64,000 nt of DNA from Candidatus Eremiobacterota bacterium (GTDB taxonomy: Bacteria; Vulcanimicrobiota; Vulcanimicrobiia; Vulcanimicrobiales; Vulcanimicrobiaceae). Below are positions 1-64,000 of the stretch, one piece after another; position 1 is the stretch's first letter, and each line of letters starts with the position of its first letter. The stretch is taken from positions 1,275,300 through 1,339,299 of the forward strand of contig JAFAYE010000001.1 in the NCBI GenBank assembly GCA_019240525.1, written 5' to 3'. The notes under the pieces were generated by a model. That model was not told where the DNA came from, made no database searches, and saw nothing but the letters and a program-made list of their open reading frames with translations. A program made the translations under genes and the position numbers.

Positions 1-244
1 CAAAATCGCAGACGATCCAATCGATGCAATTGTGCGCGATAAGCGCAACGCGATCTCCCGCGCCAAGACCGCTTCCCCGGATCGCGCACGCGACGTCGTA
101 CACGCGTTGCAACAATCGCTCGCTCGACGTCGGCGTCCACGTGCCGCCAACTCGCTCGACGAGGACTTCATCGCGCGGTTGAGCCAGCGCTCGTCGGATT
201 AGGCTCGGAAGCGTCTCTTTTGCGGGAAGCGCCGCGGACAGCAC
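1..244 (-). CDS. AMP-forming acyl-CoA ligase, N-terminal fragment (cut by window edge)
   Basis: An open minus-strand frame begins at GTG 244 and runs off the left edge without a stop, giving 81 visible codons. A TGA lies two codons upstream of that GTG, so the start cannot be much earlier. The visible part includes LVERVGGTWTPTS followed by LGAGDRVALIAHNCIDW, the usual N-terminal pattern of long-chain fatty acid-CoA ligases of the ANL superfamily, which activate carboxylic acids as acyl-adenylates and transfer them to CoA. The AMP-binding P-loop and catalytic lysine would lie outside the window, so substrate cannot be judged. It lies downstream of comEA on the same strand, 65 bp away, and may share its transcript. 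Confidence 0.72.
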   Translation of the reverse strand, partial: MLSAALPAKETLPSLIRRALAQPRDEVLVERVGGTWTPTSSERLLQRVYDVACAIRGSGLGAGDRVALIAHNCIDWIVCDF

Positions 245-309
245 AGGTCAGCCCAATGCGCTTCGCTCACCGGCCTCCCCTGTTGGCACAGAACTTGCTT
301 GACGCCGCT

Positions 310-945
310 TTAGGGTTGGCGGAGATACGGACGGGCGCGCTCGAGCCGCGAATCGGTCATTCCCGCCACGTCGAGCAACTCGTCGAGCGTCGTGAAGCTT
401 CCGTCGCGTTCGCGAAGCTCGACGATTCGGCGCGCGATCGCATCGCCGACTCCGGGGATGCGGGCAAGCGCCGCGGCATCGGAGAGGTTCACGTCGACGC
501 TGGCCCGGGGCGGCGCGTTTCGTGAATGCCGACGACTGCGGCTATGGCGACGCGGGCCGTGGCGAGGCGAGCCGTTCGTCCGCGGTGACTCGCCGGCAAT
601 CGGGACGTCGATTTCGTCGCCGTCGGCGGCCCGCTGCGCCAGATTGACTCCGGCAGCGTCGGCCGAGCTGTCGAAGCCTCCCGCCAGAGCGATCCCGCGC
701 GCGTACCGATCGCCCGAGTGCAGATGATAGAGGCCCGGCCGTTTCACCGCGCCGGCAACATCGACGACGAGATCGTCGACGGGGTCGTGCGCAAGGGTGC
801 GATGCGGCCGGTCGTTCGCCCCAGCGAAGGAACTTTGCGGCGCCGGCGTGACCGCCGACTGCGCGATCGGTGAGCGAGCAGAATGCGCCAGCATGAAAGC
901 GCCCAGCGCAAGCACGGCGACGGCGAGAGCGATTCGAGGTATCAT
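310..945 (-). CDS. comEA: ComEA-like competence DNA-binding protein
   Basis: A protein of 211 residues. One N-terminal membrane segment (about residues 3-20, rich in Ala/Val/Leu) is followed by an SLBB-type domain (VDVAGAVKRPGLYHL, about 62-76) and, after a basic Arg/His/Ser linker, a C-terminal helix-hairpin-helix domain with ARIPGVGDAIARRIVELR and FTTLDELLDVAGM. This is the order seen in ComEA, which binds incoming double-stranded DNA at the cell surface during natural transformation and passes it to ComEC. A comEC homologue lies 7.5 kb away on the opposite strand (8406-10730), so uptake genes are present but not in one operon. The ATG at 945 has AAGG only 2 nt upstream. Divergent from leuS. 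Confidence 0.88.
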   Translation of the reverse strand: MIPRIALAVAVLALGAFMLAHSARSPIAQSAVTPAPQSSFAGANDRPHRTLAHDPVDDLVVDVAGAVKRPGLYHLHSGDRYARGIALAGGFDSSADAAGVNLAQRAADGDEIDVPIAGESPRTNGSPRHGPRRHSRSRRHSRNAPPRASVDVNLSDAAALARIPGVGDAIARRIVELRERDGSFTTLDELLDVAGMTDSRLERARPYLRQP

Positions 946-1018
946 GGCCTTCTATCACGCGCGCGGCGCCGGCGAAAAGGGTAGCGCTCGCACGCGCAAA
1001 GCGTGTACGATGCTGGCC

Positions 1019-3481
1019 ATGTACGACTTTGCCGCCGTCGAGCGCAAGTGGCAACGGCGCTGGGCAGAGGAGCATCTTTATCGCGCGCCCGACGAGAGCG
1101 CGAAGCCGAAGTACTACGCCATGGAAATGCTTCCATATCCTTCGGGCGATCTTCACGTCGGACACGCCAAGAACTACACGCTGGGTGACAGCATCGCGCG
1201 TATGATGCGAATGCTCGGCTACAACGTGCTGCATCCGATGGGCTGGGACGCGTTCGGCCTGCCGGCCGAAAATGCGGCAATCGATCGTGGAATCGACCCC
1301 GCGGCCTGGACGGCAGAGAACATCCTCAATATGCGCCGGCAGATTCGCCTGATGGGGACGAGCTATGACTGGTCGCGGGAGATCGCGACGTGCGAACCCG
1401 AGTACTATCGCTGGAATCAATGGCTCTTTCTTCGGCTTTTCGAGAGCGGGCTGGCGTATAAGCGTGAAGCGCCGGTCAACTGGTGCCCGCACGATCGCAC
1501 CGTGCTCGCCAACGAGCAGGTCATCAACGGCCGCTGCTGGAGATGCGACCATCTCGTCGAACGGCGCAACCTTTCGCAATGGTTCTTGCGGATCACCGCG
1601 TACGCCGAGCGGCTGCTGCGCGACATCGATGGCTTGTCGGGCTGGCCGGAACGCACGCGGACGATGCAGCGCAACTGGATCGGCCGTAGCGAAGGCGCCA
1701 ACGTCAGCTTTGCCGTTTCCGGAACCGACGATCGCATCGAAGTCTTCACGACCCGGCTCGATACGCTCTACGGCGTCACGTTTCTCGCGGTCGCGCCCGA
1801 ACACCGCATCGTCGAATCGCTGCAACGCATCGTCGGCGCACCAGTCGCCGAGAAGATCCGAAACTTTGCGCTGAGCTTACAATCCAAATCCGAACTCGAG
1901 CGCACGAGTCTGATGGCCAAAGACGGCGTCTTTACCGGCGCGTGGGCGATTCATCCGCTCTCCGGCGAGCGCGTGCCGATTTGGCTGACGAACTACGTTC
2001 TCGCCGAATACGGTAGCGGCGCGGTCATGGGAGTCCCCGCCCACGACGAGCGCGACTTTGATTTCGCGAAAAGCCATGGATTGCCGATCGCGCCGGTCAT
2101 CGTGCCGAACGACTCCGCGCAGGCCGAGCCGCTCAGCGGCGCCTTCATTGACGATGGGCGTCTGATCGCCAGTGGGGATTTCAGCGGCATGTCGAGCGCG
2201 AGTGCGCGCGATGCAATCGCCGAGCGTCTCGCCGCCGGCGGCTTGGGCGGAACGAACGTCAGCTATAAGCTGCGCGACTGGTTGATTTCGCGTCAGCGCT
2301 ATTGGGGCACGCCGATTCCCATCGTCTACTGCGACCGCTGCGGCGAAGTTCCCGTGCCCGACGAGCAGCTTCCGATTTTGCTGCCGCCCCGCGGAACCAT
2401 CAAAAGTGAGGGATCGCCGCTCGCTGCGATTCCGGAGTTCGTGCACGCACCTTGTCCGCGCTGCGGCGCAGCGGCACGACGCGAGACCGACACGATGGAC
2501 ACCTTTTTCGAATCGTCGTGGTATTATCTTCGCTACCTCGATCCGCATAACGATCTCGCGCCATGGGAACCGGAGCGCGCCGCGCGCTGGATGAGCGTCG
2601 ATCAATACACGGGCGGCGCCGAGCATGCGGTACTCCACCTTCTCTACTCGCGTTTCTTTTATAAATTTTTTCACGACCGCGGCTGGGTGACCGGCCCCGA
2701 TGAGCCCTTCCTTCATCTCTTCCATCACGGCATGGTGCTCCGGGAGAGCCAGAAGATGTCGAAATCGCGCGGCAACGTTGTGGGCATCGACGAGACCGCC
2801 GAGCGCAACGGCGTCGATGCGATGCGTCTCTTCCTGCTCTACGTCACGCCGCCGGAAGAGACCAGCAATTGGACCGACGAGGGTATCAGCGGACGCGTTC
2901 GTCTGCTCAATCGCATTTGGCGCGCCTGCGAACCGCATGTCGAAGCTGCGAAGAGCGTGCGACTTGCGCTCCCCGACGCGCAGAACGCCGACGAGAAGGC
3001 GCTCCTGCGCGCCGTGCATAGCGTGGCCAAGTCAGCCGTCGACGAAACGCTTTCGCGCCGTTTTCACTACAACACGACCATCGCCAAGCTCGACGAGTTG
3101 GTCAACGTCATGACCCCGGCTGCCGGCCAGGCGGCCACGCCGGCGTTGCTCTACGCCGTGGCGATCATGCCGCTCTTGGTCGCCCCCTTCGCGCCGCACA
3201 TCGCCGAAGAGCTTTGGGAACGCTTGGGGCACGACCGCTCCGTGCACCTCGAGCGCTATCCCGAACCCGATGCGGATGCGCTGGCCGTCGAAAAAATCAC
3301 CGTGGTCGTGCAGGTGAATGGGAGAGTACGCGCACGGATCACCGCCCCTCCCGAGGTCGACGAAACTGCAATAGTGGACCTCGCGATCGCCGATCCGAAC
3401 GTGCGCGCCCATCTCGACGGCAAGGCAATCGTTAAGCGAATCTACGTTCCCGGAAAGCTGCTCAATTTTGTAGTCGCATGA
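1019..3481 (+). CDS. leuS: Leucyl-tRNA synthetase
   Basis: A class Ia aminoacyl-tRNA synthetase of 820 residues that charges tRNA-Leu in the cytoplasm. The HIGH signature appears as HVGH (46-49, within PSGDLHVGHAKNY), and KMSKS is at 579-583. Between them lies an editing (CP1) region with TTRLDTLYGVTFLAVAPEH and GSGAVMGVPAHDERD, both typical of LeuS, and paired cysteines resembling a zinc site (CDRCGEVP, CPRCGAA). The anticodon-binding domain with an FAPHIAEELWERLG-type motif and a C-terminal end follow. The ATG at 1019 (MYDFAAVERKW) was preferred over upstream in-frame starts because homologues begin here. Its stop overlaps the next start as ATGA. Confidence 0.96.
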   Translation: MYDFAAVERKWQRRWAEEHLYRAPDESAKPKYYAMEMLPYPSGDLHVGHAKNYTLGDSIARMMRMLGYNVLHPMGWDAFGLPAENAAIDRGIDPAAWTAENILNMRRQIRLMGTSYDWSREIATCEPEYYRWNQWLFLRLFESGLAYKREAPVNWCPHDRTVLANEQVINGRCWRCDHLVERRNLSQWFLRITAYAERLLRDIDGLSGWPERTRTMQRNWIGRSEGANVSFAVSGTDDRIEVFTTRLDTLYGVTFLAVAPEHRIVESLQRIVGAPVAEKIRNFALSLQSKSELERTSLMAKDGVFTGAWAIHPLSGERVPIWLTNYVLAEYGSGAVMGVPAHDERDFDFAKSHGLPIAPVIVPNDSAQAEPLSGAFIDDGRLIASGDFSGMSSASARDAIAERLAAGGLGGTNVSYKLRDWLISRQRYWGTPIPIVYCDRCGEVPVPDEQLPILLPPRGTIKSEGSPLAAIPEFVHAPCPRCGAAARRETDTMDTFFESSWYYLRYLDPHNDLAPWEPERAARWMSVDQYTGGAEHAVLHLLYSRFFYKFFHDRGWVTGPDEPFLHLFHHGMVLRESQKMSKSRGNVVGIDETAERNGVDAMRLFLLYVTPPEETSNWTDEGISGRVRLLNRIWRACEPHVEAAKSVRLALPDAQNADEKALLRAVHSVAKSAVDETLSRRFHYNTTIAKLDELVNVMTPAAGQAATPALLYAVAIMPLLVAPFAPHIAEELWERLGHDRSVHLERYPEPDADALAVEKITVVVQVNGRVRARITAPPEVDETAIVDLAIADPNVRAHLDGKAIVKRIYVPGKLLNFVVA

Positions 3482-4710
3482 AGGCCGCGCAGCGAGTGTC
3501 GACCGACGTCTGCATCGTCGGCGGCGGACCATGCGGAATGATGCTCGGGGTGCTCCTCGCGCGCGCGGGCGTGGATGCGACGGTGCTGGAAAAGCATCCC
3601 GATTTTTTCCGTGACTTTCGCGGCGACACGGTGCATCCGTCGACGCTCGAGCTGCTTTACGAGCTGGGATGGCTCGACGATTTCTTAGCTCTTCCCCACG
3701 ATCAATTTCAAACTGCCAGCGTCAACATTGCGGGCGAGAGGATCGAGGTAGTCGATCTCTCCCATCTGCGGACCCAGTGCAAGTTCGTTGCGCTCATGCC
3801 GCAGTGGGACTTCTTGAATTTCCTCGTCGGACACGGACGCCGTTACGCTAAGTTCCACATGATGATGCAAACGCAAGGCAGCGAGTTGATGGAGAACGAT
3901 GGCGTCGTCGACGGCGTCCGGGCGAAGACTTCAGACGGTGAGATTGAGATTGCGGCTAAGCTCGTCGTCGGTGCCGATGGGCGTCATTCGACGATTCGGC
4001 GCGCCGCCGGTTTCGCCGTACGTGAGCTCGGCGCGCCGATGGACATCCTCTGGATGCGCATCCCCAAGCATTCGGGCGATCCCACGAGGCAGCTTGGGTG
4101 GGTGCGGACCGGTCACATGGCGATCTTGCTCGATCGCGGCGATTACTGGCAGTGCGCATACCTGATCGCGAAGGGCTCGTTCGCGACGTTGCAGGCGCAA
4201 GGAATTGGAGCATTGCAGCGCGGGCTCGCACAGACCGTGCCGATGCTCGCCGATCGCATCGCCGAGCTGGACGATTGGTCGAAGGTCGCCATGCTCGACG
4301 TGCGCGTCGACCGTCTCGAGCGCTGGCATCGCTCCGGATTACTCTGCATCGGCGATGCGGCGCATGCGATGTCCCCGATCGGCGGCATCGGAATCAATCT
4401 TGCAATTCAGGATGCTGTTGCGGCGGCCAATCTGCTCGCGGCGCCCCTGCGCGCCGGCGAGAGACCTTCCGATGCGGACTTGCAGCGGGTGCAAGAGCGT
4501 CGCATGTTTCCGACCACCGTGACGCAAGCATTCCAAACGTTCGTCCAGGATCGCGCCATCGATCCGTTGCTGCAAGGCACGCCGATCACGGCGCCGCCGC
4601 TGGTGGCACGTCTCTTCGATCAGTTTCCATTTCTGCGCCGGCTTCCAGCTCGGCTGATCGGCGTCGGAGTGCGTCCCGAACATATTGGTACTCCCGACGT
4701 GTACGCATGA
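3478..4710 (+). CDS. FAD-dependent aromatic-type monooxygenase
   Basis: A 410-residue flavoprotein of the UbiH/PheA/TfdB hydroxylase group. The N-terminal Rossmann motif VCIVGGGPCGMMLG (about 11-24) binds the ADP part of FAD. KLVVGADGRHSTIR carries the DG motif that contacts FAD and NAD(P)H, and LLCIGDAAHAMSPIGGIG is the GD motif near the flavin ribityl chain. No membrane segment is seen. Family members hydroxylate aromatic or quinoid substrates with NAD(P)H and O2; the substrate here is unknown, and nothing nearby (leuS upstream by ATGA overlap) indicates a pathway. A role in quinone modification is possible but unsupported. Confidence 0.85.
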   Translation: MKAAQRVSTDVCIVGGGPCGMMLGVLLARAGVDATVLEKHPDFFRDFRGDTVHPSTLELLYELGWLDDFLALPHDQFQTASVNIAGERIEVVDLSHLRTQCKFVALMPQWDFLNFLVGHGRRYAKFHMMMQTQGSELMENDGVVDGVRAKTSDGEIEIAAKLVVGADGRHSTIRRAAGFAVRELGAPMDILWMRIPKHSGDPTRQLGWVRTGHMAILLDRGDYWQCAYLIAKGSFATLQAQGIGALQRGLAQTVPMLADRIAELDDWSKVAMLDVRVDRLERWHRSGLLCIGDAAHAMSPIGGIGINLAIQDAVAAANLLAAPLRAGERPSDADLQRVQERRMFPTTVTQAFQTFVQDRAIDPLLQGTPITAPPLVARLFDQFPFLRRLPARLIGVGVRPEHIGTPDVYA

Positions 4711-4771
4711 CTTGGCGGCTCCGAGCCGAAATCAACGTCGAACCGATCTCTTTACTGCGAGGACGAGCACC

Positions 4772-5710
4772 ATGACGCTTGCAACCTTGACCCGTTACCC
4801 ATTCGGGCTCGCTGCGCTGACAGCGTTGCTCACGGGATGCGCGGGATCGCCATCGGCGAGCGCGATCGTACCTGGAACGAGTGACGCCAAACACGCCGCT
4901 TCCGGAAATCGAACGTTCTTTTACTCCGGTCAAGAGGCGCGGTTCAAAGTACCGGGCGGGGTCACGAAAATTACGGTCGTGGCGCGCGGCGCGGCGGGAG
5001 CCGGTTCGACCGGCGGCAAGGGGGGACGCGTCTACGCGGTCATCCCCGTCTCACCCGGGGAGATGCTCTTCGTTACCGTGGGCGGCGCCGGAACGCAGGA
5101 TAACGGCGGCTTCAACGGCGGCGGCGCCGGGGGCGCCAGCGCTTTTGCGCCCAGCTCGTGTCAGCTCTGCGACGGCCGCGGCGGCGGTGGCGAATCCGAC
5201 CTCCGGCGCGGGGGCGACGGGCGCGATAACCGCATTCTCGTCGCTGCCGGCGGTGGCGGAGAGGGCGGTTCGGGGTGCCTAAGCTCCAGCTGCTATGAGG
5301 GTGGCACCGGTGGTCGAGGGGGCGGCAGCACCGGCGGGGCCGGTGGCTACGCTTCGGGCGGCGGCGGCGCGGGGGGCACGCAATCCAAGGGCGGCGCCGG
5401 CGGTGCCGGCGGTAAAGGCCTCTACCCGAGTGACGACGGTTCGCCGGGAAGCACCGGCGGGCTGGCGATCGGCGGTGCGGGTGGTGCGGCATCCGGCTAC
5501 AGCGGACATGACGGCGGCGGCGGTGGCGCCGGCGCGGGCTACTACGGCGGCGGTGGCGGCGGAGGGGCCGGCGGGTTCCCGTCGCAGAGTTTAAGCGGCG
5601 GCGGGGGTGGTGGCGGTTCGTCCTACATCGAGCCGAGCGCGATCAAATTCCATACATGGTCGGGGTGGAAAAATGCCACCGGCAACGGCCTGATCGTCAT
5701 TTCCTGGTAA
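4772..5710 (+). CDS. Glycine-rich putative lipoprotein
   Basis: A protein of 312 residues. A short hydrophobic signal ends in LLTGCAG, a good lipobox with Cys near residue 23, so export and lipid anchoring are predicted. The sequence YSGQEARFKVPGGVTKITVVARGA then opens a long region composed mostly of GG, GAGG and GGGG runs, ending in TGNGLIVISW. This matches the glycine-rich beta-domain proteins of cell surfaces in which a conserved beta-sandwich core is decorated by glycine loops. Function is not known; surface adhesion or matrix roles are guesses. The ATG at 4772 follows a GCGAGGACG purine stretch. It begins 61 bp after the monooxygenase and converges on the DNA ligase gene. Confidence 0.75.
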   Translation: MTLATLTRYPFGLAALTALLTGCAGSPSASAIVPGTSDAKHAASGNRTFFYSGQEARFKVPGGVTKITVVARGAAGAGSTGGKGGRVYAVIPVSPGEMLFVTVGGAGTQDNGGFNGGGAGGASAFAPSSCQLCDGRGGGGESDLRRGGDGRDNRILVAAGGGGEGGSGCLSSSCYEGGTGGRGGGSTGGAGGYASGGGGAGGTQSKGGAGGAGGKGLYPSDDGSPGSTGGLAIGGAGGAASGYSGHDGGGGGAGAGYYGGGGGGGAGGFPSQSLSGGGGGGGSSYIEPSAIKFHTWSGWKNATGNGLIVISW

Positions 5711-5723
5711 GAACGCTTTCGCG

Positions 5724-7403
5724 TCACGAGCCCTCGCGAGCGAGCATCGCCCGATAGATTTCGCGCACGCGATCGAGCGTATCAATTTCTTGGGGCGGTT
5801 TGTCGTCACGAATTCGAACGATGCGCGGAAACCGCAACGCGAAGCCGCTTTCGTGCAAACCGCTCTCCTGAATGACGTCGAAAGCGACTTCTAACACGAC
5901 CTTCGGCTCGACCGGAATCTCGTGGCGCCGCGCTTTCTCGCGCCGCACCGCGAGCGGCAACGGATGCTCGAGGAACCATGTTGTCAGGCCCGCGATTTCG
6001 GCATCGGTCAAGCCGGAGTAGGCTTTGCCGATCGCGACCAACCGGCCGTTGTCGCCCCTCACTGCGAACGTATAGTCGGAAAGAACTCCAGCGCGTTTGC
6101 CGTTGCCCCACTCGACCGCAACGACGACCACGTCGAGAGTGGACAACTCGCGCTTGAGTTTGAGCCACCACTTTCCGCGGCGTCCCGGCGCGTAGGGCGA
6201 GTCGGCGCGTTTGAGCATGAGACCTTCGTTGCCGCGCGCCCGGGCGGCTTCAAAGCGTGGGTTGACGTCGGCCGCAGCGGCATTGTGTATCGTATCGAAC
6301 GGCGCGAGCACGAGTGCGCCGCCGGGCTCGAAAAGTTCAACCAGCCGCTCGCGCCGCGAAGCCAACGGTTCGTCGAGCAGCAGTTCGTCGCGCATCGCCA
6401 GTAGGTCGAAGATGACGTAGGAAATCGGAACGTCCCGCGTCAGGGCCGCGTCGACCGATTTGCGCGCAAGGCGCGTTTGCAGCGACCGAAAAGGCAGTAC
6501 TCGGCCGTCGCGCATCGCAACGATCTCGCCATCGAGAATTGCATCGCCGGAAATGGTCGCGAGCGCGGCCGAAACCTCAGGGTACGATGCGGTGACGTCG
6601 TTGAGCCGACGTGAGAATAGCCGAACGTTTCCGTTGCGAACGTGCGCTTGCGCGCGGATACCATCGTACTTATCTTCGAGGTGCCAGGTAGCGCCGCTCA
6701 GTTCTTTGTAAACGTCGCCGTAGTTCACCGGCGTCGCCAGCATGAATCCGAACGGAGCACCGTACTCCACGCGCAGCTCGCCGAGCGTTCCGTGCTTGGC
6801 GGCGAGCGCGACGCCGCCAACGTCGCCGGAGGCCATCGCGCCGCGCCGTACCGCGCCGGCATCGACTTCGAAGGCGCGCGCGATGGCATCGAGGACGAGA
6901 CCTTCGCGGGATCCCACGCGCAAATCGCCGGTGATGATCTTGACCACGTAGGTCGCCACCACAGGATCGTCACAAGCACGAAAGATTCGTTCGAGCAGCG
7001 CCTCGCGGCGGCGGTTCGCGCGCTTTCCCGAGGCCGAGGCGATCTCGCCGAAGAGCGCGTCGAGCGACGCCGGTGTCAAGCGATCGCGAAAAAGCATTGC
7101 ATCGGCCGGCGCACGCACCAGCGGCGCCAGCGCCGCCCCCAGATCGCCGGTGGCGCGATAGTTCTCCCCCAAGGTCGCGTCGTCAAACTCCCAAACTCGT
7201 CGCGCCGCTTGCACGATCGTGCGGCCACCGATGGAGAGCGTGCGACGGTCGCGGGCTGCAAATGGCGTGCCGCTGAAGAAACGGGCGGCCGCAAGCAGAT
7301 CGGCATCGTCGAGGGAGCGAAAATACTCGGCAAGAAGGGCGATCTTTTCGAGTCTAGCCGGACGCGAGGCGACCTGTTCGGCCGTCGCGGCGAAGCGCTC
7401 CAT
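5724..7403 (-). CDS. lig: ATP-dependent DNA ligase
   Basis: A protein of 559 residues. It has an N-terminal DNA-binding region, then a nucleotidyltransferase domain with ligase motif I EDKYDGIRAQ (Lys is the AMP acceptor), motif III-like YVIFDLLAM, motif IV EGLMLKR and motif V WWLKLKRE, and a C-terminal OB-type region. Length and order match the free-standing bacterial/archaeal ATP-dependent ligases rather than LigD. It seals nicks using ATP; bacteria normally also hold an NAD-dependent LigA, not visible here, so a repair role is likely. It starts 8 bp after the epimerase stop and is probably cotranscribed with it, although no functional link between the two is evident. Confidence 0.92.
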   Translation of the reverse strand: MERFAATAEQVASRPARLEKIALLAEYFRSLDDADLLAAARFFSGTPFAARDRRTLSIGGRTIVQAARRVWEFDDATLGENYRATGDLGAALAPLVRAPADAMLFRDRLTPASLDALFGEIASASGKRANRRREALLERIFRACDDPVVATYVVKIITGDLRVGSREGLVLDAIARAFEVDAGAVRRGAMASGDVGGVALAAKHGTLGELRVEYGAPFGFMLATPVNYGDVYKELSGATWHLEDKYDGIRAQAHVRNGNVRLFSRRLNDVTASYPEVSAALATISGDAILDGEIVAMRDGRVLPFRSLQTRLARKSVDAALTRDVPISYVIFDLLAMRDELLLDEPLASRRERLVELFEPGGALVLAPFDTIHNAAAADVNPRFEAARARGNEGLMLKRADSPYAPGRRGKWWLKLKRELSTLDVVVVAVEWGNGKRAGVLSDYTFAVRGDNGRLVAIGKAYSGLTDAEIAGLTTWFLEHPLPLAVRREKARRHEIPVEPKVVLEVAFDVIQESGLHESGFALRFPRIVRIRDDKPPQEIDTLDRVREIYRAMLAREGS

Positions 7404-7411
7404 CGAGCTTT

Positions 7412-8347
7412 TCAGTTCCGGAGCGCAAACCGCTCGAAGTATTCGTACGTCGCGCGAATACCGTCGGCGAGCGTCGTTGCCGGCGACCAGCCGAGTTCGG
7501 CGTGCGCTAGGCTCGAATCGAACTGCGCGTCGCGAGCGTCGCCGGGACGCTGGGGCGCACGCTCGATCGGCGCCTCGTAGCCGGCGATGGTCACCAGCGC
7601 GCGATAGATCGCGTTGACGCTGGTTTTTGTTCCCGTACCGATCACATACATGCCCCCCGACCCGCGTTCGAGCGCGGCGAGATTCGCCCGCGCGACGTCG
7701 GAAACGAAAACGTAATCGCGCGTCTGCTCGCCGTCCCAGTCGATCCGCACCGACTGATGCGCGAGGAACTTGCCGATGAAGATCGCGATGACGCCGGCTT
7801 CGCCGTTGGGATCTTGCCGAGGCCCGTAAACATTTCCGTAGCGCAGCGCCGTAAAATCGAGCCCCCGGCTCTCGCGATAGAATCGCAAATAATGCTCGCC
7901 GATGAGCTTGGTGATGCCGTACGGCGATGTCGGCCGTTGCGGAGTCGCATCGGTTATCGGCAGACGGTCGGGCGTACCGAAGGTCGCGCCGCTCGAAGCG
8001 AACACAATCTTTCGTGCGCCGCAGCGACTCGCGTGCTCCAGCACGTTGAGCAGTCCCACGGCATTCACGTTCGCGTCGTAGATCGGATCGCGGACCGAGA
8101 TGGCAACGGAGTGCTGAGCCGCGTGATGGCTGACGACGTCGGGTTTGAACTCGGCAAAGACGCGCCCGATCGCCTCGTCGCGGATATCCATGTGAACGAG
8201 CGTGACCTCGCTGGGGACGTTCGCGCGCCGTCCGCCCCCGTGCTCCCAGAGTGAATCGACGACGAGCAGGTCATGCCCCGCGGCGAGGTACGCCTCGACG
8301 ACGTGAGATCCGATGAACCCGGCGCCGCCGGTAACGATAATCCGCAC
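7412..8347 (-). CDS. NAD-dependent sugar epimerase/dehydratase (GalE-like)
   Basis: A 311-residue extended short-chain dehydrogenase. The N-terminal IIVTGGAGFIGSHV is the TGxxGxxG NAD-binding motif. ASSGATFG with SPYGITKLIGEHYL supplies the Ser and the YxxxK pair, and RYGNVYGPRQDP is the conserved sugar-binding region of UDP-glucose 4-epimerases and related nucleotide-sugar enzymes. The GTG at 8347 was chosen because AAGGA lies 7 nt upstream and the protein then begins directly at the Rossmann fold; the open frame continues upstream without homology. It probably provides a sugar nucleotide for surface polysaccharide. It is divergent from comEC and followed after 8 bp by the ligase. Confidence 0.88.
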   Translation of the reverse strand: MRIIVTGGAGFIGSHVVEAYLAAGHDLLVVDSLWEHGGGRRANVPSEVTLVHMDIRDEAIGRVFAEFKPDVVSHHAAQHSVAISVRDPIYDANVNAVGLLNVLEHASRCGARKIVFASSGATFGTPDRLPITDATPQRPTSPYGITKLIGEHYLRFYRESRGLDFTALRYGNVYGPRQDPNGEAGVIAIFIGKFLAHQSVRIDWDGEQTRDYVFVSDVARANLAALERGSGGMYVIGTGTKTSVNAIYRALVTIAGYEAPIERAPQRPGDARDAQFDSSLAHAELGWSPATTLADGIRATYEYFERFALRN

Positions 8348-8405
8348 AACGATTCCTTTGCTCCTTACTCTGAACGGCGCGCCATCTCGTCGCAGGTGAG
8401 CGGCA

Positions 8406-10730
8406 GTGCCTTCGTTCGCGCTCCTTCTCTGCGCGCTTGCAGCAGTACTCGGAACGCTCGCCGTGGCGCCGCTGACGTCCGATCTTCGCATCGTCGTTGC
8501 CGTGGGTTTCGCGCTTCTCGCCGCGGGCGCGGCGCTGGCGCCACAACGCGTTTTGCTTTTGATTCTCCTTGGAGTGCTGACGCTCGCTGCGGCCAATGCC
8601 GCGTTGCGAGGGCGCACTGCCCCTAATATTGCCGAAGCGCGCACGGCGCGCTACGAAGCCACGTTGCTCGACGAAACTCCGGCCGGCGACGGATCGGCAA
8701 CGGCAACCTTCGCCCTCGATAACGGCCTGCGCGTGCAAGCGCGCCTGCCCGAGGCGCGGTTCGCGCCGGGAGCCCGCGTGGTCGTGCGCGGCCGGCTCGA
8801 GCCCTTCGACGAGGCGCGCAACCCAGCCGAGCCCAGCGAGCGGGAGATCGAACGCGAGCGCGGATTCGACGGCCGCCTCGATCGAGCCGTCGTGCTTTCA
8901 CGCGATGGATCGTCACGTGTCGGTGCGGCCTCATTGCTTGCGAACGCGCATAGGTGGGCGCGCGAACAGCTTGCGGCGCGTCTGGGCGAGCCCGCCGCCT
9001 CGGTCATCGCCGGCGAGCTCTGGGGAGAACGCGCTGCATTGCCGCCGCTCCTTCGCAGCGAATTTCAAGAGACCGGCACGGTCCACGTCCTCGTCACCGC
9101 AGGTCTGCATCTCGGAGCGGTTGCGGCGCTCTGCACCGCGCTGCTGACCATGCTCGCCCTGCCGCGTTGGATCACCTGCGCGATCGTTATCGCGCTGGTC
9201 TGGTGTTTTGTCTGGTGGAGCGGCGCACAACTTCCGGCGATGCGGGCCGCGACGATGGCGACGGCAGCGCTTGCGGCACGCGCGTGCGGTCGAGCGACGT
9301 TCTCCTGGAATGCCTTTGCGATCGCGGCGCTCGTCGTGACGTTTTCGCGGCCGGAGAGCGTCGCGACCGCATCGTTCGCCCTCTCCTTTTCGTGCGTCGG
9401 CGCAATCTTTGCCTACGCCGGGCCGCTCGAGCGATGGATTGAAACGCGAGTTGCGCTGCCCAATCGCGTGCGCGAAGCACTCGTGCTCTCGCTGGCGACG
9501 CAGCTGGGTATCTGGCCGCTCGCCGCGGCGACGTTCTTGCAGTTCACGCCATATGCCGTCGTCGCGAATTTTGCAGTCGTCCCGTGCGTCGCCGCGACGA
9601 TGGCGCTTGGGGCCGCGCAACTGGGGCTCGCGTGGTGCGCACCCTTCGCTCAGGCGATTGCAAATGTCAATTCATGGCTTCTGGCGTGGATGCTCGCAGT
9701 CGTCCAGCTCGTAAGCGAACTGCCCGGCGCGGTGCTCCCAATGACACCCGCGCCCGCCTGGTGCATTACACTCTACGACGGTGCGGTGATTGCCGCGCCG
9801 GTGCTTTGGCGACGCTCGACCTTACCCGGAATCAACTACGCGCGCACGTTGGCCATTACCGCGGTGGCGCTGGCAACGATCTTCGTGCTCTGGCCGCCGC
9901 GCTCGATCGACGGCCGCTTGCGCGTGACGGTGCTCGACGTCGGCCAAGCCGATGCGATCGTGATCCAAACTCCGCGTGGCCACGCGCTGCTGATCGATGC
10001 GGGCGGACGCCTCGAGCGCGGCGGCCAAAGCGGTGCTTCCGTCGCCGAGCAAGTCGGCGAACGCGTCGTCGTGCCGTTTCTTCTGCGTCACGGCCTGCAT
10101 GCGCTCGACGCCATCGTGCTCTCGCACCCGCACGGCGATCATGCCGGCGGCGTCGCACCGGCGCTGCGGCGATTGCGCGTCGCGGAGTTCGCCGACGGCG
10201 GGCAGCGCTACAGCGGTCACGCGTATCAAGATGCACTGGAAACGGCGCGAAGCCAGCGCGTTCCAATCGTCTATCCGCGCGCCGGCGCCGAGTGGCACAC
10301 GGACGACGGGGTTACGTTGCGCTTTGTCGGACCCTCGCTGCCGTTCATCGCCCGCTCGCGCAACGATATCAACGAAAACTCGATCGCCTTGACCTTGCGC
10401 TACGGCTCCTTTTGCATGCTCTTCACCGGCGACGCCGGCGCCGCGGCGGAGCAGCGCTTCTTGGCCGGCAGCGCGGATTTACGCTGCGAGGTGCTCAAAG
10501 TCGGCCATCACGGCTCCGCTTACGGATCGACGCCCGCCTTCATCGAGGCGATCCGTCCGAGGTATGCCATCATCTCGGTTGGACGCCACAATTTGTTCGG
10601 CCACCCGACGGCGACTACGATTGCGACCTTGCGCCGCGCGGGCGCCCAGATTTATCGCACCGATGAAAACGGGGCCGTTACGGTACTCACCGACGGTCGC
10701 AGCCTCATCGTTTCAAGCATGTTCCCTTGA
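8406..10730 (+). CDS. comEC: ComEC/Rec2 competence DNA channel
   Basis: A large protein of 774 residues. An N-terminal membrane region surrounds an extracytoplasmic OB-like segment (about residues 65-170). Then comes the Competence domain of many membrane helices (about 190-480, with TVHVLVTAGLHLGAV). A C-terminal metallo-beta-lactamase domain has LDVGQADAIVIQT, the metal motif LSHPHGDHAGG, FTGDAG and KVGHHGS. ComEC forms the inner-membrane channel that takes in single-stranded DNA in transformation, and the hydrolase domain may degrade the other strand. The GTG start at 8406 has AGGTGAG 5 nt upstream. Together with comEA it indicates natural competence potential. Confidence 0.93.
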   Translation: MPSFALLLCALAAVLGTLAVAPLTSDLRIVVAVGFALLAAGAALAPQRVLLLILLGVLTLAAANAALRGRTAPNIAEARTARYEATLLDETPAGDGSATATFALDNGLRVQARLPEARFAPGARVVVRGRLEPFDEARNPAEPSEREIERERGFDGRLDRAVVLSRDGSSRVGAASLLANAHRWAREQLAARLGEPAASVIAGELWGERAALPPLLRSEFQETGTVHVLVTAGLHLGAVAALCTALLTMLALPRWITCAIVIALVWCFVWWSGAQLPAMRAATMATAALAARACGRATFSWNAFAIAALVVTFSRPESVATASFALSFSCVGAIFAYAGPLERWIETRVALPNRVREALVLSLATQLGIWPLAAATFLQFTPYAVVANFAVVPCVAATMALGAAQLGLAWCAPFAQAIANVNSWLLAWMLAVVQLVSELPGAVLPMTPAPAWCITLYDGAVIAAPVLWRRSTLPGINYARTLAITAVALATIFVLWPPRSIDGRLRVTVLDVGQADAIVIQTPRGHALLIDAGGRLERGGQSGASVAEQVGERVVVPFLLRHGLHALDAIVLSHPHGDHAGGVAPALRRLRVAEFADGGQRYSGHAYQDALETARSQRVPIVYPRAGAEWHTDDGVTLRFVGPSLPFIARSRNDINENSIALTLRYGSFCMLFTGDAGAAAEQRFLAGSADLRCEVLKVGHHGSAYGSTPAFIEAIRPRYAIISVGRHNLFGHPTATTIATLRRAGAQIYRTDENGAVTVLTDGRSLIVSSMFP

Positions 10731-10732
10731 AG

Positions 10733-12700
10733 CTATGGCAGCTTGGCGTCGGGAATCGCGATGCCGCCGTAACGCTCGAACCATGCGACGGTCGCACTCC
10801 ACCAAGCAACGACACCCTGGGGGTCGTCGGGCCCGTGTCCGGCTTGCGGATCGGCCAGCATGCGAACCGGCGCGCCGTTCTCGGCAAGCACTTTATAGAA
10901 TTCGATCGCCTGAACGTATGGAGCGCGCGTATCGCGCAGGCCGGCCAGAATCAGCAACGGGGTATGCTCGCGCGAAACGTAGCTCAAGGGCGATTCTTGC
11001 GCGAGCAGCGCGGGATCGGTCGCCGGTTTCGCGCCGAAGAACCGGCGCGTGATGTTGGGACTCTCGGAGAGCGCATACTCCTGCTCGAGATCGGTCACCG
11101 GCACTTGAGCGACCGCCGCGCGAAAGCGATCGCTATGCGTGACGATCCATGACGTCAGGTAGCCGCCGTACGAACCGCCCTCGATAAAGGTTCGTTTCGC
11201 GTCGCCGACTCCCGATCGCAGCACGGTATCAATACCGGCCAGATCTGCCGACATCGGCACGTCGCCCCAGTTATTCACGATCGCTTTGTACGACCAATCG
11301 CCGTAGCCGTCGCTTCCGGGTGGGTCGGGACGAAAGTACGCGTAGCCGTGGCTGGCCAGATATTGCGCGATCGGCGTAAAGCCGGCCGGATCTGCGCACT
11401 GCGGACCGCCGTGCGGCTCGACGATCAGCGGTGCCGCCGCGGGCGCTCCGGTTGATGGCAGCGTGAGCAGCCCATGCAGCATGTGACCGGCGCCGCCGTC
11501 CCACGTCACCGTTGTCGTCGTTGCAATCGGCAGATCGCCCGGCAGGCTCAAAAGATGAGTGATTTGCCTCGACGCGCCGCCGGGAGCTCGCACGTACAGC
11601 TCGGGTAGACGCTGCCCCGTCGTCCAGATGTAGGCCATCGTCCCGTCGCGCGCCAGCGAATACGCAACGAAGGAACCATCATCGGGCGTCAGCGGCTTCG
11701 GGGCGCCGGCGCCGCTGGGATCGAGCGCAAAGAGCCGCAACGCCACGCCGTCGAGCAGACCGGCGATCAGCATGCCCGATTGCCAGGTAATCGTTCCCTG
11801 CGAACAGCTCCAGAGATCGCGGTCGAGCGCAGCGCTGACGTCGTGCCCGTTGACGAAGACATCTTCGCGCGACGGAAGATTGCCGTCCCATGTATATGTG
11901 TACGCAAGAGCGCCGTTCGGGCCAAAGACCGGCGCCGCGCTCTGTGGATAAGCGAAAAACGAATGATTCACGATCTGCGCAAGGCGCCCGTCCCGAACGT
12001 TGACCGTCACGTATTGCGCGTGTTCGAAGTCGCCGAAGACCGGCGTCGGCTGACGCACGACTGCGACTCGCGAACCATCCGCCGACCACGATGGATCGTG
12101 ATCGGTTTGCGGACCGCCGTACGACCAACCGTCGCGAGTAATCTCGTGCTGCCGCCCCGATGCGACGTCGACGATCCAGAGCGAGCGGCGCGGTGGCCGC
12201 GTGCCGCGATAATCGCTCTCCGACGTTAGCCAGAAAAGGCGTCCCGCCGGCGCGCCGTCCCGGGCGGTTTCGATCGCGGCAATCGTTCGCCCATCGGGCG
12301 ACCATGAAAATGCAACGACGTCGCGACCGCCGCTCGGCAGAACCCGGCGGTGCCGGCATTGCGGGTCGGTAATGACGAGCGCGGCCACACCCTTTTGCGG
12401 TGCGATCCAGGCGATGCTTTTCGAGTCGGGCGCCCACCGAGGGTGGCTTAAATCCTCCGGCAACGCGCTGCCCGCTCCGGTTGAGATCGTCACGCTTTCG
12501 TATCTGGTCGTGAACGCGTTCTTTGCCAGATCGGTTCGATCGATTTCGACGAGCGCAGCGCGTGCATTCGGCGAGAGCTGCACGTCGTCCATAAACGGCG
12601 AGTCGACAGCATCCACCAATGTCCACGGGCGCGCTGACGCGGCCGCCGCGGTGACCAGGCCGGCTACTGCCAGCGCGACGATACTACGAGCGAACGACAC
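10733..12700 (-). CDS. Secreted S9-family peptidase (prolyl oligopeptidase/acylaminoacyl-peptidase type)
   Basis: A protein of 655 residues. The N-terminal hydrophobic stretch AVAGLVTAAAASARPW looks like a cleavable signal peptide. A WD40-like beta-propeller follows (for example SPDGRTIAAIE), then an alpha/beta hydrolase domain with the nucleophile elbow GGSYGGYLTSW, the acid in LAGLRDTRAPYVQA and the His in DPQAGHGPDD. S9C-type enzymes release short peptides or N-acyl amino acids from oligopeptides. The gene overlaps the 3' end of the OPT transporter gene by 37 bp on the same strand, which points to a peptide-scavenging pair: extracytoplasmic trimming and uptake. The ATG at 12700 is needed for an intact signal peptide. 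Confidence 0.9.
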   Translation of the reverse strand: MSFARSIVALAVAGLVTAAAASARPWTLVDAVDSPFMDDVQLSPNARAALVEIDRTDLAKNAFTTRYESVTISTGAGSALPEDLSHPRWAPDSKSIAWIAPQKGVAALVITDPQCRHRRVLPSGGRDVVAFSWSPDGRTIAAIETARDGAPAGRLFWLTSESDYRGTRPPRRSLWIVDVASGRQHEITRDGWSYGGPQTDHDPSWSADGSRVAVVRQPTPVFGDFEHAQYVTVNVRDGRLAQIVNHSFFAYPQSAAPVFGPNGALAYTYTWDGNLPSREDVFVNGHDVSAALDRDLWSCSQGTITWQSGMLIAGLLDGVALRLFALDPSGAGAPKPLTPDDGSFVAYSLARDGTMAYIWTTGQRLPELYVRAPGGASRQITHLLSLPGDLPIATTTTVTWDGGAGHMLHGLLTLPSTGAPAAAPLIVEPHGGPQCADPAGFTPIAQYLASHGYAYFRPDPPGSDGYGDWSYKAIVNNWGDVPMSADLAGIDTVLRSGVGDAKRTFIEGGSYGGYLTSWIVTHSDRFRAAVAQVPVTDLEQEYALSESPNITRRFFGAKPATDPALLAQESPLSYVSREHTPLLILAGLRDTRAPYVQAIEFYKVLAENGAPVRMLADPQAGHGPDDPQGVVAWWSATVAWFERYGGIAIPDAKLP

Positions 12701-14613
12701 GTCAGAAAGAGACCTCCAAGCGAAAGCAGGAATGCAAGAGTGCCGATGATGTTCGCGGGGGATGCGAATGAATCACCGACGATTCCGAGCGGCGCCGCTC
12801 TGCCGCTCACGACGATGAGCGCGGCCAACAGTACGCCAAAAAGGCTCTCACCGACGATGAGTCCGGACGCGACCAACACCCCGAGCTGCTTCGCGCGCTG
12901 CGCGTTGCGTTGGCGCGCCGCCCAACGATTATAGGCCCAGCCCAGTATCGCACCCAGCACGACCGGCGCGGTCGTCGAAATCGGTAAGTAAATGCCCAAG
13001 CCGACGGCAAGGGGTGGCAGGGCGAGCTTTTTCGTGCGCAACAATTCGTCGACGCCGACGATGATCGCGCCGAGAATCGCACCCGTGCCGATCAGACGCC
13101 AATCGATTTGGCCGCCGATGACGCCCTTTGCCAACGCCGAAATGAGCGTCGCTTGCGGGGCGGGGAGCGGTTGCGCGAGCGCGCTGTGAACCCCGACCGA
13201 TCCCGCGAAGCCATACGCTCGATTGAGCAAATCCAAGATCGGGGGAATCACGAGCGCGCCGACGACGACTCCGGCCACCAATGCAACCTGCTGGCGCCAG
13301 GGCGTTGCATCGACCAGCTGCCCGGTCTTGAGATCCTGCAGATTATCGTTGGAGATCGTCGCGACGCAGAGCAAAACCGCTGTCACCACCAGCGCATACG
13401 CAATCATCGGTAACGTCGCGACGTGGACGACGTTACTCCCGACCGCGAGAACGATGAGCGCCGCGCCGATGACCGAGAGAATCGCCAGGCCGGAGACGGG
13501 ACTATTCGAGGAGCCGATCAACCCGGCCATATATCCGCAGGCGGCGGCGACGAAGAATCCCGCGATGACGACGTAGACTACCGCGGCCAACGTCATTGGA
13601 ACGACGAGCGCACCAAGCGCGCCCCCCGCAAGAAACCGCCAGAAAAAGAACGCAAGCGGAATCAAACAGAGCACGCTGATAAGCGCAACGATACCGATCG
13701 GTAAATCGCGCTCGGTTCGCGCAAGCTCGTCGGGTGATTGACGGCGCCGGCGCGACGCCGCCAGCGCCGACGTTACGCCGAGCAGAACCGGGCGCGCGAG
13801 GCGTCCCAGCGACCAGAGGGCCGCGACCCCAATGGCACCGGCGCCGATGAAGCGCACTTGATGCGACCAGACGGCGGTCGCCACGTCGACCGCCGCGCCC
13901 GCGGTGGGGTGGAGCGCCGTGAGCACCGGCGTCGCAATGCCCCAAGCAATGAATAAGCCGGCGAAAATCGCCAAGCCGACCGTCAAACCAATGAGCTGTC
14001 CCGCGCCGACGAGCGCGAGCGAGAGCGAGAATCCCGCGCCCGTCGTGGCCGCGCCCGCCCTGAAATAGCCAGCAAGGCCGGCGGTAAAGATGCGGGTTGC
14101 GACGATCGCCGCGAAGAGTGCCGACGCCACGCTGCCGGCGAGCAGCGCCATCAAGCCGGCCCGATTGCGTTCGGGATCCGAGCGCGTCCCCACCTTGAGA
14201 ACTTCGGCCGCGGCGACGCCTTCGGGATACGGCAAATCCGAACCCGTCACCAATGCGCGGCGCAGCGGGACGCTGTACATCACGCCCAACACGCCGCCGA
14301 TGGCGCAGATCGCAAACGATTCGAGAAACGGAAAACCGCTCCACCAGCCGATCATCACCAGCCCCGGCAAAACGAAGATGACTGCCGAGAGCGTGCCGGC
14401 GGCCGAAGCAATCGTCTGAACGATGTTGTTCTCGTAAATCGTCGCGTTGCGGAATGCTCGCAGCACCGCCATCGAGATGACCGCGGCGGGAATCGACGAG
14501 GCAAACGTGAGGCCGACTTTCAAACCGAGATAGACGTTGGCCGCGGTGAAGACCAGCGTGATCGCACCACCCAGGACGAAACCGCGCACGGTAAGCTCCG
14601 CTCGGCGCTCCAT
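12664..14613 (-). CDS. OPT-family oligopeptide transporter
   Basis: A very hydrophobic protein of 649 residues with roughly 14-16 membrane segments. The N-terminal RGFVLGGAITLVFTAANVYLG and TFASSIPAAVISMAV are characteristic of the oligopeptide transporter family, and DLPYPEGVAAAEVLKVG and ISNDNLQDLKTGQLV are also conserved blocks of this family. OPT proteins import small peptides or metal chelates by secondary transport. The coding region ends inside the 5' end of the S9 peptidase gene, so the two are translationally linked. Upstream lies a non-coding region with a strong hairpin 54 bp before the ATG. Confidence 0.92.
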   Translation of the reverse strand: MERRAELTVRGFVLGGAITLVFTAANVYLGLKVGLTFASSIPAAVISMAVLRAFRNATIYENNIVQTIASAAGTLSAVIFVLPGLVMIGWWSGFPFLESFAICAIGGVLGVMYSVPLRRALVTGSDLPYPEGVAAAEVLKVGTRSDPERNRAGLMALLAGSVASALFAAIVATRIFTAGLAGYFRAGAATTGAGFSLSLALVGAGQLIGLTVGLAIFAGLFIAWGIATPVLTALHPTAGAAVDVATAVWSHQVRFIGAGAIGVAALWSLGRLARPVLLGVTSALAASRRRRQSPDELARTERDLPIGIVALISVLCLIPLAFFFWRFLAGGALGALVVPMTLAAVVYVVIAGFFVAAACGYMAGLIGSSNSPVSGLAILSVIGAALIVLAVGSNVVHVATLPMIAYALVVTAVLLCVATISNDNLQDLKTGQLVDATPWRQQVALVAGVVVGALVIPPILDLLNRAYGFAGSVGVHSALAQPLPAPQATLISALAKGVIGGQIDWRLIGTGAILGAIIVGVDELLRTKKLALPPLAVGLGIYLPISTTAPVVLGAILGWAYNRWAARQRNAQRAKQLGVLVASGLIVGESLFGVLLAALIVVSGRAAPLGIVGDSFASPANIIGTLAFLLSLGGLFLTCRSLVVSSRWQ

Positions 14614-14945
14614 CAGCGGCTCTTTGCCCTGCGCCCGCTGTGGCCTTTCGCTTCAGCCAAAACTGCAAAGCCCGCGGCATTTCGTCGCGGGCTTTGGCGT
14701 ACCGCCGGTCGTGTTCGCCTGTTTGAAGCCCGTGAAAGCCCCCCACCGACGTGTCGTCCGATTCGATCGGCTTCACTCGGATTCGTCGCCTATGGCGACT
14801 GATCGTCTACGTGCTTCCGGCCGCGGCTCGATACATGCCGCACTTCATGCTTTGATGAAGTACTTGCATGCTACCAAAGCGGCAATTATCGTTTCAAGAC
14901 GTCAAACGCTACCTCCACAAGCGTTCCACAAGAATTACGAATTAC
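14614..14945. other. Non-coding interval of about 330 bp upstream of the OPT gene
   Basis: No convincing gene lies here. Features seen: a perfect 10-bp inverted repeat at 14667-14695 (listed separately); a second small stem ACTTCA/TGAAGT with an 8-nt loop near 14840; and a short inverted GGCG/CGCC beside the main hairpin. No tRNA T-loop with a matching acceptor stem, no tmRNA, SRP or RNase P signature was found. It may be the 5' leader of the OPT-peptidase transcript, a small RNA, or the terminator region for the short gene at 14946-15110. Confidence 0.5.
14667..14695 (-). terminator. Strong hairpin, terminator or leader attenuator
   Basis: AAAGCCCGCG (14667-14676) pairs perfectly with CGCGGGCTTT (14686-14695) around a 9-nt loop. 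Read on the minus strand the stem is followed by GCAGTTTTGG, a short T-run, and lies between the small exported-peptide gene and the OPT gene. It could stop transcripts from the former or act as an attenuator in the OPT leader. The T-tract is weak, so Rho-independent termination is likely but not certain. Confidence 0.5.
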
Positions 14946-15110
14946 TCACAGTTTATGGACCGGTTGCATCGTCACCATCGGCGTCGGCGATGACGAGACC
15001 ATCGGCGAAACCGTCGGCGGCGGCACCGGCTGCGCCCCGGCGACCAGTGTCGTTGTTGCTCCGGCAATGCAGGCGCCGAGAAAAACGATACCGGCAAACC
15101 ATCGATTCAT
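14946..15110 (-). CDS. Small exported/membrane peptide of 54 residues
   Basis: ATG at 15110 is preceded by a near-perfect ribosome binding site, AAGGAGG with a 6-nt spacer, the strongest in the neighbourhood. The product starts MNRWFAGIVFLGACIAGAT, a short basic N-terminus followed by a hydrophobic helix, and continues with a Pro/Thr/Ser/Val/Met-rich tail (PVPPPTVSPMVSSS) to a TGA at 14948-14946. It may be a secreted or membrane-anchored peptide, or a small lipoprotein-like protein through the Cys at residue 14. No homologue is recognised. It is divergent from nadA. Confidence 0.6.
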   Translation of the reverse strand: MNRWFAGIVFLGACIAGATTTLVAGAQPVPPPTVSPMVSSSPTPMVTMQPVHKL

Positions 15111-15193
15111 GGAGACCCTCCTTTGTATGACCTACGCGGCTCGTACCCGCCGGCCAGGACCTTAAACTCCAGCCACGGGCTCCCCGTAGGCGC

Positions 15194-16291
15194 ATGGGTA
15201 TGATAAAGGGGAGAAGCGGCCTCGAAGCCCGCAATCAACTCAAAAGGCTCATGGGCGTCATCGAACTACCGTATACTCGCAGCATCGCAGCGGAAACCGA
15301 CCCGATTTTCAAGCGCGTCGAGCACGTAATTCCGCGGGTGGAGTGGCCGCTTCACGCCCCCTACGTAGCTGCCATCAACCATCTGAAGCGAAAACGCAAC
15401 GCCGTCATTCTGGCACATAACTATCAGGTTCCAGAAATCTTCTATACCGTCGCCGATATCGTCGGCGACTCGCTCGCTTTGGCAATGCAAGCGGCGAAGA
15501 CGGATGCCGACGTCATCGTGCTCTGCGGCGTCCATTTTATGGCGGAGACCGCAAAACTGGTGAATCCGTCGAAGACCGTGCTGGTTCCCGACCTCAAAGC
15601 AGGCTGCTCGCTGGCAGAGTCGATCACCGCGGCGGACGTTCGCCTGCTGCGCGAAAAATATCCGGACACGCCGATCGTGACCTATGTGAACACCTCGGCC
15701 GAAGTCAAAGCCGAATCCGACGTCTGCGTCACCAGCGGCAACGCTGTCGCAATCGTCGAGGCGCTCGGCGCGCCGCGCGTGATTTTTCTGCCCGACGAAT
15801 ATCTTGCCAAGTACGTGGCCTCCAAGACGCGAGTCGAAATCATCGCCTGGAAAGGCCACTGCGAAGTCCACGAACGATTTACCGCCCACGACATCCGCCG
15901 CTTCCGCGAGGGCGACCCGTCGCTCGTGGTTCTCGCGCATCCCGAGTGCCCGCCCGACGTCTTAACCGAAGCCGATTACGTCGGCTCGACGCAAGGCATG
16001 ACCGATTACGTCGGCCGACTCGCAGAGCACCAAAGCGACGCGAAACGCGCGCCTCGCGTCCTCTTGATGACCGAGTGCTCGATGGCCGACAATGTTTCGG
16101 GCCGCTATCCTAGCGTGGAGTTCGTTCGACCGTGCAACCTTTGCCCGCATATGAAGCGCAACACGTTGCCGAAGGTACTGCACTCGCTCGAAGCGATGGA
16201 ATACGAAGTGACGATCGATCCTCAGATTGCGCAGCGCGCTCGGCGCGCCGTGGAGCGAATGCTCGACTACAGCCGTCAGTTGCGCGACTGA
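15194..16291 (+). CDS. nadA: Quinolinate synthase A
   Basis: A protein of 365 residues that condenses iminoaspartate with dihydroxyacetone phosphate to quinolinate, using a [4Fe-4S] cluster. Conserved parts seen: [57 protein letters not shown] with TSGNAV, and [10 protein letters not shown] near the C-terminus. The cysteines in [15 protein letters not shown] and TECSM correspond to the three cluster ligands of the family. The start at 15194 is the longest; ATG 15251 (MGVIELPYT) is an alternative preceded by AAAGG. First gene of nadA-nadB-nadC, the de novo NAD route from aspartate. Confidence 0.95.
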
Positions 16292-16292
16292 A

Positions 16293-17846
16293 ATGGCGCC
16301 GCTCGAAGCGCACCGCAGCGATGCACTCGTCGTCGGTGCCGGCATCGCGGGTTTGATCGCCGCGTTGAAATTGCGTCCCGCCGCCGTGACCGTACTCTGT
16401 AAGACGCGCCTCGGCATGGGGGCCGCGACGGATTGGGCTCAAGGCGGGATCGCCGCGGCCATCGGCAAGGACGATTCGCCGCGGCTGCATGCGATCGACA
16501 CGCAGCGTGCCGGCGCCGGCATTAGCGATCGCAAGATCGTCGAGATCTTGGCGCGCGACGCACCGGCCCGCGTTGAAGAGCTCCTGGAACTTGGGGCTGC
16601 ATTCGACCGAAACGAAGGCGGGGAACTGGCACTGGGGCGCGAGGCCGCGCATCAGCGCCGGCGGATCGTCAAGGCCGGCGGCGATGCGACGGGCCATGAG
16701 ATTCTCAAAACCCTCATCGAGGCGGTGCGCGCGAATTCGTCGATCACGGTTCTGGAGAACGTTACGGCGGAGGATCTGATCGTCAAAGACGGTCGCGCCT
16801 GCGGCGTCTTCGCGCGCGAGAACGGCGGCGAGCGCGTCGCCGTGACGGCACGCGCCGTCGTTCTTGCGACCGGCGGCATGGGACGGCTCTATCGCTGCAC
16901 GACAAATCCCGTCGAAGCGACGGGCGACGGCATCGCGATGGCGGCACGCGCCGGCGCGTTGCTCGCCGATATGGAGTTCGTCCAGTTCCATCCGACCGCG
17001 CTCGCGATCGGCCGTGACCCGATGCCGCTCGTCACCGAAGCCGTCCGCGGCGAAGGAGCGATTCTCGTCAACGATCTCGGCGAACGTTTCATGCTCGGCA
17101 TTCATTTCGATGCGGAGCTGGCGCCCCGCGACGTGGTCGCGCGTGCCATTTTCGAACAGCAGCAGCGCGGCCGAACCGTGGGCCTCGATGCACGCGCCGC
17201 CATCGGCGCGAAGTTTCCGGTCGCCTTTCCGACGGTATTTGGATTCTGCATGGCCGCGGGCATCGATCCGCGCGTGCAGAACATCCCCGTCGCTCCGGCA
17301 GAACATTACTTGATGGGCGGCATCGCCGTGAATGAATGGGGACGCACGTCGCTGGAAAATCTCTGGGCCTGCGGTGAAACCAGCGCGACCGGCGTGCACG
17401 GGGCGAATCGCCTCGCGAGCAACTCGCTGCTCGAAGCGCTCGTGTACGGCACGCGCGTGGCCACCGACATCGCCGGGACGCACCGTCGTTGGCGTCCTAT
17501 CTCTGCCGATCCGAATGTCGTGCAAGCCGCCCGTTGCGCGCAACGTCCGACGCCGACGACGGCGGCGCAGGCACTCAGCGACGTGCGCAACGTCATGTAC
17601 TCCAACGTCGGATTGCTTCGTGAAGAGTCGGGGCTGCTGGAAGCAATCGCGCGCATCGCCGAGCTCGCCGCCGCCTTTGGCGACGCCCCCGGCGAACTGC
17701 GAAATCTTCTGGTAGTCGGCGAGCTCATTGCGCAAGCCGCATTAGCGCGCCGCGAGAGCCGTGGGAGTCATTTCCGCAGCGACTATCCCCAGAGCGATGA
17801 TGCCTTTGCGAAGCGTTCGTTCACCCGGCTACGCAGCGTCGCCTGA
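16293..17846 (+). CDS. nadB: L-aspartate oxidase
   Basis: A 517-residue FAD enzyme of the succinate dehydrogenase flavoprotein group, oxidising aspartate to iminoaspartate for NadA. FAD-binding VVGAGIAGLIAALKL lies near the N-terminus; GAATDWAQGGIAAA is a NadB hallmark, followed by ATGGMGRLY, EFVQFHPTAL and the C-terminal FAD contact ENLWACGETSATGVHGANRL. ATG 16293 sits one base after the nadA stop, so translation is probably coupled. The 3' end overlaps the assigned nadC start by 50 bp. The C-terminal helical domain is a little shorter than in E. coli NadB but no key motif is lost. Confidence 0.95.
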   Translation: MAPLEAHRSDALVVGAGIAGLIAALKLRPAAVTVLCKTRLGMGAATDWAQGGIAAAIGKDDSPRLHAIDTQRAGAGISDRKIVEILARDAPARVEELLELGAAFDRNEGGELALGREAAHQRRRIVKAGGDATGHEILKTLIEAVRANSSITVLENVTAEDLIVKDGRACGVFARENGGERVAVTARAVVLATGGMGRLYRCTTNPVEATGDGIAMAARAGALLADMEFVQFHPTALAIGRDPMPLVTEAVRGEGAILVNDLGERFMLGIHFDAELAPRDVVARAIFEQQQRGRTVGLDARAAIGAKFPVAFPTVFGFCMAAGIDPRVQNIPVAPAEHYLMGGIAVNEWGRTSLENLWACGETSATGVHGANRLASNSLLEALVYGTRVATDIAGTHRRWRPISADPNVVQAARCAQRPTPTTAAQALSDVRNVMYSNVGLLREESGLLEAIARIAELAAAFGDAPGELRNLLVVGELIAQAALARRESRGSHFRSDYPQSDDAFAKRSFTRLRSVA

Positions 17847-18678
17847 GCTCGTGGCCGCGTCGGTCGTTCGCGCGGCATTGCTCGAAGACATCGGCCGTGG
17901 CGGCGACCTCACGACCGATGCCATCGTCGAAACGCACCGCACGGCGACCGCGCGCATCGTCGCTCGCAGGCCCGGCGTCGTCGCGGGATTACCCTTCGCC
18001 GCGCTTGCGTTTCGCCTGCTCGACGACGGCGTCGAAATCGACGCGCGCATCGGCGAAGGCGGCCGCATCGGTGCCGGCGGCGTGGCCGCGCAGATTGCCG
18101 GCCCGGCGCGCGCGATCTTGACGGGAGAACGCACCGCCCTCAATTTGCTTTCGCGCCTTTCGGGAATCGCGACGGCGACCCGCACGCTCGTCGATCTCGT
18201 TGCCGGCACGCGTGCGAAGATTGCCGACACGCGCAAGACGACCCCGGGATTACGCGCCCTGGAACGCTACGCCGTGGCCTGCGGCGGGGGAAGCAACCAT
18301 CGCTTCGGTCTCGATGACGCCGTGCTGATCAAAGACAATCATCTTGCGCTCGCGGGCTCGGTTCGCGAGGCGATCGAGGCGGCCCGCGCTCGCGTCGGGC
18401 ACACGGTCAAGATCGAAGTCGAAGTCGAGAGTTTCGATCAACTCCGCGAAGCGCTCGCCCAACCGATCGACGCCGTGCTGCTCGACAATATGACACCCAC
18501 GCAACTGGTCGAAGCCGTGCGCCTCGTTGACGGGCGCGTCGCGACCGAAGCGAGCGGCGGCGTCACCGAAGCGAACGTCGTCGAGATTGCGCGCACCGGC
18601 GTCGACGTCATCAGCGTCGGCTGGCTGACCCACAGCGCGCCGGCGCTGGATTTCAGCTTAGAGATGGCCGTGAGCTGA
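17797..18678 (+). CDS. nadC: Nicotinate-nucleotide pyrophosphorylase (quinolinate phosphoribosyltransferase)
   Basis: A protein of 293 residues that converts quinolinate and PRPP to nicotinate mononucleotide. Seen in order: ALLEDIGRGGDLTTDA, RPGVVAGLPFA, GERTALNLLSRLSGIAT, ADTRKTTPGLRALERYA, GGGSNHRFGLDDAVLIKDNH, VEVESFDQL, VLLDNMTP and EASGGVTEANV, all typical of NadC. The start is uncertain: tandem ATGs at 17797 and 17800 overlap the end of nadB, while GTG 17851 would begin just after it. Homologues carry about 15-30 residues before ALLEDIG, compatible with either. Confidence 0.94.
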   Translation: MMPLRSVRSPGYAASPELVAASVVRAALLEDIGRGGDLTTDAIVETHRTATARIVARRPGVVAGLPFAALAFRLLDDGVEIDARIGEGGRIGAGGVAAQIAGPARAILTGERTALNLLSRLSGIATATRTLVDLVAGTRAKIADTRKTTPGLRALERYAVACGGGSNHRFGLDDAVLIKDNHLALAGSVREAIEAARARVGHTVKIEVEVESFDQLREALAQPIDAVLLDNMTPTQLVEAVRLVDGRVATEASGGVTEANVVEIARTGVDVISVGWLTHSAPALDFSLEMAVS

Positions 18679-18685
18679 GGGTCGC

Positions 18686-19054
18686 TTAGCGATACGAAAC
18701 GAGCGCGAACGCAACGAGCGCGCCGACAGCAATGACGAAGAGCGAGATGATGTAGGCCGTGACGCTCGACAGCGTCACGACTCGTCCTTCGCGCAACCCG
18801 CGATCGGTCCGTGCGTATCGCCACGCTCCCAGCAGGGCGACGACGATGCCGAAGGCCGCCATGCCGGTACCAAAAGCCGCCGAGAGGCTTGGTTCGGGAT
18901 TCGAACTGTGGACGATCGCTGAGAACTCGCGCGCGAAGAGAGAAAACCGCGCGATGACAAATCCGAACGCGATAAAGGCCAGCGCAGTCCTAATGTATGC
19001 GAGATACGTGCGCTCGTTGGCAAGGGTATCGGTTGCGCGAATCGGGTCCGGCAT
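18686..19054 (-). CDS. DUF202 (YidH-like) small membrane protein
   Basis: A protein of 122 residues with three membrane segments (about 25-45, 60-80, 95-118). TLANERTYLAYIRTALAFIAFGF is the signature of the DUF202/YidH family, whose molecular function is unknown. The ATG at 19054 is preferred over one at 19132 because AAGGGG lies just upstream and the longer version would overlap pepP. Divergent from pepP, convergent with nadC. Confidence 0.82.
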   Translation of the reverse strand: MPDPIRATDTLANERTYLAYIRTALAFIAFGFVIARFSLFAREFSAIVHSSNPEPSLSAAFGTGMAAFGIVVALLGAWRYARTDRGLREGRVVTLSSVTAYIISLFVIAVGALVAFALVSYR

Positions 19055-19089
19055 GACCCCTTGGGCGTTAGGCGAATCTTCGTCGAACC

Positions 19090-20568
19090 ATGTCAGCGCA
19101 ACCAAAGGATTCGGCTCCGGCCAATCCGGCACAAGCCAGCCACGACTTCGAACCGCCGCAGGCGCTCGTTGATTTTATGGCGACGGGCTGGGAGGAGCGT
19201 CCGGTTCCGCAGGAAGTTCAGGCATATGCAGATCGATTCGCGCAACGACGCGCCGAGTTGTCGCAAGCCTATCCGGGAACGTATCTACTCATCCCCGCCG
19301 GTAAGGAGCGAGTCCGCGCCAACGACACGTCGTTCCGGTTTCGGCCCTCGAGCGACTTCGCGTATCTGGTCGGCGTCGGCGAACCGGGTTCCGTGCTCGT
19401 TCTCGAGCCCGCTGGAGCGGGCCATCGCGCATTGCTCTTCGTGCGCGCACACAATCGCGGCACGCGAGACTTCTTCGCCGATCGCGTTAACGGCGAGCTC
19501 TGGGTCGGCCGCCATCGCGGCGTTACGGAGAGCGAAACGTATTACCGTGTCGATGAATGCCGCCCGCTCGCGGCCCTTCGTGAATACCTCGACGAACTGC
19601 GCACCGGCAAGTACCCACTGCGTCTCGCGCGCAGTCACGACGTCGAGATCGACCAGCATTTCAGCGAGAGCGAGGGCGACGCCGAGCTGGCCGAGCGTCT
19701 TGCTGAGATGCGGCTCATCAAGGACGACCACGAGCTCGCCGAACTTCGCAACGCGTGCGCGATTTCGAAGCGTGCCTTCGCCGATGCGATTCGCGCGATG
19801 CGCACGGCTGCAAGCGAACGAGCTATCGAGGGCGCATTTTGGAACCGCGCTCGCATTGAAGCCAACGACGTCGGTTATCTGACGATCGCGGGCGCCGGCC
19901 CCCACGCTTGCACGTTGCATTGGGATCGCAACGACGGCCCGCTGCATGCGGGTGACCTCCTGTTGCTCGACGCCGGCGTGGAGTGCGACTCCCTCTATAC
20001 GGCCGACATCACGCGAACTCTGCCGATCGACGGCCGGTACTCGCCCGAACAGCGTCAGATCTACGATCTGGTTTGGGAAGCGCAACGCGCCGGCATCGAG
20101 GGCGTGGCTGCCGGAAATGATTTCCTCGAGCCGCATCGCCGAGCGATGCGCGTCCTTGCCGAAGGCTTGGTCGAACTGGGAATCCTCAAAATGTCAGTTG
20201 AGGAAGCACTCGATCCAGATCATCTCTACCACCGGCGTTACACCCTTCACGGCACGAGCCATATGCTCGGCCTCGACGTGCACGATTGCGCCGACGCTCG
20301 CTCGAGCGAATACCGCTACGGCAAGTTGCGTGACGGAATGGTTCTCACCGTCGAGCCCGGCCTTTACTTTCAGCCCGACGATACGACCGTACCGGAGCGC
20401 TTTCGCGGCATCGGCGTACGAATCGAAGACGACATCGCCGTTACCGGCGGCGCACCAGAGAATCTTTCGGCGAGCCTACCCGCTCGCGCCGACGACGTGG
20501 AAGGTTGGATCGCCGAGATTTGGGATGCGCCGAGGTCAGACGGTCGGCATGACCGACGTTCCGGGTGA
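19090..20568 (+). CDS. pepP: Xaa-Pro aminopeptidase (M24B)
   Basis: A protein of 492 residues with an N-terminal aminopeptidase-P domain (YLLIPAGKERVRANDT, FRPSSDFAYLVG) and a C-terminal pita-bread M24 metallopeptidase domain. Metal-binding residues are visible as the Asp in LLLDAGVECDSLYTADITR (two Asp), the His in SHMLGLDVHDCAD, the Glu in VLTVEPGLYFQPD and the final Glu in GVRIEDDIAVT. It removes N-terminal residues that precede proline, using Mn2+ or Co2+, in the cytoplasm. It complements the peptide-use genes at 10.7-14.6 kb. The 3' end overlaps the convergent small membrane protein gene by 33 bp. Confidence 0.93.
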   Translation: MSAQPKDSAPANPAQASHDFEPPQALVDFMATGWEERPVPQEVQAYADRFAQRRAELSQAYPGTYLLIPAGKERVRANDTSFRFRPSSDFAYLVGVGEPGSVLVLEPAGAGHRALLFVRAHNRGTRDFFADRVNGELWVGRHRGVTESETYYRVDECRPLAALREYLDELRTGKYPLRLARSHDVEIDQHFSESEGDAELAERLAEMRLIKDDHELAELRNACAISKRAFADAIRAMRTAASERAIEGAFWNRARIEANDVGYLTIAGAGPHACTLHWDRNDGPLHAGDLLLLDAGVECDSLYTADITRTLPIDGRYSPEQRQIYDLVWEAQRAGIEGVAAGNDFLEPHRRAMRVLAEGLVELGILKMSVEEALDPDHLYHRRYTLHGTSHMLGLDVHDCADARSSEYRYGKLRDGMVLTVEPGLYFQPDDTTVPERFRGIGVRIEDDIAVTGGAPENLSASLPARADDVEGWIAEIWDAPRSDGRHDRRSG

Positions 20569-20841
20569 AGCGGGAGGTATGGTGCGCGAACCGGCCATGC
20601 CCTGAGCCGCCGCGAGTTGATCTTCGATCGGCCAACGCCCAAACGCCAGAATAATCATACAGATAATCGGCCCGATACCCGGGATAAAGTTGAGCAGCGA
20701 AAGCGCGCCGTTGTAGCCCGCCTTGGCAAAGATGCGCCAGTAGACCCAAATCGAGAAGACGATGAGGGCGACGATGACGATGAAATAGACAAAGGCAAAG
20801 GCCGCTATCGCACTTGTCGCAGCTGCGGAACTCCGGTCCAT
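20536..20841 (-). CDS. Small membrane protein, DUF5684-like
   Basis: A protein of 101 residues with two or three hydrophobic segments (about 10-35 and 45-65). IFAKAGYNGALSLLNFIPGIG resembles the KAG-x2-G-x-ALIP-x-N/Y pattern of DUF5684-type small membrane proteins, followed by a soluble Pro-containing tail. Function unknown. ATG 20841 follows GGAGGAGG about 10 nt upstream; an in-frame TTG at 20850 is the alternative. The tail overlaps the 3' end of pepP on the other strand. Confidence 0.6.
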   Translation of the reverse strand: MDRSSAAATSAIAAFAFVYFIVIVALIVFSIWVYWRIFAKAGYNGALSLLNFIPGIGPIICMIILAFGRWPIEDQLAAAQGMAGSRTIPPASPGTSVMPTV

Positions 20842-20886
20842 TCTCTCCAATCCTCCTCCGCGCCGACCGGCGCGTCAATGAACCGT

Positions 20887-21147
20887 TCAACCGCGCGGCG
20901 GTGAGCCCCAGCCCGATTGAACGTAGGTGCCGTCAACGACGATGACGGGAACCGTCGGATCGCCGCCCGTGTACGCGAACATCCGTTGACGCACGTTGCG
21001 ATCGTTCTGCGCATCGTACGTCGCGTACGGCGTTCCGCTCGCGTCGTAGTGCGCGATCGCGCGCTGGCAGTAGGGGCAGCTCGGCGAAATGAAGAGCTCG
21101 AGCTTGGCCCCCGGAGGTATGTGCTCGACGTCGAAGGCTCGCGCCAT
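20887..21147 (-). CDS. Glutaredoxin-like protein
   Basis: An 86-residue thioredoxin-fold protein. LFISPSCPYCQRAIAHYD carries the dithiol CPYC active site of glutaredoxins; TVPVIVVDG supplies the cis-proline; a C-terminal QSGWG replaces the usual glutathione-contact GG. It probably reduces disulfides or glutathione/low-molecular-weight thiol mixed disulfides in the cytoplasm. The start ATG shares a CATG with the rsmI start on the other strand. No clear ribosome binding site precedes it. Confidence 0.8.
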   Translation of the reverse strand: MARAFDVEHIPPGAKLELFISPSCPYCQRAIAHYDASGTPYATYDAQNDRNVRQRMFAYTGGDPTVPVIVVDGTYVQSGWGSPPRG

Positions 21148-21997
21148 GCCGCTGGTCTTCGTACCGACGCCGCTTGGCAACCTGCGCGACGTGACACTTC
21201 GCGCGCTCGACGCGTTGCGCGAAGCCGAATTGATCGTTGCCGAGGATACGCGAGTAGCGCGCAAGTTGCTCCGTGGCCTCGGCATCGAAGGTCGCGAGAT
21301 TTGGAGCTATCGCGAGCAGAACGCCGACCGAATCGTGCCACAGATTCTCGAGCGCGCGCGCGCGTCGTTCGTCGCCGTCACCAGTGACGCTGGAATGCCG
21401 GGCATCTCCGATCCGGGCAGCGAGTTGATTGCGGCGGCACGCGAGGCCGGCCTTGAGATCGACGTCTTACCCGGGCCGAGCGCGGCGACGGGGGTCGCGC
21501 TGCTCTCCGGGTTTTCGTTGAGCCGCTTCGCCTTCGAAGGTTTTCCGCCACGGACGCGCGCCGCGCGCCGCGCGCGCTTCGCGCAAGCTTTGGGAGCGAA
21601 CGCGACGACGATTTGGTATGAATCTCCGCATCGTGTCGCCGCCGCCTTAAGCGATCTCGCCGCCGTGGCTCCCGACGCGCGCGTCTTCTTCGTGCGCGAA
21701 TATACAAAATTGCACGAACAGCGGCTCACTGGGACTCCCGAGCAAATCGTTCGCGAGCTCCCGCAGCCCGTGCGTGGCGAGGTTGCATTTGCGGTAGCCC
21801 CGTATCGGGCGGCGCCCGCCGCGCCCTCGTTCGAGGCAACGGAGGCCGCGATTGACCTCATGCTCGCCCAAGAGCAACGGCCGCGCGACATCGCGAAGCG
21901 ACTTGCGGCGGCGGGCGCGGGCGATCGCCGAGCGCTTTACCTTCGCGCAACGGCGCGGAAGGCGCATCAGAAAGGTCCGATTAAGGAACCGTCGTAG
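21146..21997 (+). CDS. rsmI: 16S rRNA (cytidine-1402-2'-O) methyltransferase
   Basis: A 283-residue member of the tetrapyrrole-methylase fold that uses SAM to 2'-O-methylate C1402 in the ribosomal decoding centre. LVFVPTPLGNLRDVTLRAL at the N-terminus, LIVAEDTRVARKLL, VTSDAGMPGISDPGSELI, VLPGPSAATGVALLSG and FEGFPPR are standard RsmI motifs. ATG 21146 has GAAGG 8 nt upstream. An ATG at 21119 in the same frame directly abuts GGAGG and is less likely. Two bases separate it from metG. Confidence 0.93.
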   Translation: MPLVFVPTPLGNLRDVTLRALDALREAELIVAEDTRVARKLLRGLGIEGREIWSYREQNADRIVPQILERARASFVAVTSDAGMPGISDPGSELIAAAREAGLEIDVLPGPSAATGVALLSGFSLSRFAFEGFPPRTRAARRARFAQALGANATTIWYESPHRVAAALSDLAAVAPDARVFFVREYTKLHEQRLTGTPEQIVRELPQPVRGEVAFAVAPYRAAPAAPSFEATEAAIDLMLAQEQRPRDIAKRLAAAGAGDRRALYLRATARKAHQKGPIKEPS

Positions 21998-21999
21998 CC

Positions 22000-23526
22000 A
22001 TGGAGCGCGCCTACTATGTAACCACGCCGATCTATTACATCAGCGGGCAGCCGCACATCGGTCATGCCTACACGACGATCGTCGCCGACGTGCTGGCGCG
22101 CACGGCACGCACGTTTACGCCGACATTCTTTCTAACCGGAACCGACGAGCACGGGCAGAAGGTCGCGAATGCCGCCGCGGCGGCCGGAAAGTCTCCGCAA
22201 GAATGGACCGACGAGCTCGTTCCTCGCTGGAAGGAGCTCTTTGCCACGTACCACGTCGAGTACGACGACTTCATTCGCACGACGCAGCCCCGTCATATTG
22301 AGAAGGTTCGGCGCGTCTTCGATCGTTTGCGCGAGCGCGGCGACGTCTATCGAGGAAAGTACGAAGGCTGGTATTGCGTCCACGACGAGACCTTTTGGCT
22401 CGAATCGAAGCTCGTCGACGGCCGATGTCCGACCTGCGGCCGCGACGTGCAATGGATTTCCGAAGAAGACTGGTTTTTCCGGCTCTCGGCCTACCGCGAT
22501 CGTTTGCTCGAGCATTTCGAGAGCCACCCGCACTGGGTGCAACCGCCGAAAGTCTATAACGAGATGATGGCGATTCTGCGCGAAGGTCTCGACGATCTTT
22601 CGATCTCGCGAACGAGTTTTGATTGGGGCGTGCCGATTCCCGGGGGCGGCGTGATTTACGTTTGGCTCGACGCTCTGCTCAACTATATTACCGCCATTGG
22701 GTGGAGCGAAGACGAAGCCCGGTTTCACCGCTACTGGCCGGCCAACACGCAGTTGGTCGGCAAGGAGATCGCGCGCTTTCATACGATCATCTGGCCCGCG
22801 ATCTTATGGGCCCTGGACGAAGCCGCGCCAGGCCTGGTCTTTGCCCACGGCTGGATTACGGTCGACGGACAAAAAATGAGCAAAAGCCTCGACAATGCAG
22901 TCGATCCGTTCTTGCTGGCGCAGCGCTTCGGTGCCGATGCGATGCGATATTTCTTGCTTCGGGAAGCGCCCTTCGGCAGCGATTTCTCGTATTCCGAAGC
23001 GAAAATCGTGCAGCGACGCAACAGCGATTTGGCCAACGATCTCGGCAATCTCTTGCAGCGAACGCTCGCGATGCTGCAACGCTATCGCGAAGGAATCGTC
23101 CCGGAGCGGGGGCCGAGCAACGATTTCGCGCGGCGTTTTGGCGAACTGGGAGCGACGGTTCGCGAGCGAATTCTGAATCTACGTTTTCGCGAAGCGCTCG
23201 ACGCGGTTTGGGAGCTCGTCACCGCGCTCAATCGCCGAATCGACGAACGCAAACCCTGGGAGCTGCACAAACGCGACCAAACCGAGGAACTCGACGCGGT
23301 CTTGTACGACCTCTGCGAGGGACTGCGCTGGATCGCGATCTTGCTCCACCCGTTTATGCCGGAGCGGATGGGCGAGATGTGGCAGCAGATCGGCAGCCCG
23401 GGACGGATTGATGACGATTGGTCCGCCTCGCTTCGCACGTGGGGAGGTTTGGCGCCCGGTATTTACGTCAAGCCGGCGGCGCCGCTCTTTCCCAAACTCG
23501 AGCTCGACCTTGCCCCCCCGCCATGA
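22000..23526 (+). CDS. metG: Methionyl-tRNA synthetase
   Basis: A class I synthetase of 508 residues charging both initiator and elongator tRNA-Met. The HIGH box is HIGH (19-22) and KMSKS is at 292-296. One CxxC knuckle (RCPTCGRD) is present, and the catalytic core includes YVWLDALLNYITAIGW. The size and absence of the C-terminal dimerisation domain match the compact bacterial form. It is the middle gene of rsmI-metG-tatD, with an ATGA overlap to tatD; the same three functions cluster in many Gram-positive genomes. Confidence 0.96.
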   Translation: MERAYYVTTPIYYISGQPHIGHAYTTIVADVLARTARTFTPTFFLTGTDEHGQKVANAAAAAGKSPQEWTDELVPRWKELFATYHVEYDDFIRTTQPRHIEKVRRVFDRLRERGDVYRGKYEGWYCVHDETFWLESKLVDGRCPTCGRDVQWISEEDWFFRLSAYRDRLLEHFESHPHWVQPPKVYNEMMAILREGLDDLSISRTSFDWGVPIPGGGVIYVWLDALLNYITAIGWSEDEARFHRYWPANTQLVGKEIARFHTIIWPAILWALDEAAPGLVFAHGWITVDGQKMSKSLDNAVDPFLLAQRFGADAMRYFLLREAPFGSDFSYSEAKIVQRRNSDLANDLGNLLQRTLAMLQRYREGIVPERGPSNDFARRFGELGATVRERILNLRFREALDAVWELVTALNRRIDERKPWELHKRDQTEELDAVLYDLCEGLRWIAILLHPFMPERMGEMWQQIGSPGRIDDDWSASLRTWGGLAPGIYVKPAAPLFPKLELDLAPPP

Positions 23527-24284
23527 TCGATACGCACTGCCATATTCACGATCGGAAGTTCGACGACGATCGCGATCGCGTCGCGGTGCGTGCCGCCGAG
23601 GCGGACGTGACGGCGATGCTCACCGTTGGGGAAGATGTCGACGACAGCCACATGGCCGCAGCGGTCGCGGAGCGCTATGAGATTTTCGCAGCCGTCGGCA
23701 TCCATCCGCACGAAGCAAAAAACGCGCCCGCCGACATTGCCGCCGCGTTAGGGCCATTGCTGAAAATGCCGCGCGTCGTGGCCATCGGTGAAACGGGGCT
23801 CGATTACTATTACGAGCATAGCCCTCGGCAACGACAAGCAGAGGTCGTGCGCGACCAGGTCCGGCTCGCGCGGGAAACGGCCTTTCCCGTCGTCTTCCAT
23901 CAACGCGACGCCTTCGATGACTTCGTGGCCATATTGCGCGAAGAATGGAGCCGCGACATGCGCGGGGTGGTGCACTGTTTCACCGGAAACGCACGCGAGG
24001 CACGCGCCCTCGTCGACGAGTTTGGGCTTTTCCTCGGTATCGGCGGCGTGTTGACGTTTCCGAACGCGAGCGATCTTCGCGACGCGGTCCGGACGGTTGG
24101 GGCGAATAACCTCGTGCTCGAAACCGATGCTCCGTATCTCGCACCCGTACCGATGCGCGGCAAGCGCAACGAGCCGGCGTTTATCGCGCATACGGCGGCG
24201 AGGCTCAGTGAGGTACTCGGGATTTCCCTGGCCCAGTTAGTAGAAACGACCGATGCAAACGCGGTGAGGCTCCTGCGGATCTAA
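23523..24284 (+). CDS. tatD: TatD-family metal-dependent DNase
   Basis: A TIM-barrel hydrolase of 253 residues. Metal ligands are seen in MIDTHCHIHD (H-x-H), GIHPHEAKNA, AIGETGLDYYY (Glu), the His in VFHQRDA, VVHCFTGN and VLETDAPYLAPVP. Family members are 3'-5' DNases or D-aminoacyl-tRNA deacylase-like enzymes; despite the name there is no role in Tat export. ATG 23523 overlaps the metG stop (ATGA). Converges on a phospholipase-D-like gene after 9 bp. Confidence 0.92.
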   Translation: MIDTHCHIHDRKFDDDRDRVAVRAAEADVTAMLTVGEDVDDSHMAAAVAERYEIFAAVGIHPHEAKNAPADIAAALGPLLKMPRVVAIGETGLDYYYEHSPRQRQAEVVRDQVRLARETAFPVVFHQRDAFDDFVAILREEWSRDMRGVVHCFTGNAREARALVDEFGLFLGIGGVLTFPNASDLRDAVRTVGANNLVLETDAPYLAPVPMRGKRNEPAFIAHTAARLSEVLGISLAQLVETTDANAVRLLRI

Positions 24285-24293
24285 ATAAATCTT

Positions 24294-25091
24294 TCAATTC
24301 GATGTTGCCGGCGCCAGCTCGTGCGCGCGTCGCCACTCCGATTCCAAACGAGCGCGGACGGCGCGTACGATGTCGGCGTCGCCGGTGCAGAGTCCCCAGT
24401 CGGGACCGTCCGCGGCGGGGGCAGCGAGGGTGGCGTTCGCGGAACCCAACCACGCCCGGTCTCCGGCGACGGCGAGCTTCTCGGAATCGCTGCAGACTCG
24501 AACGCGCACTCCCTTTGCGGTTAACGCTTCGAGAATCGCGAGTTCCCGTCGGTTGCCGCGCAGTTCGCGTTCGCAAACCAATAAACGCGGCGCGTCGGCG
24601 CCCATCGTTTTCAGCTCGCTATAGACGGCGTTGCAACAGCCGAACGATTCGCTCTCGACGATGACCTCGTCATCGCGCCGCGCGCCATCGAGAAGTCGGC
24701 GCTCGTATTCCAGCGCTTCATGCTTGATCTGCGGAATCGTGGAGGCATCGGCGGCATCGTCATCGCGCAGTATCAGGTCGCCGGGCCGCCAGTTCTTTTC
24801 ATCGAGATAGAGCGTCCCATCGGTCACGATTTCTTTGGCATGGAGCGGATGCTCCAATGCCGCGTTCGCGCCCGCGCGACGAAGCTGCGAGGCGACCTTT
24901 CGGTTCTCGGTGGCGAGGTGACCCGCGTTATAGGGAGTCTCCTCGAGGTGAACCGCGACGTGGGCGCCGCGGCGAGCCGCCGTTTCGACGGCGCGCAGGA
25001 CCGGGCCGGACAACGTATACGCCTCTACGTCGATGCGGGCGGCTCGAGCGAGCGCTTGCAGAAGCTCGGCGCTGGAACTCAATGCGAGCAT
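24294..25091 (-). CDS. Phospholipase D-like domain protein with one degenerate HKD motif
   Basis: A protein of 265 residues. The first half contains HAKEIVTDGTLYLDEKNW, a good H-x-K-x4-D motif. The second half has SEKLAVAGDRAWLGSANAT, which keeps Lys and Asp and the GSAN tail but has Ser where the catalytic His should be. Such proteins may be nucleases, phosphodiesterases or lipid synthases, normally needing two HKD motifs. No membrane segment or signal peptide was seen. Substrate unknown; possibly a homodimer using the first motif only, or inactive. Confidence 0.7.
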   Translation of the reverse strand: MLALSSSAELLQALARAARIDVEAYTLSGPVLRAVETAARRGAHVAVHLEETPYNAGHLATENRKVASQLRRAGANAALEHPLHAKEIVTDGTLYLDEKNWRPGDLILRDDDAADASTIPQIKHEALEYERRLLDGARRDDEVIVESESFGCCNAVYSELKTMGADAPRLLVCERELRGNRRELAILEALTAKGVRVRVCSDSEKLAVAGDRAWLGSANATLAAPAADGPDWGLCTGDADIVRAVRARLESEWRRAHELAPATSN

Positions 25092-25183
25092 GACCTAGCC
25101 ATCACGACGCCGCCAGAGCGCGACTAGGGCGAACCGCGCGCCAGGGGGAGAGCGGCGCGGTACTTGGAAGCAGCCGTATCGCA

Positions 25184-25933
25184 ATGAACTCGGCGGCGAA
25201 GGATCCTCTCTTCAGCGACACTCGGCGTAACTCACCGTCGTCGAAGGGGGCGTTCGTACGCGAGATGTTCGGGCGCATCGCGCCGCGTTACGATCTGGCA
25301 AACCGCGTGCTCACCGCCGGCCTCGACGAACGGTGGCGGCGGCGTGCGATCCGCCTCTTGGCGGCGCCGCGTGGCGGCCGGATTCTCGACTGTTGTTGCG
25401 GCACCGGCGACCTGGTTTTCGGTCTCTTGCGAAGCGATCCGACGCTCGACGTCGTCGGGCTCGATTTCTGCCGGCCGATGCTCGATCGCGCCGAACGACG
25501 GGCGCGCCGGGAAGCTCGCGGAAGCGCCCGGTTTATCGAAGGCGACGTGATGGGGATGCCGTTTGAGGACTCGAGCTTCGATGGCGCCACCATGGGCTTC
25601 TCGCTGCGCAACGTGGTCGACGTGGACGCGACCCTGCGTGAGATGCTGCGCGTCCTGCGTCCGGGCGCGCGTTTCGTCAGCCTCGACGTGACCAAAGCGC
25701 CGAACCCCATCTTCAAACGATGCTTCGATCTCTACTTCTATCGCGTCGTTCCGCTGGTTGGCGGAATCGTCGGCGGCTCGAAAGCAGCGTACGCGTACCT
25801 TCCGAATTCTCTGACCCATCACCCCGCCGCACCCGAGTTGCGCGAGCGATTTTCGCGCGCAGGTTTCGAAGATGCGGGCTACGTTTCATTGATGGGGGGA
25901 TCGATCGCCGCGCACTTTGGAACGAAGCGATGA
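25184..25933 (+). CDS. menG: Demethylmenaquinone methyltransferase (UbiE/MenG)
   Basis: A 249-residue SAM-dependent methyltransferase. FGRIAPRYDLANRVLTAGLDERWRR is rendered here as the UbiE signature FGRIAPRYDLANR plus LTAGLDERWRR; ILDCCCGTGDLVF is SAM motif I, then GLDFCRPML and FDGATMGFSLRNV. It performs the last methylation of menaquinone (or ubiquinone). Given the Rieske/cytochrome b genes downstream, menaquinone is the likely product. First gene of a co-directional respiratory run; the stop overlaps the next start (ATGA). Confidence 0.93.
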   Translation: MNSAAKDPLFSDTRRNSPSSKGAFVREMFGRIAPRYDLANRVLTAGLDERWRRRAIRLLAAPRGGRILDCCCGTGDLVFGLLRSDPTLDVVGLDFCRPMLDRAERRARREARGSARFIEGDVMGMPFEDSSFDGATMGFSLRNVVDVDATLREMLRVLRPGARFVSLDVTKAPNPIFKRCFDLYFYRVVPLVGGIVGGSKAAYAYLPNSLTHHPAAPELRERFSRAGFEDAGYVSLMGGSIAAHFGTKR

Positions 25934-26892
25934 AGACCGCCGACGCGATCGGCGCGAACGCCGACGAGCTGCACGCGCTCGTCGAAAAGTTCTTCGCGGC
26001 GACCTTTACCACCGATAATCCGATCGTCACGGAGGCCATCAAGCGGATGCTGGCCGCAGGCGGGAAACGCTTGCGTCCGCGCATCACGCTGCTGGCCGCG
26101 CAAGCCTGCGGCGGGAGGGCCCTCGAGCACCTTCACCTTGCCGCCTATATGGAACTCATCCACGTCGCGACCCTGATTCATGACGACGTGGTCGATAATG
26201 CCGCGACCCGCCGCGGCGTCAATGCGACGGCGGTCGATTATGGCAATCGCGTCAGCGTGCTGGCCGGGGATTATCTCTTCGCCTGGATCTTCAAGAATGT
26301 CACCTTCAACTACCCGGCCCCGATTCCCAATCTGCTTTCAGCAACGTTGGCCGACATCTGCGACGGCGAGGTCTTGCAGCTTGCGGCGCTGCGGAATCTC
26401 GATCTGCCGCTCGCAGCGTACGTGGAGATCGCGCGGAAGAAGACGGCGTCGCTCTTTGCCGTCTCCGCGCAGTGCGGCGCGATCATGGGCGGAGGCCAAT
26501 CGCACGAAGTGACCGCGCTGCACCGCTTCGGCGAGGCGTTCGGCGTCGCGTTCCAAATGAAGGACGACCTACTCGACATGACGGCCGACGAACGCTCGCT
26601 CGGCAAGCCGGCCGCAAACGATCTCGGCGAACGCAAAACGACGCTCCCACTTATCGCCGCGCTCGCTGCGGGTAACGGCGGCTTTCGCGCGCAGGTGCGA
26701 CACTTCTACGACGCCGACGAGAATGACGCAATTCCGGCGATCGTCGACGGCATCGAGCGCGAAGGCGGCCTGGCAGCTACGCGAGCGCAGATCGATCGCT
26801 TCGCCGACCAGGCCAAGGCCGCGTTGGAGCCGATTGCGCAAGGAGCGGCGAAGAGAGAGCTGATCAAACTCACGGAGGCCCTACAATCATGA
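25930..26892 (+). CDS. Long-chain polyprenyl diphosphate synthase
   Basis: A protein of 320 residues in the trans-isoprenyl synthase family (HepT/IspB type). The first Asp-rich motif is LIHDDVVDNA and the second is MKDDLLDMTADE, with GGKRLRP in the N-terminal region. It extends allylic diphosphates with IPP to make the quinone side chain; chain length cannot be read safely. Translation is coupled to menG upstream and tatA downstream by ATGA overlaps, consistent with a quinone role. Confidence 0.92.
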   Translation: MKTADAIGANADELHALVEKFFAATFTTDNPIVTEAIKRMLAAGGKRLRPRITLLAAQACGGRALEHLHLAAYMELIHVATLIHDDVVDNAATRRGVNATAVDYGNRVSVLAGDYLFAWIFKNVTFNYPAPIPNLLSATLADICDGEVLQLAALRNLDLPLAAYVEIARKKTASLFAVSAQCGAIMGGGQSHEVTALHRFGEAFGVAFQMKDDLLDMTADERSLGKPAANDLGERKTTLPLIAALAAGNGGFRAQVRHFYDADENDAIPAIVDGIEREGGLAATRAQIDRFADQAKAALEPIAQGAAKRELIKLTEALQS

Positions 26893-27191
26893 CGATGCAT
26901 CCGCTTCTCGCATTCATCGACGCGCCGATCATCATCGGCATCCTGGTCGTCGGTGCGCTGCTCTTCGGAGCGGACAAACTGCCGAAGCTGGCACGCAGCG
27001 CCGGTCAAGCGAAGAAAGAGTTCTTGGTCGGTCAGGCCGAGGCCGATGAAGCGGCGGCAAGAGCGCGCGAGGAAGCTCGTCTGCGCGCCGCGGCGCAGCA
27101 TGCCGACATCATGGATAACGTTGAAGCCGGAGCGATCGGAGGCGAGTCCATTCCGCCTCCAACGCCTGGCCGCGGAACGCAATCATCCTAA
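26889..27191 (+). CDS. tatA: Sec-independent translocase subunit TatA/TatB
   Basis: A protein of 100 residues: a single N-terminal membrane helix (about 10-27), an FGADKLPKLARSAGQAKKEF amphipathic helix with the family's F-G-x-x-K-L-P-x-L motif, then a charged Ala/Glu/Arg helix and a loose tail. TatA multimers form the pore for folded twin-arginine substrates. Only one TatA-type gene is visible, so it may serve as both A and B. A natural client, the Rieske protein, lies 3 kb downstream. Confidence 0.92.
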   Translation: MTMHPLLAFIDAPIIIGILVVGALLFGADKLPKLARSAGQAKKEFLVGQAEADEAAARAREEARLRAAAQHADIMDNVEAGAIGGESIPPPTPGRGTQSS

Positions 27192-27238
27192 AAGCCCCCC
27201 CGTCTCCCGTTGAGGAGGCGCAGTGGGATCAAAAGGAG

Positions 27239-27940
27239 ATGCCGTTTACGGAGCACCTGCGGGAGCTCCGTAATCGTCTGTTGATCGCGCTTGGGACGGT
27301 CGGCGCCATCGCCGTCCTCCTCTTTTGGCCCTCGCAATTCGCTATCCGCTGGATGATGCACGAGTACTTCGGCGGCATCGAGCTGCACGCGTTCGGTCCG
27401 GCCGACGTTATCTTCACCGAGTTCAAGTTTTCCGTCATCGGCGGGATCATCGTCGGCCTTCCGCTCCTGCTCCAACAGCTCTGGCTCTTCGTCGTGCCCG
27501 CGATCCATCCGCGAACGCGCCGCATGGTCTATGCGTTCATTCTCCCGTCGCTGCTGCTCGCCGCGCTGGGCCTCGCCTTTGCGCACTTCGTCGTGATCCC
27601 GCGCGTCGTCGCCGCGCTCATTCACATCACCGACGCCGTGGCAACGCCAACGTTTGGCGTTGCCTCGACGTTGAACTTCGTTATGATCCTCTTTGCGCTC
27701 TTCGCGATCATCTTTCAGACGCCGATCGTGCTGGTGGGCATGGCGCGGCTCGGAATCGTGAGCGCGCAGTCGCTGATGCATTACCGCCGCCATGCGTTCT
27801 TTGCGTTCTTCATCGCAGGCGGCATCGCGGCGCCCGACGGGAATCCGCTGACGATGGCCCTCCTTGCGCTTCCAATGTACGTGCTCTACGAAATCTCGAT
27901 CTGGGTAATTCTCCCCCTCGAGCGGCGCTGGTCGCGATGA
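27239..27940 (+). CDS. tatC: Sec-independent translocase subunit TatC
   Basis: A 233-residue protein with six membrane segments. MPFTEHLRELRNRL is the conserved N-terminal motif, followed by FTEFKFSVIGGIIVGLP, and AAPDGNPLTMALLALPMY near the C-terminus. TatC recognises twin-arginine signals. The start at 27239 has AAGGAG directly abutting ATG with no spacer, and about 15 in-frame codons just upstream read like a plausible TatC N-tail (EEAQWDQKE) but contain no ATG, GTG or TTG, so the true start may be unusual. The stop overlaps resB (ATGA). Confidence 0.94.
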   Translation: MPFTEHLRELRNRLLIALGTVGAIAVLLFWPSQFAIRWMMHEYFGGIELHAFGPADVIFTEFKFSVIGGIIVGLPLLLQQLWLFVVPAIHPRTRRMVYAFILPSLLLAALGLAFAHFVVIPRVVAALIHITDAVATPTFGVASTLNFVMILFALFAIIFQTPIVLVGMARLGIVSAQSLMHYRRHAFFAFFIAGGIAAPDGNPLTMALLALPMYVLYEISIWVILPLERRWSR

Positions 27941-29283
27941 CCGCCGCGCGCGCGTTCTACGGCGAGTTCGTTCGCACGTTCGGGAACGTGCTTTTCGCAG
28001 TCTCACTCTTCGTTACGTGGGGCTTGCTGACGCTGGTCGGCGTTATCATCGACCAGGGTCACGATGCCGGCTTTTACTTCCAAATCTACGCCGCGCCGAT
28101 TGCGCGCGCGATCCTGCGTTTGAGCTTGGACAACGTGTACCACTCGCCGTGGTACGTCGGTATCATCGGGCTGATCTTACTTTCGCTGGCGGTCTGCACG
28201 TTCAAGCGCGTGATTCCCGCACGGCTTCCGCCGCTGCGGCCGGTCAGCGTCGAAAAAATTCCACTGCACGGCACCTTCGACGCCGCCGGCGATCCGGCGA
28301 CGGTGCGCCGGCGATTAACGGAGTTGCTAACGGCACGCGGCTGGCGAATTCGCGAACGTATCTTCGGCGGTATCGAGTGGAGCTTTGCCGACAAGCATAA
28401 TTGGGCGCGTCGCGGCGTGCTGGTAGCGCACGCCGGATTCGTGATCCTCGCGGCGGGAACGACTCTCTATTGGGCACGCGGCTTCTCGGGCGACCTGGCG
28501 GTACTCACCGGCCAGACCTCGCAGGTCGAGCGGACGCACGCGCTCATTCGGCTCGATCGTTTTGGATACAAGATCGCACCGATCATGACGAAGAGCGGGA
28601 TGGTCTATCAACCGATCGAGTACGTTTCGCACGTTACGGTGGTTGGCAACGACGGAATCCCCAGACACTTGATCGTACGGGTGAATCATCCCATCGACGT
28701 TGACGGCACGCTCTACTATCAAGCGAGTTACGGTTTCGGCATGCGATTTCTCATGACTCACGACGGCCGCCCCGATGCCGCGCTCTCCAACAAGACGTTT
28801 CTCGAAGGCGACTCCTTCGATCTGCCCGGTACGCAGCGAACCCTCGCGTACGAACGCTTTGCGCCGACGGTCGACAAGCAGAGCGGCATGCCAACCGCCG
28901 ATCCGCGCGTCAACGACCCCGCGGTCGTGCTGGCCGCCACCGAGGACGGCAACGCGCTCGGCGAGGTCCTCGCGCCGTTAGGCTCCGCGATCGATCTCGG
29001 CGACGGGTGGCGAGTGACGCCCAAGCGCTACGTCCTCTACAGCGGATTTCAATATCGGAACGATCCAGGCGTTCCGCTGGTCGGCATCGGTGCGTTCGTG
29101 CTGCTTGCGGGCCTGATCATCTCGTTCTATTTTCTTCCGGCGCGCCTCTATCTGCGGGTCGACGAGATCGCGCCCGGACGTTCTCGAGTCGGTGCCGCTG
29201 CAACGACGGTCAAGGGATACGACGTGTTTTCGAGTGAATTCAACCGGCTGATGTCCGCGCTGAACTCCTGCGCATGCCGCTAG
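27937..29283 (+). CDS. resB: ResB/Ccs1 cytochrome c biogenesis protein
   Basis: A protein of 448 residues with the ResB layout: membrane helices near the N-terminus (about 15-40, 60-90), another pair around 165-185, a large extracytoplasmic domain, and a final helix near 400 (IGAFVLLAGLIISFYF). WARRGVLVAHAGFVILAAGT is the conserved histidine-bearing helix. With CcsA it forms system II haem lyase, which exports haem and attaches it to CxxCH motifs outside the membrane. It overlaps tatC (ATGA) and ccsA (10 bp). A client CxxCH domain is encoded at 30910-32439. Confidence 0.9.
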   Translation: MTAARAFYGEFVRTFGNVLFAVSLFVTWGLLTLVGVIIDQGHDAGFYFQIYAAPIARAILRLSLDNVYHSPWYVGIIGLILLSLAVCTFKRVIPARLPPLRPVSVEKIPLHGTFDAAGDPATVRRRLTELLTARGWRIRERIFGGIEWSFADKHNWARRGVLVAHAGFVILAAGTTLYWARGFSGDLAVLTGQTSQVERTHALIRLDRFGYKIAPIMTKSGMVYQPIEYVSHVTVVGNDGIPRHLIVRVNHPIDVDGTLYYQASYGFGMRFLMTHDGRPDAALSNKTFLEGDSFDLPGTQRTLAYERFAPTVDKQSGMPTADPRVNDPAVVLAATEDGNALGEVLAPLGSAIDLGDGWRVTPKRYVLYSGFQYRNDPGVPLVGIGAFVLLAGLIISFYFLPARLYLRVDEIAPGRSRVGAAATTVKGYDVFSSEFNRLMSALNSCACR

Positions 29284-30122
29284 ACGAGCTTCTCATCGCG
29301 ATCGCCTTGGGCGCGTACACGCTGGGCGCCCTTGCGCTGTTGCTCTACTTCTTTACGCGCGACGACGCGCTGTTGCGGGCCGGGATTCCACTCGCGATCG
29401 TCGGGTGCGTCACCCAGTTCGTGCAACTCATCGCTCGTTACGAGCTGAGCCACGTCTGGCCACTGCTCAACCTGTACGGATCGCTCTCACTCTTCTCGGC
29501 AATGTCGGTCGCGATCTATATCGGCTTCGCGTTTCGATACCGGCTCTGGTTTGCCGGCGGCTTCGTGCTCGCGCTCGCCGGAATTTTTCTCGCGTACGGC
29601 GTTACTTGGTACGAAGGAACCATGCCGCCCGTGCCCTCGCTGCAATCCTATTGGGCGAAGATTCACGTGCCGATCGTCGTATCGTCGTACGCTGCCTTTC
29701 TGGTAGCCTTCGTCTTTTCGTCGATCTACCTGCTCAAGTACTATGCGGGGCGCCGCGTCGCCGTCGGAGCGCAGGACGATACCGCGGCGCGGCGCTGGTT
29801 CGACGCATTACCGAGCCTGCCGCAGCTCGACGTCGTCGTGTACCGTGCGGTCGCGATCGGTCTTCCCCTCATCACGGTCGGCATCATCACCGGGGCGATG
29901 TGGGCAAAAGAGTCCTGGGGCGCGTACTGGCAGTGGGATCCGAAAGAGACCGCGGCGCTCTTCTCGTGGATCATCTACTTAGCATACATGCATCTTCACA
30001 CCCGGCACGCGTGGCGCGGTCTGCGCACGAACTGGGTAAGCGTGATCGGCTTCGTCTCAATTATCTTCTGCTACCTGGGCGTCAACATTTGGATTTCGGG
30101 TCTTCACAGTTATAAGGTCTGA
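29274..30122 (+). CDS. ccsA: CcsA/ResC cytochrome c biogenesis protein
   Basis: A 282-residue protein with about eight membrane helices. The haem-handling Trp-rich motif reads AKESWGAYWQWDPKETAALF, matching the WGxxWxWDxKE of the CcsA family, and flanking histidines occur in YMHLHTRHAW and ISGLHSYKV. It partners ResB in system II haem attachment. The gene begins inside the 3' end of resB and is followed by a 100-bp gap before the Rieske gene. Confidence 0.93.
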   Translation: MPLDELLIAIALGAYTLGALALLLYFFTRDDALLRAGIPLAIVGCVTQFVQLIARYELSHVWPLLNLYGSLSLFSAMSVAIYIGFAFRYRLWFAGGFVLALAGIFLAYGVTWYEGTMPPVPSLQSYWAKIHVPIVVSSYAAFLVAFVFSSIYLLKYYAGRRVAVGAQDDTAARRWFDALPSLPQLDVVVYRAVAIGLPLITVGIITGAMWAKESWGAYWQWDPKETAALFSWIIYLAYMHLHTRHAWRGLRTNWVSVIGFVSIIFCYLGVNIWISGLHSYKV

Positions 30123-30222
30123 GCAAGCTCCGACTTCTGTCCTGGCGGCCGAGAGAGGGCAGGTTTACCATACCGGCAAATGAGGCTGCGACCCGCAGTG
30201 GCGCTTCCCGTGGAGAACGAGT

Positions 30223-30906
30223 GTGTCCGATTCGAATGCCGACGCATCGCAGAGCGTTCAACGTAGAGTTGTAAGTCCGTACGACGCTCCGCAGAGCGAG
30301 GACGAGATAACGCGTCGCCGTTTTATGGCAAACGCGACGTTGACGATCGGCGGCCTGGTGGGCCTCACGCTCGCCGTGCCGATTGTCGGTTCACTGTTGC
30401 CGCCCCGAAGCTCGGCCGCTGGGAGCTGGTCGCCGCTGAGCGCTCAAGAGCTCGACCTGCTGCAAAAGGCAACTTCCAAGCCCGTCAAATTGACGTTCAC
30501 CTTGAAGTTCGTCGACGGTTATCTTCCGGAGCAGTCGGTTCCCGAATACTGCTGGGGCATTCGGGTCGACAACAACGAGAAGTTTATGGCCGCGCGTCCC
30601 GACATCTTTACCGGGCCGTCGGGGAAGGCCGACGTGCCGTTCGACGTGGTCAATATGGGTTTTGTCATCTTCAGTCCGATCTGCCCGCATCTCGGCTGCT
30701 ACTATAGTTGGAGCGAGGCGCAGAACAAGTTTATGTGCCCCTGCCACGGCTCGCAATATACGTTCGACGGCACCCATATCGCCGGCCCGGCGCCGCGCGG
30801 ACTCGATCCGCTGCAGCTGCGCGAGCAGAGCGGCACCGCCGAGGTGATGTGGATCGTCTATCAGTCGAACACCCCCGCGCGTATCGTCGTGTCGTATCAG
30901 GCATAA
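30223..30906 (+). CDS. qcrA: Rieske [2Fe-2S] protein of a cytochrome bc/b6f-type complex
   Basis: A protein of 227 residues. [11 protein letters not shown] (30-40) followed by a hydrophobic helix is a twin-arginine signal-anchor, matching the Tat genes upstream. Cluster ligands are C154 and H156 (CPHLGC) and C172 and H175 (CPCHGS), with C159 and C174 forming the usual disulfide. It carries electrons from menaquinol at cytochrome b to cytochrome c. The GTG start at 30223 has a GGAGAACGAG stretch upstream. The 100-bp gap before it contains CTGTCC/GGGCAG, which could form a small stem. Four bases precede the cytochrome b gene. Confidence 0.93.
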
Positions 30907-30909
30907 GCG

Positions 30910-32439
30910 ATGCTGAACTGGATCGAAAAGCGCACCGGCTTCGTTTCGCTGGGCAAAGACTTCCTCACCGAAGACGTGCCGGGCGGCGCGAGTTACTGGT
31001 ACGTTTTCGGAAGCGCGACACTCTTCGCGATGACGGTGCAGATCGTCACCGGGATATTTCTGACGTTCTTCTATGCGCCGTCGGCGGCGACGGCGTGGGA
31101 ATCGACGCGATCGATCTATTTAAATCCATACACCCATTTCTTGCTGGCGGTCCATTATTGGGGCGCCTCGGCAATGATTGCGCTGGTCTTCCTTCACTTG
31201 CTCCAGGTGCTCATTTTCGGGGCCTACAAAGCGCCGCGCGAGCTGCAGTGGGTCGTCGGCGTGCTCTTGCTGCTCGTCACCCTCGTGCTGGGGTTAACCG
31301 GTTATCTCTTGCCGTGGGATATGGATGCGTACTTTGCCTCGCAGGTGTCGCTCAATATCGTGGGTCTCGCCCCCATCGCGGGTCCTGTGCTGCAACATAT
31401 CGCGCAGGGCGGCGGAAGCATGGGGACCGCGACCATCAATCGTTTCTTCGGGTTGCACGTCTGGCTCATGCCGGCGGTGTTGGTCGGGCTCGTCGGCGCG
31501 CACCTGACGATTTTCCGCCATAACGGGGCCGCCGGTCCGGTCGTCGACGATCCGCGTACGGTAAAACTCGGCCGCTTTTGGCCGGATCAGTTTTTCATGG
31601 ACGGCGCGTTCTCGTTTATCATTTTTATCGTCATCTGTTTTTTGGCGTTCGTCGCACCGCCGTATCTCGATCAGAAAGCCGATCCGACGAAATTTTTCGT
31701 GCCGTATCCAGCGTGGTATTTCTTGTCGCTCTTCGGCCTGCTCGCGCTCGTACCGCCCGAGATTCATCTCGGCCCGCTCAGCATCGGCACGGAGCTGATC
31801 GCAACGATCGTAGGCCCGACGCTCTTTCTCATCGTCGTTCTGTTGATTCCGTGGCTTGACCGAAGCCGGTCGCGCAGTCTCGCGTCGCGGGCGGGCCTGC
31901 TCTGGAGCACGACGGTCATCATCGTCGGCATCGTGGCGCTGACTGCCTTTGGACAGATTACGACAATGATCAAACAAGCCGCAGCGCCGCCGTCGCCGCC
32001 GGAATCGGTGGTTCTCTCGGCAGCGCCCGCGACGATGCCCTCACCCGCTCCGGGATCCCCGGGCGCAGTCTCTGCCGCGGGCGCCGGGATCAGCAATCCA
32101 ACTCAATCGACGACGAACGGGCCCGGTGCGCAAGTCTTCGCAAACAATTGCGCGACGTGTCACGGCGCGACCGGACAAGGCGTTCCCGGATCCTTCCCGC
32201 CCCTGGCAAATAATCCGACGGTGACCGGTGATCCCAACAAAGTCATCGGAATCGTGCTCAACGGACTTCATGGATCGATCACGGTCAATGGACAGACCTA
32301 TAACGGACAGATGCCCCCCTGGAAGGGAACGCTGACCAATAAAGAGATCGCGGACGTCATTACCTATATCCGCGGATCGCTTGGAAGTAATAACGCCTCC
32401 GCGGTCACGGAACCGCAAGTGGCAAATTACAAGCCCTAG
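30910..32439 (+). CDS. qcrB: Cytochrome b fused to a C-terminal c-type cytochrome domain
   Basis: A protein of 509 residues. The N-terminal ~340 residues are a complete cytochrome b: haem-ligand histidines in HYWGASAMIALVFLHLLQV and in NRFFGLHVWLMP...GAHLTIF, plus the PDQFFMDG and PAWYFLSLFGLLALVPPE parts of the C-terminal (subunit IV-like) half. A final membrane helix and a Pro/Ser/Ala-rich linker (about 355-405) lead to a cytochrome c domain with CATCH at 414-418 and a Met-bearing QMPPWKG as probable sixth ligand. Quinol oxidation and a cytochrome c electron acceptor are thus in one chain. The c domain needs ResB/CcsA, encoded just upstream. Confidence 0.93.
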   Translation: MLNWIEKRTGFVSLGKDFLTEDVPGGASYWYVFGSATLFAMTVQIVTGIFLTFFYAPSAATAWESTRSIYLNPYTHFLLAVHYWGASAMIALVFLHLLQVLIFGAYKAPRELQWVVGVLLLLVTLVLGLTGYLLPWDMDAYFASQVSLNIVGLAPIAGPVLQHIAQGGGSMGTATINRFFGLHVWLMPAVLVGLVGAHLTIFRHNGAAGPVVDDPRTVKLGRFWPDQFFMDGAFSFIIFIVICFLAFVAPPYLDQKADPTKFFVPYPAWYFLSLFGLLALVPPEIHLGPLSIGTELIATIVGPTLFLIVVLLIPWLDRSRSRSLASRAGLLWSTTVIIVGIVALTAFGQITTMIKQAAAPPSPPESVVLSAAPATMPSPAPGSPGAVSAAGAGISNPTQSTTNGPGAQVFANNCATCHGATGQGVPGSFPPLANNPTVTGDPNKVIGIVLNGLHGSITVNGQTYNGQMPPWKGTLTNKEIADVITYIRGSLGSNNASAVTEPQVANYKP

Positions 32440-32448
32440 GACGTCGTC

Positions 32449-34107
32449 TCATCTGCACGGGGCGCCGTCGTAGAGTAAGAGCGCAGCTTTCCGATCGATC
32501 GCGACCACCCGCCGATGGCGCCCGTACGATGGGTCGGCCTCCAATGAGGCCGCCGGAACAATGACCCACGCGCGTGAGGCTCCGCAGACGAAAGAACGAG
32601 GATCATCACCGTCGCCCTGCGGGTCCGCACCCCCCGAAGCCCCAAGGACGTGAACGACCGGATGCGTGTAAAAGAGAAGCGCGTTTCCGCCCGAAACACC
32701 TTGTATAGCAACCGCGTCTCCGGATTTGAGTTCGCGATCGATGAGCGCCGCTAATCTCGGAATCGGCTTATAGACTTCGGCGCGCGGAAGAACGCTCGTT
32801 GCCAGCACGTCGGCAGCGAACGTGGCCACGATGGCCAGCGCGTATGGAGCCATTTGCGCGCTCTTGCGGCGCGCCAGGAGCATGGCGGTCAGCAACGAGC
32901 CGGCGAAGATAGCGCTCGCCATGGCGAAGAGCGGAGGAACCGCTGCGGCGATCTCCGACGTCAAACGATTGTTGCTCGTAAACACGACGATGGCGAAGCC
33001 CAGCGCGCCAATGGTGACCGGGACCGTCGCTGCGGAGATCACAGCGGAGCGGGATCCTTCCCTGCGCACGACGTTTTCGAAATAGAGAGCGGTGATCAGT
33101 GCCAGGGCCGGAAACTCGAGAGCGATGTAGTTCGGCAGCTTCGTGCGCGCAAAACTAAAGAAGAGCAGCGGCATCACCATCCAGACGAACGCAAGACGAA
33201 GCAGACGTGCGCGCGCGGGATCGACCGCGGCCCGCAGCTCCCCGACTCCGTAGACGATCGCCATCGGCAAGAACGCGATCCAGGGAAAGAATCCCAATAC
33301 GATGACGGGCAAGTAATACCACAGCGGCCCGGATTGGTTTTCGATCACGCCGGTGTAGCGCCCGATGGTGTACTCGCCGACCAGTTGCTCGAGCGGAACG
33401 AGGTGGTAGTGAGCGATTAAGGCGAGCGGCCATGGAATCACGATGGCAAGAAAGAGTGCCGCTCCAAAGAGCCATCCTCGCCGCGAGAGGGGAGCGGATC
33501 TCTCGCAGCGCCGATTCCAAAGGTAGAACGGCACGATCACTAAGAGCGCCACAACCGGTGCCACGAGACCCTTGGCCAAGACGCCGGCTCCGGCGGCGAT
33601 CCATCCGTAGATGATGTAACGGTCTCGCCCGCTTTCGAGCGCCCGAAACCACAAGAACACGGTGATTGCAACCGCTAAGTCGAGTAACGCATCCATGATC
33701 GCAAGGCGACCGATCACCGCCTGCATCAAGCACGTCGAGAGAATGACTGCCGCGTTGATTCCGACGCGCGTTCCGGCTTGACGCGCGACCGCGTACCCGG
33801 TGCAGGCCCCCAGCGCAATGGTGGCCAGCGCCGCGGGGAGGCGAAACGCCAGTGCAGTCGGCCCAATCAACTTCGCGAATACCGCCCCCAACCAAAAATA
33901 GAGCGGCGGTTGAACGAAGTACGGCACGCCGTTGAGATGCATGACAATCCAGTCATGCCGGAGCAAGATCTCGCGCGCGACCTCGCCGTAGGCCGTCTCG
34001 CTATTATCCCAGAGCGTGCCGACCCATAAGCCCGGCAATGTCATGAGCGCCGCCGCAACGGCGCCGATGGAGGCCGCACGGGCCGGTCCATTCCAGCGTT
34101 TGCTCAC
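32449..34107 (-). CDS. GT39/ArnT-like membrane glycosyltransferase
   Basis: A protein of 552 residues with around 12 membrane helices. The first extracytoplasmic loop has DNSETAYGEVAREILLRHDW, carrying the acidic (D/E)-x-E region of ArnT/PMT enzymes, followed by NGVPYFVQPPLYFWLGA, a strong match to the conserved loop. Such enzymes transfer sugars from polyprenyl-phosphate carriers to lipid A, glycolipids or proteins outside the membrane. Substrate unknown. GTG 34107 was chosen because the family N-terminus begins there and a longer form would overlap the haem operon start. Convergent with the cytochrome b gene. Confidence 0.85.
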   Translation of the reverse strand: MSKRWNGPARAASIGAVAAALMTLPGLWVGTLWDNSETAYGEVAREILLRHDWIVMHLNGVPYFVQPPLYFWLGAVFAKLIGPTALAFRLPAALATIALGACTGYAVARQAGTRVGINAAVILSTCLMQAVIGRLAIMDALLDLAVAITVFLWFRALESGRDRYIIYGWIAAGAGVLAKGLVAPVVALLVIVPFYLWNRRCERSAPLSRRGWLFGAALFLAIVIPWPLALIAHYHLVPLEQLVGEYTIGRYTGVIENQSGPLWYYLPVIVLGFFPWIAFLPMAIVYGVGELRAAVDPARARLLRLAFVWMVMPLLFFSFARTKLPNYIALEFPALALITALYFENVVRREGSRSAVISAATVPVTIGALGFAIVVFTSNNRLTSEIAAAVPPLFAMASAIFAGSLLTAMLLARRKSAQMAPYALAIVATFAADVLATSVLPRAEVYKPIPRLAALIDRELKSGDAVAIQGVSGGNALLFYTHPVVHVLGASGGADPQGDGDDPRSFVCGASRAWVIVPAASLEADPSYGRHRRVVAIDRKAALLLYDGAPCR

Positions 34108-34180
34108 TGAGTGCCGCCCGTCACGGAGGCGGTTTTTGGCCGCCAGGCGCGGAACTCTTTGTATTGGGAAACTTTGATCA

Positions 34181-35668
34181 ATGCTCTCTATCTCTCTCCG
34201 GCCGAACGGTCGTCGAGCCGTCATCGTCGGCGGAGGCGACGTCGCCGCGCGAAAAGCCGAATCGCTTGCGGACGCAGGATTTCCAGTATTCGTCGTCGCC
34301 GAACGGATCGGGGAGCGACTGCGTTCGTTGGTGAGCGATCGGCGCGCCGTCTGCGCGGAGCGTCGTTACGACGTTCGCGACGTCGAAGGTGCCGTTCTCG
34401 TGATCGCCGCAACGAATGACGTCGAGCTCAATGCGCGTATTCTCCTCGATGCCCGTGCCGTGCACGCGCTCGTCTGCGACGCAACCGATTCGGGCCGCGG
34501 CGATTTCACCATGGCAGCGACGCAGCGCGTTGGCGATCTGACGATCAGCGTCGATTCCGCGGGCGCCGCGCCGGCGTTCTCGCGACGCGTCGTGCGCGAG
34601 ATCGCGGAGGGCCTGGGCGAACCGTACGCGGATGCGGTGCGCTCTCTCGCGCGTATGCGCGCCTACGTTAAAGACGCTTTTGCTCCGCCGCTGCGCGGCC
34701 GAATTCTTCGCCGCCTTGCAGAACGTCCGATTTCCGAACTGGTTGCCATGCCTCGTCCAGCAATCTGCGCAACGCGGCGCAGCGACTTGGCGATGATTCA
34801 GAGCGCTACCGTCGCCGCGCGATTGGCCGAACGGGGCGTCGCGACGACGATGCTCGGCGTGACGACGGCCGGCGATCGCGATCGCGCAACGCCGATCGAT
34901 CTGCTGGGCGCCGCCAACGTCTTCGTGAAGGAATTGGAGCAGGCGTTGCGCGATCGGCGCGCCGACTTTGCCGTTCACTCGTGCAAAGACCTCGCGGGAT
35001 CGCTCGCCGGCGACATGGAGCTTGTCGCGATCTCGTCGCGCGAAGACCCCCGCGACGCGTATTGCAGCGAGCGTTACGCAACCTTCGAGTCGTTGCCGCC
35101 CGGTGCGGTCGTCGGAACGTCGAGCGTCCGTCGCCGGGCACAACTGCAAGCTCTGCGCCCCGATCTGCGTTACGAACCGCTGCGCGGCAACGTCGACACG
35201 CGTCTATCCAAGCTCGCAGGGGGAAATTACGATGCGATCGTGCTGGCGATGGCTGGATTGAAGCGCTTGGGCGCGGGCGCGACCTACGTCGTGCCGTTTA
35301 CGATCGAGCAACTCGTGCCGGCCGTCGCCCAAGGGGCGCTCGCGATCGAGATGCGCGCCGGCGACGATCCGTTGCGCCCGCTCATTCGCGACGCGATCAA
35401 CGACGTCGAAAGCGAAATTTGCGTGACCTGCGAGCGCGCGGCGCTGCGAGCGATGCGCGCGGGATGCAGCGCACCGCTTGGCGTTTACGCCCGACGAGAG
35501 CACCATGAAATCGTCGTCGAGGCAATCTTCATACCGGAACCGCACGCCGCGACTCGCGCTCGCATCGCTCGTCCGATTGCGACACTCGAGGAGGCCCGCG
35601 CTCTCGGCACTGACATCGCCGAGCGTTTGAAAGCGGCCGTCCCTGTCGCCGCGCAGGTGGTTCCCTGA
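34181..35668 (+). CDS. hemC: Precorrin-2 dehydrogenase / porphobilinogen deaminase fusion
   Basis: A 495-residue two-domain enzyme. Residues 1-185 match the CysG-N/Met8/SirC fold: [17 protein letters not shown] (NAD site), [28 protein letters not shown] and [11 protein letters not shown], which oxidises precorrin-2 to sirohydrochlorin. From about Met190 the sequence is Hem[67 protein letters not shown] and the dipyrromethane Cys429 in RAGCSAPLG. No stop or frameshift divides them. Combining an early common step with a siroheme-branch step in one protein is unusual. First gene of the tetrapyrrole operon. Confidence 0.93.
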
Positions 35669-36633
35669 TCCTCTCACGCCCGCGGCGGCTTCGCCGCACT
35701 GAGATCGTTCGATCCCTGGTTCGCGAACATCGGGTCCACGTCGAACAGCTCGTAGCGCCGATCTTCGTCGCCGAGCGCTCGAGCGACGCCGGGCCCATCG
35801 AGGCAATGCCCGGGATCGAACGCTTCGACCTCGACGGGGCCGTCGCGTATGCGCGCGAGCTCGCGGCGCTCCGCGTTCGAAGCGTGCTTCTCTTCGGGAT
35901 CCCGGCGGCGAAAGACGAGCGAGCCTCGAGCAGCTACGATGACGACGGCATCGTCCAACGCACGATTCGTGCGATACGATCCGCAGCGCCCGACGTGCTG
36001 GTCATGGCCGACTGCTGCTGCTGCGAATACACGAGCCACGGGCATTGCGGCGTGCTCGATGCGCACGGTGGCGTTGAAAACGACGCGACGGTGGAACTGC
36101 TATGCCGGATTGCGCTCAGCTACGCGCGAGCCGGAGCCGACGTCATCGCGCCGTCCGACATGATGGACGGACGGGTCGCGGCGATCCGAACCGCGCTCGA
36201 CGGCGACGGCGCAAGCGACGTTGCAATCATGGCGTATAGCGCAAAATACGCTTCGGCATTTTACGGGCCGTTTCGCGACGCCGCCGGGTCGGCGCCTCAA
36301 TTCGGCGACCGTCGCGGTTACCAGATGGATCCGCCGAACGCTCGAGAGGCATTACGCGAAATCGCTCTCGACATCGAACAAGGCGCCGATATCGTGATGG
36401 TCAAACCGGGGATGCCCTATCTCGACGTGCTGCGCGCGGCGCGCGACCGCTTCGACGTGCCGCTCGCCGTTTACAATGTGAGCGGCGAGTACGCCATGCT
36501 CAAGGCCGCTGCGCGAAACGGCTGGCTCGACGGCGAACGCGCCGTCGACGAACTTCTAACGGCGTTCGTGCGTGCCGGCGCCGACATCGTCATTACGTAC
36601 TTCGCAAGGGAGTATGCCGCGCGCCATGCATGA
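35665..36633 (+). CDS. hemB: Delta-aminolevulinic acid dehydratase, probable CTG start
   Basis: It condenses two 5-aminolevulinate molecules to porphobilinogen. The first ATG (35806) would remove about 47 residues, yet the upstream in-frame codons encode a genuine HemB N-terminus ([25 protein letters not shown]). There is no in-frame ATG, GTG or TTG back to the previous stop. CTG at 35665 overlaps the hemC TGA as CTGA, has AGGTGG 4 nt upstream, and gives 322 residues. That places the Schiff-base lysines at 194 ([13 protein letters not shown]) and 247 ([10 protein letters not shown]), almost the E. coli numbering. A cysteine-rich metal site [15 protein letters not shown] is present. Confidence 0.9.
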
Positions 36634-37174
36634 GGACGCGATCGTTCTGCTCGCCGGTGGTCAAGAGCGTCGCTTTCCCGGCAAGCTCGAGCATCACGTT
36701 GACGGGATACCGTTGCTCGCGCGATGCTACGAGCGCCTACGCGCAACCGGCCTGCCGATGTACGTTATCGCCAAAGGATCGTTCTCTCGTGAACTCGACG
36801 CGCGTCTCGAGGCACCCTTCATCGTCGACCGGCATCCCGGATCCGGCCCGCTCCGCGCGTTGCTCGACGCGTGCGCGGCAATTCCGGCAAGGCGCATGTT
36901 CGTCGTCGCGGGAGATCAACCCGAGATCGACACCGGCGTGCTCGAGCGTTTAGAGGCTTCGTGGCAATCGGGCGACGAAGCCGCCGTTCCGGTGCATGAC
37001 GGTCAGATCGAACCCCTCGTTGCGATTTACGATCGCGCGGCGGTTTTGCGCGAAGTGCTGCGATTGCGCGGGCGCGCCGCGATGCGCGAGCTCGTCGCAC
37101 GTTTGGCGACGCGTCTGGTACCGTGCGACGGGAACTCCTTCCACAACGTGAACCATCGGCAGGATCTTGCGTGA
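36626..37174 (+). CDS. MobA-like nucleotidyltransferase
   Basis: A protein of 182 residues with the NTP-transferase fold. [20 protein letters not shown] is the L-x-G-G-x-x-x-R-x-G-x-K nucleotide-binding motif, and [12 protein letters not shown] is the metal-binding GDQP of Mob[18 protein letters not shown] is also typical. MobA attaches GMP to molybdopterin; related enzymes make other activated cofactors or sugars. A formate dehydrogenase needing bis-MGD is encoded 16 kb away, so molybdenum cofactor synthesis is plausible, but the location in a haem operon is odd. An alternative start is ATG 36614. Overlaps hemB by 8 bp and hemL by GTGA. Confidence 0.72.
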
Positions 37175-38469
37175 AGCTCGAGCGTTCGATCGGCGCTTTT
37201 GCGCGTGCGCGCCGTACCATCGCCGGAGGCGTCAACTCACCGGTACGCGCGCTCGGCGCCGTGGGCCTCGCGCCCGTCTTCATCAAGCAGGGATCCGGCG
37301 CAATGCTCTACGATCTCGACGGGCACGAATACATCGACTACATGATGTCATGGGGTGCCATCTTGCTCGGCCACGCGCATCCCGCGGTCACCCGGGCAGT
37401 GGCTGCTGCCCTGGCGAGAGGTACGTCGTTCGGCACGCCGACCGAACTGGAGAGCGAACTTGCCGAGCAGATCGTTGCGATGATGCCATCGATCGAACGC
37501 GTGCGCTTTGTTTCGAGCGGCACCGAAGCGACGATGTCGGCAATCAGGCTCGCCCGCGGATTCACCGGACGCGCGAAGATCGTGAAATTCGCGGGCTGCT
37601 ACCACGGCCACGCCGACGCCTTCCTGATTGCGGCCGGTTCGGGCGCGCTAACGCACGGCTTTCCCGATTCCCCCGGCGTGACCGATGGCGTAGCGCGCGA
37701 CACGATCGTCTTGCCGTTCAACGATGCGGCCGCGGTAGAAGAAGCGTTCCAAGCCAACGGCGAGTCGATTGCCGGCGTTATCGTCGAGCCCTATCCCGGC
37801 AATATGGGTCTGGTTCTGCCGCATCCCGGCTATCTGCAGCGGTTGCGCGAACTCTGCACGAATTATCGCGCATTGTTGATCTTCGATGAGGTCATGACGG
37901 GTTTCCGCGTGGCGCGCGGCGGGGTACAGGAACGCGAAGGCGTGACACCAGATCTGACGACGTTGGGCAAGGTCATCGGCGGTGGTCTTCCAGCAGCTGC
38001 TTTTGGCGGACGCGCCGACATCATGGCGCAGCTTTCCCCCGACGGCCCCGTCTATCAGGCCGGGACGCTTTCGGGCAATCCGCTCGCAATGGCGGCCGGA
38101 CACGCGGTTTTGAGCAACATCGCCGCGGATGCGACCCTCTACGAGCGGTTGGAAGAGACCACGCGAACGTTGACCGACGGCTTAGCGGAGGTGATGCGCC
38201 GCCACCGCGTCACCTACCAGTGCGCGATGGCCGGGGGCATGTTTTCGCTATTTTTCGCGCCCGAGCCGGTCACCGATCTGACCAGCGCGCGGAAGTCCGA
38301 ACGCACGCTTTTCGCGAAGTATTTCGCGGCAATGCTCGATCGCGGCGTCTATTTGGCCCCTTCACCGTTCGAGACGAATTTTATCTCGGCGAGTCACACG
38401 CGGCACGACGTCGAGCGTACGCTTGCTGCCGCGGACGCCTCACTCGGCGCTCTCCTGGCCACGGCATGA
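37171..38469 (+). CDS. hemL: Glutamate-1-semialdehyde 2,1-aminomutase
   Basis: A PLP enzyme of 432 residues in the class III aminotransferase family. Seen: GGVNSPVRALGAVG, DLDGHEYIDYMMSWGA, FVSSGTEATMSAIRLARG, KFAGCYHGHADAFL, LLIFDEVMTGFRVARGG and the PLP lysine in TTLGKVIGGGLP. It makes 5-aminolevulinate from glutamate-1-semialdehyde, the product of HemA, so this organism uses the C5 route. The GTG start at 37171 overlaps the previous stop (GTGA); ATGA joins it to rex. Confidence 0.95.
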   Translation: MKLERSIGAFARARRTIAGGVNSPVRALGAVGLAPVFIKQGSGAMLYDLDGHEYIDYMMSWGAILLGHAHPAVTRAVAAALARGTSFGTPTELESELAEQIVAMMPSIERVRFVSSGTEATMSAIRLARGFTGRAKIVKFAGCYHGHADAFLIAAGSGALTHGFPDSPGVTDGVARDTIVLPFNDAAAVEEAFQANGESIAGVIVEPYPGNMGLVLPHPGYLQRLRELCTNYRALLIFDEVMTGFRVARGGVQEREGVTPDLTTLGKVIGGGLPAAAFGGRADIMAQLSPDGPVYQAGTLSGNPLAMAAGHAVLSNIAADATLYERLEETTRTLTDGLAEVMRRHRVTYQCAMAGGMFSLFFAPEPVTDLTSARKSERTLFAKYFAAMLDRGVYLAPSPFETNFISASHTRHDVERTLAAADASLGALLATA

Positions 38470-39128
38470 TCGATCGCAATGACTCTTCGCGCTTGGAATC
38501 GGCCGAGCCAATCGTCGAGGTCGCGATTCCGCGTCTGTACGCCTACCATCGCGCTCTGCGCCTCGCGCAAGCGCATGGAAAGCGGACGATTACCTCACAC
38601 GGACTTGCGGCCTTGCTCGGTCACACCGTCGCCAGCACTCAGATTCGAAAGGACCTGTGCACGCTTGGTCCGCTCGGGCGCAGGGGGCAGGGGTATGCGA
38701 TCGATCCACTTGTCGAGCAGCTCGCCCGAGTTTTAGGATTGGAGCATGACTGGCGCATCGCCATCCTCGGGTTTGGATACCTCGGTCGTGCCTTTGCCGC
38801 GTTTCTTGCCGCCCGCGAGCAGCGCTTCAATGTCGCGGCGATCTTCGACCGGTCGACATCGGTCGTGGGAGAACGGTGGCGCGGCATCGTCGTCCGCGAC
38901 GTGGCCGACATGGAACGTGCGCTTCCGCAAGCGGGTTGCAACATTGCAGTGATCGCCGTACCGGCCGACGCCGCCCAGGAGAGCGCGCAGCGCGTCGCCG
39001 ATCTCGGCGTTCGCGCGATCCTGAATTTCGCGCCGCTGCCGCTCGATTTGCGCGGCTCGGTCATCGTTCGGAATATCGATCTTGCCGGCGAAATGGCGAT
39101 CTTGACCCATCATTTGAGTCTCGAGTAA
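38466..39128 (+). CDS. rex: Redox-sensing transcriptional repressor Rex
   Basis: A protein of 220 residues. The N-terminal winged helix contains VASTQIRKDLCTLGPLG and RRGQGYAID, the Rex DNA-recognition pattern, followed by a Rossmann domain WRIAILGFGYLGRAFAAFL that binds NAD(H), and an NFAPLPL motif. Rex leaves its operators when NADH/NAD rises and usually represses respiratory and fermentation genes. In Streptomyces rex heads a hem operon, and here it sits between hemL and hemA, so feedback on haem supply and respiration is likely. I did not find a clear Rex operator upstream of 34181. Confidence 0.9.
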   Translation: MIDRNDSSRLESAEPIVEVAIPRLYAYHRALRLAQAHGKRTITSHGLAALLGHTVASTQIRKDLCTLGPLGRRGQGYAIDPLVEQLARVLGLEHDWRIAILGFGYLGRAFAAFLAAREQRFNVAAIFDRSTSVVGERWRGIVVRDVADMERALPQAGCNIAVIAVPADAAQESAQRVADLGVRAILNFAPLPLDLRGSVIVRNIDLAGEMAILTHHLSLE

Positions 39129-40447
39129 TGCCGATCACGTGCATCGGGCTCTCTCATCACACCGCACCCGTCGAGGTGCGCGAGAGCCACGCGTTTCCCG
39201 CGTCGCGGATGGCCGAAGCCCTGGTCGCGCTACGCGATTATGGGGCGGTGCGCGAGGCCGCGATGTTGCAAACGTGCGGCCGTCTCGAAATCTACGCCGA
39301 ACTCGACGACTACGAGCGCGGCGTCGCGCAAATCAAATCGTTTCTCGCCAACTTCCGCCATGGCGCGACCGGTTACGATATCGAGTCGTATCTTTACACG
39401 CGACTCGGCCATCAAGCCGTGGATCATCTCTTTCGCGTCTGCACCGGTCTGGATTCGATGTTGATCGGCGAAGCGGAGATCTTGGGTCAAGTCAAGGCGG
39501 CATACGTCGCCGCCACACGCGCGAAATCGTTGGGTCGCACGCTGCACTATCTATTTCGGGAAGCGCTCGCCGCCGGAAAGCTGGCGCGCGCACAAACGCG
39601 GATCGGCGTTGAATCCGTCTCGATCGCTACGCTCGCGGTGGAAGCGGCGCGGGCCGGCCTGGGAACGCTCGAAGGCCGGTGCGTTCTCGTCCTCGGCGCC
39701 GGCAAAATGGGGCGCAACGCCGTCAAGCGGCTGCGCCAAGAAGGCGCAGCTCGCGTCGTGGTCGTGAACCGCACGATCTCACGGTCCCGCAAGCTCGTCG
39801 CCGACGCCGGTTTTGGCGAAGCCTTCGAAATGCCCGACGTCGTCGGCGCGCTCGCCGGCGCTGACGTTGTCGTCTCCTCGACGGGAGCCTCGCATTTCGT
39901 GCTCGACGAAGAACACGTGCGCGCCGCGATGGAGCAGCGTCCGGAACGGCCGCTCTTTATCGTCGACATCGCCGTGCCGCGCGACGTCGATCCGGCCGTC
40001 ACGAACATTGCCAACGTTTCTCTCATCGATATCGACGGGCTCAAGTCTCTGGTCGACGAGCGGCTCGACCAGCGTCGCGAAGCGATTCCTGCCGTTGAAG
40101 AAATTATTGCGGAGTACGCGGAGCGCTTCGAGAATTGGTATCGCGCCCGCGTGGCGGTCCCGGTCATCGCACGCTTAACGCAGAAAGCCGAATCGATTCG
40201 GGCTGCCGAACTCAAGCGTCTGCTCGCGCGTTGTCCGGATCTCGGGGAACGCGAACAGATGCTGATCACCGGCACGACGATGACGATCGTCTCGAAGTTG
40301 CTGCACTCTGCGATTTTAAAAATTCGGGAACAAGCGACGATCGACCATGCCGAAGCGCTTTCGAGCGCGCGCGTTCTCGACGATCTCTTCGAGCTGGGGA
40401 GCCGCAAGGAGCCAGAGGTCTCGAACCTCGCTGATGACGGGCAATAA
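39128..40447 (+). CDS. hemA: Glutamyl-tRNA reductase
   Basis: A 439-residue NADPH enzyme that reduces glutamyl-tRNA to glutamate-1-semialdehyde. N-terminal CIGLSHHTAPVEVRE, the catalytic-Cys block MLQTCGRLEIYAE (most family members have CNR, here CGR), HLFRVCTGLDSMLIGEAEILGQ, and VLVLGAGKMGRNAVKRL for NADPH are seen, then the dimerisation helices. The start overlaps the rex stop as TAATG. The 3' end overlaps the next gene by 14 bp. Confidence 0.94.
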   Translation: MPITCIGLSHHTAPVEVRESHAFPASRMAEALVALRDYGAVREAAMLQTCGRLEIYAELDDYERGVAQIKSFLANFRHGATGYDIESYLYTRLGHQAVDHLFRVCTGLDSMLIGEAEILGQVKAAYVAATRAKSLGRTLHYLFREALAAGKLARAQTRIGVESVSIATLAVEAARAGLGTLEGRCVLVLGAGKMGRNAVKRLRQEGAARVVVVNRTISRSRKLVADAGFGEAFEMPDVVGALAGADVVVSSTGASHFVLDEEHVRAAMEQRPERPLFIVDIAVPRDVDPAVTNIANVSLIDIDGLKSLVDERLDQRREAIPAVEEIIAEYAERFENWYRARVAVPVIARLTQKAESIRAAELKRLLARCPDLGEREQMLITGTTMTIVSKLLHSAILKIREQATIDHAEALSSARVLDDLFELGSRKEPEVSNLADDGQ

Positions 40448-41975
40448 CGCCGCCGGCGGTCGAGTCTATTTGGTCGGCGCAGGCCCGGGGGATCCGGGCC
40501 TGTTGACATTGCGGGCGGCCGCCGTGCTCCGCCAGGCCGAGGTATTGCTCTTCGATGCGCTCGCGAGCGAAGCGATCGTGCAGCTCGCGCCGGAGAGCTG
40601 CGAACGCATTTTCGTCGGCAAGCGCGCCGGCGACCACGCGATGGAGCAAGAGGAGATCGAACGACTCGCCATCGCGAAAGCGCGCGAAGGACGCGTCGTC
40701 GTACGTTTGAAGGGAGGCGATCCGTTCGTTTTCGGCCGCGGCGGCGAGGAAGCGCAAGCGCTCCGCGCCACTGGCATTCCGTTCGAAATCGTTCCCGGAA
40801 TTAGTTCGGCGTTCGCGGTTCCGGCTTACGCGGGAATTCCGGTCACGCATCGTGACTACGCGGCATCGGTGACGATTCTCACCGGCCACGAAGACCCCGC
40901 CAAACCATCGTCGACGCTCGATTGGGAGCGGCTTGCCGACCCGCATCGCACGCTCATCCTGCTGATGGCGACGGCGAATCTTCGACAGATCGCCGATCGC
41001 CTGCGCGAACACGGGTTGGCTTCAACGACACCCGTCGCGATCGTGCAAGACGGTACGCGCCCCAACCAGCGAACGGTTCTCGGAACGCTTTCGTCGATTG
41101 CGGAGGAGGCTGTCGCGGCGAAGATCGGCTCGCCGGCCATCGTCGTCGTTGGGGGAGTTGCGCAACTGCGCGAGCAGTTGCGCTGGTTCGATACCGCACC
41201 GCTTTTCGGCAGGCGCGTGCTGATCACGAGGACCGGACCGCAAGCTGCAGTCTTTGCCGAGTCGTTGCTCGCGCGCGGAGCGCAGCCCATCGTCGCGCCC
41301 ACCATCGAGATCGTACCTCCCGGCGAGGTCACCAGCGCGAACGCGGCGCTCGATGAGATTGCTTCGTTCGCATGGGTAATTTTTACGTCGCAAAACGGCG
41401 TCGATTTTTTTTTCGCCCAGCTGCGCGCGCGCCGCGCCGACGCTCGCGCGCTAGGAGGCGCGAAGGTAGCGGCGATCGGCGAGCGCACCGCCAACCGTCT
41501 ACGCGAGTACGGTGTTAACGCAGATCTCGTGCCCGACGTCTTCGTCAGCGAAGAAATGGCCGGCGCGGTGATCCAGCACTCTGAGGCCGGCGAGCGCGTG
41601 CTGATTTATCGAGCGCAAGAAGCACGCGATGCGCTGCCGCGGATGCTCGAAGCGGCCGGTCGCAACGTCACCATCGTCGCCGGTTATAAGACGGTTGTGC
41701 CGAACGATCCGCAATTTGCGCAGAAGGTCGCGCAGGCCGACGTGCTGACCTTCACCAGCGCCAGCACCGTCAACGGCTTCGTCACGCTCCTGGGCGGCAA
41801 AGCGCAAGCGATCGACACGGCGCGCGGGAAGTGCGTTGCTTGCATCGGCCCCATCACCGCGTCGGCCGCAAGCGAGACCGGTCTGCACGTAGACGCCGTC
41901 GCCCAGCGCTTCACCACGGAAGGGTTGCTCGCCGCGCTCGAAGAGCACTTGAGCGCGCAATCGCCATGCAGATAA
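40434..41975 (+). CDS. cobA-hemD: Uroporphyrinogen-III methyltransferase / uroporphyrinogen-III synthase fusion
   Basis: A protein of 513 residues with two enzymes. Residues about 8-250 are a SAM-dependent CobA: VYLVGAGPGDPGLLTLRA, RLKGGDPFVFGRGGEEA, VPGISSAFAVPAYAGIPVTH and TRPNQRTVLGTL. The rest is HemD, a poorly conserved bilobed fold recognisable from GRRVLITRTGPQAAVFAESL, VIFTSQNGVDFFF, AAIGERTANRLREYG and TFTSASTVNGFV. It closes and inverts hydroxymethylbilane to uroporphyrinogen III, then methylates it to precorrin-2, feeding the dehydrogenase in the first gene of the operon. This fusion order is known from Gram-positive bacteria and others. Confidence 0.93.
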   Translation: MTGNNAAGGRVYLVGAGPGDPGLLTLRAAAVLRQAEVLLFDALASEAIVQLAPESCERIFVGKRAGDHAMEQEEIERLAIAKAREGRVVVRLKGGDPFVFGRGGEEAQALRATGIPFEIVPGISSAFAVPAYAGIPVTHRDYAASVTILTGHEDPAKPSSTLDWERLADPHRTLILLMATANLRQIADRLREHGLASTTPVAIVQDGTRPNQRTVLGTLSSIAEEAVAAKIGSPAIVVVGGVAQLREQLRWFDTAPLFGRRVLITRTGPQAAVFAESLLARGAQPIVAPTIEIVPPGEVTSANAALDEIASFAWVIFTSQNGVDFFFAQLRARRADARALGGAKVAAIGERTANRLREYGVNADLVPDVFVSEEMAGAVIQHSEAGERVLIYRAQEARDALPRMLEAAGRNVTIVAGYKTVVPNDPQFAQKVAQADVLTFTSASTVNGFVTLLGGKAQAIDTARGKCVACIGPITASAASETGLHVDAVAQRFTTEGLLAALEEHLSAQSPCR

Positions 41976-42739
41976 CGCTCGGGGTCACGCTTGCCGCAAT
42001 CGTTGCCGCTTTTGCCTATCGCGCGCGCGCGCTTTCGGCCGGCGGTGCGGCCGCGGGCTTTGCCGTCGGAACGGTCGTCTTTGCGAGGGGCGGATGGGCG
42101 GCGGCCGCGGTACTCTTTGCCTTCTTTCTGCCGTCAAGCGCACTCTCGCGGATCGGCGTGCAACGCAAACGCGCCATCGGCGACCCGAACGCTCATCGAG
42201 CCCGCGGCGAATGGCAAGTACTCGCCAACGGAGGCGTTGCGGCTCTCTGCATTCTGATTCAACCGCGAGGCGGCACGGCGTTCGCGGCCGGCTTCGCGGG
42301 TGCGTTCGCCGCGGCCGCAGCCGACACGTGGGGCACCGAGATTGGAACGCTTTCGCGCGGACCTACCGTTTCGATTCTGACCTTGCAACCATTGCCTGCT
42401 GGTCTCTCCGGCGGCGTCACCGCACTCGGACTCGCCGCTACGGTTGCCGGTGCGCTCGCCGTCGCCGTCGTTGCATCCTGCGCCGGCGTGGCGTCGGTTC
42501 GGAGCGTTGCGACAGCAGGCATTGCGGGCGCGCTGCTGGACTCGGTGCTCGGCGCCAGCCTTCAGGCCCGGCGGTGGTGCCCGAAGTGCGCGTGCGAATG
42601 CGAAACGCGGCGTCATACGTGCGGCGTCGCAACCCTGCTTCGGCGCGGCGCGAGTTGGCTCGAGAACGACGGCGTCAACTTCGCCGCCACGCTCTGCGGC
42701 GCAACGGTCGCCGGCGTGATCACGAGCCTTTCGGCGTGA
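41966..42739 (+). CDS. DUF92 family membrane protein
   Basis: A 257-residue protein with six or seven membrane segments. ALSAGGAAAGFAVGTVVFARGGW and AAAADTWGTEIGTLSRG are conserved DUF92 motifs, and TLQPLPAGLSGGVTALGL follows. DUF92 includes plant VTE6, which phosphorylates phytyl phosphate, so an isoprenoid-phosphate kinase activity is possible. Its place in a tetrapyrrole operon is interesting, since phytol is tied to chlorophyll tetrapyrroles in phototrophs, but nothing else here suggests phototrophy. A cysteine cluster (CPKCACECETRRHTC) near residue 200 is unusual. Overlaps the genes on either side. Confidence 0.8.
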   Translation: MQITLGVTLAAIVAAFAYRARALSAGGAAAGFAVGTVVFARGGWAAAAVLFAFFLPSSALSRIGVQRKRAIGDPNAHRARGEWQVLANGGVAALCILIQPRGGTAFAAGFAGAFAAAAADTWGTEIGTLSRGPTVSILTLQPLPAGLSGGVTALGLAATVAGALAVAVVASCAGVASVRSVATAGIAGALLDSVLGASLQARRWCPKCACECETRRHTCGVATLLRRGASWLENDGVNFAATLCGATVAGVITSLSA

Positions 42740-43359
42740 AGAATGCGCATGCCCGGCGCCTCGAGCGGCGGCGGCCTGCGCGACCGCACGTACACCTTCC
42801 GCCACTTCCGGAGAAACGCTACGATATCGCGTATGTCGATCCGCCGTGGCAATACTACGGTAGCCCGATCAAAGACGCAGCCGCGGCGAAACACTATCCG
42901 CTCATGTCGCTCGATGAACTCGCGGCGATCGACATCCGAAAAATTCTGAATCGTCGCGCCGTCGTCTTTCTGTGGGCAACGTGTCCGCGGCTCGATTTTG
43001 CGCTGAAGCTCATCGAGTCGTGGCGGTTACACTATCGCGGTGTCGCCTACGTTTGGGTCAAAGTGAACAAGCGCGGCACGATCATCGCCGGGCAAGGCGT
43101 TCCGCCGACCTTCACCAAGCCGACGTCCGAGCTGCTACTCGCGGCGACGACCAATGCGACCGGGCGGCCTTTCCCCATTTGCGATCTCGCGCAGCCGCAG
43201 GTTGTCTTGCACCCTCGCGGCGCGCACAGTGAGAAGCCTGGAGTCTTTCGCGTCCTGATCGAGCGATTGTGCGGCCCGCGTTCGCGGATCGAGCTCTTCG
43301 CACGATCGCGGCCGCCGGAATGGGACGTGTGGGGAGCGGAGATACCGCTGCCGTCCTGA
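42736..43359 (+). CDS. MT-A70 family adenine N6-methyltransferase
   Basis: A protein of 207 residues. YDIAYVDPPWQYYG contains the catalytic DPPW (35-38) of the MT-A70 family, and FLWATCPRLDFALKLIESW, GRPFPICDLAQPQVVLHPRGAHSEKP and WDVWGAEIPLP complete the usual pattern. Bacterial members methylate adenine in DNA, often as phage-derived or orphan enzymes, and eukaryotic ones methylate RNA. The GTG at 42736 overlaps the DUF92 stop (GTGA), so it is the last gene of the tetrapyrrole operon. There is no partner restriction enzyme, so an orphan regulatory or RNA role is possible. Confidence 0.85.
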   Translation: MKNAHARRLERRRPARPHVHLPPLPEKRYDIAYVDPPWQYYGSPIKDAAAAKHYPLMSLDELAAIDIRKILNRRAVVFLWATCPRLDFALKLIESWRLHYRGVAYVWVKVNKRGTIIAGQGVPPTFTKPTSELLLAATTNATGRPFPICDLAQPQVVLHPRGAHSEKPGVFRVLIERLCGPRSRIELFARSRPPEWDVWGAEIPLPS

Positions 43360-43419
43360 GGACCCCACCCCGTCACGAGCGGGGGCGCTGCGGCGCTGAA
43401 ATCGAAGGGATCCAACGAC

Positions 43420-44121
43420 ATGACGGCAATGGCCCGGGCTCGAGAACGAATGGGAGGCGCGACTCTCGCCTCGCTGGCGCTGCACGTCCTGGCAGTGCTC
43501 GCTATTCCCGCGCTGGCGTGGACCGCCTCGAGCGCGACCCCCGTTGAAACCGTGAGCTTCGTCCGAATTCTTCACATCCAAATCGTTCCACCCAAGCCGG
43601 CGTTACCGCCGCGGGCGATCGCACCGCACCACGAACCGACGCCGACGATCAATTTCGCCAGTAAGACGCACGTCGTTCGAACGATGCCGCATCGCAACGC
43701 ATCGCCCGAACCCGCGGTTGCAACCAACGCGCCCGCAGCTCCGGCCGTCGGCACGATCACCCGCGCCGGCACGGGCAGCGCCGAGAGCAACGGCGCTCCC
43801 AACGCCACGCCGTCACCGGCGTCGCGCGCCGTGGCGAGCGTCGGCACGCATCAAAATGGCGGGTATTTGCCGTTTGGCGCCGAGCAGCCCGATCCGGTTC
43901 TCGATCCGGGCATTCGCAAGCAGCTCGAAGCGCTCGGAGCGCACGTGACCCTTATCGTCACCGTCGGCGACGACGGGCGCACCGAAAACGTGCTCTTCGA
44001 TCCTCCGGTGGAGATGCAGCTGGAGAGCAAGATTCGAGCGCTGCTCGCCGACGCGAGTTGGGATCCTGCGGTCTGCGGCGGCGGAGTCGCGTGCGAAGCG
44101 CGCACCACAATCAAGTTATAA
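43420..44121 (+). CDS. TonB-like periplasm-spanning protein
   Basis: A 233-residue protein with a basic N-terminus, one hydrophobic helix (about 14-36), a Pro/Ala/Thr-rich middle (about 55-145, with PPKPALPPRAIAP) and a compact C-terminal domain containing VTLIVTVGDDGRTENVLFDPP, which resembles the beta-strand/helix region of TonB C-termini. This would transmit energy from the inner membrane to outer membrane receptors, implying a diderm envelope. No exbBD genes are adjacent. The Cys pair CGGGVACEA near the end is not typical. Convergent with arginase, overlapping it by 6 bp. Confidence 0.65.
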   Translation: MTAMARARERMGGATLASLALHVLAVLAIPALAWTASSATPVETVSFVRILHIQIVPPKPALPPRAIAPHHEPTPTINFASKTHVVRTMPHRNASPEPAVATNAPAAPAVGTITRAGTGSAESNGAPNATPSPASRAVASVGTHQNGGYLPFGAEQPDPVLDPGIRKQLEALGAHVTLIVTVGDDGRTENVLFDPPVEMQLESKIRALLADASWDPAVCGGGVACEARTTIKL

Positions 44122-45015
44122 GATCGATTTCCCCAGCGCCGAACCGATCAGGCCGACGGCGAGTGTCGCGGTTTGATTGCGATGGTCGAGGATTGGGTTG
44201 ATCTCCACCATCTCGATCGAACCGAGCTGACCGCTGTCGTACAGCATCTCCATCACTAAGTGCGCTTCGCGATAGCTCAAGCCGCCCTTGACGGGCGTTC
44301 CCGTTCCCGGCGCTTCGCTCGGATCGATTGCATCCATATCGAACGAGACGTGAATCGGAGAGTTCTGCGCACCGGCAATCGCTCGAGCCTCTTCCATCAC
44401 GTGCACCATGCCGAGCTTGTCGACGTCCGTCATCGAGAACGCCTTCACGCCGAACTCGCGCAGCAGACGCTTCTCGTTCGGGTCGACGTCGCGCAACCCG
44501 ATTTGCACGGTGCGCGCCGAATCGGCAACTCCCTGGCTCAATGCAAAGTAGAGGGGCATGCCGTGGACGTTGCCCGTGGGTGAGCTCGCGGGACTGTTGA
44601 TGTCGGCGTGCGCGTCGATCCACACCAGACCGGGTGGAGAACCTCGTGCGCGAGTCAGGCCCTCGAGCGTGCCGACGGCAATTGAGTGATCGCCACCCAA
44701 CACGATGGGCAGACCGCCGGCGCGCACGGCATCCTCGACGACGCGCGCCAACTCGCTGCAAACGCCGGTAATGACGTTGAGAAACTTTGCGGAGGCATCC
44801 TGCGCATCGGCCGATTCGCGAATCGGAACCTCAAGGTTTCCCCAGTCGACGATTTTCGGAATGCCGAGGCGACCTAATGCTTCGTGAAGCTTTGCGTAGC
44901 GTACGGCCGACGGTCCCATGTCGACGCCGCGGCGGCTAGCGCCAAGGTCCATCGGGACGCCGGCGATATCGACGCGCGGAACTGGCGAACGCGCGCCGCT
45001 GATAATCGAGCTCAC
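44116..45015 (-). CDS. rocF: Arginase
   Basis: A ureohydrolase of 299 residues that splits arginine to ornithine and urea with a binuclear manganese centre. Metal ligands lie in LGGDHSIAVGT, WIDAHADINSPASS and SFDMDAIDPSEAPGTG; GNVHGMPLYFAL and the C-terminal VEINPILD are conserved. The NVHGMP loop favours arginase over agmatinase. GTG start at 45015 overlaps the stop of the upstream permease gene (GTGA), so the two form an operon. Confidence 0.93.
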   Translation of the reverse strand: MSSIISGARSPVPRVDIAGVPMDLGASRRGVDMGPSAVRYAKLHEALGRLGIPKIVDWGNLEVPIRESADAQDASAKFLNVITGVCSELARVVEDAVRAGGLPIVLGGDHSIAVGTLEGLTRARGSPPGLVWIDAHADINSPASSPTGNVHGMPLYFALSQGVADSARTVQIGLRDVDPNEKRLLREFGVKAFSMTDVDKLGMVHVMEEARAIAGAQNSPIHVSFDMDAIDPSEAPGTGTPVKGGLSYREAHLVMEMLYDSGQLGSIEMVEINPILDHRNQTATLAVGLIGSALGKSIL

Positions 45016-46115
45016 GATGGCGGAGGCTTCGATTTTGCCGCTTCCAGCACCCGCGTTGCGACGACGCGCACGACTCCGGCGACCGGCACGGCGATGAGCA
45101 TGCCGAAGAGGCCCGCAACCTCGGCGCCGATCAACAGCGCGACGAGAACGATGAAAGCACTCAGCTTGACTTGCTTGCCGACCACATTGGGTGCGATGAA
45201 ATGGCCTTCCATTTCATAAATCGCAACGAAAGCAACGGTCACGAGCCCAGCGTTAATCCAACCGTTCGTGATCACGGCCGAAAAGAAAGCGGGGAAAAAG
45301 GCCGCGACGGCGCCGACGTACGGGATCAGGTCGCCGATACCGGCGAGCAGGCCGAATAAATACGGATACGGCACGTGCAACAACATCATCGCGATCGTGA
45401 TCATGATCGCGACCGTGGCGGCAACGAGGAGCTGCCCGCGAATGAAGCCGCCGATCACGCCGTCGATGTCGGAGAACAACTCCAGCGTTGCGCGCCAGCG
45501 GTCTTCGGGAACGATCGAAGCGAGACTTCGCTTCATGTGATCCAGATCGAGCAGCAGATACGCCGTCACGACCGGCACGACGACGAAAACCGCGAGGACC
45601 GCGACCGTTCCTGCCAAGACCGTTGCGAACTGCCCGAAGGCCTGAAGGCCGCGGATCTTGAGCCACGTTGTCACCGCATCCGGTAAGCCGGCGATCTGAT
45701 CTTGAAGCCAGCTCGGCAGATGTGAAGTCAGCGGATCTTTCGGATTGTAGACGATCGAATGAAGCCGGTTGACGAGATCGGGATACCGCCGGATGACGAG
45801 CTGGGAGTCCTCCATGACGTGCGGGACGATGAAGAGAGCCAGGATCACGAGAGCCGCGATCATTGCCAGATAGACGAGTGCGATCGCGAGCACGAGCGGC
45901 ATGCGCCGCGCAAGCCGGTGCACTGCCGGATAGATGACGTACGCTAGGAAAACAGCGCCGACCAGGATGTAGACCACGCCCCTGATGCGAGTGAGGATCT
46001 CGATGACGAACGCACCGACGTAGAACGCCAGCACCAACACCATCAAAATCTTGAGCGCATAGGTCACGCGCCGGTCGGTCAGCCACCGCCAAGGATTGCG
46101 GCGTGTCCCCCTCAT
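45012..46115 (-). CDS. AI-2E family (PerM/YdiK-like) permease
   Basis: A 367-residue protein with about eight membrane helices. ITIAMMLLHVPYPYLFGLLAGIGDLIPYVG covers the family's typical P-Y-x-G region, here readable as LAGIGDLIPYVGAV, and EGHFIAPNVVGKQVKLSAF is the conserved C-terminal block. Members export autoinducer-2 in some bacteria or act as Na/H or other antiporters; substrate here is unknown. ATG 46115 was chosen over a longer frame that starts inside a repeat. The repeat at 46120-46173 lies immediately upstream. Confidence 0.86.
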   Translation of the reverse strand: MRGTRRNPWRWLTDRRVTYALKILMVLVLAFYVGAFVIEILTRIRGVVYILVGAVFLAYVIYPAVHRLARRMPLVLAIALVYLAMIAALVILALFIVPHVMEDSQLVIRRYPDLVNRLHSIVYNPKDPLTSHLPSWLQDQIAGLPDAVTTWLKIRGLQAFGQFATVLAGTVAVLAVFVVVPVVTAYLLLDLDHMKRSLASIVPEDRWRATLELFSDIDGVIGGFIRGQLLVAATVAIMITIAMMLLHVPYPYLFGLLAGIGDLIPYVGAVAAFFPAFFSAVITNGWINAGLVTVAFVAIYEMEGHFIAPNVVGKQVKLSAFIVLVALLIGAEVAGLFGMLIAVPVAGVVRVVATRVLEAAKSKPPPS

Positions 46116-46119
46116 ATCG

Positions 46120-46173
46120 GCGCGCTTCACCGTGGGGTTAAGCAAGCCTCCGTGCAGAGGACGCAAAGCAGGA
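46120..46173 (+). repeat. 54-bp direct repeat, left copy
   Basis: This copy begins GCGCGCTTCACCGTGGGG and ends ACGCAAAGCAGGA. It is identical to 50126-50178 except for one extra T, and both copies have the same orientation 4,006 bp apart. It contains CCTC-CGTGCA-GAGG, a perfect 4-bp stem flanked by GCAAG and ACGCAAAGC. It lies 4 bp upstream of the permease ATG on the other strand. It may be an attachment or recombination site, or part of a structured RNA leader. Confidence 0.9.
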
Positions 46174-46706
46174 CACCAACTTGAGCCTCGCGCCCGCCAA
46201 ATCGGAACCGATTATCCTCGCCAATGCTAATTTCGGGAAAGCGATGGCGTTGCCGACACAAAGTGGCGCCGCAGACCCAGCGTGTTTCTTTTCCCCGGGA
46301 ATGCGTACTCGCACGCGCGCTCGACTGTCGAATCTATGAAGAACGCCTGATCGATCCGTTTAGTCAAAGCCGCATCATTGCGGTTGCTCAAATTGGCAAC
46401 GCATTCGCCAAGGTGCGTACCAATCGTCACGCCCCAGTGAAGCATGATCCGCCACGGGCGAATTCGCACGCAAGATTGCGCTTAGCGCCCTACGAGGGGC
46501 CAGCGCGAGTGCGAATGCATCGGATGTCGCCGCACGACGCCGACGCCGCCAGGTCGCGCTTTCGGGGCCGCCAGTAAATAGCAGCTTCCTTACTCGTATA
46601 ATCCTGGGTCAAGAATATCCGAATCGCGACGGGCGCGAAATGGCGACAACTGCACTCGGTATAATGCACGTGACTGATGGCACCGCCAGCTCACCGTAAC
46701 TGTTAC
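46174..46706. other. Island spacer of 530 bp without a supported gene
   Basis: Short frames exist on both strands (for example plus 46224-46577 and minus 46227-46469) but neither has a ribosome binding site, recognisable motif or convincing codon use. Two perfect TATAAT hexamers occur on the plus strand at 46597-46602 and 46660-46665, each preceded by ACTCG, without a good -35 box. They could be the -10 boxes of a small RNA or antisense transcript reading into the lipoprotein gene. Otherwise nothing is seen; remnant coding sequence is possible. Confidence 0.45.
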
Positions 46707-47738
46707 TTACGGGTGTTGTTCTTTTTGAGCGAGACTTACTACGACGCCCAAATCGGCCCCGACAGCTTTTTTGATTTTCTTGGTGTACGCGCCGCCGGCC
46801 GGATAATCATAAAACAGCACGTCGGAGTAATCGCACGAATCGCCACAGATATTCGGAAGGATCACGGTTCTGCCTTGAATCCAGGTCTGGTGAAGTTCAC
46901 CAGCACCATCGAGCTCGGTGGACCCAACTTCTGCTGCTTGACTTCCTTTTACCGCGAACTGATAAATAAACGGTGCGCCTTGGTCCTGAACCGTCACGTG
47001 CTTACCATCCCACTGAACTTCGCCCGGCCACTGAATAACCTGGTCTAAGGCGATCGTCTTAAGTTGGCTGCCACCTTTGGGTAGTTCCGCCAACACAACG
47101 TGTCCGCTGCCAGGGCTGCTTTGTCCGTCGATGAAAAGGTTCCCCTTATCGTCGTAGCCGCAAAAGTAGTACTCGTAAAAGGAAGGGTCTTCGAAATACG
47201 TGGGTTTACCCCGCGCTTTTTTAAAGATAGCCACACCTCCAAGAGACGGGTTATGACTTCCCGCGACAGCCAGGTTCCCGCTAGCTGAATCGACCGAACA
47301 CCCTATCGCGCCTTTTGGAACGGATAACTCCTTCGTGCGTCTGCTGACGCCGTGCGCGTACTCAAAGACCGTCCCATATCCCAAATTTACGATGTAGACG
47401 TCACCGATTTTGTCGACGCATGCATCGTCGGCCAGCGAAAAATGGCGGAGTTTTCCTTCTAGCCTCCCGTTCGGATACGAGTATACGCTAACGTAAGTGT
47501 CATCGAGGACGTAAAGAAGATCCTGTCCGACAGCATTGGGAGACATCCACGAGTTGGTGGGACTCGCTGTGCGTCGAGCTGGCAAGCCGACCCGTTGAGA
47601 GTCCGACGGTCGGCTAAGTACTCTTGTCTCGCTCGTCACTCCGGGGGAAAGCAAGGGCAACTGTGAACCGCAGGCACTCGCAATGATAGCAGCAGCGCAA
47701 GCGCAAAGAGCGACAGGCGCGACAGCCCAACGCGTCAT
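46707..47738 (-). CDS. Putative lipoprotein with beta-propeller-like repeats
   Basis: A protein of 343 residues. The N-terminal hydrophobic stretch ends in IIASACGSQ, an acceptable lipobox, so membrane anchoring outside the cytoplasm is likely. The mature part has repeated strands such as LLYVLDDTYVSVYSYPNG, GDVYIVNLGYGTVFEY, AVAGSHNPSLGGVAIF and GNLFIDGQSS, which resemble NHL/YVTN-type beta-propeller blades with V-Y/F-x-Y and Asp-Gly turns. Function unknown; such proteins bind ligands or partners. The start has AGGAG about 9 nt upstream. Base use is more A/T-rich than in flanking genes, consistent with acquisition with the island. Confidence 0.7.
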   Translation of the reverse strand: MTRWAVAPVALCACAAAIIASACGSQLPLLSPGVTSETRVLSRPSDSQRVGLPARRTASPTNSWMSPNAVGQDLLYVLDDTYVSVYSYPNGRLEGKLRHFSLADDACVDKIGDVYIVNLGYGTVFEYAHGVSRRTKELSVPKGAIGCSVDSASGNLAVAGSHNPSLGGVAIFKKARGKPTYFEDPSFYEYYFCGYDDKGNLFIDGQSSPGSGHVVLAELPKGGSQLKTIALDQVIQWPGEVQWDGKHVTVQDQGAPFIYQFAVKGSQAAEVGSTELDGAGELHQTWIQGRTVILPNICGDSCDYSDVLFYDYPAGGAYTKKIKKAVGADLGVVVSLAQKEQHP

Positions 47739-48168
47739 GCCTTGGCTCCTCGTGCGCCGCCAATGACTGCCGCCTGATACGGCCCGCCAGCAATTCGCTT
47801 CAAAACGCGCATTCTTAAATCATTCGCGATCTTCAAAGCCACTGACGGGTGACGACCGCTCGCATGGGACATTCTGCGCTTTCCGATTAAATTTTCCTCT
47901 TTGAGACGAGGGCGGCCCTATGGTGTTAAGGCTTTCAAAAGGGCTTGTGAGGAGCGAGCGCCGTTGAACCTGTGCGCGAAGCCACTTGCAATTGCGTAGA
48001 GCGACCACTACGATTATTTGAGCCGTTGCGCTTTGCAAGAACGAACTCGGCGCCAGCCCGCTCGAAGGTATAAACTTCCTCCTGCTGGGTTCAGCGAGAC
48101 TGTTCTGCTGTGGAGTGGGCCGTTCATGGCTTCGCTAACACGAAACACTCGACGAAAGGAAGCAAACA
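47739..48168. other. Divergent intergenic region of 430 bp in the island
   Basis: This lies between the lipoprotein (minus) and the beta-helix gene (plus) and must carry both promoters. A candidate sigma70 promoter for the plus gene is given separately. A stem such as AGCCACTGACGGG has no clean partner and no known riboswitch motif was recognised. The last bases (AAAGGAAG before ATG 48169) are a good ribosome binding site. Confidence 0.5.
47986..48014 (+). promoter_or_regulatory. Candidate sigma70 promoter upstream of the beta-helix gene
   Basis: TTGCAA (47986-47991) and TACGAT (48009-48014) are separated by exactly 17 bp, each matching four of six consensus bases. A transcript would start near 48021 and have a leader of about 150 nt. 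TATAAA at about 48068 is another A/T-rich element without a good -35 at proper distance. Pattern only; no experimental support. Confidence 0.3.
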
Positions 48169-49377
48169 ATGGCATCCCCTCCTTTTAATGGCGTCTTCAA
48201 TGTAACAGAGCCGATCGACGCGTCCGAAAAGATCGTTTACGCGGGTCAAGACGCTGGCACAAACACTGACAATTTAAGATACTTCATCAGCAAATTGTTA
48301 AGTACTGATGGCCCAACTCAAGGTCAAGGCGGTACGCTGCAATTCCCATCCAACGGCACACTGCCCTACCAGTTTTCAGGCACTATTACGATCGGGCCTG
48401 ACGACGAGTCTCCGCCTGCGGTGCAGCCGTGGTCTATCATACTCGTTGGCACAGGGCAGGGCCAGATAAACATACCGCTGTTGCAGCAAACCGTAAACGA
48501 GGATCTGTTCGTTGTTGAAAATGTCACTTCAGTCGGTTCCGCCGACATCGGAGGAGTCGTTTTTCAAGACCTAATGATCGGTTACAGCGAATCAACGGGC
48601 CAAAACGCCGCGATTCACGTGGAGGGCGTTGTCGACGGTGGCGCGAGCCAAAACGTCCGTCTGCTCCGAGTGACCGTTGTTAATTTTCCGATTGGCGTTT
48701 GGTTTGAAAACTCGTTAGGGTGCAGCATGATTGATTGTAATGTCTTTAATGGCAGCACTGCGGGAACGGCGCTCCAGATCGGCTCCTTTGACCCATCACC
48801 TGGTACCCTGCAGTCAGGCATAGAGACATACATTGCCGGCTGCTATTTCGAATGCGCTGGGGACGAAATCGGGACCGGAGTCGCTGTGCAGATCTATGGC
48901 TGCGAACACTTGCGAATGATCAACACGCGTCTAGATTCGTACGGCGAAGGAATCGTCATCACGGCCGGTGCCCAGCCCGAGAACACTGCGGCCAACATTA
49001 GAAAGCTTTATTTTGGCAACGTTAGCTGCTACCCATACGACACGGGAGCGGCACTGGTGATCGAATCGGGTAGCTCGGCAGCCCCTGTGACCGAGGTTTT
49101 CTTCGCAAATTGCGAATTTGCGCCGGCCAAGTCAACCACTACCTACACGGGTGCTGGGATTGTGATTCAGCCGGGCAGCACGGGACCAATTAACCAAATC
49201 CGCTTCGTAGACTGCTATTGCTGCTTCTGGACAGGTCCTGGCATGCAGATCGCAGGCGGGAAGAACATCGAGGTCCTCGGTGGCTACTACTCCTGCAATC
49301 GTGCTTCAGCGGGATCAGAGCCGTACTCACAAAGTGCATCGCGATCACGGGCACAGTGGACGGATTGCGAATCATAG
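48169..49377 (+). CDS. Right-handed beta-helix protein, N-terminal part before a frameshift
   Basis: The frame encodes 402 residues starting MASPPFNGVFNVTE with AAAGGAAG 6 nt upstream. There is no signal peptide. After an Asn/Gly-rich beginning (TNTDNLRYFISKLL, GGTLQFPSNGTLPY) come repeating rungs such as VRLLRVTVVNFPIGVWFENS, CSMIDCNVFNGS, YIAGCYFECAG and EVFFANCEFAP, typical of pectate-lyase/tailspike-like beta-helices. The reading becomes unlike the family after GGYYSCN (about residue 382), where the other frame takes over. This may be a phage tailspike relative or extracellular polysaccharide-binding protein. Confidence 0.7.
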   Translation: MASPPFNGVFNVTEPIDASEKIVYAGQDAGTNTDNLRYFISKLLSTDGPTQGQGGTLQFPSNGTLPYQFSGTITIGPDDESPPAVQPWSIILVGTGQGQINIPLLQQTVNEDLFVVENVTSVGSADIGGVVFQDLMIGYSESTGQNAAIHVEGVVDGGASQNVRLLRVTVVNFPIGVWFENSLGCSMIDCNVFNGSTAGTALQIGSFDPSPGTLQSGIETYIAGCYFECAGDEIGTGVAVQIYGCEHLRMINTRLDSYGEGIVITAGAQPENTAANIRKLYFGNVSCYPYDTGAALVIESGSSAAPVTEVFFANCEFAPAKSTTTYTGAGIVIQPGSTGPINQIRFVDCYCCFWTGPGMQIAGGKNIEVLGGYYSCNRASAGSEPYSQSASRSRAQWTDCES

Positions 49378-49895
49378 GAGTTGCCTGCAACAACTCGGCT
49401 TACAATCTCGACTCAATTCCGCCCGGTTTTCAAACGCCGACCCAATTGTACGGAATTTTTGTGGGTTATGGTGCCGAAAGTGTACGCGCCCTCAGCTGCG
49501 ACCTTACCGGTAACCTCGAGAACGGAGCCGTAATCACAGGTAGTCCGGAACCGTCAAACATTTTCTTTAAGCACTGCGACTTCACGGGTATCACGTCGCC
49601 TGTTAGCGTTCCCACTTCTGTTTCGAATCTGCAAATAACTGATTGCCCCGGATATAACGACCAAGGAACTCCGGTCACGACATCGGTGCCGTCAAGCCCG
49701 TTCAGCGCTGCGAGCTTAGGTTATTATGGCCCGGCGACGTTCTACGCAACGGGTTCGTCGGCACTAACGCTGCGTATCGCAGGCACTGTCGTACCGCTAA
49801 GCAACGGTACCTTTGTGTTACCTCCGGGCGTCGAGGCCACAGCCGTCGTCTTAGGCAGCCACGGTTGGTCCAGTTTCCTGATGATCGGACAATAA
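49218..49895 (+). pseudogene. Beta-helix protein, C-terminal part in a shifted frame
   Basis: From about 49300 to the TAA at 49893 this frame continues the same beta-helix: AITGTVDGLRIIGVACNNSA, SVRALSCDLTGNLENGAVI, NIFFKHCDFTGI and LQITDCPGYND, ending in a compact strand-rich tail (VLGSHGWSSFLMIGQ). The first ~35 codons from ATG 49218 read out of frame with the upstream gene and look artificial. One missing base near 49290-49330 would join both parts into a protein of about 575 residues. No slippery heptamer is evident, so mutation or sequencing error is likelier than programmed frameshifting. Confidence 0.65.
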
Positions 49896-49937
49896 AAACA
49901 AGATACGGAGCTACCCCATTTGATAGATAGCGAAGAC

Positions 49938-49994
49938 AAGCGAGGGAAGAGTACAATCGAGGGAAGTGATAAGTAAGCTTCCCTCGCTTATTTT
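49938..49994 (+). terminator. Rho-independent terminator with two competing 5' arms
   Basis: AAGCGAGGGAAG (49938-49949) pairs perfectly over 12 bp with CTTCCCTCGCTT (49978-49989), followed by ATTTT. A second copy of the 5' arm, CGAGGGAAG (49958-49966), can pair over 9 bp with the same 3' arm around an 11-nt loop. The structure ends the beta-helix transcript, 43 bp after its stop codon. Confidence 0.85.
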
Positions 49995-50125
49995 GATCGA
50001 CACCTTCGCAATCGAGCCACGAGAAGTAGCTGGCGTGAGCGTACCACCAACCCCGTCTAGCATGCAATGATCGCGTTTCTTTTGGCGGAAGTGCCAGCTA
50101 TTCGTCGCCCCGCTCGACGTATACA

Positions 50126-50178
50126 GCGCGCTTCACCGTGGGGTTAAGCAAGCCCCGTGCAGAGGACGCAAAGCAGGA
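50126..50178 (+). repeat. 53-bp direct repeat, right copy
   Basis: Same orientation as the copy at 46120-46173, 53 of 54 positions kept with one T missing in CC-CCGTGC. The missing T weakens the CCTC/GAGG stem seen in the left copy but creates GGGG/CCCC pairing in CGTGGGG-(9 nt)-CCCCGTG. It is followed, after about 30 bp, by the hydrolase gene. GTG 50138 within the repeat opens the same frame, showing that part of it could be translated. Confidence 0.9.
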
Positions 50179-50209
50179 GCGGCTTACGTTTGAAACCGAA
50201 TCGCCCGCC

Positions 50210-51256
50210 ATGATGGCGCGCGCGGCGTCGGTGTTGGCGTTTGTTCTTTGCGTAGGCATCGCGTCGGCCGCACCGGCACGAGCATTTCTTCCGCCGCCGC
50301 TGGCAAACCTCAATCACGACGTTCGGGCGCTCGCACAACGCCTGCCGGCGGCGACCGCACTCGACGTCCTCGATCTGAATACGGGCTACAACGCGGGCTT
50401 CAATGCGGCGAAGAGCATGCCGGCTGCATCGACGATCAAACTTCCGGTGATGGTCGAAGTGTTCACGCAGCTTGCGGCCGGCAACTTCGACTTGCAGCGC
50501 CGTGTCATGCTGCGACCCGCCGACAAAGATTACGGATCGGGCGTGCTCTGCGACGCGCCGGCCGGCTCGACTTTTCCGATTTCGGAACTGGTCGAGAAGA
50601 TGATCGACATCAGCGACAACACCGCGACGAACATGCTTATCCGCCTGGTGGGGCGGCACAACATCAACCGGGACATGGAAGTACTCGGGCTGGACCGGAC
50701 GCATCTCACCGGTGACGTGCGCACGGCGGGCTGGTCGATCCGCGACGCGCTGCGCACATCGCCTGCCGATCTCGTACGTCTGCTCTCGCTGATGGCACGC
50801 CGCGAGCTCGTCGACCAGTGGTCTTCAAACGCAATGATCGACATTCTGGAAGCCGATCGTATCAACACGTTGCTGCCCGCACCGTTGCCCCAAGACGTTC
50901 CCATTGCCCACAAGACCGGATCGCTCAACGACACGCTCAACGATGCGGGGATCGTCTTTGCGAACGATGCGCCCTACGTCATTGCAGTGATGACGACGGC
51001 ATTGCCCTCCAAGGCCTTGGGCCGCGCCTTCATCCATTCGATCTCGCGGCTCACCTATTCCGACGAGTTGCGTCTGGCGCGCTGGCGAGAAGCCAACGGC
51101 ATTATCCAAACCGGTGGCGTTGAATCACCCGATGCCGGATATTGGAGTCAACAACCGCCGAGCGCGCAAACGCCCGATGCCGGCGCTCCCGCCGGCGACG
51201 ACGCCGTTCCCGCCGATGCGCCGACCTCGCCGCCGGCGCCAGCGCCTACACCTTGA
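50210..51256 (+). CDS. Serine hydrolase of the class A beta-lactamase/PBP fold
   Basis: An exported protein of 348 residues: a signal peptide (SVLAFVLCVGIASAAPARA), then a catalytic domain with SxxK (STIKLPVM), SDN (DISDNTATN) and KTG (AHKTGSLND), and a C-terminal Pro/Ala-rich tail of about 45 residues. The ExxLN glutamate that deacylates beta-lactams in true class A enzymes is not evident in its expected region (around TAGWSIRDALRTS), so it may be a peptidase, esterase or weak beta-lactamase. ATG 50210 or 50213 are equal choices. The preceding repeat may form part of its leader. Overlaps ilvE by 11 bp, convergent. Confidence 0.82.
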   Translation: MMARAASVLAFVLCVGIASAAPARAFLPPPLANLNHDVRALAQRLPAATALDVLDLNTGYNAGFNAAKSMPAASTIKLPVMVEVFTQLAAGNFDLQRRVMLRPADKDYGSGVLCDAPAGSTFPISELVEKMIDISDNTATNMLIRLVGRHNINRDMEVLGLDRTHLTGDVRTAGWSIRDALRTSPADLVRLLSLMARRELVDQWSSNAMIDILEADRINTLLPAPLPQDVPIAHKTGSLNDTLNDAGIVFANDAPYVIAVMTTALPSKALGRAFIHSISRLTYSDELRLARWREANGIIQTGGVESPDAGYWSQQPPSAQTPDAGAPAGDDAVPADAPTSPPAPAPTP

Positions 51257-52190
51257 TCTTCGCCGACGCGTAAGCGCGCGTCACCCAGCCCTCGAAGCGA
51301 GTCTCGCGCCCCGTGACGATTCGATCGTAGAGCGCCCGTAAACGCTGAGTTATCGGTCCAACGCCGCCGTCTCCGACACGTCGTCGATCGACTGAGCCCA
51401 CCGGGCAGATGCCGACGGCCGTACCGGTAAAGAATATTTCGTCGGCGGAATAGAGCTCACCGCGATCGATCGAACGTTCGACGATCGGAATTTGAAACTC
51501 ATCGCGCGCGAGATGCATGATTGCGCGGCGCGTTACCCCCTCGAGTACGTTCTGCGATGGGTCGGGAGTATAGAGCACGCCGCGGCGCACCAGGAAAATA
51601 TTTTCGGCGGAACCCTCGGCAACGTGTCCGTCATGCGATAACAGAATCGCCTCGTCGTAACCGTTCTGAACGGCTTCGCTTTTAGCCAGCGCGGAATTGA
51701 CGTAAAGGCCGGTGATCTTCGCCCGGGGAGGCGCCATCGTATCGTCGGCGCGCCGCCACGAACTCACGCAAACGTCGAGTGCGCGCCCGGCGTCGATATA
51801 CTGCGTGAAGGGAATCGGAACGATGGCGAACGCATCGGGCACGTTATGAAGCCGCACGCCCACGTCTTCGGCGGCCTTGTAAGCGAAGGGGCGAATGTAA
51901 ACGTGGTTCTCGTATCGATTGCGTAAGCAGAGTTCCACCGTTATCTCGGACAACTCGTCGGCGTCGTGCGGAAGCGACATTGTCAAGATCTTCGCCGAGG
52001 TGGCGAGGCGTTCGAAGTGTTCGCCCAGCATCACGAGATAGAGTTCGCGTTCCTCTGGCATCCAATACCCGCGAATGCCTTCGAAGCAACCGGTTCCGTA
52101 TTGGAGTCCGTGCGTGAGCAATCCAACCTTGGCATCGCCATACCGTTGGAATCGACCGTCCGCGTAGACGGTAATCTCTGAAAGATCCAC
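51246..52190 (-). CDS. ilvE: Branched-chain amino acid aminotransferase
   Basis: A fold-type IV PLP enzyme of 314 residues that interconverts Val, Leu, Ile and their 2-oxo acids. VGLLTHGLQYGTGCFEGIRGYW is represented by LLTHGLQYGTGCFEGIR; the PLP lysine is in YVNSALAKSEAVQNGYDEA; GHVAEGSAENIFLV and EGVTRRAI are conserved. GTG 52190 follows GGGGGAAAG. A longer frame starting at 52280 has no homology. Divergent from the formate dehydrogenase locus, with 138 bp between. Confidence 0.94.
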   Translation of the reverse strand: MDLSEITVYADGRFQRYGDAKVGLLTHGLQYGTGCFEGIRGYWMPEERELYLVMLGEHFERLATSAKILTMSLPHDADELSEITVELCLRNRYENHVYIRPFAYKAAEDVGVRLHNVPDAFAIVPIPFTQYIDAGRALDVCVSSWRRADDTMAPPRAKITGLYVNSALAKSEAVQNGYDEAILLSHDGHVAEGSAENIFLVRRGVLYTPDPSQNVLEGVTRRAIMHLARDEFQIPIVERSIDRGELYSADEIFFTGTAVGICPVGSVDRRRVGDGGVGPITQRLRALYDRIVTGRETRFEGWVTRAYASAKIKV

Positions 52191-52328
52191 GCTCTTTCCC
52201 CCTTCGTTGGCCGGTCTTGCCTTCGCCGCTTCGAAGCTCCTTCGGCCAAGAGTCCAGCGGCGCTCGGCCACGTGGTTCAATCAAGGACGCAGTGGGTGCT
52301 GCATGGGCCGCACGCGAATTACCAGCCG

Positions 52329-54218
52329 ATGAGCGCACCTTATCTTCGGTTAACGCATCCGCTCGTGCGCGATGGCGCCGGTCTGCGCCGCGCGAGCTGG
52401 GACGAGGCGCTGGAAAGAGCCGCAGCGGGACTGCGCGACGCGCGAGACCGCGGCGGCACGCACGCATTCGGGATGTTTAGCTGCTCGAAGGCGACCAATG
52501 AGATGAACTATATCGCGCAAAAGTTTACTCGGTCGGTCATGGGCAGCAACAATATCGATAGCTGCAACCGTACTTGACACGCCCCCAGCGTCGTCGGTCT
52601 GACGGCGGTTTTCGGGGCAGGCGGTGGCACGAGCTCCTACGAGGAGATCGAGCGAACCGACCTGATCGTGCTCTGGGGATCGAATGCTCGCGAGACGCAT
52701 CCGATTTTCTTTCACCACGCGTTGCGCGGCATTCGCAATGGCGCGAAACTCTACGTCGTCGATCCTCGCCGAACCGCCAGTGCGCAATGGGCCGACGGCT
52801 GGCTCGGACTCGACGTCGGATCCGACATCGTGCTTGCCAATGCGATCGGTCGCGAAATCGTGACGTCGGGCTTAGAGAATCGCGCGTTTATCGAACGCGC
52901 CACGACGGGTTTCGACGAGTTTCGTGCCGGGGTCGAACCATACACGCTCGAGTATGCGGAAAAGATAACGGGCGTTTCGGCTACCCTTATTGCCGAAATG
53001 GCCCACGCGTACGCGCGCGCGCCACGCGCTCAACTTTGCTGGACGCTTGGAGTCACCGAGCACCATAATGCAGTCGACAACGTCCGCGCACTCATCAACC
53101 TCGCCTTGCTTTGCGGTCACGTCGGACGATACGGTGCGGGCGTCAATCCGCTGCGCGGCCAGAACAACGTTCAGGGCGGTGGCGACATGGGCGCAATCCC
53201 GAACAAATTTCCGGGTGGCCAAGACGTCGAGGAACTCAAATTCATCGAAAAATTCGAACGCGCGTGGCACGCGAGCCTACCGCGCCGGCGCGGTTGGAAC
53301 TTGACCGAGATGTTCGCGGCCATCGAGCGCGGCGAGCTCGACACGCTCTATATCATCGGCGAGAATCCGGCGCAATCCGAGGCGGATCAAAAGCACGCGA
53401 TCGAACTACTGCGGCGCCTCAAGACCACGATCGTGCAGGATATCTTCTTAACCAAAACCGGCGAGCTTGCCGACGTCGTCTTTCCGGCATCGGCCAGCTG
53501 GTGCGAATCCGAGGGAACGGTCACCAGCAGCGAGCGGCGAGTGCAACGTTGCCGCAAGGCCCTCGCGCCCCCGGGGGAAGCGCGCGACGACGTCACGATT
53601 CTGTGCGACCTCGCCCGCCGGCTGGGACACGACTGGCCGCCGTATACGCCGCAACAGGTATGGGACGAGTGCCGTTCGCTCTCGCCCTGGCACGCGGGTA
53701 TGAGCTATGCGCGCCTGGAGCAGCTGGGCGGACTGCAGTGGCCGTGTTACGACGACGACCATCCCGGCGAGCAGTTCCTGCACGCGCGTCTGTGGGAAGA
53801 ACCATTGCGCGGCGAACGCGCCGCATTTGCGGTCGTTGAGCACGATCCGCCGGTCGAAGCACTCGACGATGCCTACCCCATTCGCTTGACGACCGGACGG
53901 CGTTTGGACTCGTTCAATACGGGCGTTCAGAGCGGCGGCTATTCGTCGCCGATGCGGCGCGGCGAAACTCTCGACATCTCCCGCGAAGATGCGCGGCGTT
54001 ACGGGGTCGCCGAAGGCGGACGCGTTCGAGTCAGTTCTCGCCGAGGCTCGATCGTCGTGCCGATTCGCATCGATCCTGGTTTGCGTTCCGGCTTAGTCTT
54101 TACGACATTCCATCACAATGACGACGCGGCAACGAATCTGTTGACGATCGACGCCACCGACCCGAAATCGGGCACCGCCGAATTCAAAGCCTGCGCCGTT
54201 CGCATAGAGCCGGTATAG
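52329..54218 (+). CDS. fdhA: Formate dehydrogenase catalytic subunit, C-terminal (molybdopterin) part, selenoprotein
   Basis: 629 residues if TGA 52575-52577 is read as selenocysteine (Sec83). Before it comes RLTHPLVRDGAGLRRASWDEAL and SKATNEMNYIAQKFTRSV; around it SCNRT-Sec-HAPSVVGL, exactly where Cys or Sec binds Mo/W in formate dehydrogenases. After it come molybdopterin-domain motifs (VLWGSNARETHPI, RGQNNVQGGGDMGA) and a C-terminal MopB dinucleotide-binding domain (IRLTTGRRLDSFNTG). The N-terminal [4Fe-4S] segment normally preceding RLTHPL is absent and is encoded at 55950-56795. GTG 52272 is an alternative start. It oxidises formate to CO2 or the reverse, passing electrons to NAD via FdhB. 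Confidence 0.9.
52575..52618 (+). promoter_or_regulatory. UGA selenocysteine codon with bacterial SECIS hairpin
   Basis: Immediately after TGA (52575-52577) the RNA can fold: GCCCC (52581-52585) with GGGGC (52614-52618), and CGTCGTC (52589-52595) with GACGGCG (52601-52607), closing an apical loop GGTCT (52596-52600). Exactly 18 nt lie between the TGA and this loop, the same distance and loop sequence I recall for E. coli fdhF. SelB would bind the GGUCU loop to recode UGA. selA, selB, selC and selD are not in the window. Confidence 0.88.
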
Positions 54219-54225
54219 CCTCCCG

Positions 54226-55953
54226 ATGGATTTGCACTTCACGTCGGCACGAGCCAGCGAAGGGGAGCGGGCCGCGGTCGATGCGGTGCTCGGGCCGTAC
54301 GGCGGCGCCGCGATGCCGCGTACGCTCTTACTTCCCGTGCTCCACGCACTGCGAGAATACGTCGGATGGATTAGCGAAGGCGCGGTCAACTACGTCGGCG
54401 AGCGACTCTCCGTCGCGCCGGCCGACGTCTACGGCGTTGCGACATTTTACGCGCTCTTTTCGACCAAGCCGCGCGCGCAACGCGTCGTTCACGTCTGCGA
54501 CGATATCGCCTGCATGGATGCCGGATCGGAGCGAATCGTCGAAGGGCTCGAGTCGTCGGGTACGAGCTGGCTGCGCAGCCCATGTCTTGGGCTCTGCGAT
54601 CGCGCTCCCGCGGCGCTGATCGAAACGGCGGGCGACGCGCCGACGGCCCGTGCCGTTGCGCCCGCAACGACGGAACTTTTGGACGAAACCTCGAGGCAAA
54701 CGCGCATCGGCGGATCGCCGCTTCGCCTACTTCGACGCGTCGGCACGACCGATGCGGAGAGCCTCGAGGCGTATCGAAACGACGGCGGCTACTGCGCGCT
54801 GAGCACCGCATTCGAGCTTGGAAGGGCAGGGGTCATCGCCGAAATCGTCGCGTCAAAGCTATTAGGCCGGGGCGGCGCTGCCTTTCCGACGGGACGAAAG
54901 ATGGAAGCAGTTGCCGCAGCGCCGGCACGGCCGCACTACCTCGTCTGCAATGCGGATGAATCCGAACCCGGCACATTCAAAGATCGCGTCCTCATGGAAG
55001 ACGACCCGTTCGCGATCGTCGAGGCGATGACGATTGCAGGTTATGCCGTCGGTTGCGAGCACGCGTACATCTACATCCGCGGGGAATATCCGCTCGCGGC
55101 CCAACGCGTCGCGAACGCAGCGGCGCGGGCGCGCGCGAGCGGTCTGCTGGGCGAGAACGTCATGGGCAGTGGATGGGCGTTCGACCTGGAGATTCGCCGC
55201 GGCGCCGGCGCTTATATTTGCGGCGAGGAGACGGCGCTCTTCAACTCCATCGAAGGCAAGCGCGGCGAGCCGCGAAACAAACCGCCGTTTCCGGTGGATT
55301 GCGGACTCTTCGGCAAACCAACCCTCGTGAACAATGTCGAGACTCTCGTGAATCTGCCGATCATTCTGCGCGACGGCGCAGCGGCGTACGCAGCGACTGG
55401 AACTCCGGGATCCACTGGAACGCGGCTTTTTTGCCTTGCCGGCGCGGTCGCGCGACCGGGACTCTACGAGGTAGCGCACGGGACGACGCTGGGAGCGCTC
55501 ATCGATCTCGCCGGCGGCGTTCGCGACGGCGCGCGCATGCAAGCGATTTTGCTCGGAGGCGCCGCGGGGACGATCGTCACACCCCAAGCCCAAACCATGC
55601 CGCTCACGTTCGAGGATGCGCGCGCCGCGGGCGCGACGCTCGGCTCGGGTGTCGTCATGCTCTTTGACGAGCACGCGGACATGGCCGCGGTGGTGCGGCG
55701 GATCGCGCAGTTCTTCCGCGACGAGTCTTGCGGCCAATGCGTTCCATGCCGCGTCGGAACGGTGCGCCAGGCCGAGGCGCTCCAGCGGCTGTCGTACGGC
55801 AACGGCGCGCGCGAACGCGACATCCTCTTGTTAGGCGAGATCGGTAGCGCGATGCGCGACGCTTCGATTTGCGGCCTCGGCCAGACCGCAGCAAACGCTG
55901 TCGAATCGGCGCAGCGCAACCTTCGGATCTTCACGGCGGACGCGGCGCCGTGA
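54226..55953 (+). CDS. fdhB: NAD-reducing diaphorase subunit, NuoE/NuoF fusion
   Basis: A 575-residue fusion. Residues 1-150 are NuoE/FdsG-like with the [2Fe-2S] ligands C91, C96, C120 and C124. The rest is NuoF/FdsB-like: LLGRGGAAFPTGRKM (FMN), CNADESEPGTFKDR, GAGAYICGEETALFNSIEG (NAD), and the [4Fe-4S] motif ESCGQCVPCRVGT with SICGLGQT. It carries electrons from the iron-sulfur relay to NAD. In Fds-type operons the order is G-B-A-C; here the fused GB gene lies between two halves of A. Seven bases separate it from the upstream half and GTGA joins it to the downstream half. Confidence 0.93.
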   Translation: MDLHFTSARASEGERAAVDAVLGPYGGAAMPRTLLLPVLHALREYVGWISEGAVNYVGERLSVAPADVYGVATFYALFSTKPRAQRVVHVCDDIACMDAGSERIVEGLESSGTSWLRSPCLGLCDRAPAALIETAGDAPTARAVAPATTELLDETSRQTRIGGSPLRLLRRVGTTDAESLEAYRNDGGYCALSTAFELGRAGVIAEIVASKLLGRGGAAFPTGRKMEAVAAAPARPHYLVCNADESEPGTFKDRVLMEDDPFAIVEAMTIAGYAVGCEHAYIYIRGEYPLAAQRVANAAARARASGLLGENVMGSGWAFDLEIRRGAGAYICGEETALFNSIEGKRGEPRNKPPFPVDCGLFGKPTLVNNVETLVNLPIILRDGAAAYAATGTPGSTGTRLFCLAGAVARPGLYEVAHGTTLGALIDLAGGVRDGARMQAILLGGAAGTIVTPQAQTMPLTFEDARAAGATLGSGVVMLFDEHADMAAVVRRIAQFFRDESCGQCVPCRVGTVRQAEALQRLSYGNGARERDILLLGEIGSAMRDASICGLGQTAANAVESAQRNLRIFTADAAP

Positions 55954-56795
55954 GCACGCTCGATCTTACCATTGACGGCGCCCCGGTGCGGGTACCCGAC
56001 GGTTCGACGATTCTCGACGCCTGCAAAAGCGCCGGAATCGCTACGCCCACGCTCTGCTTTCTCGAGTCGCTCACGCCCGTCAACGCGTGCCGTGTCTGCG
56101 TCGTTGAGCTCGAAGGCTCGCGTGCGCTCGTTCCCGCCTGCGCGCGCCGCGCCGACAACGGCATGGTCATTCAGACCGATTCGCCGCGCGTACGTCATAG
56201 CCGAAGAATGGTGCTCGAGTTTCTCGCCTCATCCGTCGACCTCTCGACCGCCCCAGAGGCGCTCGGTTATTGCGAGCGCTACGGCGCCGACCCGCAGCGC
56301 TATGGCACCGACGCGAAGAACGTCGCCGCGCCCGTCAAGATCGACAACGCGCTCTACGTGCGTGACTACGGCAAATGCATTCTCTGTTATAAGTGCGTGG
56401 AAGCGTGCGGCGCCGACGCGCAAAACACGTTTGCGATCGCCGTTGCCGGACGCGGTTTCGACGCACAAATCTCGACCGAGTTCGACGTCGAGCTCCCCGA
56501 CTCGGCTTGCGTCTACTGCGGCAACTGTATCGGCGTCTGTCCGACCGGGGCGTTGATGTTTTCGTCGGAATACGAGCTCAGGCAGCGCGGTGAGTGGAAC
56601 GAAGAGGGACAGACCGCAACCGATACGATCTGCTCGTATTGCGGCGTCGGCTGCACGCTGACCCTCCACGTTCAAGCGAATCAGATCGTGAAGGTGACGT
56701 CACCGGTCGAGAACGGCGTTACCTGCGGTCACCTCTGCGTCAAAGGTCGTTTCGGCTATCAATACGTGCAAAATCGACCGCCGGACGAGAGCTAG
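55950..56795 (+). CDS. fdhA: Formate dehydrogenase catalytic subunit, N-terminal iron-sulfur part (separate gene)
   Basis: A protein of 281 residues made only of redox domains: a [2Fe-2S] ferredoxin domain (C36, C47, C50, C64), two [4Fe-4S] clusters (C143/146/149/153 and C187/190/193/197), then the [4Fe-4S] segment that begins every bis-MGD catalytic chain (C228/231/235 and C263 in CGHLCVKGRFGYQYV). It stops 12 residues after that motif, at the point where the molybdopterin part at 52329 begins. The NuoG-type His/Cys cluster between residues 70 and 130 is absent. GTG 55950 overlaps the fdhB stop; the TAG overlaps the fdhD start (TAGTG). Confidence 0.92.
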   Translation: MSTLDLTIDGAPVRVPDGSTILDACKSAGIATPTLCFLESLTPVNACRVCVVELEGSRALVPACARRADNGMVIQTDSPRVRHSRRMVLEFLASSVDLSTAPEALGYCERYGADPQRYGTDAKNVAAPVKIDNALYVRDYGKCILCYKCVEACGADAQNTFAIAVAGRGFDAQISTEFDVELPDSACVYCGNCIGVCPTGALMFSSEYELRQRGEWNEEGQTATDTICSYCGVGCTLTLHVQANQIVKVTSPVENGVTCGHLCVKGRFGYQYVQNRPPDES

Positions 56796-57640
56796 TGGAA
56801 GCAACGCGGCCGGGGCGCAGCGTCGAGGTCGACGTGCTCGCACTCGACGGTGAGACTCGCCGGCGCAAGCAAGACGAAGTCGCCGGGGAAGAGCCGCTCG
56901 AGCTTCGCCTCGTTGCGGGCGCGACGAGGCAAACCTTGGCCGTCACGATGCGCACTCCCGGAAACGATTTCGAGCTTGCGGCGGGCTTCCTCGCCGGCGA
57001 GGGCATCGTTCGAAGCCGCGATGAGATCGCGGAACTCACCTATTGCGTCGATCCGGGCATCGATCCGCAGCAGCGGTACAACATCGTTACCGCGGAGTTG
57101 CGTACGAAAACCACCAATCTCGATCTGGCGCGCTTCGAGCGGCATTTCACGATGAACAGCGCCTGCGGTGTCTGCGGACGCGCGCAACTCGAGTCGCTGC
57201 GCGACCTGGGCGCGCAACCGATCGAAGATGAGCTGCAGCTCGCTGCCCGGGGGCTCTACCCGCTGCCCGAGCGCATGCGCGACGCGCAGCGCGTTTTCGC
57301 GTCGACCGGGGGATTACACGCCGCGGCGCTCTTCGACGAGAAGGGCGACACCATCGCCGTTCGAGAGGACATCGGCCGCCACAACGCCGTCGACAAGCTC
57401 GTAGGATGGGCATTCCTGGCCGCGCGGATGCCGCTGCGGCGATCCATCTTGATGGTCAGCGGACGCGCGAGCTATGAGATTCTGCAAAAAGCGGTCATGG
57501 CTCGCGTGCCGATTGTGGCCTCGGTCTCGGCGCCGAGCAGCCTCGCGGTTGAGCTCGCGCGCGAGTTTAACGTCACGCTCGTCGGCTTCTTACGCGGCGA
57601 ACGCGCGAACCTGTATTCCGCGCCGCAGCGCATCGTCTAG
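56795..57640 (+). CDS. fdhD: Formate dehydrogenase sulfurtransferase FdhD
   Basis: A 281-residue protein needed to activate formate dehydrogenase: it passes sulfur from IscS to the molybdenum cofactor as the sulfido ligand. MNSACGVCGRAQLESL carries the C-x-x-C pair, and TPGNDFELAAGFLAGEGIV, REDIGRHNAVDKLVGWAF and MVSGRASYEILQKA are standard FdhD blocks. GTG 56795 overlaps the preceding TAG. Its presence supports a real, assembled formate dehydrogenase despite the split subunit. Confidence 0.94.
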   Translation: MEATRPGRSVEVDVLALDGETRRRKQDEVAGEEPLELRLVAGATRQTLAVTMRTPGNDFELAAGFLAGEGIVRSRDEIAELTYCVDPGIDPQQRYNIVTAELRTKTTNLDLARFERHFTMNSACGVCGRAQLESLRDLGAQPIEDELQLAARGLYPLPERMRDAQRVFASTGGLHAAALFDEKGDTIAVREDIGRHNAVDKLVGWAFLAARMPLRRSILMVSGRASYEILQKAVMARVPIVASVSAPSSLAVELAREFNVTLVGFLRGERANLYSAPQRIV

Positions 57641-58425
57641 ACGAGCTCTTGGGTCAGGTTGCGCTCGACGAAGTCGTTGAGTATGGCGTTGAACGCTTCG
57701 GGATTGTCGGCGTTGGCGACGTGACCGGCAGCGGGTATACAGGTGAGCTCGGAGCCTCGAATTCCGGACGCGATTTCCTCGGCTAGCGCGCGCGGCGCAA
57801 TCGTATCGTACTCGCCGTACGCGACGAGCGTCGGGACGTCGATACTCGACAATAGGTCGCGATAATCGCCGGTCCACGTCGCTTGCGTTGCCGCCATGAA
57901 GCATTCGGTTGTTTTGCAGCCGTACTGCTCGATCGTTTCATGCAGACGTTGCGGCGGTAATCCGAGCTTAGCTGCGCGCAACTCACCGAACGCGCGCATG
58001 TCGCCGATTTCCAGGGCTTGCGCTCTGACTTGCCGCGCGTACTCCTCTCCCTGCGGATAACGGGCAAACGTTCCCAGCAGCACCATCCCCGTAATTCGCC
58101 GGCGAGCGCTTCGCCAAAGCTCGAACGCCACCACACCGCCCAAGCTGCAGCCGACGACGACGAAGCGCGGCGCGCGCAGGGCGTCGGCGATGGCCAGCAC
58201 GTCGCCGGCATAGCCATCGCGCGTAATGAGCGCAGGATCTGGATCGGGCTTCTGCGTTCCGTTTCCGCGCAACTCGACTGCTGCGCAGAGCCGCCGATCG
58301 CTCAACGCCCGGAGTTGGTAGTCCCAAATCGCCCCCGTCGAGCCCACGCCGTGCACGAAGAGCAATGGCAGAGCACCGACCGCACCGGCGTTCTGCGGAC
58401 CAGCGAGCCGAGCCGCGGCGATCAC
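57637..58425 (-). CDS. Alpha/beta hydrolase
   Basis: A protein of 262 residues. LLFVHGVGSTGAIWDYQL is the oxyanion HG motif, VVVGCSLGGVVAFEL has the nucleophile elbow G-x-S-x-G, YGEYDTIAP contributes the Asp and AAGHVANAD the His. It looks like the 3-oxoadipate enol-lactonase/BioH-type group, but no specific substrate can be assigned. The GTG start overlaps the PolX stop (GTGA), so they are cotranscribed. The 3' end overlaps fdhD by 4 bp on the other strand. Confidence 0.85.
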   Translation of the reverse strand: MIAAARLAGPQNAGAVGALPLLFVHGVGSTGAIWDYQLRALSDRRLCAAVELRGNGTQKPDPDPALITRDGYAGDVLAIADALRAPRFVVVGCSLGGVVAFELWRSARRRITGMVLLGTFARYPQGEEYARQVRAQALEIGDMRAFGELRAAKLGLPPQRLHETIEQYGCKTTECFMAATQATWTGDYRDLLSSIDVPTLVAYGEYDTIAPRALAEEIASGIRGSELTCIPAAGHVANADNPEAFNAILNDFVERNLTQELV

Positions 58426-60146
58426 GCCGCCGCACGCTTGCGCGCGACGAAGGCGCGCACGTATTCCAGCGGTTGCGCGTTGAGCACGTCGGCTTTCGTC
58501 AGCCCCGCGCGGCGAGCCTGACCGATTGCGAACTCGACCGCCGCGAGATCGCGCGTGCGATGGGCGTCACTATCGAGGGCCAAGGTGACGCCAAAACTTT
58601 TCGCCTTACGCGCGAGCGGCGCCGGCAGATCCAAACGAGCGGCTTGGCCGTCGATTTCGAGCGCGGTTCCGGTGCGTGCGGCCGCCGCGAAAACGGCGTC
58701 GCAATCGAATTCGTATCCCGGCGAAGCATCGAACCGCCGGCCCGTCGGATGTCCGATGATCGTTACGTAGGGGTTCTCACAGGCTCGAACGAGGCGCGCC
58801 GTCATCTCCTCGCGCGACTGACGGGTCGCCGAATGCACCGACCCGATGACCAGATCGAGCCTTGCCAGAGTTTCGTCGCCGAAGTCGAGCGAGCCGTCGG
58901 GCAGAATGTCGACTTCACTGGCGCACAAGGTACGAATCCCGTGCCGCTCGCCTAAGTCTTCGATGGCGGCTCGCTGCTCCAGCAGCTTGTGGGGGTCCAT
59001 GCCGAGGCGCCCGCGCCCGTGCGAATGATCGCTGATTGCGTGATATTCGTAGCCGCGGGCCGCGGCCGCCGCGATCATCGCCTCGAGCGTATCGTCGCCG
59101 TCGCTCCAGACCGTGTGCATGTGAAAATCGCCGCGCAGATCGGTCAGCTCGACGAGCGCGGGTATCGCGCCGGCGCGCGCGAGGTCGATCTCATCGAGCC
59201 CGCTGCGAAGTTCCGGGGGAATGTACTGCATCCCCAAGGCAGCATAGACGCCGGTCTCGTCGGTACAGGTGACGACCTCGCCGTTCTCAAGATTGAGAAT
59301 ACCGTTTTCGCTGACGCGCAGGCTGGCGCGCACGGCGTGTTCGCGCAGTTTGATGTTGTGTTCGCGCGAACCGGTAAAGTGCTGCAAAAGGTTGCCGTAC
59401 AGATGATCGGGCAAGACGCGCAGATCGATCTGCAAGCCTCCGGGAAGCCAAATGCTCGCCTTGGTTGGCCCTTCCGCCAGCACGGCTTGCGCGCGCGCCC
59501 ACGTCGTGAAGTGTGCGATGACGGCGGCGGCGTTCGGCGACGTGCAGACCAAATCGATGTCGCCGACGGTGGTTTCGCAGCGACGAAGGCTTCCGGCGTA
59601 GAGTAATCGTTCGAGCGGCGGCCCGGCACGGACGTACTCCATCGCCTCGCTCGCAATCGTCCGTGCGGCGGGCAACGGGGTGCGCCGTTGGCGTCCGCGA
59701 TACGCAAGAATTCCACGACGCCAGTTTTCGATCGTCTTACTGCCCAATCGAGGGACGCCGGCGAGCCTTCCGCCGGCGATTGCGGCCTCGAGATCCGCCA
59801 ACGACGCGATTGCATAATCGGTGAAGAGCAAAGCGGCAGTCTTCGTTCCTATTCCGCTCACGCCGAGCACTTCCAACAGCGATGGGGGAAAGCGCTCGTG
59901 AAGCGCATCGAGCTGATCGGTCGTGCCCGTGCGCACGAGTTGCTCGATGGCCGCACCGATCGACTTGCCCACACCCGGAAGCTTGAAATGTTCTCCCGCG
60001 TCGACCAGATCCCGAAGCGGCGGCGCATTTTCAACGGACGCGGCGGCCTTTTCGTAGGCCATGTATTTGTAGAATGAGTCTCCGGCCATCTCCATGAGCG
60101 TACGGATCTCCAGCAGCTTCTGCGCGACCTCGGTGTTCGAAAGCAC
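58422..60146 (-). CDS. polX: PolX-type DNA polymerase with PHP nuclease domain
   Basis: A protein of 574 residues. An N-terminal helix-hairpin-helix region (KLPGVGKSIGAAI, VSGIGTKTAALLF) is followed by a polymerase-beta-like nucleotidyltransferase domain (LLYAGSLRRCETTVGDIDLV, with the paired Asp), a thumb region, and a C-terminal PHP domain with metal ligands in DFHMHTVWSDG, AISDHSHG, IIGHPTGR and DSDAHRT. Bacterial PolX fills short gaps in base-excision repair and its PHP domain has 3'-5' exonuclease activity. GTG 60146 was chosen from homologous N-termini; the open frame extends upstream without similarity. Confidence 0.9.
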   Translation of the reverse strand: MLSNTEVAQKLLEIRTLMEMAGDSFYKYMAYEKAAASVENAPPLRDLVDAGEHFKLPGVGKSIGAAIEQLVRTGTTDQLDALHERFPPSLLEVLGVSGIGTKTAALLFTDYAIASLADLEAAIAGGRLAGVPRLGSKTIENWRRGILAYRGRQRRTPLPAARTIASEAMEYVRAGPPLERLLYAGSLRRCETTVGDIDLVCTSPNAAAVIAHFTTWARAQAVLAEGPTKASIWLPGGLQIDLRVLPDHLYGNLLQHFTGSREHNIKLREHAVRASLRVSENGILNLENGEVVTCTDETGVYAALGMQYIPPELRSGLDEIDLARAGAIPALVELTDLRGDFHMHTVWSDGDDTLEAMIAAAAARGYEYHAISDHSHGRGRLGMDPHKLLEQRAAIEDLGERHGIRTLCASEVDILPDGSLDFGDETLARLDLVIGSVHSATRQSREEMTARLVRACENPYVTIIGHPTGRRFDASPGYEFDCDAVFAAAARTGTALEIDGQAARLDLPAPLARKAKSFGVTLALDSDAHRTRDLAAVEFAIGQARRAGLTKADVLNAQPLEYVRAFVARKRAAA

Positions 60147-60185
60147 GGATGGTGGGAGTTGGCCGAGGGCGCCGAATGATACTGC

Positions 60186-60761
60186 ATGCCCCTGCTTCGT
60201 ATGCGCGATGCGACGTTTGCGACGGTGGGCGACCGCGTCGGACCGATCAGCATCGACCTTCACCACGGCGGGCGCGCGGCGCTCGTCTGCGCCTGCGCGC
60301 GCGACGCGCAGATCGTCTCGCTGCTCGCGGCCGGCATCGTCAAGGCGTCGAGCGGATGCGTGCTCATCGACGATTACGACCCTCGGGTACAGTCGGTGGC
60401 GTGCAAGCGCGCCGCGGCACTCGTTCCACACGAACCGTTCGCTCTCGACGAAAGAGAGTTTGCGCGCTACGTCGCCTACCGCGCGGCGCTGTGGAACGTT
60501 GAGTTACGGCGCGCGCAGTTGCATGCCAGCCTCTTGCGAAAGCGCCTTGCACCGATGCACGAAGCCTTTGCGTATCCATTGATCGGCGCGTTGATCGGCA
60601 TGCCGAAACTCCTGATTATCGATCGCCCCGCACCAGTCTACGCACCTACGATTCTCAATGCCACGCGAGGGCGAGCCCTGTTGACGGTCCATGCCGACGC
60701 CGCTGCCGCGCGAGCCTTCGCATCCAATGTCGAGAGCGTGGCGGCGGGCGGACGATCGTGA
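60186..60761 (+). CDS. ABC-ATPase-like protein lacking the Walker A motif
   Basis: A 191-residue protein laid out like an ABC transporter nucleotide-binding subunit: a strand-rich start (LLRMRDATFATVGDRV), the place of the P-loop occupied by ALVCACARDAQIVSLLAAGI with no GxxGxGK(S/T), an ASSGCVLIDDYDP block like the usual ssGxvxidG-x-d, a Q-loop-like region LVPHEPFAL, and a Walker-B-like PKLLIIDRP. No classical LSGGQ signature is seen. ATP hydrolysis is therefore unlikely. It overlaps the following membrane protein gene (GTGA), so the pair probably acts together. Confidence 0.6.
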   Translation: MPLLRMRDATFATVGDRVGPISIDLHHGGRAALVCACARDAQIVSLLAAGIVKASSGCVLIDDYDPRVQSVACKRAAALVPHEPFALDEREFARYVAYRAALWNVELRRAQLHASLLRKRLAPMHEAFAYPLIGALIGMPKLLIIDRPAPVYAPTILNATRGRALLTVHADAAAARAFASNVESVAAGGRS

Positions 60762-61333
60762 GAATGCGCCCCTTGCTTGGGGTGTTGCAGGCGCGGCTCT
60801 TCGCCCAGCGTCGCATCGTTTTCTATTCGTGCGCCGCCGCATTCGTCGCGGGTCTTTGCCAACCGACCGGCATCGCCGCGCCGCTGTTTCTCTGCTCGCT
60901 GCTGGGAATCGCATTGGCGCTGGCGCAAAGTCCCGGCCTTCATCCGCATCTGGACTATTGCGAGCAGAGCGCGCCGCTCTTCGGACGCGAACTCGCGCGC
61001 GCGAAGGCGCTCGTTCCGTGCGTCGCCGCAGCAATCGCCGCGCTCGTTTTCATTATCGCGCAAGCGCTTCGCGGCACGGGCGGCTTGCCGCTCACGTTGG
61101 CGATCGCGCTCGCCGCGCTCGTCGCGGCTACATTGACGGCACTGTCGGCGACGATTCGCCGTGGCGCTTCTCGCGTGCTCTACGTCGCGCTTGCCGCGGC
61201 GACGAGTTGCGCGGCGTACGCGTTCGTCGCCGTCGTCCATTCCCTCGTGGGAGAGCTTGTGTTTTGCGCCGTCGTTGCGTTCTTGGCCTTGCGCCAGTAC
61301 GGGGAAACGCTGGCGCGCTACGACCCGATTTGA
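60758..61333 (+). CDS. Membrane protein, partner of the ABC-like protein
   Basis: A 191-residue protein with about six hydrophobic segments (near 22-37, 40-57, 85-103, 108-128, 140-160, 165-180). Not recognised as any named family; the arrangement after an ABC-type gene suggests a permease-like role. GTG 60758 overlaps the previous TGA. A soluble stretch around 60-82 is mildly charged (QSAPLFGRELARAK). The 3' end overlaps the convergent PfpI-like gene by 16 bp. Confidence 0.6.
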   Translation: MRMRPLLGVLQARLFAQRRIVFYSCAAAFVAGLCQPTGIAAPLFLCSLLGIALALAQSPGLHPHLDYCEQSAPLFGRELARAKALVPCVAAAIAALVFIIAQALRGTGGLPLTLAIALAALVAATLTALSATIRRGASRVLYVALAAATSCAAYAFVAVVHSLVGELVFCAVVAFLALRQYGETLARYDPI

Positions 61334-61884
61334 GCGGGCGTCGCGGTCGCGAGCTTTTCGAGCATCGCGCGGTTGAACTGAACGAGATCGTCGGAACCGC
61401 GCGTCGAGACCCAGTTCGAATCGGTGACGGTCGGTTGATCGCGGTAGAGGCCGCCGGCGTTTCGAATATCGTCGGCGATCGAATGAACGCCGGTGACCTG
61501 ACGACCGCGAACGATCTGCGCGGAAATGAGGACTTGCGGCCCATGCCCGATGGTGAACATCGGTTTTTTCAGCGTGTCGAATTCGCGCACCAAACGCTGC
61601 ACCTGCGCGTCGGTTCGAATCCGATCCGGTGACGTGCCCCCGGGAATGAGCAACGCGTCAAAATCTTCGGCAGTGCAGTCGCCAACGAGCTCGTCGGCGC
61701 GCAGGCTCTGACCGTCGTCGAGACCTCGTTTGCCACGAATGCGCTGACGCGCACGCTCGTCGACTCCGACAATTGTCACGACGGCACCGCCCTCTTCGAG
61801 CGCCCGCCGAGGTTCTGCCAGCTCGATCTCTTCGAATCCGTCACCGACCAGTGCGGCGACGCGCTTGCCTTCAACTCCTTGCAT
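61318..61884 (-). CDS. DJ-1/PfpI-family protein without the catalytic cysteine
   Basis: A protein of 188 residues with the PfpI fold: AALVGDGFEEIELAEPRRAL holds the conserved Glu, FDALLIPGGTSPDR the GG turn, and PMFTIGHGPQVLISA the nucleophile elbow, where the usual Cys (A-x-C-H-G-P) is Gly113. Active members are deglycases, glyoxalases or chaperones that depend on this Cys, so this protein probably lacks the standard activity. ATG 61884 was chosen because the fold begins there. It lies downstream of an SDR gene on the same strand. Confidence 0.82.
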   Translation of the reverse strand: MQGVEGKRVAALVGDGFEEIELAEPRRALEEGGAVVTIVGVDERARQRIRGKRGLDDGQSLRADELVGDCTAEDFDALLIPGGTSPDRIRTDAQVQRLVREFDTLKKPMFTIGHGPQVLISAQIVRGRQVTGVHSIADDIRNAGGLYRDQPTVTDSNWVSTRGSDDLVQFNRAMLEKLATATPAQIGS

Positions 61885-61948
61885 ATCGGCCCGGTGATTC
61901 GCGCCGCTCTCTAGTGGACCTTCGCTCGCAGCGCATGGCGCGGAAAAC

Positions 61949-62719
61949 CTAACCGAAGAGTCCGCGGACGAGTCCGCCGTCGACTGAGATTGTCTGGCCC
62001 GTAATGTAGCGCGCCGGTTCGCCGCACAAAAATGCAACAGCTGGCGCGAATTCGTCGGGCGTCGCGACGCGGCCGATCGGTACGTCGCGACCCGCATCGA
62101 GCAGCTTGCTCTCGTCGTTGCCGTAGAGCGAGCGCAGCCGGTCCGTTTCGATGCGGCCCGTCGCGATGCAGTTAACGGTAACGCCGTCGCCGGCTATTTC
62201 AACCGCAAGCGTTCGCAATGCCGCGACGAGCGCCGTCCGAAATGCGTTCGAGAGTACGAGCGCGTCGATGGGCTGCTTCACGGCCGTCGAGGTCAACGCC
62301 ACGATGCGTCCCCAGCGCCGCTCCCGCATCGGCGCAACGACGCGTTCGAGAACGAGCAGCATGCCGCGCAATAACAACCTATACGCGGCGTCCCAGTCGG
62401 CGCCAGTCATTTCGGTAAATCGGCCAGGCTTGGGACCGCCGCCGTTGAGAACGACGATCTCGGGATCGCCGAAGACGCGATGCACTTCGTCCAGCATCGC
62501 CGCGATGGAATCGGCATCTTGCAAATCGAGGGCAAATGCTCGCGCGTCGGGCGCACCGCAACGTTTGGACTCCGCAGCGACGCCTTCGAGTCGCTCGAGA
62601 TTGCGCGCGGCTAATGCCACGCGCACGCCTTCGCGGGCGAGCGCAATCGCGACGGCGGCGCCGAGCCCGGCGCTTGCGCCGGCGACGAGCGCCGTTCGTC
62701 CGCGGATACCGAAGTCCAC
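61949..62719 (-). CDS. Short-chain dehydrogenase/reductase-family protein with atypical active site
   Basis: A protein of 256 residues. [21 protein letters not shown] is the TGxxxGxG cofactor motif with Ala for Thr, [10 protein letters not shown] takes the NNAG position, and [20 protein letters not shown] corresponds to the catalytic Ser block. The canonical Tyr-x-x-x-Lys is replaced by L-S-N-A-F-R, a pattern I recall from a subgroup annotated as 3-oxoacyl-ACP reductases. The C-terminal [12 protein letters not shown] is typical. GTG 62719 starts the conserved fold; AGGAG is close upstream on this strand only weakly. Confidence 0.82.
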
Positions 62720-62753
62720 GCAGGAGCGCTTTGTTTGCCGATTCGGGCGCACC

Positions 62754-62782
62754 TTGCGCCGGCGGCCCCGCTTTGGTATTCT
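62754..62782 (+). promoter_or_regulatory. Candidate promoter of rpsO
   Basis: TTGCGC (62754-62759) and TATTCT (62777-62782) are separated by 17 bp and lie about 70 bp before the rpsO start. The transcript would have a leader of about 60 nt; S15 genes in many bacteria are autoregulated through such leaders, but no specific fold is claimed here. Matches are partial, so confidence is modest. Confidence 0.35.
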
Positions 62783-62851
62783 ATGCCGGTCGCCGGGACG
62801 GTGAAGACCTCTGTACCCGTGCGAGACCATCCTGCTCAAGGAGATTCAAGC

Positions 62852-63121
62852 GTGCCCCTGACCAAAGAACAGAAGTCGGAGATCGCCGGCAAGTACGGAC
62901 GCGGATCGAACGATACCGGATCGGCGGAAGTCCAGATCGCCGTGCTGACCGCTTCCATCAATCAGCTCACCGAGCATCTCAAGGTCCATAAAAAGGATCA
63001 CCACAGCCGCCGGGGATTGTTGTTGCAAGTCGGCCAACGCCGGCGCTTGCTCAACTATCTGCACGCGAAGGATCTCGAGCGCTATCGCACCTTGATATCG
63101 CAGCTCGGCCTGCGCCGGTAA
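62852..63121 (+). CDS. rpsO: Ribosomal protein S15
   Basis: An 89-residue protein of the 30S subunit binding 16S rRNA at a three-way junction. [58 protein letters not shown] and the C-terminal [13 protein letters not shown] are the complete S15 pattern at normal length. GTG 62852 has AAGGAG 8 nt upstream. No pnp gene follows, unlike in many bacteria; the next gene is convergent. Confidence 0.96.
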
Positions 63122-63128
63122 AGGTCCC

Positions 63129-64000
63129 CTATCGTTTCTTGCGGCCGTGGGCGCGGCGCACCGCCGCCTCGATCGCGCCGACGCCCATGCCGTAAAACTC
63201 GATGAGCTCGCCGGGATCGCCGGATTGCCCAAACGTGTCGTCGACGCCGACGAACTCCATCGGCGTGGGTTGCCGCCGCACTAGGATCTCCGCAACGCGC
63301 GAGCCCATTCCGGCGTGCTGTTGATGTTCTTCGACGGTCACGATCGCGCCGCAGCGATGCGCCGCTTCGACGATGGCTGCTTCGTCCATCGGTTTGACGG
63401 TATGGTTGTTCACCACGCGGCACTCGATGCCGTCTTCGCGAGCGAGCCGGTCTGCGGCAACCAATGCGTTGTAGACGAGGATACCGCACGCGACGATTGC
63501 AACGTCGTCGCCCTCGCGAAACGTCTGCGCCTTGCCGATTTCAAACGGCGTTTCCTCGGTCGTGAACAGCGCCGACTTCTCGCGGCCGAAGCGTAGATAC
63601 GTGGGTCCGCACCTCGAGGAAACGGCAAGGGTCGCTTTTTTCGTCTGCGCCGCATCGCATGGCACAACGACGGTCATATGGGGAATGACGCGCATGATCG
63701 CGATGTCTTCGATCGCTTGATGCGTCGCGCCGTCGGGGCCGACCGAGACACCCGCGTGCGCGCCCGCGATCTTGACGTTCGTCTCGTTCAGCGCCATGAT
63801 CGTGCGCACTTGCTCCCACGACCGGCCGGGATTGAACATCGCGTAGCTGGCAATCCACGGCACCTTGCCGACCGATGCGAGACCACCCGCCATCGCGACG
63901 AGCATCTGCTCGGAGACACCGATCTCGATATATTGCTGCGGATGAGCCTTCTTGAAGCCCTCGAACCGTGTCGATTCTGAAAGGTCGGCGCAGATCCCCA
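63129..64000 (-). CDS. Transketolase, C-terminal half (split type; cut by window edge)
   Basis: The frame is open through the right edge, so the start is outside. ICADLSESTRFEGFKK, IEIGVSEQMLVAMAGGLA, AMFNPGRSWEQVR, AGVSVGPDGATHQAIEDIAI and TVEEHQQHAGMGS are typical of the pyrimidine-binding and C-terminal domains of transketolase; the ThDP-pyrophosphate domain is missing. Many bacteria and archaea encode the two halves in neighbouring genes, so the N-terminal half should lie just beyond 64000. It moves two-carbon ketol units in the pentose phosphate pathway. Convergent with rpsO. Confidence 0.9.
   Translation of the reverse strand, partial: GICADLSESTRFEGFKKAHPQQYIEIGVSEQMLVAMAGGLASVGKVPWIASYAMFNPGRSWEQVRTIMALNETNVKIAGAHAGVSVGPDGATHQAIEDIAIMRVIPHMTVVVPCDAAQTKKATLAVSSRCGPTYLRFGREKSALFTTEETPFEIGKAQTFREGDDVAIVACGILVYNALVAADRLAREDGIECRVVNNHTVKPMDEAAIVEAAHRCGAIVTVEEHQQHAGMGSRVAEILVRRQPTPMEFVGVDDTFGQSGDPGELIEFYGMGVGAIEAAVRRAHGRKKR

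Follow-up and report, generated by a model that had tools for sequence, protein, structure and literature searches.

Duplication of a native divergent promoter region around a probable surface-gene fragment in a Candidatus Eremiobacterota chromosome

The intergenic region shared by a permease gene and a beta-lactamase-like gene in a Candidatus Eremiobacterota chromosome is interrupted by 3,952 bp of AT-richer DNA, held between two near-identical copies of a 54-bp sequence. Comparison across 18 genomes of the genus, the source genome included, leaves almost no doubt that the DNA is a lineage-specific insertion and that its arrival duplicated the target, a native divergent promoter region. The window analysed is a stretch of 64,000 nucleotides (G000:C1:1275300-1339299) from the source genome, G000, which comprises 2.81 Mb in 5 contigs; the contig with the insert is 2.79 Mb long. 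The insert is known from this one genome, which may be a MAG. Its components and neighbours are, in window coordinates:

45012-46115, minus strand: AI-2E family permease, left native neighbour (Pfam AI-2E_transport, 6e-55)
46120-46173, no strand: 54-bp repeat, the left-hand copy of the native intergenic region; empty sites contain a single homologue
46174-46645, minus strand: glycosyltransferase pseudogene remnant, the N-terminal ~175 aa of ~1,160 aa, with stops and frameshifts
46707-47738, minus strand: intact lipoprotein, a six-bladed NHL-type beta-propeller with signal peptide and lipobox-like Cys23
48169-49895, plus strand: frameshifted right-handed beta-helix gene, a 402-aa frame followed by a second frame
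49933-49994, no strand: inverted repeat followed by a T run in the sequence, the probable terminator of the helix gene
50126-50178, no strand: 53-bp repeat, the right-hand copy of the native intergenic region, sharing its GCCCCG with most relatives
50210-51256, plus strand: class A beta-lactamase-like enzyme (Beta-lactamase2; Pfam 1.5e-62), right native neighbour

The initial annotation had described two near-identical repeats in the same orientation at 46120-46173 and 50126-50178, and these coordinates proved exact. The copies are 98% identical and differ by one indel (GCCTCCGTG versus GCCCCGTG), leaving exact-match blocks of 29 and 24 bp; about 5e-8 pairs of matching 29-mers would be expected by chance in the window. 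Similarity is absent beyond the 54 bp at both edges, so that the boundaries are sharp and a longer, decayed duplication is ruled out. A search of the whole 2.8-Mb genome for further copies, as had been proposed, returned the two at the insert ends and no third, which excludes a common genomic repeat. Neither copy matches a known structured RNA leader in Rfam, even at E<=10. One string within it, GGACGCAAAGC, resembled a c-di-GMP-I riboswitch, a candidate rejected because Rfam has no match there. The promoter scan found no consensus in the repeat, and the terminator scan likewise gave no result bearing on it. The sole clear palindrome is GCTTCACC-GTGG-GGTTAAGC. Terminal inverted repeats are not significant, the best 20-nt match having 13 identities, a value reached in 38 of 300 shuffles.

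The different base use reported for the interior was borne out. The insert has a GC content of 0.544 versus a mean of 0.618 (SD 0.018) for 510 control windows of 4 kb from the same genome; it lies about 4 SD below that mean, and no control window is as low. The difference extends to third codon positions, with GC3 of 0.56-0.59 in the insert genes versus 0.74-0.77 in the flanking genes. That no recombinase is present also held: a whole-genome profile search placed no phage integrase (PF00589) within the window and found no resolvase (PF00239) anywhere in the genome. Pfam searches detected no transposase domain in the island genes, and the window contains no tRNA.

The main evidence for insertion comes from empty sites. 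Eight congeners (G001, G002, G004, G008, G011, G012, G015 and G017) have both flanking genes, and in all eight these are divergent, 85-92 bp apart and separated by one repeat homologue; this is the permease-repeat-hydrolase order predicted for the locus without the insert, with the single repeat copy that was to be looked for. Joining the flanks in the source genome around a single repeat gives a gap of 88-89 bp. The intergenic region of the congeners follows the repeat in alignment, with the clearest agreement at CAAGCGAGCCCCG and GCAGGAG, and is otherwise poorly conserved. With a single homologue in each empty site, the repeat is native sequence that gained its second copy with the arrival of the insert, and among the genomes compared this happened on the one branch only. 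It is the intergenic, and probably promoter, DNA of the permease and beta-lactamase-like genes and occurs nowhere else. The cargo swap at a fixed site that had been envisaged is not supported: the repeat is confined to this locus, and no other genome compared has cargo of this type at the orthologous position, let alone the same genes with both repeats.

The remaining nine congeners have no permease at the locus, and an arginase gene adjoins the beta-lactamase-like gene, which itself is found in 18/18 genomes of the genus. Its named relatives are from Candidatus Eremiobacterota MAGs whose isolate names are mostly soil and permafrost. In one of the arginase-type genomes, G005, a propeller gene lies beyond the far side of the arginase (L124, on G005:C13, 7342-8349); it adjoins the same conserved gene block at a different junction, and is the closest propeller relative (~47-49%). 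In other genera, a ~5-kb ABC nucleoside transporter operon separates the permease from the beta-lactamase-like gene (L281, L292), an arrangement lost in this genus. This operon has no similarity to the insert, which rules out an ancient shared locus.

Only the propeller lipoprotein is probably still functional among the cargo. The family has no Pfam match; its profile match is to the PknD propeller (2.9e-18), and an AlphaFold model (mean pLDDT 84) has 24 strands forming six four-stranded blades, with propellers as the best folds returned by Foldseek. The genes had been described as unlike the lineage, and the reverse is true: every genome of the genus has ~6-50 copies of the propeller family (32 in the source genome, 50 in G013), and it is nearly absent elsewhere in the bacterial family. 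The closest paralogues are 36-43% identical in the source genome and up to ~50% identical in congeners. Since paralogues average a GC content of 0.578, the insert is AT-rich in part because genes of this class tend to be.

The other two genes appear, from their reading frames, to be broken now. The beta-helix frame is disrupted at ~49300-49350, and relatives at two other loci (L112 and L157) have one unbroken frame of 582-605 aa. The long left spacer of the insert (46174-46645) is the decayed N-terminus of a glycosyltransferase, matching glycosyltransferases of congener G010 (L118, L119) with E values in the window down to 4.5e-16 in tblastx/tblastn searches. Intact relatives in that genome are ~1,160 aa long, have GT2, GT9, GT1/4 and methyltransferase domains, and adjoin propeller and helix genes. 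The same two loci pair a fused GT2-GT9-GT4-methyltransferase protein with a separate GT9 near these genes, and the region is a probable surface glycan cluster. Homology to the glycosyltransferase extends as far as the left repeat's inner boundary, where it ends, and the intact protein continues for ~980 aa past this point. A pseudogene cut at the repeat suggests that the insert is an arbitrary fragment and lacks the defined ends of a cassette; the truncation could also result from a later deletion that stopped at the repeat, or the gene may have been broken before transfer. We consider it quite probable that the insert is a foreign fragment of a variable cluster.

Related helix/propeller modules recur at other loci of the genus (in G000, G001, G005 and G015), and these sister modules at tRNA-Ser(TGA) are ordinary integrase islands. 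The G005 module has a GC content of ~0.55 in surroundings of ~0.64 and lies between tRNA-Ser(TGA) on one side and, on the other, a second copy (111 bp, 91%) of the tRNA 5' half with its upstream DNA. In the source genome, a module at 1736829-1742413 (L157) is bounded by 149-bp repeats ending in the tRNA-Ser core, and a row of four tRNA-Ser att remnants runs from 1683519 to 1742395. The G001 and G015 modules adjoin the same 39-nt core, in G015 at the one end that was observed. Next to this core, G013 has tyrosine integrases and the source genome a degenerate one. The anticodon-half core, TTTCAAGACCGCCGCATTCA, is a genus-wide island hot spot (L157, L226, L228, L112, L116, L232, L213 and L216). 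Carriage of the module by viruses is ruled against because the helix family was not found in IMG/VR and propeller genes occur there on a single contig (IMGVR_UViG_3300035704_000306); on this viral-called contig (L337, 2056-6594), propeller-type lipoprotein genes adjoin a tyrosine integrase.

These islands raise the possibility that the window insert is a non-autonomous genomic island mobilized in trans by a tyrosine recombinase, with the 53/54-bp repeats as attL and attR. Its module relatives are integrase cargo bounded by core duplicates, integrases sit beside that core, the viral-called contig pairs propeller genes with an integrase, and an intact phage-type integrase lies at 1645157 of the same genome. 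The core is, however, absent from the window, and the 54-bp site does not resemble tRNA-Ser; nor is it a conserved gene. It was used once and lacks cargo in every relative, while the left end of the insert cuts through a gene. We therefore regard this explanation as unlikely.

A scan of ~1.1 Mb (1.08 Mb) of the source genome for similar repeat-flanked structures found other direct repeats: coding duplications, a REP-like CCCTTCGACAGGCTCAGGGTGACA repeat, the tRNA-Ser att sites and one short intergenic pair that encloses no comparable cargo. Units of CCCTTCGACAGGCTCAGGGTGACA are repeated within the 5' ends of lipoprotein genes (L151, L153), and further repeats of 42 nt and 90 nt occur in L115 and L120. 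Another possible duplication-flanked insert was seen in L157 (14017-16410; G000:C1:1746017-1748410), where the 3' end of a gene is directly repeated (394 bp, 96%) on either side of 1.6 kb with a truncated peptidase-like fragment. Among ~80 propeller loci in the source genome and G013, clear non-coding, non-REP flanking direct repeats occur only at the window insert and at the tRNA-Ser att pair, so this is not the general way in which the propeller family spreads.

The insertion itself is clearly real: on this branch alone among the genomes compared, 3,952 bp entered the divergent intergenic region, ~88 bp long, that separates the permease and beta-lactamase-like genes, leaving a 53/54-bp duplicate on each side. 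We propose that a related bacterium, as yet unsampled, was the source, and that the DNA is an arbitrary piece of a variable cluster of surface genes for a glycosyltransferase, a propeller lipoprotein and a beta-helix protein. The fragment would have been taken up and then captured without a dedicated recombinase, most likely either by end joining at a staggered-end break followed by fill-in, or by replication template switching with a return 54 bp upstream of the exit point. Since the native region is only weakly conserved among congeners, copying of the host's own sequence accounts for a near-identical duplicate more simply than delivery by a donor. A host-made duplicate would cover the 98% identity, the sharp edges, the lack of terminal inverted repeats, the one-time use of the site and the end inside a gene. 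Ku is encoded in 10/10 good-quality genomes of the genus, the source genome included, and ComEC in 9/10, so that DNA uptake and end joining are possible, as a matter of capacity and not of demonstrated use. A stagger of 54 nt is long for end joining, and we know of no bacterial precedent. The carriage of module relatives by integrase islands also counts against recombinase-free capture, which we prefer to the alternatives but judge nearly balanced, tipping slightly towards doubt. The whole chain, a recent foreign surface-gene fragment captured without a dedicated recombinase and with target duplication, is put forward tentatively, on the doubtful side of even.

A second route would be Campbell-type homologous integration of a circle that bore the insert and one intergenic copy and had formed in a donor already holding the insert. 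It would yield the same architecture, the direct repeat having its homologue at a relative's target site, and 54 bp would suffice for RecA pairing, if inefficiently. Such a donor would need a near-identical intergenic region, that is, would have to be of the same species; neither it nor the source locus was found, and the first insertion is merely moved back by one step. Indeed, both this route and integration in trans call for a donor carrying the promoter of the same species, and we consider the circle, too, improbable. Transfer in trans or by homologous exchange had been suggested from the outset; positive evidence for either was not obtained, and the truncation of the glycosyltransferase pseudogene at the repeat argues for an arbitrary fragment. 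An assembly artefact, in which a contig of another strain was spliced at a shared k-mer, might be suspected from the possible MAG origin, a repeat length near common k-mer overlaps and the two broken genes, but is very improbable, given that the insert lies inside a 2.79-Mb contig, that 54 bp is spanned by ordinary reads and that copies differing by an indel are not an exact k-mer overlap.

The insert departs only modestly from known genomic islands. Like tRNA-targeted tyrosine-recombinase islands and their hitchers (cf. PMC11389934), to which the sister modules of this genus belong, it is AT-richer cargo between direct repeats with empty sites in relatives. It differs in that its target is a divergent promoter region that was not reused, in having no integrase inside or adjoining, and in a left end that cuts a pseudogene. 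Insertion sequences also duplicate their target on both sides, but have the transposase and terminal inverted repeats missing here, and the duplication is far above their usual length; a serine-recombinase element is at odds with the genome-wide absence of PF00239 matches. Transposed genes in Arabidopsis are flanked by target-homologous direct repeats, for which circle integration was proposed (Woodhouse et al. 2010, PMC2869330). They resemble our case in the direct duplication of a native target homologous to the unoccupied orthologous site and in the lack of transposon features; ours is bacterial, single and of foreign source, whereas theirs derive from paralogous parent loci. No parent locus was identified, the closest paralogues being only those at 36-43% identity in the source genome and up to ~50% in congeners. 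Homology-facilitated illegitimate recombination and transformation-made duplications (PMC3240628, PMC3784515), including one 3.3-kb pneumococcal duplication without flanking repeats, likewise involve capture or duplication without a dedicated recombinase; here the duplication is only 54 bp and one-sided donor homology cannot be shown.

The locus provides a clean, empty-site-proven case of variable surface genes entering the core chromosome in a soil phylum that has hardly been studied. With a 53/54-bp duplicate on each side, both neighbours kept their own upstream DNA, and the insertion may have been tolerated because each retains the whole repeat upstream; the case illustrates how promoter duplication can render insertion between two divergent genes harmless. 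It is conceivable, if quite speculative, that Eremiobacterota possess a recombinase-free and possibly Ku-dependent mode of capture that makes target duplications of tens of base pairs, by which surface-gene fragments would settle in divergent promoters without silencing the neighbours. The same survey marks the tRNA-Ser(TGA) hot spot as a place through which the helix/propeller module travels, and brings out a genus-restricted explosion of propeller lipoproteins.
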